A DNA stretch of 35,608 nt from Desulfuromonadaceae bacterium (lineage in GTDB: Bacteria; Desulfobacterota; Desulfuromonadia; Desulfuromonadales; JAAYDE01), in assembly GCA_012512925.1 (NCBI GenBank), contig JAAZDE010000139.1, positions 1-35,608 on the forward strand, given 5' to 3'. Below, in pieces: positions 1 to 35,608 of this stretch. A program made the position numbers and the translations under genes. How positions within the stretch are numbered: position 1 is the first letter of the stretch; each line of letters begins with the position of its first letter. A model generated the notes under the pieces. It had not been told where the DNA came from. It was given only the letters and a program-made list of their open reading frames with translations, and did not search any database.

Positions 1-1411
1 AATAAGTCGCAAAAACATTAGGATAGTAATCTTTATCTTTCTTATTGATAACGGTGAAGCAATACCACAGATTGAGGAAAAAGATAACCGGGGCAATGAA
101 ATAGGCCAGGGCCGAAGCCACCAGAACCAAAAAGACCGGGCGCGGCATACCGATGATAATTGCGCAAGAGCTGATGACCGTCCAGGCCATGGTGATCCGA
201 TAGATATTGTACTCGGAATACCACTTGTTTTTCCTTTCCGGAGTCAAATCTGTAGAATCAATGCCGGAAAGTTCGGCGGTGGCCTTGAAGATGTTGCGGC
301 AACAGGCACCAACCAGGCGGGGCCAGCCGTCAAAATAGTTGAAAGCGGTAGAGAAGGTGGCCGCGGCGGCGCCGAGGATGAAGACAACCATCATCCAGGG
401 GCCGATACTATCGGTGAAAATCTTGGCGATTTCACCCATGACGGCCTGGCCTTCCACCTCGCTGGGGTACATCCAGACCGCAGCCAGGACAAGGTAAACA
501 AAGGCGATCAGGGCAGAAAGCCAGTGACCGAAGGCAAAGTCATAGTTTCCGATCCTGAACCAGCGGCGGGCATACTCCTGGACGTTGGGAGAAAGGTCGC
601 TGATACTCATCTGCAGGTCGGATTTTTTTGATCTAAAAGGATCAAAAAGCGGCATTTTGCCATTTTTCTCCAGAGTGCGGCGAACGAGAGCCATCCCCTT
701 TTTCTTGGCCTTTCCCCATTCGGAGGCCTGCACCGAAACGTCGATGCCTGTGGGGAGCAGACCGAAGAATCCGGCAACGAGCAGCCAGGAGCCCTCAGGC
801 ATATCAAAGATGAAAAAATGCTTCATTTTGGCCAGAGGCGCAGGCTCTACGAAATATACGATCAGGGAGGAAAGGACCAAAAGGCCGGCGCAAAACTTGG
901 TGACGGTTTCAACGGCGCCATAATTCCCGAAAAGAATGACATAGACGGAAATTAATGCGACAGCCACGGCATATGACCACATTGGCAAGGGAAGCCCCCA
1001 ACGAATCGTAAAGAGATAGTAGAAGACGGCGGCGGCGGCGATGAGACGACCGGCCTGACCAACGGCGCATTGAATGATGGTGACAACCATTACGTACCAG
1101 AGGGGCCATTTGCCGGGGGCACAGCCATAAGCGTCCATCATGCTCATGCCGGTGGCATTGGTAAAACGGAAGGCCATTTGAAAGCCGTAGTACTTGAAGA
1201 TGAAGCAAATAGGGAGGGTCCACAGAAGGGCGTAAGCATAACGGCCGCCGGCGGTCGGACAGGTGACCAGGTGGCTGGTGCCGATCCCGGTCATCATCAG
1301 GATGAGGCCGGGCCCGAAATATTTGATCAAAGCACCGGGAGCCATGCTGGGGGGGGTCAGCTTTTCCAACTCCTCGTCATACAGAGACGGCTGTTTTTTT
1401 TCTTCTGCCAT
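1..1411 (-). CDS. Nramp-family divalent-metal-transporter-like membrane protein, C-terminus cut by window edge
   Basis: Reading from an ATG at 1411 (AAGGA about 9 nt upstream) the frame is open for 470 codons to the left edge without a stop, so the C-terminus lies outside. The product is a polytopic inner-membrane protein with many hydrophobic segments. The first transmembrane segment carries GPG (residues 33-35) followed by GGRYAYALLW (55-64), matching the Nramp TM1 region. Canonical Nramp proteins have DPGN there, where Asp and Asn bind Mn2+/Fe2+. Here the aligned residues read G44-T-S-H47, so the metal-binding Asp is Gly and the Asn is His. The TM6 region (near GLLPTGIDVSVQASEWGKAKK) also lacks the usual MPHN-type motif. 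About 60 hydrophilic residues after TM6, with KK-rich stretches, form a long loop. It is transcribed in the same direction as tatBC but 179 nt downstream, so probably from its own promoter. The family assignment is fairly sure; the transported substrate is unknown. An 8-C run near codon 20 is in frame. Confidence 0.75.
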   Translation of the reverse strand, partial: MAEEKKQPSLYDEELEKLTPPSMAPGALIKYFGPGLILMMTGIGTSHLVTCPTAGGRYAYALLWTLPICFIFKYYGFQMAFRFTNATGMSMMDAYGCAPGKWPLWYVMVVTIIQCAVGQAGRLIAAAAVFYYLFTIRWGLPLPMWSYAVAVALISVYVILFGNYGAVETVTKFCAGLLVLSSLIVYFVEPAPLAKMKHFFIFDMPEGSWLLVAGFFGLLPTGIDVSVQASEWGKAKKKGMALVRRTLEKNGKMPLFDPFRSKKSDLQMSISDLSPNVQEYARRWFRIGNYDFAFGHWLSALIAFVYLVLAAVWMYPSEVEGQAVMGEIAKIFTDSIGPWMMVVFILGAAAATFSTAFNYFDGWPRLVGACCRNIFKATAELSGIDSTDLTPERKNKWYSEYNIYRITMAWTVISSCAIIIGMPRPVFLVLVASALAYFIAPVIFFLNLWYCFTVINKKDKDYYPNVFATY

Positions 1412-1470
1412 AAAAGGAATCCTTTCTTATTTTAAGAGTTGGAAACCTCAAAAAATGCCCATTTAGGGGA

Positions 1471-1476
1471 ATTATA
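1471..1476 (-). promoter_or_regulatory. Candidate -10 element (TATAAT) for the Nramp-like gene
   Basis: A consensus TATAAT on the minus strand lies about 60 nt upstream of the ATG at 1411. No convincing -35 hexamer is present at 16-18 nt spacing, so this is only a half-site. The 179-nt gap after tatC makes a separate promoter here plausible. Confidence 0.3.
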
Positions 1477-1523
1477 CCGCTACAACTTATCGGCGAAATA
1501 CCTCCCTTCCACAAAATTGAGAA

Positions 1524-1575
1524 GAGTGCAATGGCGAGTGCAATGGGCAGGGGGACAAAAGCGGAAAGGGGGACA
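1524..1575. repeat. Short tandem direct repeats in the tatC/Nramp gap
   Basis: GAGTGCAATGG occurs at 1524-1534 and again at 1536-1546 (12-nt period). It is followed by GGGGGACA at 1550-1557 and 1568-1575. The G-rich GGGGACAGGTTATTTT flavour recalls short sequences I associate with the edges of degraded mobile elements in related genomes, but that is memory only. No transposase or clear terminal inverted repeat is present. Confidence 0.5.
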
Positions 1576-1590
1576 GGTTATTTTGGAAAA

Positions 1591-2331
1591 TTATTCACCC
1601 TCTCCGCCCTTCTTCTTCCCGAAAACCCGCGCCACGACAATGCCGACCTCGTAAAGAAGGATGAAGGGAAGGGCGATGGCGACCTGGGAGAAGACATCAG
1701 GGGGGGTGAGAATTGAACCGACCACAAAGGCAAGGACGATGGCGTACTTGCGTTTGGCCGCCAGCCAGCGGTGATCGACCAGCCCTGTGCGGGCCAGGAA
1801 GAAGATCACCACCGGCAGTTCGAAGACCAGCCCGAAGGAGAGCAGCAGCCGGATTGACAGGCTCAGGTAGGCCCCCATGGACAGCATGGCGCTGATCTCG
1901 CCGGTGCCGGTGCCGAAACCGACCAGGAAGGTGAAGATGACGGGAAAGATATAGGAGAAGCCGAAGTAGGCGCCGAGGCCGAAGCAGAGGCAGCCGGAAA
2001 GGACGAAGGGCACGGCCAGGCGTTTTTCCCTGGCGTAGAGGCCGGGGGCCGCGAAAAGCCAGGCCTGCCACAAAATCACCGGCAGGGCGGCCAGCAGGCC
2101 GGCAAAGACAGCGATTTTGAGATAGGTGAAAAAGGGCTCGGTGGCGCTGATGAAAACCAGCGAACTGCCCCGAGGGAGCGCAGCCCGAACCGGGGCGGCG
2201 ACGAAACGGAACAGCTCTTCCGAAAAGATGTAGCAGACCAGAAAGCCGGTCCCCCAGGCGATGGCGGCGATGATCAGCCGGCGGCGCAGCTCCTCGAGAT
2301 GGGCCATCAAAGGAAGGGGTGAATCGTTCAC
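1591..2331 (-). CDS. tatC: Sec-independent protein translocase subunit TatC
   Basis: TatC is the multispanning core of the twin-arginine translocase. It recognises RR signal peptides on folded, often cofactor-containing, exported proteins. The 246-residue product begins with [11 protein letters not shown] near residues 9-19, the diagnostic TatC cytoplasmic N-terminus whose Glu residues contact signal peptides. Hydrophobic segments fit six transmembrane helices, and the length is normal for the family. The start is GTG at 2331, overlapping the stop of the upstream tatB gene by 4 nt (GTGA), so the two are translationally coupled. An internal ATG at the MAHLEEL position is an alternative but would lose the overlap. 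The C-terminal tail is short, with Lys and Gly residues (GKKKGGEGE). Confidence 0.95.
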
Positions 2332-2657
2332 GATTTTCCCCTCTTTTCGTCCGTTTGCTCCCCATTATCCAAAGCCAGGGGCGGATGAGGCTCGTCCGCT
2401 TCACTGTCATCCCGATCGGGTTCGGTGGCGCCGATGCGGGGTTGGGAATCGGGAGACTCCGCGATTCCTTTTCCGTGACCTTCTTCCCGGTCCTGCAACT
2501 CACTGTGCATCGCGTTGCGGAACTCATCGGAAGCCCGCTTGAATTCGGCCAGCCCTTTGCCCAGAGCTTTGGCCACTTCGGGAAGCCGTTTCGGCCCGAT
2601 CACGATCAGGACCACGACGAGAATCAACAGCATTTCGGTCATTCCGATTCCGAACAT
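2328..2657 (-). CDS. tatB: TatA/TatB-family translocase subunit, TatB-like
   Basis: Single-span inner-membrane partner of TatC. The 109-residue protein begins [12 protein letters not shown], then a hydrophobic helix, a hinge with [10 protein letters not shown], an amphipathic helix, and a long hydrophilic acidic tail. Glu8 in the membrane segment and the GP-K-R-LPE hinge are TatB-like; TatA proteins usually have a polar residue other than Glu there and FG at the hinge. A longer reading frame starts 12 codons upstream, but the ATG at 2657 is preceded by GGGAG at good spacing and gives the standard family N-terminus. It overlaps tatC by 4 nt. No second TatA-type gene is adjacent, so either a tatA lies elsewhere or this protein serves both roles. 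Confidence 0.9.
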
Positions 2658-2692
2658 CTTTTTCTCCCTGAAAAACAAAACGGTTGTTTTCA

Positions 2693-2721
2693 ATTATGGC
2701 GGCAAATCCTGTTTCTGAAAA
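2693..2721 (-). promoter_or_regulatory. Candidate sigma70 promoter for tatBC
   Basis: On the minus strand TTTTCA (2716-2721) and CATAAT (2693-2698) are separated by 17 nt, 4/6 and 5/6 matches to consensus. The predicted start of transcription would be about 30 nt before the tatB ATG, leaving room for its ribosome-binding site. Confidence 0.4.
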
Positions 2722-2765
2722 CCGCTTTTTTGTTCAGGCAAAAACCCCCACCCGCCAAGAACCCT

Positions 2766-2795
2766 TTGACAGCGCTGGAAAAACTCCCCTACAAT
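2766..2795 (+). promoter_or_regulatory. Strong sigma70-type promoter of nadA
   Basis: A perfect -35 TTGACA (2766-2771), an 18-nt spacer and -10 TACAAT (2790-2795, 5/6) sit about 45 nt upstream of the nadA ATG at 2840. The implied 5' leader is short (about 38 nt), leaving little room for a riboswitch. It also supports the downstream start over the longer reading frame, which would begin upstream of the promoter. Confidence 0.75.
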
Positions 2796-2839
2796 CAACT
2801 CATTCGCCACTCGGCGGGACACCGCAACCTGGAGCAACC

Positions 2840-3760
2840 ATGAACCAACATCAACAGATCATTCAGCAAATCCGCCGTTTGGCCGATGAGCGCGACGCCG
2901 TCATCCTGGCCCACAACTATCAGCCGGACGATATCCAGGAGATCGCCGACATCACCGGCGACTCCCTCGGGCTCTCCATAGAGGCCGCCAAAACCCCCAG
3001 GAAGGTCATCGTTTTCTGCGGGGTTTACTTCATGGCGGAGAGCGCTGCAATCCTTTCCCCGGAAAAGACCGTTCTGCTGCCACGTCTCGACGCCGGCTGT
3101 CCACTGGCCGACTGCATCACCCCGGAAGGCCTGCGCCGGATGAAAGAACAGCATCCGGGCGCTCCGGTGGTCACCTATGTCAACTCCAGCGCCGCCGTCA
3201 AGGCCGAGAGCGATATCTGCTGCACCAGCGCCAACGCGGTGAGGGTGGTCGAATCCCTGGTCGAAAAGGAGGTCATCCTGGCCCCCGACCGCAACCTGGG
3301 ACGCTACATCGCCTCCCAAACCGACAAGGTCTGCCATCTCTGGGAAGGCTGCTGCCCGGTCCATGACGAATTGCCCCTCTCCAGTCTGCGCCGCGCCATC
3401 AAGGAAAATCCCGACGCCGTGGTCCTGGCTCACCCCGAGTGCCGCCCTGAGATTCTGGCCCTGGCCCACCATATTCTCTCCACCAGCGGCATGCTCGCCT
3501 ATGTCCGCAAAAGTCCCGCGAAGAAATTCATCATCGCCACCGAGAGGGGACTTCTTTACCAGCTGCGCCGCGACAATCCGGGCAAGGAGTTCATCATCCC
3601 TTCCTCGACCCTGATCTGCCGCGACATGAAACGAACCACCCTGGAGGATCTCCGCTGCAGTCTTGACACCATGTCCCCCGTCGTCACCGTTCCCGAGGAA
3701 ATACGTCTTCGGGCCCGCCGCGCCCTCGACCGGATGCTGGCGGTGCCGCGAGGGGATTGA
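2840..3760 (+). CDS. nadA: Quinolinate synthase NadA
   Basis: Condenses iminoaspartate with dihydroxyacetone phosphate to make quinolinate for de novo NAD synthesis, using an oxygen-sensitive [4Fe-4S] cluster in the cytoplasm. The 306-residue product shows the three pseudo-repeat domains. Aligned by recall with Thermotoga NadA, the cluster ligands are C87 (AGCPLAD), C172 (CCPVHD) and C260 (LICRDMK). Conserved AHNYQ (24-28), GDSL and CTSANA motifs are also present. The reading frame is open further upstream, but the ATG at 2840 is preceded by GGAG, follows the promoter at 2766-2795, and gives the usual short N-terminus. Neither nadB nor nadC is adjacent, so the pathway is not clustered here. 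Confidence 0.96.
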
Positions 3761-3766
3761 AACCCT

Positions 3767-3794
3767 TTGTGAATGGCGAAGATGAAATTAAAGT
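3767..3794 (+). promoter_or_regulatory. Weak candidate promoter before mfd
   Basis: TTGTGA (3767-3772) and TAAAGT (3789-3794) with a 16-nt spacer are each 4/6 matches, in the 109-nt gap between nadA and mfd. No terminator hairpin is visible after nadA, so mfd could equally be read from the nadA promoter. Confidence 0.25.
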
Positions 3795-3869
3795 CCACAT
3801 TGCCAATCCTTTCAGACTGCCGCTGAGTTGGTACGGAACTCCCATGGCCAGTCATAACCAGCAAAAATA

Positions 3870-6800
3870 ATGCATCAGGACACTCCCACCCTTCCCCAGG
3901 ATGCCGTCCCCAGCACCCTGATCGATTTCGCCAGACGCCTCCCCGAACTGGGGCGGCACTGCGAACTGCTCGGCTTGCACGGCTCAGCGGCAGCCGCTCT
4001 CCTGGCGCGGCTTTTGCCGGCGAGCGACACACCGTTCTGCATCCTGGCCCCGGACCACCTCGCGGCGGAGCGCCTCTTCGAGGATCTGGCCTTCCATGCC
4101 GGCGGAGCCGATGGAATCTATTTTTTCCCTCATTGGGGGATCAATCCCTACGAGCCGCTTAACCCCCATCTGGAATTGGAGACGACTCGTATCGTTTCCC
4201 TGGCGGCGCTGCTTCAGGGGAAGGCCCGCGCCGTGGTCCTGCCGGCGCGCGCTCTGATGCAACGGGTCATCCCCAAAGACACCCTGGCCGAACTGTGCTT
4301 CACTCTTCGACCCGGCGATGAGTTTTCCCGTTCCCGCCTCCTCTCCCTGCTGGTCAAACTCGGCTACAACTCGACGCCGCTGGTCGAGGAGCGGGGAACC
4401 TTTTCGATGCGCGGCGATATCCTCGATCTCTTTCCCCCGACCACGGCGAATCCGGCCCGAGTCGATTTCTTCGGCGACGAGGTGGAGAGGATCCGCCTTT
4501 TCGATCCCGCCACCCAGCGCACCGTGACCCAGGAAACGGCGGCACTGGAGATCCTGCCGGTGCGGGAAATGATCCTTACCGAGGAGAACCTGGAGGTTTT
4601 TTCCCGCAAACTGAAAAAGCGCTGCGACGACCTCGGCCTGCCCCGGCCGCTCCGGGAATCGATCCTCGCCGACATCCGCGAGGGGCTTCTCTTCCCCGGC
4701 TGCTCCTCCCTGCTGCCCCTCAACTACGAAAAACTCGACTCCTTTTTTGATTACGCCGGGGCCGCCCGCTGGATCATCTCCGATCCTACCGTGGTGGTTC
4801 ACGAGTTGGAACGCTTCGCCGCCGCCATCGAGGAAGGGAGCCGCAGATGCTCCGAAAAAAAAGAACTCTACACTTCTGGCGAGGAATTCTACCTCCCCGC
4901 GCCGCAGATCGAGAAACGGCTGGAAAAAGAGCCCCGCATCGAGATCCAGCCCCTTGAATACCTCACCCTGAAACGGGAGCACCCCGTCTTCCGCTTCACC
5001 ACCGTGGCCAACACCGATCTGCGCCTCGACAGCGACGAGGAAAAAGGAGGAATGGCCGCCCTGGCGGGGCGCCTCGAGCAGTGGGCCAGGGAACGCTGGA
5101 CAATCCTTCTGGTCTGCCGCCAGCAGGGGCAGGCGGAGCGCCTTCTCGACCTGCTGGCCGGCCATGACCTCCATCCCGGTTTTCATCCGCAGGGGAAACC
5201 ACCGGACCTGCACCCCGGGTCTCTCGGCCTGACCCTGGGCAACCTTTCCGCCGGCTTCCGCCTGCCCGAAGAAAAACTGGCCGTCATCACCGAGGATGAG
5301 ATCTTTGGTCCGCGGGGACGGCACCGGACCGGCCGCAAATCCCGCCCCAAGGATCTGCTGAGTTCCTTCGCCGAACTCCGGGACGGAGATTTCGTGGTCC
5401 ACGCCGACCACGGCATCGCCCGTTTCCATGGTCTGCTCCACCTCAAGACCAACGCCATGGAAGGGGATTTCCTCCACCTGGAATACGCCGGCGGCGACAA
5501 GCTCTATCTGCCGGTCGACCGGATCGAGAAGGTCTCCAAGTACGTCGGCGCCGAGGGACAGGCGCCGCGCCTCGACAAGATGGGCGGCAACGCCTGGGAA
5601 AAAGCGGTCCTCAAGGCGCGGGCCGCCGTTGAGGAACTGGCCCGTCAATTGCTCAAGATCTACGCCCAGCGTGAGCTTAACCAGGGCTTTGCCTATTCCC
5701 CCCCCGATCCGCTTTACCGGGAGTTCGAGGCGACCTTCCCTTATGAGGAGACCGAGGATCAGCTGACCGCCATCCAGGATGTGCTGAAGGACATGGCATC
5801 GTCCCGTCCCATGGACCGCCTCATCTGCGGTGATGTCGGCTACGGGAAGACGGAGGTAGCCATCCGCGCCGCCTTCAGGGCGGTCATGGACGGCAAGCAG
5901 GTGGCCGTCCTGGTGCCGACGACGGTTCTGGCCCAGCAGCACCTGGAAACCTTCAGGGAGCGATTCAGCAACTACCCGATCCAGGTCGACATGGTCTCCC
6001 GTTTTCGCTCACCCACGGAACAGAAGGGGATTCTGGCCAGAACCGGCGAGGGGAAAGTTGACATACTCATCGGCACCCATCGCCTGCTGCAGCGGGATAT
6101 CAGGTTCCGCGACCTGGGACTGTTGATCATCGACGAGGAACAGCGCTTCGGCGTCAAGCACAAGGAGAAGCTGAAGCGGTTCCGCGCCGAGATCGACGTG
6201 CTCACGCTGACCGCAACGCCGATTCCGCGCACCCTCCACCTGAGCCTCACCGGCCTGCGCGACCTGTCCATTATCAACACTCCGCCGGTGGACCGCCAGG
6301 CGATCCGCACCTATGTCACCAAGTTCGACGACGATCTGATCCGCGAGGCGGTGCTGCGGGAACTGCGGCGCGGCGGCCAGGTCTTTTTCGTCCACAACCG
6401 GGTGCACACCATCGACGCCATGGCCAATCTCCTCCGCCGGTTGATCCCGGAAGCGAAACTGGCGGTGGCTCATGGCCAGATGGCGGAAGGGGAGTTGGAG
6501 AAGGTGATGCTCGATTTCGTCGCCGGACGCAGCAACCTTTTGGTCTGTACCACGATTATCGAAAATGGCCTCGACATCCCCCGTGCCAACACCATCATCG
6601 TCAACCGCGCCGACTGTTTCGGCCTCTCCCAGCTCTACCAGCTGCGCGGCCGGGTGGGGCGCTCCCATCAGCGGGCCTACGCCTATCTGCTGATCCCCGC
6701 AAGCGGCGCCGTCACCGCCGAGGCGCGGGAGCGGCTGCGGGTGCTCCAGGCGCTGACCGAACTGGGAGCCGGCTTTAACATCGCCTCCCACGATCTCGAG

Positions 6801-7373
6801 ATCCGCGGCGCCGGGGAACTGCTTGGCGCCCAACAGTCGGGCCACGTCGCCGCCGTCGGCTTCGAAATGTATACGGAACTGCTGGAAGAGACCATCCACG
6901 AGATGCAGGGCATGGCCCGCACGGAGCAGATTGATCCGGAGATCAAGCTGGGGCTGTCCGCTTTCTTTCCTGAGAAATACATCCCCGATCCCAACCAGCG
7001 CCTCAACCTTTACAAAAAACTGGCCGCCGCCGAAAGCGAAGGGGAACTCTACGACCTGGTGGATGAACTCACCGATCGCTACGGCAGGATCCCGGAGCCG
7101 GGAATGGCGCTCATCGAGGTCATGAAGCTGCGGGTGCTGATGAAACGGCTCAAAATAACCCTGGCCGAACATGACGGGCGGGAGCTGAGCTTCAGCTTCC
7201 ATGCCGCTACCCCGGTTCAGCCCGACAAACTCCTGGGACTCATTCAGGAAGTAAAAGGCCGCTATACGGTGACCCCCGATTTCCGCCTTCTGGTCAAAAC
7301 CGGCAAGCTGGCGGCTGAAGAGCGATTGCAGACAGCCAAAAAAGAATTGCTTCGTTTTCTGGAGCTATGCTAG
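3870..7373 (+). CDS. mfd: Transcription-repair coupling factor Mfd
   Basis: Mfd displaces RNA polymerase stalled at DNA lesions and recruits UvrA for nucleotide excision repair. The 1167-residue length is normal. In order there is a UvrB-homology N-terminal module (about 1-350), a CarD-like RNA-polymerase-interacting domain (about 495-560, with DGDFVVHADHGIARFHG), a RecG-like translocase with Walker A GDVGYGKTE (about 653) and DEEQ box (about 754), helicase motifs including TTIIENGLDIPRAN and QLRGRVGRS, and a C-terminal TRCF domain (about 1010-1120). The ATG at 3870 lacks a strong Shine-Dalgarno but fits the usual family N-terminus. It starts a co-directional run with the surA-like gene, uvrA and a dehydrogenase; uvrA encodes its direct protein partner. 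Confidence 0.97.
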   Translation: MHQDTPTLPQDAVPSTLIDFARRLPELGRHCELLGLHGSAAAALLARLLPASDTPFCILAPDHLAAERLFEDLAFHAGGADGIYFFPHWGINPYEPLNPHLELETTRIVSLAALLQGKARAVVLPARALMQRVIPKDTLAELCFTLRPGDEFSRSRLLSLLVKLGYNSTPLVEERGTFSMRGDILDLFPPTTANPARVDFFGDEVERIRLFDPATQRTVTQETAALEILPVREMILTEENLEVFSRKLKKRCDDLGLPRPLRESILADIREGLLFPGCSSLLPLNYEKLDSFFDYAGAARWIISDPTVVVHELERFAAAIEEGSRRCSEKKELYTSGEEFYLPAPQIEKRLEKEPRIEIQPLEYLTLKREHPVFRFTTVANTDLRLDSDEEKGGMAALAGRLEQWARERWTILLVCRQQGQAERLLDLLAGHDLHPGFHPQGKPPDLHPGSLGLTLGNLSAGFRLPEEKLAVITEDEIFGPRGRHRTGRKSRPKDLLSSFAELRDGDFVVHADHGIARFHGLLHLKTNAMEGDFLHLEYAGGDKLYLPVDRIEKVSKYVGAEGQAPRLDKMGGNAWEKAVLKARAAVEELARQLLKIYAQRELNQGFAYSPPDPLYREFEATFPYEETEDQLTAIQDVLKDMASSRPMDRLICGDVGYGKTEVAIRAAFRAVMDGKQVAVLVPTTVLAQQHLETFRERFSNYPIQVDMVSRFRSPTEQKGILARTGEGKVDILIGTHRLLQRDIRFRDLGLLIIDEEQRFGVKHKEKLKRFRAEIDVLTLTATPIPRTLHLSLTGLRDLSIINTPPVDRQAIRTYVTKFDDDLIREAVLRELRRGGQVFFVHNRVHTIDAMANLLRRLIPEAKLAVAHGQMAEGELEKVMLDFVAGRSNLLVCTTIIENGLDIPRANTIIVNRADCFGLSQLYQLRGRVGRSHQRAYAYLLIPASGAVTAEARERLRVLQALTELGAGFNIASHDLEIRGAGELLGAQQSGHVAAVGFEMYTELLEETIHEMQGMARTEQIDPEIKLGLSAFFPEKYIPDPNQRLNLYKKLAAAESEGELYDLVDELTDRYGRIPEPGMALIEVMKLRVLMKRLKITLAEHDGRELSFSFHAATPVQPDKLLGLIQEVKGRYTVTPDFRLLVKTGKLAAEERLQTAKKELLRFLELC

Positions 7374-7437
7374 TTATCGGTATTGTCCTGAAAAACCGGT
7401 CTCTGTTGCGGCTGTCCCGTGAAAAAAGGTATCGGAT

Positions 7438-8376
7438 ATGAAAACCATCTTCAGCACGGCCCTTGTCGCCCTCTTTCTGTTCTGTGGCACCTGGCTACAT
7501 GCCGAGGTGATCAACCGCATCGCCGCCGTCGTCAACGGTGAGGTGATCACCACTCACCAGGTCGACAAGAAGATCACCGAACTCAGCCCCAAGGTCCAGG
7601 AAGAATCCTGGGAGCAGCGGCAGGTTCTTCGCAAGCAGGCCTTGGGGGTGTTGATCGAGGAGACCCTCATCGAGCAGAAGGTCAAGGAATTGAAGATCGA
7701 GGTGAAAGAGGAGGAACTGGACGCCGCCCAGAGGGATGTGGAACGTTCCAACAACCTGACCAGCGAACAGCTGGTCGCCGCCCTCGCCCAGCAGGGGATG
7801 AGTTACGAAGGGTTCCGCGACAATCTGCGCAAACAGCTCATCCGCCTCAGGCTGCTGCGTCAGGACATCCTCAAAAACCTCCGGATTACCGACCGTGAAA
7901 TCAACGAATACTTCCGTGTCCATATCGACGACTACCGCAAGCCGCCGACGCTCCGTCTGGCCACCATCGCCATCAGCAACGCGGCCGGGAGCGATCCGCA
8001 AGAGGCGGCGGGACGACTCGAGACGGTGCGCCAGCGCCTGGCTGCCGGGGAGGATTTTTCCGCCGTGGCGGACAGCCTGGCGACGACCCCCGGCATTTCC
8101 GGAAGCGATCTGGGAAATGTCAACCTCGATGATTTAAACCCCGCCTATGCCGACGCCATACGTGGTCTCGATGAGGGGACGGCCAGTGAAGTCATTGAAG
8201 TTCCCGGCGGAGCGCGGCTGTTTTACGTCCTCGAAAAATCGCCGGGAGAGATCCGCAAACTGAGCGAGGTACGCCCGGAGATAGAAAGAAAACTGTCGGA
8301 ACAAAAAACCGAAGAGGAATTCAAGAACTGGGCCGCAGAGATCCGCAAGAAAGCGCGGGTCGAGGTCCTGCTCTGA
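7438..8376 (+). CDS. SurA/PpiC-type periplasmic peptidyl-prolyl isomerase chaperone
   Basis: A 312-residue exported protein. Residues 1-22 form a Sec signal peptide ending LHA before [16 protein letters not shown], the N-terminal sequence typical of SurA-like chaperones. Residues 23-165 form the SurA N-terminal chaperone domain. About 168-275 is a single parvulin-type PPIase domain (phrases such as [23 protein letters not shown] and a [10 protein letters not shown] strand). E. coli SurA has two parvulin domains; this protein has one, as in many delta-type lineages. It probably assists outer-membrane protein folding. The start at 7438 follows AAAGG at about 8 nt, 64 nt after mfd. It sits between mfd and uvrA, probably co-transcribed with them but functionally unrelated. 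Confidence 0.88.
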
Positions 8377-8420
8377 ACTCGATCGAGACCCCCCCTTCCC
8401 AGCCCATCCCTTTTCGCCCT

Positions 8421-11261
8421 ATGTCGGATAAAATCATCGTCCGCGGCGCCCGCGAGCACAATCTTAAAGGGATTGACGTAGAGATCCCCCGCGACCGCCT
8501 CACCGTCATCACCGGCGTTTCCGGTTCCGGGAAAAGCACCCTTGCCTTCGACACCATTTACGCTGAAGGACAGCGCCGCTATGTGGAAAGCCTTTCGTCC
8601 TACGCCCGCCAGTTTCTGGAACTGATGGAAAAACCGGATGTTGAAAGCATCGAGGGGCTCTCTCCAGCCATCTCCATCGAGCAGAAAACGACTTCCCGCA
8701 ACCCCCGCTCCACGGTCGGCACCGTCACTGAAATCTACGACTATCTGCGGCTGCTCTTCGCCCGCGTCGGCCAGGCTTTCTGCTACGGCTGCGGCCGCGA
8801 GATCGACTCCCAGACAGTGCAGCAGATGGTGGACCGCATCCTCTCCCTGCCGGAAAAGACCAGACTCCTGTTGCTCGCCCCCCTGGTGCGCGGGCGCAAG
8901 GGAGAATACCGCAAGGAGCTTAAAAAACTTCAGGCCGACGGCTTCGTGCGGGTGCGCATCGACAATGAGATGCACGAATTGGGAGAGGAAATCCCCCTCG
9001 ACAAGAACAAAAAGCACACCATCGAGGTAGTAGTCGACCGGCTGGTGGTCAAGGACGGGATCGCCGGACGGCTGGCCGATTCCCTGGAAATGGCGCTGAA
9101 GCTCGGCGACGGCATCGTCCGGGTGGAGATCGTCGGCGGCGAGTCGCTGCTTTTTTCCGAAAAGCACGCCTGCCCGGAGTGCGGCATCTCCTATCCCGAG
9201 GTGGCCCCCCGCATGTTCTCCTTCAACAATCCCTTCGGCGCCTGCCCTGCCTGTTCGGGGCTCGGCAACCGGCGCTACTTCGACCCCGACCGGGTGGTGC
9301 CCGACCCGCGGCTGTCCCTGCGTCAGGGGGCGATCGCCGCCTGGGAGAGCCGCACCGGCTTCTACTACCGGCAGATGCTGGAAACTCTGGCGGCCCATTA
9401 CCGTTTCAATCTCAACAGCCCTTTTCGTGATCTGCCGGAGGATATCCGCAACGTCATCCTCTACGGCTCCGGCAAGGAAAACGTCAGTTTTCGCTTCAGC
9501 AGCGGCGAGCATCGCCACGACTACGAAAAACCGTTCGAAGGGGTGCTCCCCAATCTGGAACGGCGCTATGCAGAGACCGACTCGGATGCGATCCGCGAGA
9601 ACCTCGAACGATTCATGAATTTCATGCCCTGCCCCACCTGCGGCGGTGCCCGGCTGCGTCCCGAAGCCCTCCATTTCAGAATCGGCGGCAAGAACATCCA
9701 GGAAGTGACGGCGCTGAGCGTCGCCGAAACGGAAAACTTTTTTGCCGAACTCACCCTGCCCCCCCAACAGGAGCAGATCGCCCGCCGCATACTCAAGGAG
9801 ATCCGCGAGCGCCTCTCCTTCCTGACCAAAGTCGGCCTCGACTATCTGAGCCTCGACCGCTCCGCCGGCACCCTTTCGGGTGGGGAAGGGCAGCGCATCC
9901 GCCTCGCAACCCAGATCGGTTCCTTTCTGGTAGGGGTCATCTACATCCTCGACGAGCCCTCCATCGGGCTGCACCAGCGGGACAACCGGCGGCTTCTGGA
10001 AACCCTGATGCGGCTCCGCGATCTGGGCAATACCGTGCTGGTGGTGGAGCACGACGAGGAGACCATCACCGCCGCCGATCACGTCATCGACATGGGGCCG
10101 GGGGCCGGTGTCCACGGCGGCGAGATCGTCGCCGAGGGAACCGCTGAGGAAATCCGCCGCAACCCCCGCTCTCTGACCGGCAAATACCTGTCCGGCGAGT
10201 TCGTCATCCCGATCCCCGAAAAACGCCGCAAAGCCAAGCATTACCTGACCATCCGCGGAGCGCGGGAAAACAATCTGCAGGGGATCGACGCGGCCATCCC
10301 CTTACAGACTCTGACCTGCATCACCGGGGTCTCCGGCTCGGGGAAATCGACCCTGATCATCGACACCCTGTACCGGGCACTGGCCCAGAGACTTTACCAG
10401 AGCAAGGACAAACCGGGGAAACACGAGGCCCTGGATGGGGCCGAGCGCATCGACAAGGTGATCAACATCGACCAGTCCCCCATCGGCCGCACCCCGCGCT
10501 CCAATCCGGCCACCTACACCGGGGTCTTCACCGACATCCGCAACCTCTTCACCCAGTTGACCGAAGCCAAGGTGCGCGGCTACGCGCCGGGGCGCTTCTC
10601 CTTCAATGTCAAGGGGGGGCGCTGCGAAGCCTGCCAGGGGGACGGTATCATCCGCATCGAGATGCACTTCCTCCCCGACGTCTACGTCCCCTGCGACGTC
10701 TGCAAGGGGAAACGCTACAACCGTGAAACCCTGGAGGTGGCCTACAAGGGGAAAAACATCGCCGAGGTCCTCGACCTGACCATCAGCCAGGCGCTTGATT
10801 TTCTCGGCGCCATCCCCAGGATCCGCAACAAGCTGGAAACCCTGCGCGACGTCGGCCTCGACTACATCAAGCTGGGACAGAGCGCCACCACCCTCTCCGG
10901 TGGCGAGGCGCAGCGCATCAAACTGGCCAAGGAACTGGGAAAACGGGCCACCGGCAGGACCCTCTACATTCTCGACGAGCCGACTACCGGCCTGCACTTC
11001 GCCGACATCCACAAGCTGCTCGGAGTGCTCGACAAACTGGTTGGCCAGGGGAATACCGTGGTGATCATCGAGCACAACCTCGATGTCATCAAGACCGCCG
11101 ATCATCTCATCGATCTCGGCCCCGAAGGGGGCAACCGGGGGGGAGAAATCATCGCCAGCGGCACTCCCGAGGAAGTCGCGGCCAACCCCCGATCCCATAC
11201 CGGCAGATACCTGCAACCTTATCTGGCGGCCAAAGCCGATCGCGGCAGGAGGAACCCATGA
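8421..11261 (+). CDS. uvrA: Excinuclease ABC subunit UvrA
   Basis: DNA-damage recognition ATPase of nucleotide excision repair; it forms UvrA2B and is recruited by Mfd at stalled polymerases. The 946-residue length is typical. It has two ABC ATPase modules. Walker A motifs GVSGSGKST lie at 32-40 and about 636-644, with signature motifs [12 protein letters not shown] (about 486) and [12 protein letters not shown] (about 825). A CPEC...CPAC zinc module is at about 251-279 and the CEAC...CDVC module at about 735-760. The ATG at 8421 gives the standard [19 protein letters not shown]-terminus, although no strong Shine-Dalgarno is visible, which suggests coupling to upstream translation. The stop overlaps the next gene by 4 nt (ATGA). 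Confidence 0.98.
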
Positions 11262-12223
11262 AGATCGTTGTTCTGGACGGACACGTGCTAAATCCCGGCG
11301 ACCTGAGCTGGGCAGAAATCGAAACCCTGGCCGACTGCACCGTTTACGACCGGACCCCGAGGGAGAAGGTGGCAGAGCGGGTCGGAAATGCCGAACTGGT
11401 GCTGACCAACAAAACAGTGCTGGACCGCGCCTTACTGGAGCAACTGCCGAACCTGCGCTACATCGGCGTTCTGGCCACCGGCGTCAACGTGGTCGATCTG
11501 CAGGCCGCCCGCGAGCGCGGAATCGCCGTCACCAACGTTCCCGGATACAGCACCGCCTCGGTGGCCCAGATGGTCTTCGCTCTTCTCCTGGAACTGACAC
11601 TGCAGGTGGGACATCACGCGGAACTGGTCCGTAACGGCGCCTGGGTGCGCAGCCCCGATTTCGCCTTCTTCGACCGGCCGCTGGTGGAGATCGACGGCCG
11701 GATCCTGGGGATCGTCGGCTTCGGCGCCATCGGGCGCCGGGTGGCACGGATTGCGGAGGCCTTCGGCATAAAGGTCCTGGTCCATACCGCGCACCCGGAA
11801 AAATACCAGCACCTCCCCGAGAACCGGGAACTCCGCTTCGTCGATTTGGAAACTCTTTTCCGGGAAAGCGACGCCGTCACCCTCCACTGCCCGTTGACCC
11901 CGGAAACTCAAGGTTTGGTCAACGCCGAACGCCTGGCGCAGATGAAATCCAGCGCCTATCTCATCAATACCGGCCGTGGGCCACTGGTGGATGAAGCAAC
12001 TCTCGCCGCGGCCCTGAACCAAGGGCGCATCGCCGGTGCGGGGCTGGATGTGCTATCCAAGGAACCGCCGCCGGCCGACAACCCTCTCCTGACTGCCCGC
12101 AACTGCTTCATCACCCCCCACATCGCCTGGGCCACCCGGGCCGCCCGGGAACGCCTGATGGCCGTCGTTGCCGACAACCTTCGCGCTTTTCTGGCAGATC
12201 AACCACAAAACCGTGTGGCGTGA
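11258..12223 (+). CDS. D-2-hydroxyacid dehydrogenase, glycerate-dehydrogenase (HprA)-like
   Basis: NAD(P)-dependent reductase of 2-keto acids, cytoplasmic, 321 residues. The Rossmann nucleotide-binding motif GFGAIG is at 154-159. The catalytic Arg-Glu-His triad is R240 (NTGRGPLVD), E269 (LSKEPPP) and H288 (ITPHIAWAT). The [16 protein letters not shown]-terminus and the PHIAWAT context resemble hydroxypyruvate/glycerate dehydrogenases rather than SerA, and there is no ACT domain. The ATG overlaps the uvrA stop by 4 nt with AGGAGG just upstream, so it is co-translated with uvrA although unrelated to repair. The substrate could be hydroxypyruvate, glyoxylate or another 2-keto acid; sequence alone cannot decide. 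It converges on the mltB-type gene with a 34-nt gap and no clear terminator. Confidence 0.88.
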
Positions 12224-12257
12224 CACCGGGAGAAATGTTCCCATTGTTTCGCCCTGT

Positions 12258-13235
12258 CTATTGCGAACCAATCCGGTCGGCCAGGGTGCCGACGGCGACG
12301 GCAAAGGCGTTGGAGCGATTCCAGGCCAGCAGCACGCGGAAGTTGTGGTAAACCAGAAAGGCCGGTCCCTCGGGGCCGTCGGGAAGAATCAGCGAAGCCG
12401 CCATCCTGCTCCGAGGCAGGAACCGTCCGTCACTTTTTTTAACGCCCAGGAAACGCCACTGTGAAAGCGGAAGGCTGTTTTCCAGCCCGGCCAGAGAAAT
12501 GTCGAATCCTGCCGGCAGTTTGACCGGCCGACCCCAGGTCTGGCCTTTCTTCCAACCGGCCCGGGCCAGATAATTGGCCGACGACGCCAGAACATCAGGA
12601 ACCGAGTTCCAGATGTCGATGCGACCGTCGCCGTCGGCATCAACGGCAAAGCGGCGGAAGGAGGAGGGCATGAACTGGCATTGCCCCATGGCCCCGGCCC
12701 ACGATCCCTTCATCTGCTGAAAAGGGATGTGACCTGCGTCGAGGATGTGCAGGGCGTTGAGCAGTTCGCCACGGAAATAGGCGCCCCGGCGTCCGTCATA
12801 GGCCAGGGTCGCAAGCGACGCGATGACGGGAAAATCACCTGTATATTGGCCGAAGTTGCTCTCAGTCCCCCACAGAGCTACCAAAAAGCGCCGCTGAACC
12901 CCATGTTTTTTCTCGACCCGCCCCAACCAGGTCGGATACCGTTTCATCATTTTTCGCCCCGTATCGATTCTCTTTTCATTGACCCGCGCCGCGACATAAT
13001 CGGCAAGAGACTGGGTAAACTCCGGCTGTCGACGGTCCCGTTCAATGACCTCCGCCAGCGGTTCCGGAATATCGGCGAGGGCGGTGTTCAGGGTTTTGGA
13101 GGAAATTCCAGCGGCCAGTGCCTCCTTGCGGAAGTTTTCCCGCCAAGCCACGAAATCTCCTGGAGAATCAGCGCCGTTGACGGAACCGCAGAAAAAAATC
13201 GTTATCATCATTAATAGAGAGGTAACAGGTTTCAT
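12258..13235 (-). CDS. Lytic murein transglycosylase, MltB family
   Basis: Cleaves peptidoglycan glycan strands, forming 1,6-anhydro-muramyl ends. The 325-residue protein begins with a Sec signal peptide (about 1-21, ending VNGA), without a lipobox, so it is probably soluble periplasmic rather than a lipoprotein. The catalytic Glu is E125 in LWGTESNFG. GAMGQCQFMPSSF (181-193) is the SLT_2/MltB substrate-groove motif, and DADGDGRIDIW (199-209) is the EF-hand-like calcium loop known from Slt35. No C-terminal peptidoglycan-binding domain follows, so it is the short MltB form. The ATG at 13235 has AAGGA about 9 nt upstream. It is divergent from the pseudopilin-like gene and convergent with the dehydrogenase. 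Confidence 0.92.
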   Translation of the reverse strand: MKPVTSLLMMITIFFCGSVNGADSPGDFVAWRENFRKEALAAGISSKTLNTALADIPEPLAEVIERDRRQPEFTQSLADYVAARVNEKRIDTGRKMMKRYPTWLGRVEKKHGVQRRFLVALWGTESNFGQYTGDFPVIASLATLAYDGRRGAYFRGELLNALHILDAGHIPFQQMKGSWAGAMGQCQFMPSSFRRFAVDADGDGRIDIWNSVPDVLASSANYLARAGWKKGQTWGRPVKLPAGFDISLAGLENSLPLSQWRFLGVKKSDGRFLPRSRMAASLILPDGPEGPAFLVYHNFRVLLAWNRSNAFAVAVGTLADRIGSQ

Positions 13236-13557
13236 TGTCGTGTCCTTACGGAATATTAGCGGGGAAGCGGGTTGCGGAATGATCTATATTCAATTCTACC
13301 CCAACTTGGCGGGGAATCGCCTTTTCGGCGCCCCTTTCCATGGCCAAGGCCTCACCCTGACCTCCTTCGTCAGGCTGCTGAAAAAGGGTGCCGGGGTTTC
13401 TGGTGGGTTCGCCGGTTGTGCCTCCCAAGGCACTAAGGTATCATCCATATATAATTTCCGATCAGCAGCATGACCAAGGCTGCTGATTCACAAAACCTCC
13501 AGGAATGGGTGGTTTTCACTTGGGGATGTCCCGCCAACATGGGGAACGACCCTAAAA
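13236..13557. other. 322-nt divergent intergenic region without a supported gene
   Basis: Separates the mltB-type gene (-) from the pseudopilin-like gene (+). Short open frames cross it, but none has a ribosome-binding site plus recognisable protein. One, starting at 13470, runs on out of frame through the pseudopilin gene and looks like a shadow. The only structure worth naming is the inverted repeat with a TATAAT at 13418-13456. Confidence 0.6.
13418..13456 (+). promoter_or_regulatory. Inverted repeat overlapping a candidate promoter
   Basis: GTGCCT (13418-13423) and AGGCAC (13428-13433) form a perfect 6-bp inverted repeat around CCCA. Exactly 17 nt after its right half is a consensus TATAAT (13451-13456), so the right arm occupies the -35 position, which itself does not match TTGACA. 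That arrangement fits an activator- or repressor-controlled promoter reading toward the pseudopilin gene, about 95 nt away. The regulator is unknown. Confidence 0.3.
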
Positions 13558-14160
13558 ATGGAGAAGTTTTTGCGACCAATGACTCCCGTCAACAATCAAC
13601 GGGGCGCCACCTTGCTGATAGTGCTGTTCATGGCGGTGGTAGTCGGCCTCGGCGCCGGGGTGGCCGGCACCACCTGGCAGACCGTTGTCCAGCGGGCCAG
13701 AGAAGAGGAGCTTTTCTACCGGGGGGATCAATACCGTCGCGCCATCGGCAGCTACTTCCAAGGAAACGATGTCGGCCAGACCAACACCTACCCCACCCGT
13801 CTGGAGGAACTGCTGAAGGATCCGCGCGCCATCCACAAGGTCCGCCACCTGCGCAAGCTCTATAGCGATCCCCTGACAGGTCAGGATTGGGAGGTCATCC
13901 GCAACTCCACCGGCAAGATCATCGGCGTGCACAGCGCCAGTGACAAAACCCCCTTCAAAAAAGAAGGATTTGCAGAACATTACAAGGAATTCGCGCAAGC
14001 CAAAAGCTACGCCGACTGGCACTTCATCTACGCCCCCGAGACAGAGAAAAGGGACCAGAACACACCTGCCACAGCGCCAGGGACGCAACCTTTCCAGACT
14101 CAATCCCTTTCCCCCGCCACCGCTCCCCTTTTTACCCCGCCGTCGCCGGAAAAACGTTGA
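13558..14160 (+). CDS. Orphan type II secretion / type IV pilin-like pseudopilin
   Basis: A 200-residue protein with a short basic leader, then QRG followed by ATLLIVLFMAVVVGLGAGVAG, a hydrophobic helix of pseudopilin type, then a GspG-like soluble part (PTRLEELLKDPR, HLRKLYSDPLTGQDWEVIR) and a low-complexity Thr/Pro/Gln tail. The likely prepilin peptidase site is Gly-Ala after residue 16. Classical pseudopilins have Phe at +1 and Glu at +5; here +1 is Ala and +5 is not Glu, as seen in K-type minor pseudopilins. A second ATG at 13579 would give a 9-residue leader, closer to the family norm; neither start has a good Shine-Dalgarno. No other secretion or pilus genes are adjacent, so its partner system must be encoded elsewhere. 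Confidence 0.75.
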   Translation: MEKFLRPMTPVNNQRGATLLIVLFMAVVVGLGAGVAGTTWQTVVQRAREEELFYRGDQYRRAIGSYFQGNDVGQTNTYPTRLEELLKDPRAIHKVRHLRKLYSDPLTGQDWEVIRNSTGKIIGVHSASDKTPFKKEGFAEHYKEFAQAKSYADWHFIYAPETEKRDQNTPATAPGTQPFQTQSLSPATAPLFTPPSPEKR

Positions 14161-14186
14161 CAAGTAAAAAAGGAGCGACCTAGAAT
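14157..14186 (+). promoter_or_regulatory. Strong sigma70-type promoter of mgtE
   Basis: A perfect TTGACA (14157-14162), an 18-nt spacer and TAGAAT (14181-14186, 5/6). The -35 hexamer overlaps the pseudopilin stop codon TGA (14158-14160). Transcription would start near 14193, about 34 nt before the mgtE ATG. That leaves no room for an Mg2+-sensing M-box riboswitch. Confidence 0.75.
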
Positions 14187-14226
14187 CCTCTGTTTCAAAC
14201 TCTTTGCGAGGAAGGAGAAGCGTGCC

Positions 14227-15588
14227 ATGGACCAGAAACTGCAGATTCTCCTTGACACGGTCAGAAAACTGGTTCGCCGCGGCGCCTATCCCAACCTGAC
14301 CAAGGTAATCGACAAAACCCACCCTGCCGACATCGCCGCTCTGTTCCGGTACCTGGAGTCCAAGGAACAGCGGGTGCTCTTCAACCTCATCGAAAACTCG
14401 GAAACCGCCGCCTACGTGCTCTCGGAGATCGACCACAGCACCGGCGCCCGCCTGCTGCAGGAAATTGACAAGGAAGCGATCACCGAGGTCCTCCAGGAAA
14501 TGCCCTATGACGACGCCGTCGACATCATCCGCAACATGCCCGAGGAACTGGCCGAAGAGATCCTCAGCATCATGCAGGACGAGCATTCGGAGGAGATCGA
14601 GCAACTGCTGCGTTACGACGAAGACACGGCCGGCGGCATCATGTCGACGGAGATCTTCTCCCTCAACGAAAACCTGACCGTCCGCGAAGCAATTGAGGAG
14701 TTGCAGAAATCGTCGGAAAACGTCGAGATGGTCTTTTACATCTACGTCACCAACGAGTACAAGCATCTGGTCGGCGTCATGTCGCTGCGCCAGTTGCTGA
14801 CGGTGCCTCCGCATACCCACCTCAAGGAGATCATGACCTCCGACGTGATTAGCGTCCGCACCGACATGGACCAGGAGGAGGTAGCCCACCTGGTCGCCAA
14901 ATACAACATCCTTGCCGTTCCCGTCGTCGACGAGTCCAACAAGTTGATGGGTATCATCACCGTCGACGATGTCATCGACGTTATGCGCCAGGAGGCCACC
15001 GAGGATATCTACAAGATGGCCGGGGCCAGCGAAGAGGAGGCCTTCCACTCCCACAAGTCCTTCAAGATCGCCCGGCTGCGCCTGCCCTGGCTGATCACCA
15101 ACCTCTTCGGCGGCGTGATCACCGGCTACCTGATGTGGCTGTTCAAGGTCACTCTGGCGGAAATTCTTGCCCTGGTCACCTTCATTCCCGTCATCACCGG
15201 CATGGGCGGCAACGTCGGCGGCCAATCGGCCACCATTGTGGTGCGCGGCTTCGCCACGGGCCGCATCGATTCCTCCACCCTCGCCAAGGTGGTGTTCAAG
15301 GAGATCCGGGTCGGCCTCATCATGGGGGTGGTCTGCGGCACGACCCTGGGAGTGGTCGCCTATTTCTGGCATCACAACCTCTACCTCGGCCTGGTGGTCG
15401 GATTGGCCATGGCCACCGCCATGACCGTTGCCGCCACCATGGGGGTGCTGGCGCCGGCCTTCTTTAAAAGAATCGGCGTCGATCCGGCCATCGCCTCCAT
15501 GCCCTTCGTACAGACCGCCAACGACATCACCGGCATTCTGATCTATTTCGCCACCGCCACCCTCTTCATCAACTATCTGCGGCCATGA
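14227..15588 (+). CDS. mgtE: Magnesium transporter MgtE
   Basis: Homodimeric inner-membrane Mg2+ channel. In the 453-residue product, residues about 1-130 form the cytosolic superhelical N domain. Two CBS domains follow (about 138-198, starting MSTEIFSLNENLTVREAI, and about 202-258, with ILAVPVVDESNKLMGIITVDDV); in the family these sense cytosolic Mg2+. A plug helix leads to five transmembrane helices from about 285. The pore motif VDPAIASMPFVQTANDITG contains D433, corresponding to the conserved ion-coordinating Asp. GGAGG/AAGGAG lies about 9 nt before the ATG. Control is probably at the protein level, since the leader is too short for a riboswitch. The stop overlaps the recO start by 4 nt (ATGA). 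Confidence 0.95.
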   Translation: MDQKLQILLDTVRKLVRRGAYPNLTKVIDKTHPADIAALFRYLESKEQRVLFNLIENSETAAYVLSEIDHSTGARLLQEIDKEAITEVLQEMPYDDAVDIIRNMPEELAEEILSIMQDEHSEEIEQLLRYDEDTAGGIMSTEIFSLNENLTVREAIEELQKSSENVEMVFYIYVTNEYKHLVGVMSLRQLLTVPPHTHLKEIMTSDVISVRTDMDQEEVAHLVAKYNILAVPVVDESNKLMGIITVDDVIDVMRQEATEDIYKMAGASEEEAFHSHKSFKIARLRLPWLITNLFGGVITGYLMWLFKVTLAEILALVTFIPVITGMGGNVGGQSATIVVRGFATGRIDSSTLAKVVFKEIRVGLIMGVVCGTTLGVVAYFWHHNLYLGLVVGLAMATAMTVAATMGVLAPAFFKRIGVDPAIASMPFVQTANDITGILIYFATATLFINYLRP

Positions 15589-16331
15589 ACCTGCACAGCG
15601 GTCCGGCCATCATTCTCCGCTCGCTCGCCTACGGAGAGGCCGACCGGATCGTCACTTTTTTCAGCAGGGATTACGGTAGACTCAGGGGGTTCGCCCGCTC
15701 GGCGCGGCGCAGCCGCAAGCGCTTCGGCGCCGCTCTGGAACCCCTCACGGAAGCGGTGCTGTACTGGAACGAACCGTCGCGGGGAGGGCTCCTCAATCTT
15801 CAGGAGGCCGATGGGGGCAAACCCCATCTCGAACTGCGCCGCGACCTGGAGGTAATCGCCCTCGCCTCTTACGGCTGCGAACTGACCGAAGGGCTATGCG
15901 GCGAAGGGGAACCCTGCCCGGAAATCTTTGAGGTGCTGCGTGCCCTTCTGGATCATCTGGACACTCATCCGGCCACCCCGGAAACACGGTTGTTGATAGA
16001 ACTCCGCCTCCTTTCCCTGAGCGGCTACACCCCTCACCTTACCGACTGTTGCCGTTGCGGCAACCCCTTGGAGCAGGAAACGGTTCTCCTCGATATCCCC
16101 GGCGGCGCCCTCTGTCCCCGCTGTGCTCAAAGCGCCTCCGGCGAATCGGTCAGCCTTCCCACCCTGGGCACCCTGGCCCGCTCCCTGCGCGTTACACCGA
16201 CCCTCTTCCGCGGCTTCCGTTTCAGCTCCCAGACTCTGCGGGAAGCCCGAAATCTGACTTACCTGCTGCTTCGCCACCACCTTCCCACTCTCCCCAAATC
16301 ACTCTCGCTACTTTCCCCAAACCGCTTGTGA
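15585..16331 (+). CDS. recO: DNA repair protein RecO
   Basis: RecO works with RecR (and RecF) to load RecA onto SSB-coated single-stranded DNA and also anneals complementary strands. The 248-residue product begins with an OB-fold (residues 1-80; PAIILRSLAYGEADRIVTFFS is the usual RecO start, mapping to residues 7-27), followed by a helical domain with a zinc module formed by C155-x2-C158 and C177-x2-C180. The ATG overlaps the end of mgtE by 4 nt, so translation is coupled. Like mfd and uvrA it is a repair gene, but it lies in a different transcription unit. The C-terminal tail is basic and Leu/Ser-rich. Confidence 0.93.
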   Translation: MNLHSGPAIILRSLAYGEADRIVTFFSRDYGRLRGFARSARRSRKRFGAALEPLTEAVLYWNEPSRGGLLNLQEADGGKPHLELRRDLEVIALASYGCELTEGLCGEGEPCPEIFEVLRALLDHLDTHPATPETRLLIELRLLSLSGYTPHLTDCCRCGNPLEQETVLLDIPGGALCPRCAQSASGESVSLPTLGTLARSLRVTPTLFRGFRFSSQTLREARNLTYLLLRHHLPTLPKSLSLLSPNRL

Positions 16332-16367
16332 AACCCCATTACCTCCTGAAATCAATACTCTTTCTCC

Positions 16368-16396
16368 TTGACATAAAGAAGGAAAAACGATACTTA
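16368..16396 (+). promoter_or_regulatory. Candidate promoter of glyQS
   Basis: A perfect -35 TTGACA (16368-16373) with TACTTA (16391-16396) at 17 nt spacing; the -10 match is poor (2/6). It lies in the 160-nt gap between recO and the preferred glyQ start. The gap shows no T-box, Gly-codon leader peptide or terminator. Confidence 0.45.
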
Positions 16397-16482
16397 CTTT
16401 ACATTTAACCCGGAACGGCCATAAGCTACTTTCGCTCAATCCGCCTCGGCGCCTCGTGTCCAAGCTGAAGCGCCTCCACCCC

Positions 16483-16488
16483 AGAGGA
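16483..16488 (+). promoter_or_regulatory. Ribosome-binding site that decides the glyQ start
   Basis: AGAGGA here is 3 nt before the GTG at 16492, which gives GlyQ the family N-terminus [10 protein letters not shown]. The alternative GTG at 16456 has no Shine-Dalgarno and adds 12 basic, poorly conserved residues. Confidence 0.6.
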
Positions 16489-16491
16489 ATC

Positions 16492-17361
<870 letters not shown>

Positions 17362-17372
17362 CAGGGTCCCTT

Positions 17373-17386
17373 GGCGCGATAGCGCC
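17373..17386 (+). other. Short hairpin in the glyQ-glyS gap
   Basis: GGCGC-GATA-GCGCC is a perfect 5-bp stem with a 4-nt loop and no U-tract, so not a terminator. It could stabilise or process the mRNA between the two subunit genes. Confidence 0.35.
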
Positions 17387-17412
17387 CATCCATTAAACAT
17401 GAATTGAGTCGC

Positions 17413-19479
17413 ATGTCCTCAGAACTATTACTTGAAATCGGAACCGAAGAAATCCCCGCCGGTTTTCTCCCCCCCGCCCGGAAGAGCCTCGAAGACTTGC
17501 TCCGCAAGGAGTTCGAGACAGCCCGCATCCCCTTCCAATCGATTTGCTCCTTCGCCACCCCGCGCCGGCTGACGGTGGCGGCGGAAGGCGTGGCCCGGCA
17601 ACAACAGCGCCAGGAACTATCCATCTCCGGTCCACCGGCGAAAATCGCCTTCGATGATCAGGGCAACCCAACCAAGGCCGCCCTCGGCTTCGCCAAGACC
17701 AACGGCGTCGAAGTTTCCGAGCTGAAGATCGTGGAGACCCCGAAGGGGTCCTATCTCCATATCGCCAAGGTGGTGGAAGGACAAGAGGTGAAAGGGCTTT
17801 TGCCCGACATCCTGGCACATGTCATCGCCTCCATCCCGTTCAGAAAATCGATGCGCTGGAAGGATCTGGATGTCCGCTTCGCCCGCCCGGTACATTGGAT
17901 CGTGGCCCTGTTCGACGGCGAGGTGGTTCCTTTCCGCTTCGGTGAGCTGGCGAGCGGCAACCACTCCCGGGGACACCGCTTCATGGCCCCCGAACCCTTT
18001 GCCGTTTCCGGTCTGGAAGAATATCTGCGGGAAGCGGAAAAGCGTTTCGTCATCCCCGATCCGGAAAAACGCAAGGAGATCATACGCACCGAGATCGAGA
18101 CCATCGCCGGCCGCCTCCAGGCCAAGATCAACATGGACGAGGAACTGGTGGAAGAGGTCGCCCATCTGGTCGAGTTCCCGAGCGCTATCTGCGGTTCCTT
18201 CGAGGAAAAATATCTGCAGCTCCCCCGCGAACTGCTCATCACCACCATGAGGGCAAACCAGCGCTACTTCACCCTCACCGGCGCCGACGGCAAACTGCTT
18301 CCCCATTTCATCACCATCGCCAACACCCGGGCGGGAGACCCCGAGGTGGTGCGGCGCGGCAATGAACGGGTGCTCAGAGCGCGCCTTTCCGACGCCATGT
18401 TCTTCTGGAAGGAAGACCAGAAGATCCCCCTCGAAAGCCGCCTTGAAACCCTCAAAAACGTTGTCTTCCAGGCCCGGCTCGGCACCAGCTACGACAAGGT
18501 GATGCGCATCCGCCAATTGTCCGTTTCCCTCGCCGACCAATTCGCTCCAGAGCTGGCCAAAGCGGCGGAACGAGTCGCCCTGCTTGCCAAATGCGATCTG
18601 GAAACCCTGATGGTCTACGAGTTCCCCGAACTGCAGGGTGTCATGGGACGGGAATACGCCCTGCTCGAGGGAGAGGCGCCGGAAATCGCCAAGGCCATCT
18701 ACGAACATTATCTCCCCATCCAGGCCGGCGGCGAACTTCCATCCGGCCTGCTGGGAAGCTTTGTTTCCATCGCCGACAAGATCGACACCCTCTGCGGCTG
18801 CTTCGGCGTCGGGCTCCTCCCCACCGGCACCGCCGATCCCTTCGCCCTGCGCCGCGGCGCCATCGGCATTCTCAACATCGTCATCGCCCAGGGATTCCCT
18901 CTTTCCCTGCCCGATTTGGTGCGACAGTCCCTTGCCCTGCTCCAGGACAAACTCAAACGTCCCGCCGCCGAGGTGAAAAACGATGTCATCGAATTCCTGC
19001 GGCTGCGTTTCCTGCACATCCTCACCTCCCAGGGCTACCCTCAGGATATCGTCAATGCTGTCCTGGCCGCTTCCTTCGACCAGCCTGTCGACGTCCTGCG
19101 TCGGGTCGAGGCCTTGGCCCGCATGAAGAAATCCCAGGATTTCGAGCCTCTGGCCGTGGCCTTCAAACGGGTGGTCAACATCATCAAGGGAGGGGTGGCG
19201 GAAACGGTGTCCGAATCCCTGCTGAACGCCCCCTCGGAAAAAAATCTCTTCCGGGCGATCACGGAGGTCCGGGAAAAGGTGATGGCCCAGCGGGAAACGG
19301 GGGACTATCCGGCGACACTTGATACGATTGCTTCCCTGCGCCCGGCAGTCGATTCCTTCTTTGACGAGGTCCTGGTCATGGACCCGGATGAGCGCCTGCG
19401 CACCAACCGCCTGGCCCTGCTCACCTCGGTGGCACGTCTGTTCGAGGGAATCGCCGATTTTTCCAAAATTTCCGAGTGA
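17413..19479 (+). CDS. glyS: Glycyl-tRNA synthetase beta subunit
   Basis: Large tRNA-binding subunit of the alpha2beta2 glycyl-tRNA synthetase, needed with GlyQ for aminoacylation. The 688-residue product begins MSSELLLEIGTEEIPAGFL, the conserved beta-subunit start, followed by a B3/B4-like and HD-type body (RGHRFMAPEPF, HLVEFPSAICGSFEEKYLQLPRELL, NERVLRARLSDAMFFWKEDQ) and a C-terminal DALR-type anticodon-binding domain (about 580-680). An in-frame TTG three codons upstream (17404) is possible, but the ATG at 17413 gives the family N-terminus. Neither has a strong Shine-Dalgarno. The length is typical. Confidence 0.96.
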   Translation: MSSELLLEIGTEEIPAGFLPPARKSLEDLLRKEFETARIPFQSICSFATPRRLTVAAEGVARQQQRQELSISGPPAKIAFDDQGNPTKAALGFAKTNGVEVSELKIVETPKGSYLHIAKVVEGQEVKGLLPDILAHVIASIPFRKSMRWKDLDVRFARPVHWIVALFDGEVVPFRFGELASGNHSRGHRFMAPEPFAVSGLEEYLREAEKRFVIPDPEKRKEIIRTEIETIAGRLQAKINMDEELVEEVAHLVEFPSAICGSFEEKYLQLPRELLITTMRANQRYFTLTGADGKLLPHFITIANTRAGDPEVVRRGNERVLRARLSDAMFFWKEDQKIPLESRLETLKNVVFQARLGTSYDKVMRIRQLSVSLADQFAPELAKAAERVALLAKCDLETLMVYEFPELQGVMGREYALLEGEAPEIAKAIYEHYLPIQAGGELPSGLLGSFVSIADKIDTLCGCFGVGLLPTGTADPFALRRGAIGILNIVIAQGFPLSLPDLVRQSLALLQDKLKRPAAEVKNDVIEFLRLRFLHILTSQGYPQDIVNAVLAASFDQPVDVLRRVEALARMKKSQDFEPLAVAFKRVVNIIKGGVAETVSESLLNAPSEKNLFRAITEVREKVMAQRETGDYPATLDTIASLRPAVDSFFDEVLVMDPDERLRTNRLALLTSVARLFEGIADFSKISE

Positions 19480-19496
19480 CGGCGCAATCATCACTT

Positions 19497-19516
19497 AAAA
19501 ACCTTTAAAGGTTTTT
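19497..19516. promoter_or_regulatory. Perfect 20-bp palindrome between glyS and ppdK
   Basis: AAAAACCTTTAAAGGTTTTT is an uninterrupted perfect palindrome 18 nt after the glyS stop and 25 nt before the ppdK ATG. As RNA it could form a weak stem followed by U residues (a bidirectional-style terminator); as DNA it could be an operator for a dimeric regulator of ppdK. The GC content of the stem is low for an efficient terminator. Confidence 0.5.
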
Positions 19517-19540
19517 GGCATCTTTCAGGAGGAAAACATC

Positions 19541-22204
19541 ATGGCAAGCAAATTCGTCTATTTCTTCGGCGAGGGCAAGGCGGACGGCAACAGCGGCATG
19601 AAGGATCTGCTCGGCGGCAAAGGGGCCAATCTGGCGGAAATGACCGCCATCGGGCTGCCCGTTCCCCCCGGCTTTACCATCACCACCGAGGTCTGCACCG
19701 AGTTTTACAAAAACAACCGCACCTATCCGGCCGGCCTGGAGAACGAGGTCAAGGAAAACCTGGCCGAGGTGGAAAAACTGATGGGCAAGGAATTCGGCAA
19801 TCCGAAAAATCCCCTGCTGGTATCGGTCCGCTCCGGCGCCCGCGCCTCGATGCCGGGGATGATGGATACGGTCCTCAATCTCGGCCTCAACGACGAAACG
19901 GTCCAGGGGCTCATCAGCCTCACCAACGACCCGCGCTTTGCCTACGATTCCTACCGCCGCTTCATTCAGATGTACGCCGATGTGGTGATGGGGATGGATC
20001 GCGACCAGTTGGAAACGATCCTTGAAGAATGCAAGGACAATAAAGGGGTCCATCTCGACACCGATCTGACCGCCGACGACCTTAAAAAGCTGGTTGAGCT
20101 TTTCAAGGCCAGGGTCAAGGAAACCCTCGGTCGCGAATTCCCCACCGATCCTTTCGAACAGCTGTGGGGAGCCGTGGGGGCAGTGTTCGGCTCGTGGATG
20201 AACCAGCGCGCCATCACCTACCGCAAACTGAACAACATCCCCGCCAACTGGGGGACCGCCGTCAACATCCAGGCCATGGTCTTCGGAAACCTGGGCGACG
20301 ACTGCGCCACCGGCGTTGCCTTCACCCGCGACCCGGCCACCGGCAAAAAATATTTCTACGGCGAATTTTTGGTCAACGCCCAGGGCGAAGACGTGGTTGC
20401 CGGCATCCGCACTCCCCAGCCGATCAACAAGGACGGCAACGAGAGCCATCTCCCCTCGCTGGAGGAGGTGATGCCGGAAAGCTACGCCCAGCTGGTGCAG
20501 ATCAAGGACCTCCTGGAGCAACATTACCGGGATATGCAGGATATCGAGTTCACCATTGAAAAGAGAAAACTCTTCATGCTGCAGACCCGCAACGGCAAAA
20601 GGACGGCCCGGGCCGCCATCAAGATCGCCGTCGACATGGTCAAAGAAGGACTGATTTCGGAGAAGGAAGCCGTATTGCGGGTTTCCCCCAACCAGCTCGA
20701 CCAGCTGCTCCATCCTTCCCTCGACCCCAAGGCCCCCAAGGATGTCATCGCCAAGGGGCTGCCGGCCTCTCCCGGAGCGGTCAGCGGCGCTATCGTCTTT
20801 TACGCCGATGAAGCCGAGGCCGAGGCGAACAAAGGGCGCAAAGTCATCCTGGTGCGCATGGAAACCAGCCCCGAGGATATCCACGGCATGCACGCCGCCC
20901 AGGGCATCCTGACCTCGCGCGGCGGCATGACCTCCCACGCCGCCGTGGTAACCCGCGGCATGGGGAAATGCTGCGTGGTCGGCTGCGGAGACATCAAGGT
21001 CGATTACCAGAACAAACAGTTCGCCAACCGCAAAGGGGATATCTTCAAGCAGGGGGATATCATCACCCTCGACGGCGCCACCGGCGAGGTGATGCGCGGC
21101 GCCGTGCCGACCGTCCAGCCCGAGGTGTCCGGCGACTTCGCCGCTCTCATGCAATGGGTGGACAAGTACAAGAAGATCGGCGTCCGGGCCAATGCGGACA
21201 CTCCCAAGGACGCCCGCGTTGCTCGCGATTTCGGCGCCGAGGGAATCGGCCTGGTGCGCACCGAACATATGTTTTTCGAGGAAGAACGCATCCGCGCCAT
21301 GCGCGAAATGATCATGGCCGACAACCTCGAAGGGCGCCAGAAGGCCCTGGCCAAGATTCTGCCCATGCAGCGCCAGGACTATTACGACATCTTCGTCGAG
21401 ATGAAGGACCTGCCGGTCATGATCCGCCTCCTTGACCCGCCCCTCAACGAGTTTCTCCCCCAAGGAGAAAAAGAGATGGAGGAACTGGCTGAAATCATGG
21501 GGATGCCGCTGCCGCGGGTCAAGGCCATCGCCGAGCATCTCCACGAAAACAACCCGATGCTCGGTCACCGCGGCTGCCGGCTCGGCATCACCTTCCCGGA
21601 GATCTACGACACACAGGTCCAGGCCATCATCGAAGCGGCCTGCGAACTGACCAAAAACAACGGCTTCACCGTGGTGCCGGAAATCATGATGCCGCTGGTG
21701 GCCACCTACAATGAGATGCACCTGCTGAAGGAAAGGGCCGACAAGGTCGCCGCCGAGGTCATTGAACGCTACGGGCTCAAGTTGACCTATTCGGTCGGTG
21801 CCTGCGTGGAACTTCCCCGCACCTGCCTCATTGCCGATCGGATCGCCGAGGACGCCGAATTTTTCTCCTTCGGCACCAACGATCTGACCCAGACCACCTT
21901 TGGCCTCTCCCGCGACGACTCCGGGGACTTCCTCCCCTTCTACGTCAATCACGAAATCTACGACCACGACCCGTTTATCAGCATCGACCAGGTCGGCGTC
22001 GGGGAAATGGTCAGAATCGGCTGCGAGAGAGCCCGCAGAACCCGCCCCGACATCAAGATCGGCGTTTGCGGGGAGCATGGCGGAGAACCGGGGAGCGTCA
22101 TCTTCTTCCACCAGATCGGTCTCAATTATGTCTCCTGTTCCCCCTTCCGGGTGCCCATCGCCCGGCTGGCGGCGGCTCATGGCGCCTTGATGGACGAAAA
22201 GTAG
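19541..22204 (+). CDS. ppdK: Pyruvate, phosphate dikinase
   Basis: Interconverts pyruvate, ATP and Pi with PEP, AMP and PPi; in anaerobes it serves gluconeogenesis or glycolysis depending on direction. The 887-residue length is standard. The N-terminal nucleotide-binding domain includes GGKGANLAEM and SVRSGARASMPGMMDTVLNLG. The swivelling phosphohistidine domain has H466 in GGMTSHAAVVTRGM. The C-terminal PEP/pyruvate TIM barrel contains LVRTEHMFF, SFGTNDLTQTTFG and C843 in GVCGEHGGEP, the conserved catalytic Cys. A strong AGGAGG lies about 8 nt before the ATG. It is bounded upstream by a palindrome and downstream by a structured region with a terminator, so it is largely a single-gene unit. 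Confidence 0.98.
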   Translation: MASKFVYFFGEGKADGNSGMKDLLGGKGANLAEMTAIGLPVPPGFTITTEVCTEFYKNNRTYPAGLENEVKENLAEVEKLMGKEFGNPKNPLLVSVRSGARASMPGMMDTVLNLGLNDETVQGLISLTNDPRFAYDSYRRFIQMYADVVMGMDRDQLETILEECKDNKGVHLDTDLTADDLKKLVELFKARVKETLGREFPTDPFEQLWGAVGAVFGSWMNQRAITYRKLNNIPANWGTAVNIQAMVFGNLGDDCATGVAFTRDPATGKKYFYGEFLVNAQGEDVVAGIRTPQPINKDGNESHLPSLEEVMPESYAQLVQIKDLLEQHYRDMQDIEFTIEKRKLFMLQTRNGKRTARAAIKIAVDMVKEGLISEKEAVLRVSPNQLDQLLHPSLDPKAPKDVIAKGLPASPGAVSGAIVFYADEAEAEANKGRKVILVRMETSPEDIHGMHAAQGILTSRGGMTSHAAVVTRGMGKCCVVGCGDIKVDYQNKQFANRKGDIFKQGDIITLDGATGEVMRGAVPTVQPEVSGDFAALMQWVDKYKKIGVRANADTPKDARVARDFGAEGIGLVRTEHMFFEEERIRAMREMIMADNLEGRQKALAKILPMQRQDYYDIFVEMKDLPVMIRLLDPPLNEFLPQGEKEMEELAEIMGMPLPRVKAIAEHLHENNPMLGHRGCRLGITFPEIYDTQVQAIIEAACELTKNNGFTVVPEIMMPLVATYNEMHLLKERADKVAAEVIERYGLKLTYSVGACVELPRTCLIADRIAEDAEFFSFGTNDLTQTTFGLSRDDSGDFLPFYVNHEIYDHDPFISIDQVGVGEMVRIGCERARRTRPDIKIGVCGEHGGEPGSVIFFHQIGLNYVSCSPFRVPIARLAAAHGALMDEK

Positions 22205-22246
22205 CATTTGACTTTGTCGATCCATTATGCTACCCACTGGGAGCAA

Positions 22247-22354
22247 ATGAAGGCGTTATTTGTCATGACCAATCAGGACAAAAACAGAACCCTGAAAGCC
22301 GCTGCGCCGGCGGCCGCCGAAGCGGCCGCTTCTCAGGCACTGTTCTGTCCTTAA
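22247..22354 (+). CDS. Candidate alanine-rich leader peptide (35 aa) of an attenuator
   Basis: A small ORF of 35 codons: ATG at 22247 with GGGAG at 22239-22243 (3-nt spacing), TAA at 22352-22354. Codons 18-28 read Ala-Ala-Ala-Pro-Ala-Ala-Ala-Glu-Ala-Ala-Ala, nine Ala codons in eleven (22298-22330), using GCC, GCT and GCG. Eleven of 35 residues are Ala. It lies 42 nt after ppdK and 123 nt before an AlaA-like aminotransferase, with a strong terminator in between, the arrangement of an attenuation leader. The caution is that the Ala run coincides with GCGGCCGC palindromes, so RNA structure alone might have shaped it. No -35/-10 pair is convincing between ppdK and this ORF, so it may be read from ppdK transcripts. 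Confidence 0.5.
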   Translation: MKALFVMTNQDKNRTLKAAAPAAAEAAASQALFCP

Positions 22355-22364
22355 GCCTTGGCAT
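22265..22364 (+). ncRNA. Long rod-like RNA hairpin overlapping the leader ORF
   Basis: Nested complementary blocks fold about 100 nt into one rod: ATG (22265-22267) with CAT (22362-22364), CCAA (22269-22272) with TTGG (22358-22361), AGGAC (22275-22279) with GTCCT (22347-22351), AGAAC (22286-22290) with GTTCT (22342-22346), CCTGA (22291-22295) with TCAGG (22333-22337), capped by GCGGCCGC-CGAA-GCGGCCGC (22310-22329). It fits the 1:2 structure of an attenuator; it could also be a small RNA or a ppdK 3'-UTR element. A resemblance to 6S RNA is limited to shape and length. Confidence 0.5.
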
Positions 22365-22392
22365 CCAGATCCGCAACAGCGGAAGAGCAGAT

Positions 22393-22429
22393 AAAGGCCA
22401 TGGACAGAAAGTCCATGGCCTTTTCTTTT
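22393..22429 (+). terminator. Intrinsic terminator before the AlaA-like aminotransferase
   Basis: AAAGGCCATGGAC (22393-22405), loop AGAAA, GTCCATGGCCTTT (22411-22423): a perfect 13-bp stem, the 3' arm running into TTTTCTTTT (22421-22429). This is the clearest terminator in the window. It can end ppdK transcription or serve as the 3:4 terminator of an attenuator. The segment GCCATGG (22397-22403) in its 5' arm can alternatively pair, with one mismatch, with CCTTGGC (22356-22362), just after the leader-ORF stop codon. Confidence 0.88.
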
Positions 22430-22477
22430 ACCCGTCACACTCATCGATCTCCATCAGCAAAGGAATGGGAAAACCGT

Positions 22478-23782
22478 ATGCGCAACAATATCGTTCACAT
22501 TGGAGCCCAGGAACTGACCTATGAAATCCGCGCCATCGTCGCCATCGCCGAAAAGCTCAACCGGCTCGGCATGAAAACCAACATGGAAAACATCGGCGAC
22601 CCGGTGGCCAAGGGAGAAAAAATCCCTCTGTGGATGAAAAAGATCGTCGCCGATCTGGCTATGAAGGACTGCTCCTACGGCTACAGCGCCACCAAAGGGG
22701 TGCTGGAAACCCGGCAGTTCCTGGCCGACATGACCAACAAGCGGGGCAAGACCCAGATCACCGCGGAGGATATCATCTTTTTCAACGGCCTCGGCGACGC
22801 CATACAGAAGGTTTACGGACTGCTTCGCCACGAGGCAAGGGTCATCGGCCCCTCCCCCACCTATTCGACGCATTCCTCGGCGGAAGGCTCCCATGCCGGC
22901 CAAAAACCGGTCTCATACCGTCTCGACCCGGACAACCAATGGTATCCCGACCTGGACGACCTCTATCTGTCGGTCAAATACAACCCGGCCATCTCCGGCA
23001 TTCTCATCATCAATCCCGACAACCCCACCGGAGCCGTCTATCCGGAGAGGATCCTGCGCGAAATCATCGACATAGCCAAGGAATTCAATCTCTTCGTCAT
23101 CGCCGACGAAATCTATCGCAACCTGGTCTATAATGGCCAGTCGACCAAGCCGATCTCCGATCTGATCGACGGCATCCCCGCCATCGCCATGCGCGGCATC
23201 AGCAAGGACTTTCCGTGGCCCGGCTCCCGCTGCGGCTGGATCGAAGTTTACAACGCCGACAGCAATCCGCTATTCAAACGCTACATCCAGAGCATAGTCG
23301 ATTCCAAGATGGTCGAGGTCTGCTCCACCACCCTGCCCCAGAAGGCGATTCCGCTGATCATGAGTCATCCCGAATACCCGGTCTATCTCAACGAGCGGCG
23401 CGCCAATTATGAAAAGGCTTCCAATCTTGCCTATGATATCCTTAAGCAGGTTCCCGGCATCAAGGTCAACCGCACCAACGGCGCCTTCTACATGAGCGTC
23501 GTCTTCGAAGCGGACAGGCTCACCCATACGCAGACCCTGCCGATCAAGAACCCTGAGGTTCGCAACCTGGTGGAGGAACTGGTGTCCCAGCGAGGAATCG
23601 CGCCCGACAAGCGTTTTGTCTACTATCTGCTGGGCTCGACGGGGATCTGCGTAGTCCCCATCTCATCCTTCTGCACCCCGGAACAGGGTTTCCGGATCAC
23701 CCTGCTGGAGAAGAACGAAAAGGAATTCACGCGGATCTTCCATACCATCGCCGAATCGATCACCGCCTATCTCAACTCGTGA
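22478..23782 (+). CDS. Class I PLP aminotransferase, AlaA-like (probable glutamate-pyruvate transaminase)
   Basis: A 434-residue fold-type I aminotransferase. NPDNPTG (179-185) is the cofactor-binding loop, ADEIY (209-213) holds the pyridine-nitrogen Asp, K243 in GISKDFPWPGSRCGW is the Schiff-base lysine, and R251 lies in the following conserved GSRCGW. The pattern WYPDLDD, GILIINPDNPTGAVY, FVIADEIYRNLVYNG resembles E. coli AlaA, which makes alanine from pyruvate and glutamate; the substrate assignment is inference. The frame is open 40 codons upstream through the terminator, but the ATG at 22478 (AAAGGA/GGGA upstream) gives a normal N-terminus and lies after the terminator. Its expression is probably gated by that terminator. 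The next gene follows after 28 nt. Confidence 0.88.
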   Translation: MRNNIVHIGAQELTYEIRAIVAIAEKLNRLGMKTNMENIGDPVAKGEKIPLWMKKIVADLAMKDCSYGYSATKGVLETRQFLADMTNKRGKTQITAEDIIFFNGLGDAIQKVYGLLRHEARVIGPSPTYSTHSSAEGSHAGQKPVSYRLDPDNQWYPDLDDLYLSVKYNPAISGILIINPDNPTGAVYPERILREIIDIAKEFNLFVIADEIYRNLVYNGQSTKPISDLIDGIPAIAMRGISKDFPWPGSRCGWIEVYNADSNPLFKRYIQSIVDSKMVEVCSTTLPQKAIPLIMSHPEYPVYLNERRANYEKASNLAYDILKQVPGIKVNRTNGAFYMSVVFEADRLTHTQTLPIKNPEVRNLVEELVSQRGIAPDKRFVYYLLGSTGICVVPISSFCTPEQGFRITLLEKNEKEFTRIFHTIAESITAYLNS

Positions 23783-23810
23783 CCATAGCGGGAGAAAAGG
23801 AACCGGACTC

Positions 23811-25175
23811 ATGACGACCGACGTCGACGCCCCCCAGAATCGCCCTGTTGAATCGACAGAGGATCTGGTCGCTTATCTGCGAAAGGGAAGCAAACCACCG
23901 CAAGAGTGGAAAATCGGTGTCGAGATCGAGAAGCTGGTGGTCGACCGGAAAAGCGCCGCCGCCGCTTCCCATGAGCGCATTCAAGAGCTTCTGACACAAC
24001 TGGAAAGGACGGGACGCTGGCGAGGAATTCGGGAGGAAGGACATCTGATCGCCCTGCAAGGGATCCTCTCCTCCATCAGTCTCGAACCGGGCGGGCAGCT
24101 CGAACTCTCCGGCCAGCTCTGCCCCGATCTCCACTGCTCCTACAGCAATTTCCGCCACCATATCGAAAACATCGTCCGCGAAGCCGAGCCTCTCGGCCTG
24201 GCCTTTCTCGGCCTCGGCGCCCAGCCCTTCTCCACCCTGGAGGAGATCGCCTGGCTCCCCAAACAACGCTACCGGATCATGGCCCCCTACATGGCCAGAA
24301 CCGGCTCCATGGGGCAGCGGATGATGAAACAGACCGCCGGTGTCCAGGTCAACCTGGACTACGCCGATGAGGCCGACTGTCTCGACAAAATCCGCCTCTG
24401 TCTGGCGTTGGCCCCCCTTTTCTACGCCTGGTCGGCCAACTCACCGCTGCTGGAGGGGCGCCCCTCCGGTTTTCTGACCATCCGGGGGGAGATCTGGGCC
24501 AACACCGACCCCCAGCGGAGTGGCCTGATCCATACTCTTTTCGAGGAGGGGGCCGGGTTCGCAACCTATATGGAATACGCTCTTGACATCCCCATGTATT
24601 TCATCCTCCGCGACAGCCGCTATGTCGACATGACCAGAGAGCCTTTCACCTTCCGCCGCTTCATGGCGGAAGGATTCGCCGAACACCGCGCCACCCTTCA
24701 CGACTGGGCGCTGCATCTTTCTACCCTTTTCCCCGAAAGCCGCCTCCGCCCGCAACTTGAAATCCGCTCCTTCGACAGCCTTCCTCCTTTTCTCAGCCTC
24801 GGCTTCGCCGCCCTCTGCAAGGGGCTGCTCTATGACCAGGAGGCAACAGCCGGCGCCTGGTCTTTGTTCAAGCACCTGGATCGCCAGGGAAGAGAGAAAC
24901 TGCTGCAGGACTCCTGGCGGCAGGGGCTGAAAACCCCCTTCCGGAAGGGAACATTGCGGGATGCCGCCGGGGAGATTCTGGAATTGGCTCGGAGCGGATT
25001 GAAACGGCAAGGAAAATTAAATATAGAAGATAGAGATGAGACGATATTTCTCGACAGCATCGCCGAAATCGCCGACAGCGGCGTCACCCTTGCCGAGAGG
25101 CTGCTGGCCGAATGGCGCGGCAGCCGGGAGGATAAAGCCGCCCTGTTGCTGCGCCACTGCGGATACAACCATTAA
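23811..25175 (+). CDS. Glutamate-cysteine ligase, plant/alphaproteobacterial type (GCS2)
   Basis: ATP-dependent formation of gamma-glutamylcysteine, the first step of glutathione-type thiol synthesis, in the cytosol. The 454-residue product fits the GCS2 family: EWKIGVEIEKLVVD near 32-45, LEPGGQLELSG near 96-106 (substrate loop), MMKQTAGVQVNLDYAD near 172-187, and LEIRSFDSLPPF in the C-terminal half. It is distinct from the E. coli GshA type. AAAGGA lies about 9 nt before the ATG, 28 nt after the aminotransferase, so the two are co-transcribed. No glutathione synthetase gene is adjacent. A 40-nt AT-rich patch near 25012-25055 (residues about 402-415) contrasts with the GC-rich gene but keeps the frame. 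Confidence 0.88.
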   Translation: MTTDVDAPQNRPVESTEDLVAYLRKGSKPPQEWKIGVEIEKLVVDRKSAAAASHERIQELLTQLERTGRWRGIREEGHLIALQGILSSISLEPGGQLELSGQLCPDLHCSYSNFRHHIENIVREAEPLGLAFLGLGAQPFSTLEEIAWLPKQRYRIMAPYMARTGSMGQRMMKQTAGVQVNLDYADEADCLDKIRLCLALAPLFYAWSANSPLLEGRPSGFLTIRGEIWANTDPQRSGLIHTLFEEGAGFATYMEYALDIPMYFILRDSRYVDMTREPFTFRRFMAEGFAEHRATLHDWALHLSTLFPESRLRPQLEIRSFDSLPPFLSLGFAALCKGLLYDQEATAGAWSLFKHLDRQGREKLLQDSWRQGLKTPFRKGTLRDAAGEILELARSGLKRQGKLNIEDRDETIFLDSIAEIADSGVTLAERLLAEWRGSREDKAALLLRHCGYNH

Positions 25176-25424
25176 AGATTCTCGTGATGCGCCTCTATGG
25201 CTCTGACCTTCGTACCTAGAGCTCGGCGGAGGAGCAGAGATGGACACAAAATTCCCGTGAGCCAGCAGAGCCTTTTTAAAAATTCCCTCTTGTTCGCGAA
25301 ATCACGTCCCCGACAGGACGTCACCGTCACAAAATTCGTCTGAAAGGAATCGGATTTGAGCGGGTTTTTCCTCTTGCCAGGCCCCCCTGCGATCAACCGG
25401 TTTCCCGTCCGGACCTGATCCGAC
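25176..25424. other. Convergent intergenic gap of 249 nt
   Basis: Lies between the ends of the glutamate-cysteine ligase gene (+) and pepF (-). A perfect inverted repeat ACGTCC-CCGACA-GGACGT (25304-25321) is present but lacks a U-tract on either strand, so it is not a convincing intrinsic terminator. No supported gene is seen. Confidence 0.5.
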
Positions 25425-27218
25425 TCACTCCACCAATTCCCGCAATTCAGCCAGCAGGCTGGCGACAAGGTCGTATCCTTTCTGCCAGAAATCGGGTCCG
25501 GAGAGATCAATGCCGAAAGGCTGAAGCATTTTGGCGGGGGATTCGCTTCCCCCCTTGGCCAGCAACTCCAGATATTTGGGGACGAAGGTCGCCCCTTCCT
25601 CCTGGTAGCGCCGATAGAGGGAGAGCACCAACAACTCGCCGAAAATATAAGAATAGCAATAGAAGCGGGAGTGGATGAAATGGCTGATATAGGCCCATCC
25701 CCAGCGATAGGGCTCGATCATGGTCACCGCGTCGCCGAACAGCTTGGCGTTCTCCTCCCACCACAGGCGGCACAAATCCTCGGCGTCGAGGAGTCTTTCC
25801 CGGCGCAGACGGTGGGCGGCCAGTTCAAACCGGGTCAGCACGTTCTGACGGAAGGTGGTGGCGATGATGTCCTCCAGTTTGGCGCAGAGGATGGTGATCT
25901 TGACCTGGGGATCGCTTTCCCCCTCCAGAAGATGGCGGGTAAGCAGCATCTCCCCGAAAACGCTGGCGGTTTCAGCGAAGGGGAGAGGAGCGTTGTAGTG
26001 GAACAGATTCTGCTTCTGAGCCAGGGAAAAGTGGACGCCGTGGCCCAGTTCGTGGGCCAGGGTGGCCACATCACGGAGATTTTCGGTGTAGTTGAGCAGC
26101 AGATAGGGTTGAAGGCCGGGCGCCATTCCCATGCAGAAAGCTCCGCCGCTCTTGCCCGGCGCCGGCAAGACATCGATTCGGTGCTCCCGGAAAAAGGCCT
26201 CGCCACAGGCCGCCATCTCCGTCGAAAAACCGCTGAAAGCGTCGACAACCAGACGTTGCGCCTCGGCGAAGGAGAAACGGCGCGCCGTCTGCTGCAGGGG
26301 AGCATAGATGTCGGTATTTTTCATCTCCGTCAGGCCGAGCAGTTTCCTTTTCAGCCGGAAATAGTCCCGGGCCAGGCCGTAGTTGGCCTCGGTCACCTCC
26401 ATCAGGCGCGCCACCGTTTCCGGATCGGTCTCGTTGGCCAGATGGGTCGGCGTCATGATGTCGGGGTAGTGCCGCAATTCCACTTCCTTGTAGTGATCAA
26501 GGAACAGGTTGTTAAAACAGGCGCTCAGAGTCAGGGAATGTTCTGCGTGGCGGTTGAGGAAGAGGGTCAGGGCCTCTTCCCGAACCTGGCGTTGCGGATG
26601 GTGGAGCAGGGCAAGCAGTTCCGCCCCGGTTACCTCGGAAGTCTCCTCGTTTCCGGGCACCCGGAAATGAAAACGAAACGAAGCGGTCAGTTCTTCGAAA
26701 AGCTGGACAAAGGCTTCCCGGCCGGTGAGATCCTTGCGCTTGAGTACCTTTTCCACCTCTTCGCTGAGTATGTAGGGACGATGGGTGCGCAACCGGTGCA
26801 GGTAATGGGCGAACCGGCCAACTTGCTCATCTTTGAGAAGCTCCGCCATCCGCTCCTCGTCCATTTTCAGCAATTCCAGTTCATAGAAAAGAAGTTCCTC
26901 GCCGATGGCGCTCCAGACTTCACGAACCCTGGCCAGAAGGGTTTTGTTTTCCGTCGGCCGGCTGTCCCCGGCAAACAGGAGCTGGGCGTAGAAACAGGGC
27001 TTCAGGGCAAATTTCTGCAGTTCCTCGTAGGCATGGAGAGAAGCTCCCAGCAGATCGGCGGCAACACTTTCACCAGCCAACCGCCCGCGGAAATCCCGCC
27101 GAAAAATTTTGGCCTTTTTCGCGGCTTCTTCCAGATCCGCCGCCAGCCGGGGATCGGCCGGCCCATCGTAGAGTGGAGATAGATCCCACTTTACCGATCC
27201 TTTAGTTTCCTTGTCCAT
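25425..27218 (-). CDS. pepF: Oligoendopeptidase F (M3 family zinc metallopeptidase)
   Basis: Cytoplasmic peptidase degrading oligopeptides of about 7-20 residues. The 597-residue product begins MDKETKGSVKWDLSPLYDG. The N-terminal helical oligoendopeptidase domain is followed by the M3 catalytic domain with LAHELGHGVHFSL, i.e. H389-E390-x2-H393, the zinc ligands and general base; the third ligand Glu is expected about 25 residues on (ETASVFGEML). PYRWGWAYISHFIHSRFYCYSYIFGELL is the typical C-terminal substrate-cavity helix region of PepF. AGGAGG stands 4 nt before the ATG at 27218 and only 1 nt before the ATG at 27221; the second is preferred by spacing, and a longer frame to 27248 is unlikely. 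It is the last of three same-strand genes. Confidence 0.95.
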   Translation of the reverse strand: MDKETKGSVKWDLSPLYDGPADPRLAADLEEAAKKAKIFRRDFRGRLAGESVAADLLGASLHAYEELQKFALKPCFYAQLLFAGDSRPTENKTLLARVREVWSAIGEELLFYELELLKMDEERMAELLKDEQVGRFAHYLHRLRTHRPYILSEEVEKVLKRKDLTGREAFVQLFEELTASFRFHFRVPGNEETSEVTGAELLALLHHPQRQVREEALTLFLNRHAEHSLTLSACFNNLFLDHYKEVELRHYPDIMTPTHLANETDPETVARLMEVTEANYGLARDYFRLKRKLLGLTEMKNTDIYAPLQQTARRFSFAEAQRLVVDAFSGFSTEMAACGEAFFREHRIDVLPAPGKSGGAFCMGMAPGLQPYLLLNYTENLRDVATLAHELGHGVHFSLAQKQNLFHYNAPLPFAETASVFGEMLLTRHLLEGESDPQVKITILCAKLEDIIATTFRQNVLTRFELAAHRLRRERLLDAEDLCRLWWEENAKLFGDAVTMIEPYRWGWAYISHFIHSRFYCYSYIFGELLVLSLYRRYQEEGATFVPKYLELLAKGGSESPAKMLQPFGIDLSGPDFWQKGYDLVASLLAELRELVE

Positions 27219-27310
27219 CATCCCTCCTGATGAATGTCGCTTGGACACCGCTCTTCCCCATAACTGGTCTTACCTCACGGAGTTTCCTTTATGCAAATTG
27301 CACTCCCCGC

Positions 27311-30300
27311 TTACTCCCCGGAGAGTTCATTTACCTTTGGCACAACGGCCGATAAGAAAAAAAGGGGACAAACAGGGCCAGCACACTCCCTGTTTTCATG
27401 GCACTGACGGCAAGGACCGATATCTCCGTCGGCGGCAACGGAGAGCGGCAGCAAATCCCGCGACAAAAGGGCGGCTTTGCGCAAGGCCAACCAGCAGTCC
27501 CGCCGACAGCAGCGGGCCGCTTTCAAGGAGGCGATCTCGGCCAGAATTTCCTTGACCAACATCTGCACCTGTTGCCGCTCCGCCGCCTTGAGAGGGTTGG
27601 CGTCGAGAATCAGACTGAAGGCAATCCCCACCCCCAGCGCTGCGCCACAGGCCCCCATGAAAGCACAACAACCACCAGCGACAGCGGCGCCACGGCGGAT
27701 GCCGGTTTCGATAGTCTGGTCGGAAACCGCTCCGCCCTTGTTGCGGTAGACGGTGAGAATGACGCCGGGCACCAGAGCATGGTGTTCCGGACCGTTGATG
27801 GGGACCGCCGGATGGCGACGGATCTCCTCGAAGAGGCGGATCATGTCGGTTTCCGGCGAATGGAGGCAGATATTTCTGATCGCCTCCAGGGCATCGGCGG
27901 CATGACAGGCATCGCAGACGAAATGGCCTTTTTCGCAGCGGCTGCCGGCCAGGAAGGTTTCCCGGCAGTAGACGCAGCGCTGTTCCTCCTCGGCTGCGAG
28001 ATATTGCAAGGGAGCGCCGCAGACCATGCACTCAGAAAGGTGACGGGGAAGGGAGGCTTTTCGCTGCGGCAACGGGTTCTTTGCGACGTTTTCGGGAGGA
28101 ATGAAGCAGGCGCAGCCGTTCTCCCCCTCGACATTGGTGACCCGGCCCCGTTCATCGAGAATAAAAAGGCTCTCCCCGACAAGCTCCGCCTCATGAGCAG
28201 GAAGAAACTGGGGAACGGCGGCGGCGAGGCGTACTCCGGCGGAGGTCTCGATGGCCGGGAAGGGACCGCGATAGATAACTCGAACAGGCTCCGAAGGCTT
28301 GGCTTTGATGGCGGCATAGGTCAGCGAAAAAAAAGGGTGCCCGCCAACCGTTCGATAGGGAAAGCGCTTGATGAGGCGGAAGCCGACAAAGCCGGTCTCA
28401 TCCAGCAGCGCGGCCAGATGGTCTTGGGTCATGGCCCCGGCAATGCACTCGCCGCGCAGAGTCTCATCGTTGCGGATGGCCGGATCGGGTTCCGTTTCGC
28501 AGACCACATCCGAGATCACCAGACGCCCGCCGGGACGCAAAACCCGGAAAATCTCCCGGTAGGCACGGCGCTTGTTTACCGACAGATTCATCACGCAGTT
28601 GGACAGAACGGCATCGGCCGACTCGTCCGTCAAGGGCAGGGATTCCAGATAGCCCTTGCGAAATTCCAGGTTGGGGTAGCCGAGATTGGCCTCCACGCCG
28701 TCCCTCCCGCGGTGGGCCAGTTCCAGCATCGGGTCGAGCATGTCGACCCCTGTGACACGCCCCTTTGCTCCGGTCAGCCGGGCGGCGATAAAACATTCCA
28801 CCCCGCCGCCGCAACCGAGATCGACTATCCGCTCCCCGGGAACGATCTGCGCATCGAGGACGGGACTGCCGCAGCCGTAGCCGCGAAAACGGAATTCCGC
28901 CGGAACATGCCGGATCAACTCTTCCGGATAGCAGACCGGATTGAGAATCTCCTCCTTTTTGTCCCCCACAGCGGCCGAGTAAAAGGATTTAACCGATTTG
29001 ATGCTGCCGTTGTCGGCGGCCCCCAGCAGGCAGTTGGAATGAACCAGGGCCACCCGCCCATGGGCGCCGCAGCTCTCCAGAATCTCTCCCATACGCAACC
29101 TGAGCTGGGGAATTTCCCGCTCCGGCTGACGGCGGGCCTCAGCGACAATGAGGCTGAGAGCCATCTTCTCGTAAAGGGGAAGATAGGGATCGTCGCCGAG
29201 GAATGTTCCGCCATGGGTGAAGCTGTGGTCCAGATCCCCTCCTCCGAGCAGAAAACGGAAAGGTGAGTCGAGCCCGGCAACGCTGGTGCGGCGGATTTTC
29301 TCCAGCACCGGACTCTCTCTCCAGGCCTTCTCCAGGCCGCCGGAAAGCTCCGTGGCCAGGGACTCCATGCCGACCAGGGCCGCCGAGGGATAGAGACGGC
29401 CGTCGGGGCCGACGGCGACCGATTCCCAGGCGGCGCCGCAACCGTCGTGAATGGTGCCGGAAGGGGCAAAAACCTGTGTTTTCAGTGACTCGACATTGTC
29501 GATGACAATCCCCAAAGCTTCGGCCCGTTCCACCGCCTGGTTCAGGGCGGGGAAAATTGTTTCCGGCCGGACGAAACCATCATCCTTCCCTCGGCCGCGG
29601 ACGAGATACCACATGAAATGGACGTTGCCCGCCCCCAGGCCGGCAGCCAGATCGACGATGGCGGGCATCTCCACCACGTTGCCGCTGGTGACGCAGAGGG
29701 ACAGGGTGTAGGAAACACCAACCTCCCTGAGCCGAAGCAGGTTGCCGTGAAGACGGTTAAAACTCCCCCGACCGCGGACCGCATCATGGCGCTCTTGCAA
29801 ACCGTCCACACTGACCTGCAGATGGAGACGCTCGCGATTCTTCTCGGCGATCGGCGTCATCCCTCGTAGATTCATGCCGTTGGTCAGCACCACCACCTGG
29901 CTTTGCGGCAATTCCAGCAGCCCAGAGAGAATCTTGTCGATTTCAGGGTGGATCGTCGGCTCGCCACCGGTCAGGACGAATACCCGGCAGCCGAGGCGGT
30001 AGGCTTGGCCGGCCAGTGCCAGAATCCGTGAAGCGAGGAGGGTTCCGCCGGTTTCGGGGGAGGAGGCGAAGAGACAGTGGGAACAGGCGAGGTCGCAACG
30101 GTTGGTGATATGGAACCAGAGTTCCTTGAGATTGTCCAGTTTCAGCAGGCTTGCCCGCCCCGGGTAGGGCGGCGGCGAAGCAACGGCAAACCTCTCCAGG
30201 AAACGACTTTCGCGGCTGTCGTGGATCGGTGATGAGGAAGGAAGATGCCGCAGCAGCCTGTCCCCGGCCCTGTTGGGAACAAACCAGTCGGGCCGGTCAG

Positions 30301-30364
30301 GACAGAGATAGACGGGTACCCCGTCAAATTCCAGGCGCCGCCAATTAGCCAATAAGCTACCCAT
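27311..30364 (-). CDS. Radical SAM - ArsM-type methyltransferase - cysteine-rich fusion protein
   Basis: A 1017-residue protein with three modules. (a) Residues 1-~390: radical SAM domain with C90-x3-C94-x2-C97 for the SAM-binding 4Fe-4S cluster and GGEP at 133-136; a SPASM-like region follows (C309 in DGCGAAW, then DGRLYPS), but most expected auxiliary-cluster cysteines are missing. (b) ~440-690: SAM methyltransferase with DLGCGGGVECF (515-525) and cysteines C478, C498 (YGCGSP), C590 (SNCVMNL) and C640 (GECIAGA), matching the four arsenite-binding positions of ArsM/AS3MT. (c) ~775-1017: a zinc-ribbon-like C779/C782/C797/C800, further CxxC pairs, a Gly/Cys-rich hydrophobic stretch (GGCCAFMGACGAALGVG, 897-913) and C952/C953/C957 plus CRQC...CAGPVC, of DUF5714 type by memory. 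Function is unknown; metalloid or other soft-atom chemistry is an inference. Confidence 0.85.
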   Translation of the reverse strand: MGSLLANWRRLEFDGVPVYLCPDRPDWFVPNRAGDRLLRHLPSSSPIHDSRESRFLERFAVASPPPYPGRASLLKLDNLKELWFHITNRCDLACSHCLFASSPETGGTLLASRILALAGQAYRLGCRVFVLTGGEPTIHPEIDKILSGLLELPQSQVVVLTNGMNLRGMTPIAEKNRERLHLQVSVDGLQERHDAVRGRGSFNRLHGNLLRLREVGVSYTLSLCVTSGNVVEMPAIVDLAAGLGAGNVHFMWYLVRGRGKDDGFVRPETIFPALNQAVERAEALGIVIDNVESLKTQVFAPSGTIHDGCGAAWESVAVGPDGRLYPSAALVGMESLATELSGGLEKAWRESPVLEKIRRTSVAGLDSPFRFLLGGGDLDHSFTHGGTFLGDDPYLPLYEKMALSLIVAEARRQPEREIPQLRLRMGEILESCGAHGRVALVHSNCLLGAADNGSIKSVKSFYSAAVGDKKEEILNPVCYPEELIRHVPAEFRFRGYGCGSPVLDAQIVPGERIVDLGCGGGVECFIAARLTGAKGRVTGVDMLDPMLELAHRGRDGVEANLGYPNLEFRKGYLESLPLTDESADAVLSNCVMNLSVNKRRAYREIFRVLRPGGRLVISDVVCETEPDPAIRNDETLRGECIAGAMTQDHLAALLDETGFVGFRLIKRFPYRTVGGHPFFSLTYAAIKAKPSEPVRVIYRGPFPAIETSAGVRLAAAVPQFLPAHEAELVGESLFILDERGRVTNVEGENGCACFIPPENVAKNPLPQRKASLPRHLSECMVCGAPLQYLAAEEEQRCVYCRETFLAGSRCEKGHFVCDACHAADALEAIRNICLHSPETDMIRLFEEIRRHPAVPINGPEHHALVPGVILTVYRNKGGAVSDQTIETGIRRGAAVAGGCCAFMGACGAALGVGIAFSLILDANPLKAAERQQVQMLVKEILAEIASLKAARCCRRDCWLALRKAALLSRDLLPLSVAADGDIGPCRQCHENRECAGPVCPLFFLSAVVPKVNELSGE

Positions 30365-30411
30365 TCCTATTCAGTCCTTGCGCGAAAAAGATCCGAGCGG
30401 CGGATACCCCC

Positions 30412-32148
30412 TCAGAAGGACAGCCAGGCTCCGTTGATCAGAGCGAATTTCCTGTCCAGCGCCTGCAACAGCAGGCTATCCCGTCCATAAATATCTCTTT
30501 TGAAAATAATCTCACCATCAGGACCGACCTGGGCCGTCCAGTAGAGGAGCATGATCGGCATCGGACGCGGCAGAAAGATGGTTTTGGTTTTCCCACTGTC
30601 CAGAGCCTCGCGAAGTCTTCTCATTCCGGCCGCGGAGGGCGATTCGAGCAGAAAGGCGGCCAGTTCGAAGGGGCGCTCGATGCGGATGCAGCCGGAGCTG
30701 AAGGCGCGTTCACTTTTTCCAAACAGGTACCGGCTCGGCGTGTCGTGAAGGAAGACGGCGTGAGGATTGGGGAAGATGAACTTGATGCGGCCGAGAGGAT
30801 TCTGCGGCCCCGGTTCCTGCCGGAGGAGGTAGGGAAATTTGGCCTGACGATAACGCCGCCAGTCAACCCTGGCAGGATCTATTCTCCGCCCCTGATAGTC
30901 GAGAATACTTATGGAGTTCTTTTCAAGATAGGCCGAATCGGCCAGGACGGCGGGAACAACATCCTCGGCGACAATGGTAGGCGGCAGGGTCCAGTCAGGG
31001 TTGACGACCAGATAATCGATCTGTGAACGGAATGAGGGGGTTTCGCGAAAAGGTCTTCCCACCTGCACCTTGGCCGACCAGATCATTTTCCCCCCCTGGA
31101 TCAGGCAGGCCCGAAAACCGGCGATATCGACAATCAGAAAATCCTCCGGCAGATCGTGAAGGAACCAACGCATCCGCTCCATGTTGACCCGGAGTTGATC
31201 GATCCGTTCCTCATCGGGAACATTCAACTCCGCCAGGGTCCGGGGTCCCACAACGCCATCTGCCTGCAGACCGTGGCGCCGCTGGAAACCCTTCACCGCG
31301 GCCGTCAATTCATGATCGAAAAACGGCTTTTCCGGAAGGGGACCGGCAAAATCACCACTGGCGGCCAGCCGCTGCGCCAGTTGTCCGACCCGCTTGCCGG
31401 ACATTCCGCCGCGCAAAGTCTCCCCTTCCGCAACCCGGCCCCAGTTCACTTCAGCGGCCCTGGCCCGATACTCGGCCAGGGCTTCCTTCAGGCGGAGATA
31501 AAGGGGATGAGTGGGCAGAAGGCGGTGGAGGAAAGGACCGATATCGGCGGTCTCCATTCCTTCCCGGATCAAGGCCAGGGGATCCTCATAGCCGTTTCTT
31601 CGGGAAAAGTTCCATTCGGGATGGAGGGTGAGCGGATCGACCTTGCCCACCAGCAAATGGTTGACCAGGACCATCAGGGAATCGGTCAGCAGCAGATCCC
31701 AATGGGCCAGTTTCCTGACCTCGGGGTGGGGATTCAGTCGGATTTCCTCCCGTAAAGCGACCAGGGAAGTAAAATGGTAATCTTGGGGATTCAAGCCCTC
31801 ATTTCCGATCTCACTCAGAAATTTGATGAAATTGTCCCGGCGCCGGGCATCCTGCCACGCCGGCTCAAAACCCCGAGCTTCATAAAAACGGGGCAGGAGA
31901 CTGGTGGACGCCACCCAGGCATTACCGATGAGATAGCCGCCGGCGCGGATCTGTTCCACCTCGCTGCGGATGATTTCGTGTATCTCGGCGCTGCAAACAG
32001 GGGAAACCGCCGTGGCCTGAAACAACAACAGAAAGCCCGCCAGAGTCAAAAAAAAGCGGTACCTTGGCCCCCCGGTGACAGGGATATCCGATCTTGACCA
32101 CTTTACAGGGGACTCCCCTGTCCGCTTACAAAAACCCTCAGCAATCAC
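30412..32148 (-). CDS. L,D-transpeptidase, YcbB/LdtD family
   Basis: Periplasmic enzyme that makes 3-3 peptidoglycan cross-links. The 578-residue product has a basic N-terminus and a hydrophobic signal anchor at about 30-53 (FFLTLAGFLLLFQATAV). A YcbB scaffold domain follows (about 60-250), then a peptidoglycan-binding domain (about 255-315, AVKGFQRRHGLQADGVVGPRTL), then the YkuD catalytic domain with H468 in FLHDTPSRYLF and C487 in RAFSSGCIRIE. These are the catalytic His and nucleophilic Cys, with SSGC rather than SHGC as in E. coli LdtD. The start is a GTG at 32148 with AGGAG about 9 nt upstream. Together with the distant mltB-type gene it is one of two cell-wall enzymes in the window; it is first in a same-strand trio with the fusion gene and pepF. 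Confidence 0.93.
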   Translation of the reverse strand: MIAEGFCKRTGESPVKWSRSDIPVTGGPRYRFFLTLAGFLLLFQATAVSPVCSAEIHEIIRSEVEQIRAGGYLIGNAWVASTSLLPRFYEARGFEPAWQDARRRDNFIKFLSEIGNEGLNPQDYHFTSLVALREEIRLNPHPEVRKLAHWDLLLTDSLMVLVNHLLVGKVDPLTLHPEWNFSRRNGYEDPLALIREGMETADIGPFLHRLLPTHPLYLRLKEALAEYRARAAEVNWGRVAEGETLRGGMSGKRVGQLAQRLAASGDFAGPLPEKPFFDHELTAAVKGFQRRHGLQADGVVGPRTLAELNVPDEERIDQLRVNMERMRWFLHDLPEDFLIVDIAGFRACLIQGGKMIWSAKVQVGRPFRETPSFRSQIDYLVVNPDWTLPPTIVAEDVVPAVLADSAYLEKNSISILDYQGRRIDPARVDWRRYRQAKFPYLLRQEPGPQNPLGRIKFIFPNPHAVFLHDTPSRYLFGKSERAFSSGCIRIERPFELAAFLLESPSAAGMRRLREALDSGKTKTIFLPRPMPIMLLYWTAQVGPDGEIIFKRDIYGRDSLLLQALDRKFALINGAWLSF

Positions 32149-32199
32149 CTTCCCACTCCTTCCCGATCGGACAATTGGTGAAATATCAGTTCCGATGTC

Positions 32200-32227
32200 T
32201 TGAAAAACGGTGGCTTGCGCCTATGTT
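32200..32227 (+). promoter_or_regulatory. Candidate promoter of the winged-helix gene
   Basis: TTGAAA (32200-32205, 5/6) and TATGTT (32222-32227, 4/6) with a 16-nt spacer, in the divergent gap between the L,D-transpeptidase and winged-helix genes. It predicts a 5' leader of roughly 88 nt, rather long for such a small gene. Confidence 0.45.
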
Positions 32228-32321
32228 TAAGTATGAACATTATCAATCCCGCCACTTGCTCCATGACCAAAGGGGAAACATCCCCGCTTTCAACAAACTG
32301 TTAAGAAAGGAAACCAACATC

Positions 32322-32519
32322 ATGATCAACGAAATCGGCACCTATGCCGGAACGGTCTGGAAATTTCTCGAACAGAACGGCGAATCGACACTGTCTGCCG
32401 TCGTCAACGGCACCAAGTTGAGCCAATGCCAGGTCGACCGCGCCGTCGGATGGCTGGCCAGAGAAGGCAAGGTCAGCCTCCGCAAGGACAACCGCAGGCA
32501 CCTGATCTCCCTGACCTGA
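32322..32519 (+). CDS. Small winged helix-turn-helix protein (DUF2582-like)
   Basis: A 65-residue protein, MINEIGTYAGTVWKFL at the start, then a helix-turn-helix-like core (LSAVVNGTKLSQCQVDRAVGWLAREGKV) and a basic wing (RKDNRRHLISLT). This matches my memory of the small winged-helix family formerly DUF2582, found as a stand-alone protein in Bacteroidetes and Desulfuromonadales; its cellular role and target are unknown. The frame is open upstream to 32094, but the ATG at 32322 with AAGGA about 11 nt before gives the family N-terminus. It converges on malQ with a 9-nt gap and no terminator. Confidence 0.82.
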   Translation: MINEIGTYAGTVWKFLEQNGESTLSAVVNGTKLSQCQVDRAVGWLAREGKVSLRKDNRRHLISLT

Positions 32520-32528
32520 CCGGAAGTT

Positions 32529-34025
32529 TCAGAGCCGGCCGAACAGTTCGGTCAGATGACGCAGCCTGGAAATGCATTCCGCGGTAATGCGGTTTTTCTC
32601 CAGCCGCCACTGCCAATTCCCGAAAGGGACGGAAGGACGGTTCATCCGCCCTTCGGCCCCCAGCCCGAGCAGGTCCTGAACGGGGAGGATGGCGACATCC
32701 GCCACCGACATCAGGGCCAGGCGGAGCATCTCCCAGGAAACTTCCTCGGCGCCGACCCGCCGCCCCAGATAGTCAAAGAGCCGGTCCCTGTCCTCCGCCG
32801 AGACCTCCTCCTCGAACCAGCCGCGAACCGTATTGTTATCGTGGGTGCCGGTATAGACCAGACAGTTTTTGACATGGTTGTGAGGGATGTAGGGGTTGCG
32901 GGGCAGGCTCTCGTCAAAGGCGAAAAGCAGAACCTTCATCCCCGGAAGCTCGAATCGCTCCATAAGTTCGTGGACATCGGGGGTAATGGTGCCGAGATCC
33001 TCGGCGACCAGCGGCAGCTTGCGAAAACGTTTGCGCAGATTGTCGAAAAAATCCCCCCCCGGTCCCGGCACCCAACGCCCGTTGACGGCGGTCTTCTCCC
33101 CGGCCGGGATTTCCCAGTAGGCGGCGAACCCCCGGAAATGATCGATGCGCACCGTATCGACGATTTTCAGGTTCTGCTCGATCCGTGCGAACCACCATTG
33201 ATAGCCGCTCTCCCGGCAGGCCCGCCAATCATAGACCGGATCCCCCCACAACTGACCGGTGGCGCTGAAATAATCCGGCGGCACCCCGGCCACGAATAGG
33301 GGGTGTCCCTTTTCGTCCAGCTTGAAGAGTTCGGGATTGGACCAGATGTCGCAGCTGTCCTGAGCGACATAGATCGGCATATCACCGATGATGTGAATCC
33401 CCCTGTCACGGCAGTAGTTCCGCAGTTGCCCCCACTGGCGGAAAAAGAGGTACTGAAGAAAGCCCTCTCGGGCGATGCTTTCGGAAAGGTCGCGGCGGGC
33501 CTTTTCCAGTTCCTGCGGATGACGATCACGGAAAGGAATGGGCCATTGCCACCACGGATTCCCCTGGAAATAGTGGCGCAGCGCGGCAAAAAGGATAAAA
33601 TCCTCCAGCCAGAAAGCGTTTTCGGCGCGGAATTGCCGATAGTCTTCGCCGGCCTCCCCCTGCTCGAGGAAACGTGCGAAAGCCTTGTGAAAGAGGTCGT
33701 TCTTGTAAACGGCGACGGCGGGATAGTCGACGCGGTGGCGGGGAAGCGAACTTCCCGCGGCCAGATCGGCTTCGTCGATCAACCCTTCCCGGCACAGAAT
33801 CTCCGGGCTGATAAAAAGGGGATTGCCGGCAAAGGCGGAAGAACTGCGGTAGGGGGAGCTCCCGGCGTGGGGATCGGTGGGATTCAGCGGCAGGATCTGC
33901 CAGTAACTCTGCCCCGTTTCCGCCAGAAAATCGGCGAAATGGAAGGCTTCGGGACCAAGGTCGCCGATGCCAAAATCGGACGGCAGGGACGAGATGTGCA
34001 AGAGGATGCCGCTCCCCCTTTTCAT
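32529..34025 (-). CDS. malQ: 4-alpha-glucanotransferase (amylomaltase)
   Basis: Cytosolic GH77 enzyme that transfers alpha-1,4-glucan segments between maltodextrins. The 498-residue product begins MKRGSGILLHISSLPSDFGIGDLG, the GH77 N-terminus. The catalytic nucleophile is D295 in VRIDHFRGF, the acid/base E342 in AEDLG, and the third carboxylate D396 in THDNNT; SSPYRSSSAFAGNPL (57-71) is a family motif. A longer frame runs upstream to 34259, but the ATG at 34025 overlaps the treY stop (ATGA) and has GGAGG upstream. Coupling to treY fits glycogen/maltodextrin and trehalose metabolism: MalQ reshapes glucans that TreY and its partner TreZ convert to trehalose. Confidence 0.96.
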   Translation of the reverse strand: MKRGSGILLHISSLPSDFGIGDLGPEAFHFADFLAETGQSYWQILPLNPTDPHAGSSPYRSSSAFAGNPLFISPEILCREGLIDEADLAAGSSLPRHRVDYPAVAVYKNDLFHKAFARFLEQGEAGEDYRQFRAENAFWLEDFILFAALRHYFQGNPWWQWPIPFRDRHPQELEKARRDLSESIAREGFLQYLFFRQWGQLRNYCRDRGIHIIGDMPIYVAQDSCDIWSNPELFKLDEKGHPLFVAGVPPDYFSATGQLWGDPVYDWRACRESGYQWWFARIEQNLKIVDTVRIDHFRGFAAYWEIPAGEKTAVNGRWVPGPGGDFFDNLRKRFRKLPLVAEDLGTITPDVHELMERFELPGMKVLLFAFDESLPRNPYIPHNHVKNCLVYTGTHDNNTVRGWFEEEVSAEDRDRLFDYLGRRVGAEEVSWEMLRLALMSVADVAILPVQDLLGLGAEGRMNRPSVPFGNWQWRLEKNRITAECISRLRHLTELFGRL

Positions 34026-35608
34026 ATTCTTTCCTCCGTAGCAAGGAGCAGGGCTGCCGGAAAAAGCTCCAGCGCCCGCCCGACGACGATTTTTCTCCGG
34101 CATTCCAGCCTGGTTCCGGTCAAGGCCTCCTCCCAATGCCGAGGAGCCCCTTCCGGCAGGGTCACCACCGTGTCTTCCCACACCCCTGCCCCCAGCGGAA
34201 AAGCCATTTTGCCCTTCATAAGGGCGACACAAAGGCGGGGAGCGATCGTCACCGCCCATGAGTGCCCCCGTTTACGGGCGAAGGCGAGGAGATGGCGACC
34301 GCATTTCCCTGCCACCTTGAGAGGAACATAATCCCCGAAAGCGAACAGTTCCTGATGATCCCGTCTGGCGTGAAGGGCTCGCCGTATCAGGTGAAGCTTC
34401 AGGCGGCCGTCCTCTTTGTTCTCCATCAGTTCGGCAATCAGGTCGGCGGGAGATGCGGAACTTTGCCGCAAACTCTCCAGCAAGGCAAAGCGCCTGCCAA
34501 AATCGACCGGAGTGCGGTTATCCGGATCGACCAGGCGCAGATCCCACAGTTCGCTCCCCTGATAGAAATCGGGCACTCCGGGGGCGGTGATTTTAAGCAG
34601 AGTCTGGGAGAGAGAATTGACCATCCCAAAATGAGCCACCTTACGCTGCAGGGGCGAAAAGGACTGGAGAAAAGGATTATCTTCAGAATCCTTGAGGATT
34701 TCGTCCACGAAAGATTTGCAGGCCGTCTCGTAATCCTCGTCGGGGTTGAGCCAGTCGGTGTGGACCTTGGCCTCGCGGGCCGCTTTGACGACATGCTCCC
34801 TGATCCGTCCGGCAAAATTCCCGATTTCGCCGAGGTCGAAAGGAAAGGCGCCCATCAGGGTCTGATAGAGGAAATATTCGTCATTGGCATCGGGGGCCGG
34901 AACGCCGTCCACCTCCCTTTTCCTTTTGAGGTTGAGCCGCTGCCAGACCCGCACCGCCGCCTTCCACTCCCTGGGAATTTCCGAAAGGACATTGAGGCGG
35001 GCGCGGACATCCTCCCCCCGTTTGGTGTCGTGGGTCGAAGAGGCTGACAGAGAGTGGGGGAAGGTTGCCAGTTTTCTGCGGTTGAAATCATGAAAACGGT
35101 CCGCCGTCACCCCGAACCGGTCGGCCTCCCCCCCCACCTCATTCAGCGAGATGAAGCGGTTGTAGACGTAGAAGAGGGTATCTTCGACTGCCTTGGCCAT
35201 CAAAGGGCCGGTCAACTGCTGGAAACGCATCACGAAACCGACCGCCGCCTCCCGTTCCGAAGCAGGGAGGGACGAGTCGAAGGCCTTGAGAAGATATCTC
35301 TCGATGAAGCGGACTTCGTAGCGCATCCCCCGATTCTCCCTCAGGGTCTCTGTCACCGCCCGGCGGATCAAATCGGGATCTTCAGAACGGCGGCTGTCCC
35401 CATTCACATAAGTCCGGTAGACGGAAAAGTGCGCCATCACCTCCACCAGCGCCCGCTTGAGCCCATAGGGGGTGATATCCCGACCATAGCGGTCATGGAC
35501 CGAAATCTTTATCAGGTATCGCGCCAGATTGTCGATATCCCCGGCCAGATGCCTGCCGCTGATGAGACGTTTCTTCTCCAGCAGGGTCGAGCGGTAGGGT
35601 ATCCTTCC
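34022..35608 (-). CDS. treY: Maltooligosyl trehalose synthase TreY, N-terminus cut by window edge
   Basis: Converts the reducing end of a maltodextrin into a terminal alpha,alpha-trehalosyl unit. The visible 528 residues are the C-terminal part; the frame is open all the way to the right edge, and the family is usually about 900-950 residues, so roughly the first 400 are missing. Recognisable TreY stretches include FVMRFQQLTGPLMAKAVEDT (residues about 130-150 of the visible part), SLNEVGG, SLSASSTHDTKRGEDVRARL, TLLKITAPGVPDFYQGSELWDLRLVDPDNRTPVDF, and LFAFGDYVPL near the end. The stop overlaps the malQ ATG by 4 nt. A treZ gene would be expected near by but is not in the window. Confidence 0.93.
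   Translation of the reverse strand, partial: GRIPYRSTLLEKKRLISGRHLAGDIDNLARYLIKISVHDRYGRDITPYGLKRALVEVMAHFSVYRTYVNGDSRRSEDPDLIRRAVTETLRENRGMRYEVRFIERYLLKAFDSSLPASEREAAVGFVMRFQQLTGPLMAKAVEDTLFYVYNRFISLNEVGGEADRFGVTADRFHDFNRRKLATFPHSLSASSTHDTKRGEDVRARLNVLSEIPREWKAAVRVWQRLNLKRKREVDGVPAPDANDEYFLYQTLMGAFPFDLGEIGNFAGRIREHVVKAAREAKVHTDWLNPDEDYETACKSFVDEILKDSEDNPFLQSFSPLQRKVAHFGMVNSLSQTLLKITAPGVPDFYQGSELWDLRLVDPDNRTPVDFGRRFALLESLRQSSASPADLIAELMENKEDGRLKLHLIRRALHARRDHQELFAFGDYVPLKVAGKCGRHLLAFARKRGHSWAVTIAPRLCVALMKGKMAFPLGAGVWEDTVVTLPEGAPRHWEEALTGTRLECRRKIVVGRALELFPAALLLATEERI

Follow-up and report, generated by a model that had tools for sequence, protein, structure and literature searches.

Does the short open reading frame (ORF) in front of an aminotransferase gene of a Desulfuromonadaceae bacterium sense alanine? 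An earlier note on this DNA (the window, a contig stretch of 35,608 nucleotides) had proposed that it does, as a ribosome-mediated attenuator. Using the window and orthologous loci of related genomes, we consider it very probable that a ribosome-mediated transcription attenuator reads the alanyl-tRNA supply and controls the AlaA-like aminotransferase; alanine codons, a promoter-like site, a terminator, an alternative pairing and the geometry of the leader support this reading. All window features described below are on the forward strand.

The locus and its relatives

The leader ORF (22247-22354, MKALFVMTNQDKNRTLKAAAPAAAEAAASQALFCP) consists of 35 codons followed by TAA at 22352-22354, and nine of the eleven codons at 22298-22330, the putative sensor codons, encode alanine; the features described in the earlier note thus match base for base. 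The intrinsic terminator at 22393-22429 is likewise present where it had been placed, with a perfect 13-bp stem (-22.5 kcal/mol), a 5-nt loop and a U tail. The aminotransferase gene (22478-23782, ATG at 22478) encodes a PLP-dependent enzyme that matches NCBIfam model PRK06855 with a score of 739.7 bits (curated cut-off 443), while the score of the next best model, PRK08363 (alanine aminotransferase), is under its cut-off. The nearest solved structure is that of E. coli AlaA (4cvq), in agreement with the AlaA-like assignment made before. We infer from these matches that alanine is the likely product of the PRK06855 enzyme. A PRK06855 match above the cut-off was found in all 58 genomes of the class sampled, the listed places being one per genome. 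The window genome contains four other aminotransferase-like genes, one above the PRK06836 cut-off and three below every cut-off. It also encodes an alanine dehydrogenase, and the aminotransferase therefore need not be the sole route to alanine. A gene of the glutamate-cysteine ligase family (23811-25175) begins 28 nt past the aminotransferase; it may be cotranscribed with it and hence be under the same attenuator.

The upstream DNA was compared for 96 distinct orthologous loci. In 74 of these, a short ORF is followed by a terminator with a CCATGG-like core, one of them (L085) having no Ala run; after identical peptides were merged, there were 71 distinct Ala-rich leaders. The order of promoter, short Ala-rich ORF, terminator and gene is common to Desulfuromonadales and Geobacterales-type orders, so that the alignment of orthologous upstream regions suggested by the earlier note recovers the Ala-rich ORF and the terminator in most of the class. 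The element was found, for example, in Pelovirga terrestris, Desulfuromusa kysingii, Geothermobacter hydrogeniphilus and Malonomonas rubra, and all ten loci in one set of the Geobacterales-type (assigned by position) carry this layout. Additional loci were picked either by the enzyme alone or by an RNA model that excluded most of the Ala run. The leader is present at 9 of the 13 enzyme-picked loci, and precedes the aminotransferase at 18 of the 20 model-picked loci; at a nineteenth (L161), it precedes a two-gene operon. A Deferrisomatales record (L092) likewise carries an Ala-rich leader, and the leader of L213, an orthologue from outside the class, contains a run of six Ala codons. No Ala leader was found in the orthologous upstream DNA of Desulfobulbales-type loci (L101-L111) and some others. 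Within the class, orthologues L028/L194, L190, L197 and L199 have no visible Ala leader; these are possibly secondary losses. In another arrangement (L206, G136:C101:41800-45100), the Ala leader stands before a 319-codon gene (2036-2995, minus strand) that has no NCBIfam match, and the aminotransferase comes second.

The gene for PPDK lies upstream of the leader in the window, in the same direction (19541-22204), and the hairpin might be only the terminator of this gene, the aminotransferase having its own promoter. The relatives argue against this. PPDK is the upstream gene in the window and two relatives, whereas others have ParB, a membrane transporter or a divergent penicillin-binding protein, and in locus L004, a separate hairpin and T run immediately follow PPDK. 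The orientation of upstream genes was judged by Pfam; the longest ORF alone was unreliable for this purpose in GC-rich DNA. Because of these differing upstream genes and the separate hairpin of L004, the element appears to belong to, and travel with, the aminotransferase and not the upstream gene. Moreover, a predicted promoter is conserved before the leader, whereas consensus matching found no promoter-like site between the terminator and the gene in the window, including the DNA after 22429, where an independent promoter would have to lie. We consider it extremely unlikely that the hairpin serves PPDK alone.

The site in front of the leader is an extended -10 promoter-like sequence (22208-22236) composed of TTGACT (22208-22213), a 17-nt spacer ending in TGC, and TACCCA (22231-22236). 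The consensus pattern TTG[AC][CA]-TGN-TA is found 5' of 64 of the 71 leaders, compared to 0.7 expected from shuffles. The predicted transcript start, at about 22243, falls within the GGGAG that had been read as a ribosome-binding site; the sequence is present, but its overlap with the predicted start of a conserved promoter means that this assignment needs correction. Either the transcript would begin almost at the ATG of the ORF, or the in-frame ATG at 22265 would be the real start. We favour the ATG at 22265 as the probable start, since the promoter spacing is then typical of the relatives' leaders. In Geobacterales-type leaders (L147-L151, L163, L170 and others), the ATG is located only a few bases past the predicted -10 box, and because of this proximity the leader peptides may be translated from leaderless transcripts.

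Retention of alanine codons

The alanine codons of the window form most of a GC-rich leader rod (segment 1:2, 22284-22348) in the minimum-energy fold, and the strand from 22205 to 22440 folds 7 s.d. below dinucleotide shuffles. The Ala run could thus have arisen incidentally from a GC-rich RNA hairpin, with the structure conserved and the ORF accidental, a source that the earlier note had also considered; hairpins of the GCGGC..GCCGC type recur in Geobacterales leaders. The codon composition points the other way. GCN makes up 30.4% of codons in the leader frame versus 7.6% and 4.0% in the other two frames, and all four Ala codons are used. It should be noted that the selection of leaders by Ala content biases these percentages; therefore, the identical best-ORF search was applied to shuffled sequences. 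The richest 12-residue stretch contained on average 7.6 Ala in the 71 leaders, compared to 1.5 in dinucleotide shuffles and 1.8 on the reverse strand. A stretch of this length with at least seven Ala was found at 59 of the 71 loci, versus 0.05 expected from shuffles, and the reverse strand gave 7 of 71.

The pattern of substitutions is also at variance with a fixed palindrome. Among related leaders, codon differences involving Ala include 255 synonymous and 272 non-synonymous changes, versus 284 and 1158 for the other codon differences in the same leaders, and the alignment shows that the leader peptide drifts outside the alanines. The excess of synonymous change at Ala codons indicates that alanine is retained rather than a palindrome, and thus the Ala run is kept while other residues drift, as would be expected under the original proposal. 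In addition, the run is kept in leaders with very different base sequences and rods, and the element, modelled without most of the run, bears Leu or Phe/Tyr runs before genes of other pathways (see below). Given the in-frame GCN excess and the synonymous drift, a GC-rich palindrome is a very unlikely source of the Ala run.

In most relatives (for example, L148, L150, L029 and L088), the Ala run contains an Arg codon, which is CGA in 58 of the 59 A-R-A motifs. The surrounding GC[AG]CGAGC(TA) is near invariant over two orders, and Arg codons elsewhere in the leaders are mixed. The CGAGC motif has no pairing partner seen in the computed folds. The window is without the CGA codon, having GCC GAA GCG near 22319-22324.

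Such a near-invariant CGA motif within the run would fit a leader whose signal is arginine, peptide-specific stalling or general translation stress instead of the alanine supply. We regard such a leader as very unlikely, given that the codon is missing from the window, that Ala is by far the commonest leader residue (30%, with Arg next at 8.5%), and that the sensor codons of the sister elements fit the product of the pathway. Sensing of the alanine supply is the reading that we retain.

Alternative pairing and the position of the ribosome

Attenuation by a ribosome requires two pairings that exclude each other, and the earlier note had proposed CCTTGGC (22356-22362) with GCCATGG (22397-22403) as the antiterminator. 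The principle of an antiterminator that excludes the terminator is supported, but this register is different from, and weaker than, the one that relatives conserve and covary. In that register, the antiterminator 5' strand (segment 2, 22344-22359), which spans the leader stop codon, contributes TCTGTCC (22344-22350) and GCCTT (22355-22359), which pair with GGACAGA (22402-22408) and AAGGC (22394-22398) in the terminator 5' arm (segment 3, 22394-22408). The alternative partner of segment 3 is the terminator 3' arm (segment 4, 22411-22423). None of 100 shuffles gave a duplex as stable as that of segments 2 and 3 of the window.

Pairing of a segment 2 with its own terminator arm is favoured over pairing with the arms of other species by 2.0 kcal/mol (0 of 10,000 permutations). 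This cognate preference was unchanged on thinning to one locus per arm, and 0 of 10,000 permutations reached it when permutation was carried out within order groups only. In the alignment, which was not fitted to the structure, 84% of cells are paired for segments 2:3 and 97.5% for segments 3:4, compared to 31-45% and 19-54% for the respective slid versions. The gain for 2:3 is modest by the shuffle control, with 10 of 500 shuffles as high; therefore, we place the weight on the cognate test and on triple columns in which segments 2, 3 and 4 change together. At one such triple, 55 Desulfuromonadales-type leaders have U-A-U where 22 Geobacterales-type leaders have C-G-C; another, four bases on, shows U-A-U (21) versus C-G-C (13), exchanging within Desulfuromonadales. 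It should be noted that these covariation tests control shared ancestry only in part, and that the duplex program picks the best pairing for each sequence. The terminator is conserved with compensatory changes, and the comparison of sequences supports two mutually exclusive partners for segment 3, namely segment 2 and the terminator 3' arm.

In the minimum-energy fold of the window, the 5' half of segment 2 is held within the outer 7 bp of the rod (22284-22290 paired to 22342-22348); a comparison of the folds of related leaders did not show conservation of this rod detail across species. The distance from the last Ala codon to the stop has a median of 33 nt, and that from the stop to the terminator is 26 nt. 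In a footprint test, the ribosome footprint was masked and the RNA was folded as it would be prior to synthesis of the terminator 3' arm. The terminator 5' arm was mostly paired upstream in all 71 leaders when the footprint lay over the Ala codons, and in 9 of 71 when it lay at the stop. The contrast is modest for the window itself (0.73 on the Ala codons versus 0.52 at the stop). Without a ribosome, the mean was 0.64, which suggests that untranslated leaders may read through in this model. The equilibrium fold of the full leader favoured the terminator in every state and is uninformative as a test of a kinetic switch; the choice must therefore occur during transcription, as in known attenuators.

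The proposed attenuator would operate as follows. RNA polymerase would start at the 22208-22236 promoter, and a ribosome would translate the leader. With ample charged tRNA-Ala, this ribosome would reach the stop at 22352 and cover segment 2, such that the hairpin 22393-22423 could form and transcription would end. If charged tRNA-Ala ran short, the ribosome would instead wait in the Ala run, opening the rod and freeing segment 2, which would pair with segment 3 ahead of the terminator 3' arm; the aminotransferase would then be transcribed. Translation of the leader, stalling and control of readthrough are inferred here from sequence comparison.

Sister elements and known attenuators

A covariance model (R1) was built from the part after the Ala run, with most of the run excluded. 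R1 was rejected as a detector specific for Ala leaders: at E<=1e-4, it also matches attenuators for Leu and Phe/Tyr, as well as other terminators, elsewhere in the phylum, and its genome counts were not taken as counts of Ala leaders. Seven second, weak R1 matches within the order were examined and contained no Ala leader. Some of the matches resemble plain terminators (for example, L216, L217 and L219). In other classes of the phylum, R1 matches include Leu-rich leaders (L207, L208 and L210), of which that of L210 precedes the 2-isopropylmalate synthase gene (leuA), as does the less clearly Leu-rich leader of L214. Phe/Tyr-rich leaders (L209, L211, L212 and L220) precede genes for 3-deoxy-7-phosphoheptulonate (DAHP) synthase or ADH synthase, and weaker leaders (L215 and L218) also stand before DAHP or ADH synthase. 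The sensor codons of these sister elements fit the product of the pathway, which supports the reading of the Ala leader. The sister elements have no Rfam match.

A broader interpretation, which we hold tentatively and rate a little short of probable, is that a single modular chassis in Desulfobacterota, with segment 2 near TGCCCATTGCCTT and a terminator AAGGCCATGGGC.., has had its sensor codons exchanged between Ala, Leu and Phe/Tyr, that the Ala form is the first ribosome-mediated attenuator for alanine, and that the fixed CGA-GC adds a further signal in most species.

The amino acids for which ribosome-mediated attenuators have been described are Trp, His, Leu, Thr, Ile/Val, Phe and a few others, and alanine sensing is known from T-boxes. 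Neither the window nor 12 related loci reached the gathering score of any Rfam model, including those of the T-box and other riboswitches, and a relaxed threshold yielded only chance-level matches. No alanine attenuator was found in the open-access full-text literature on attenuators and on metal-reducing delta-proteobacteria. The view of the earlier note that none is known thus holds for Rfam and open-access papers, provisionally, as subscription papers were outside this scope. If the proposed reading is correct, alanine joins the few amino acids to which ribosome-mediated attenuation responds, in a metal- and sulfur-reducing class (Desulfuromonadales, Geobacterales) for which little has been learned about how amino-acid synthesis is controlled. 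The PRK06855 family gains a likely physiological role in alanine synthesis, and the sister elements suggest that the RNA layout is reusable, with exchanges mainly confined to the sensor codons.

Overall, the sequence comparisons lend good support to the interpretation of the element as a conserved form of the classical attenuator that is specific for alanine. With the trp, his, leu, thr and phe/ilv leaders of Proteobacteria, the element shares a leader ORF rich in codons for the (here probable) product, the mutual exclusion of antiterminator and terminator, and a downstream gene that is probably biosynthetic. It differs in that the amino acid apparently sensed is alanine, in a sequence unrelated to any Rfam leader model, and in having been seen so far only in Desulfuromonadia and a few relatives. 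The Leu-rich leaders of leuA and the Phe/Tyr-rich leaders of DAHP/ADH synthase genes in other Desulfobacterota have the same layout of segment 2 and terminator and are captured by the same covariance model, whereas their sensor codons and target genes are different. Alanine T-box riboswitches, found at alaS in Firmicutes, read charged versus uncharged tRNA-Ala and control a terminator. The Ala element is proposed to couple tRNA-Ala charging to terminator control as well; however, the T-box binds the tRNA directly, whereas the Ala element would do so through a translated leader.
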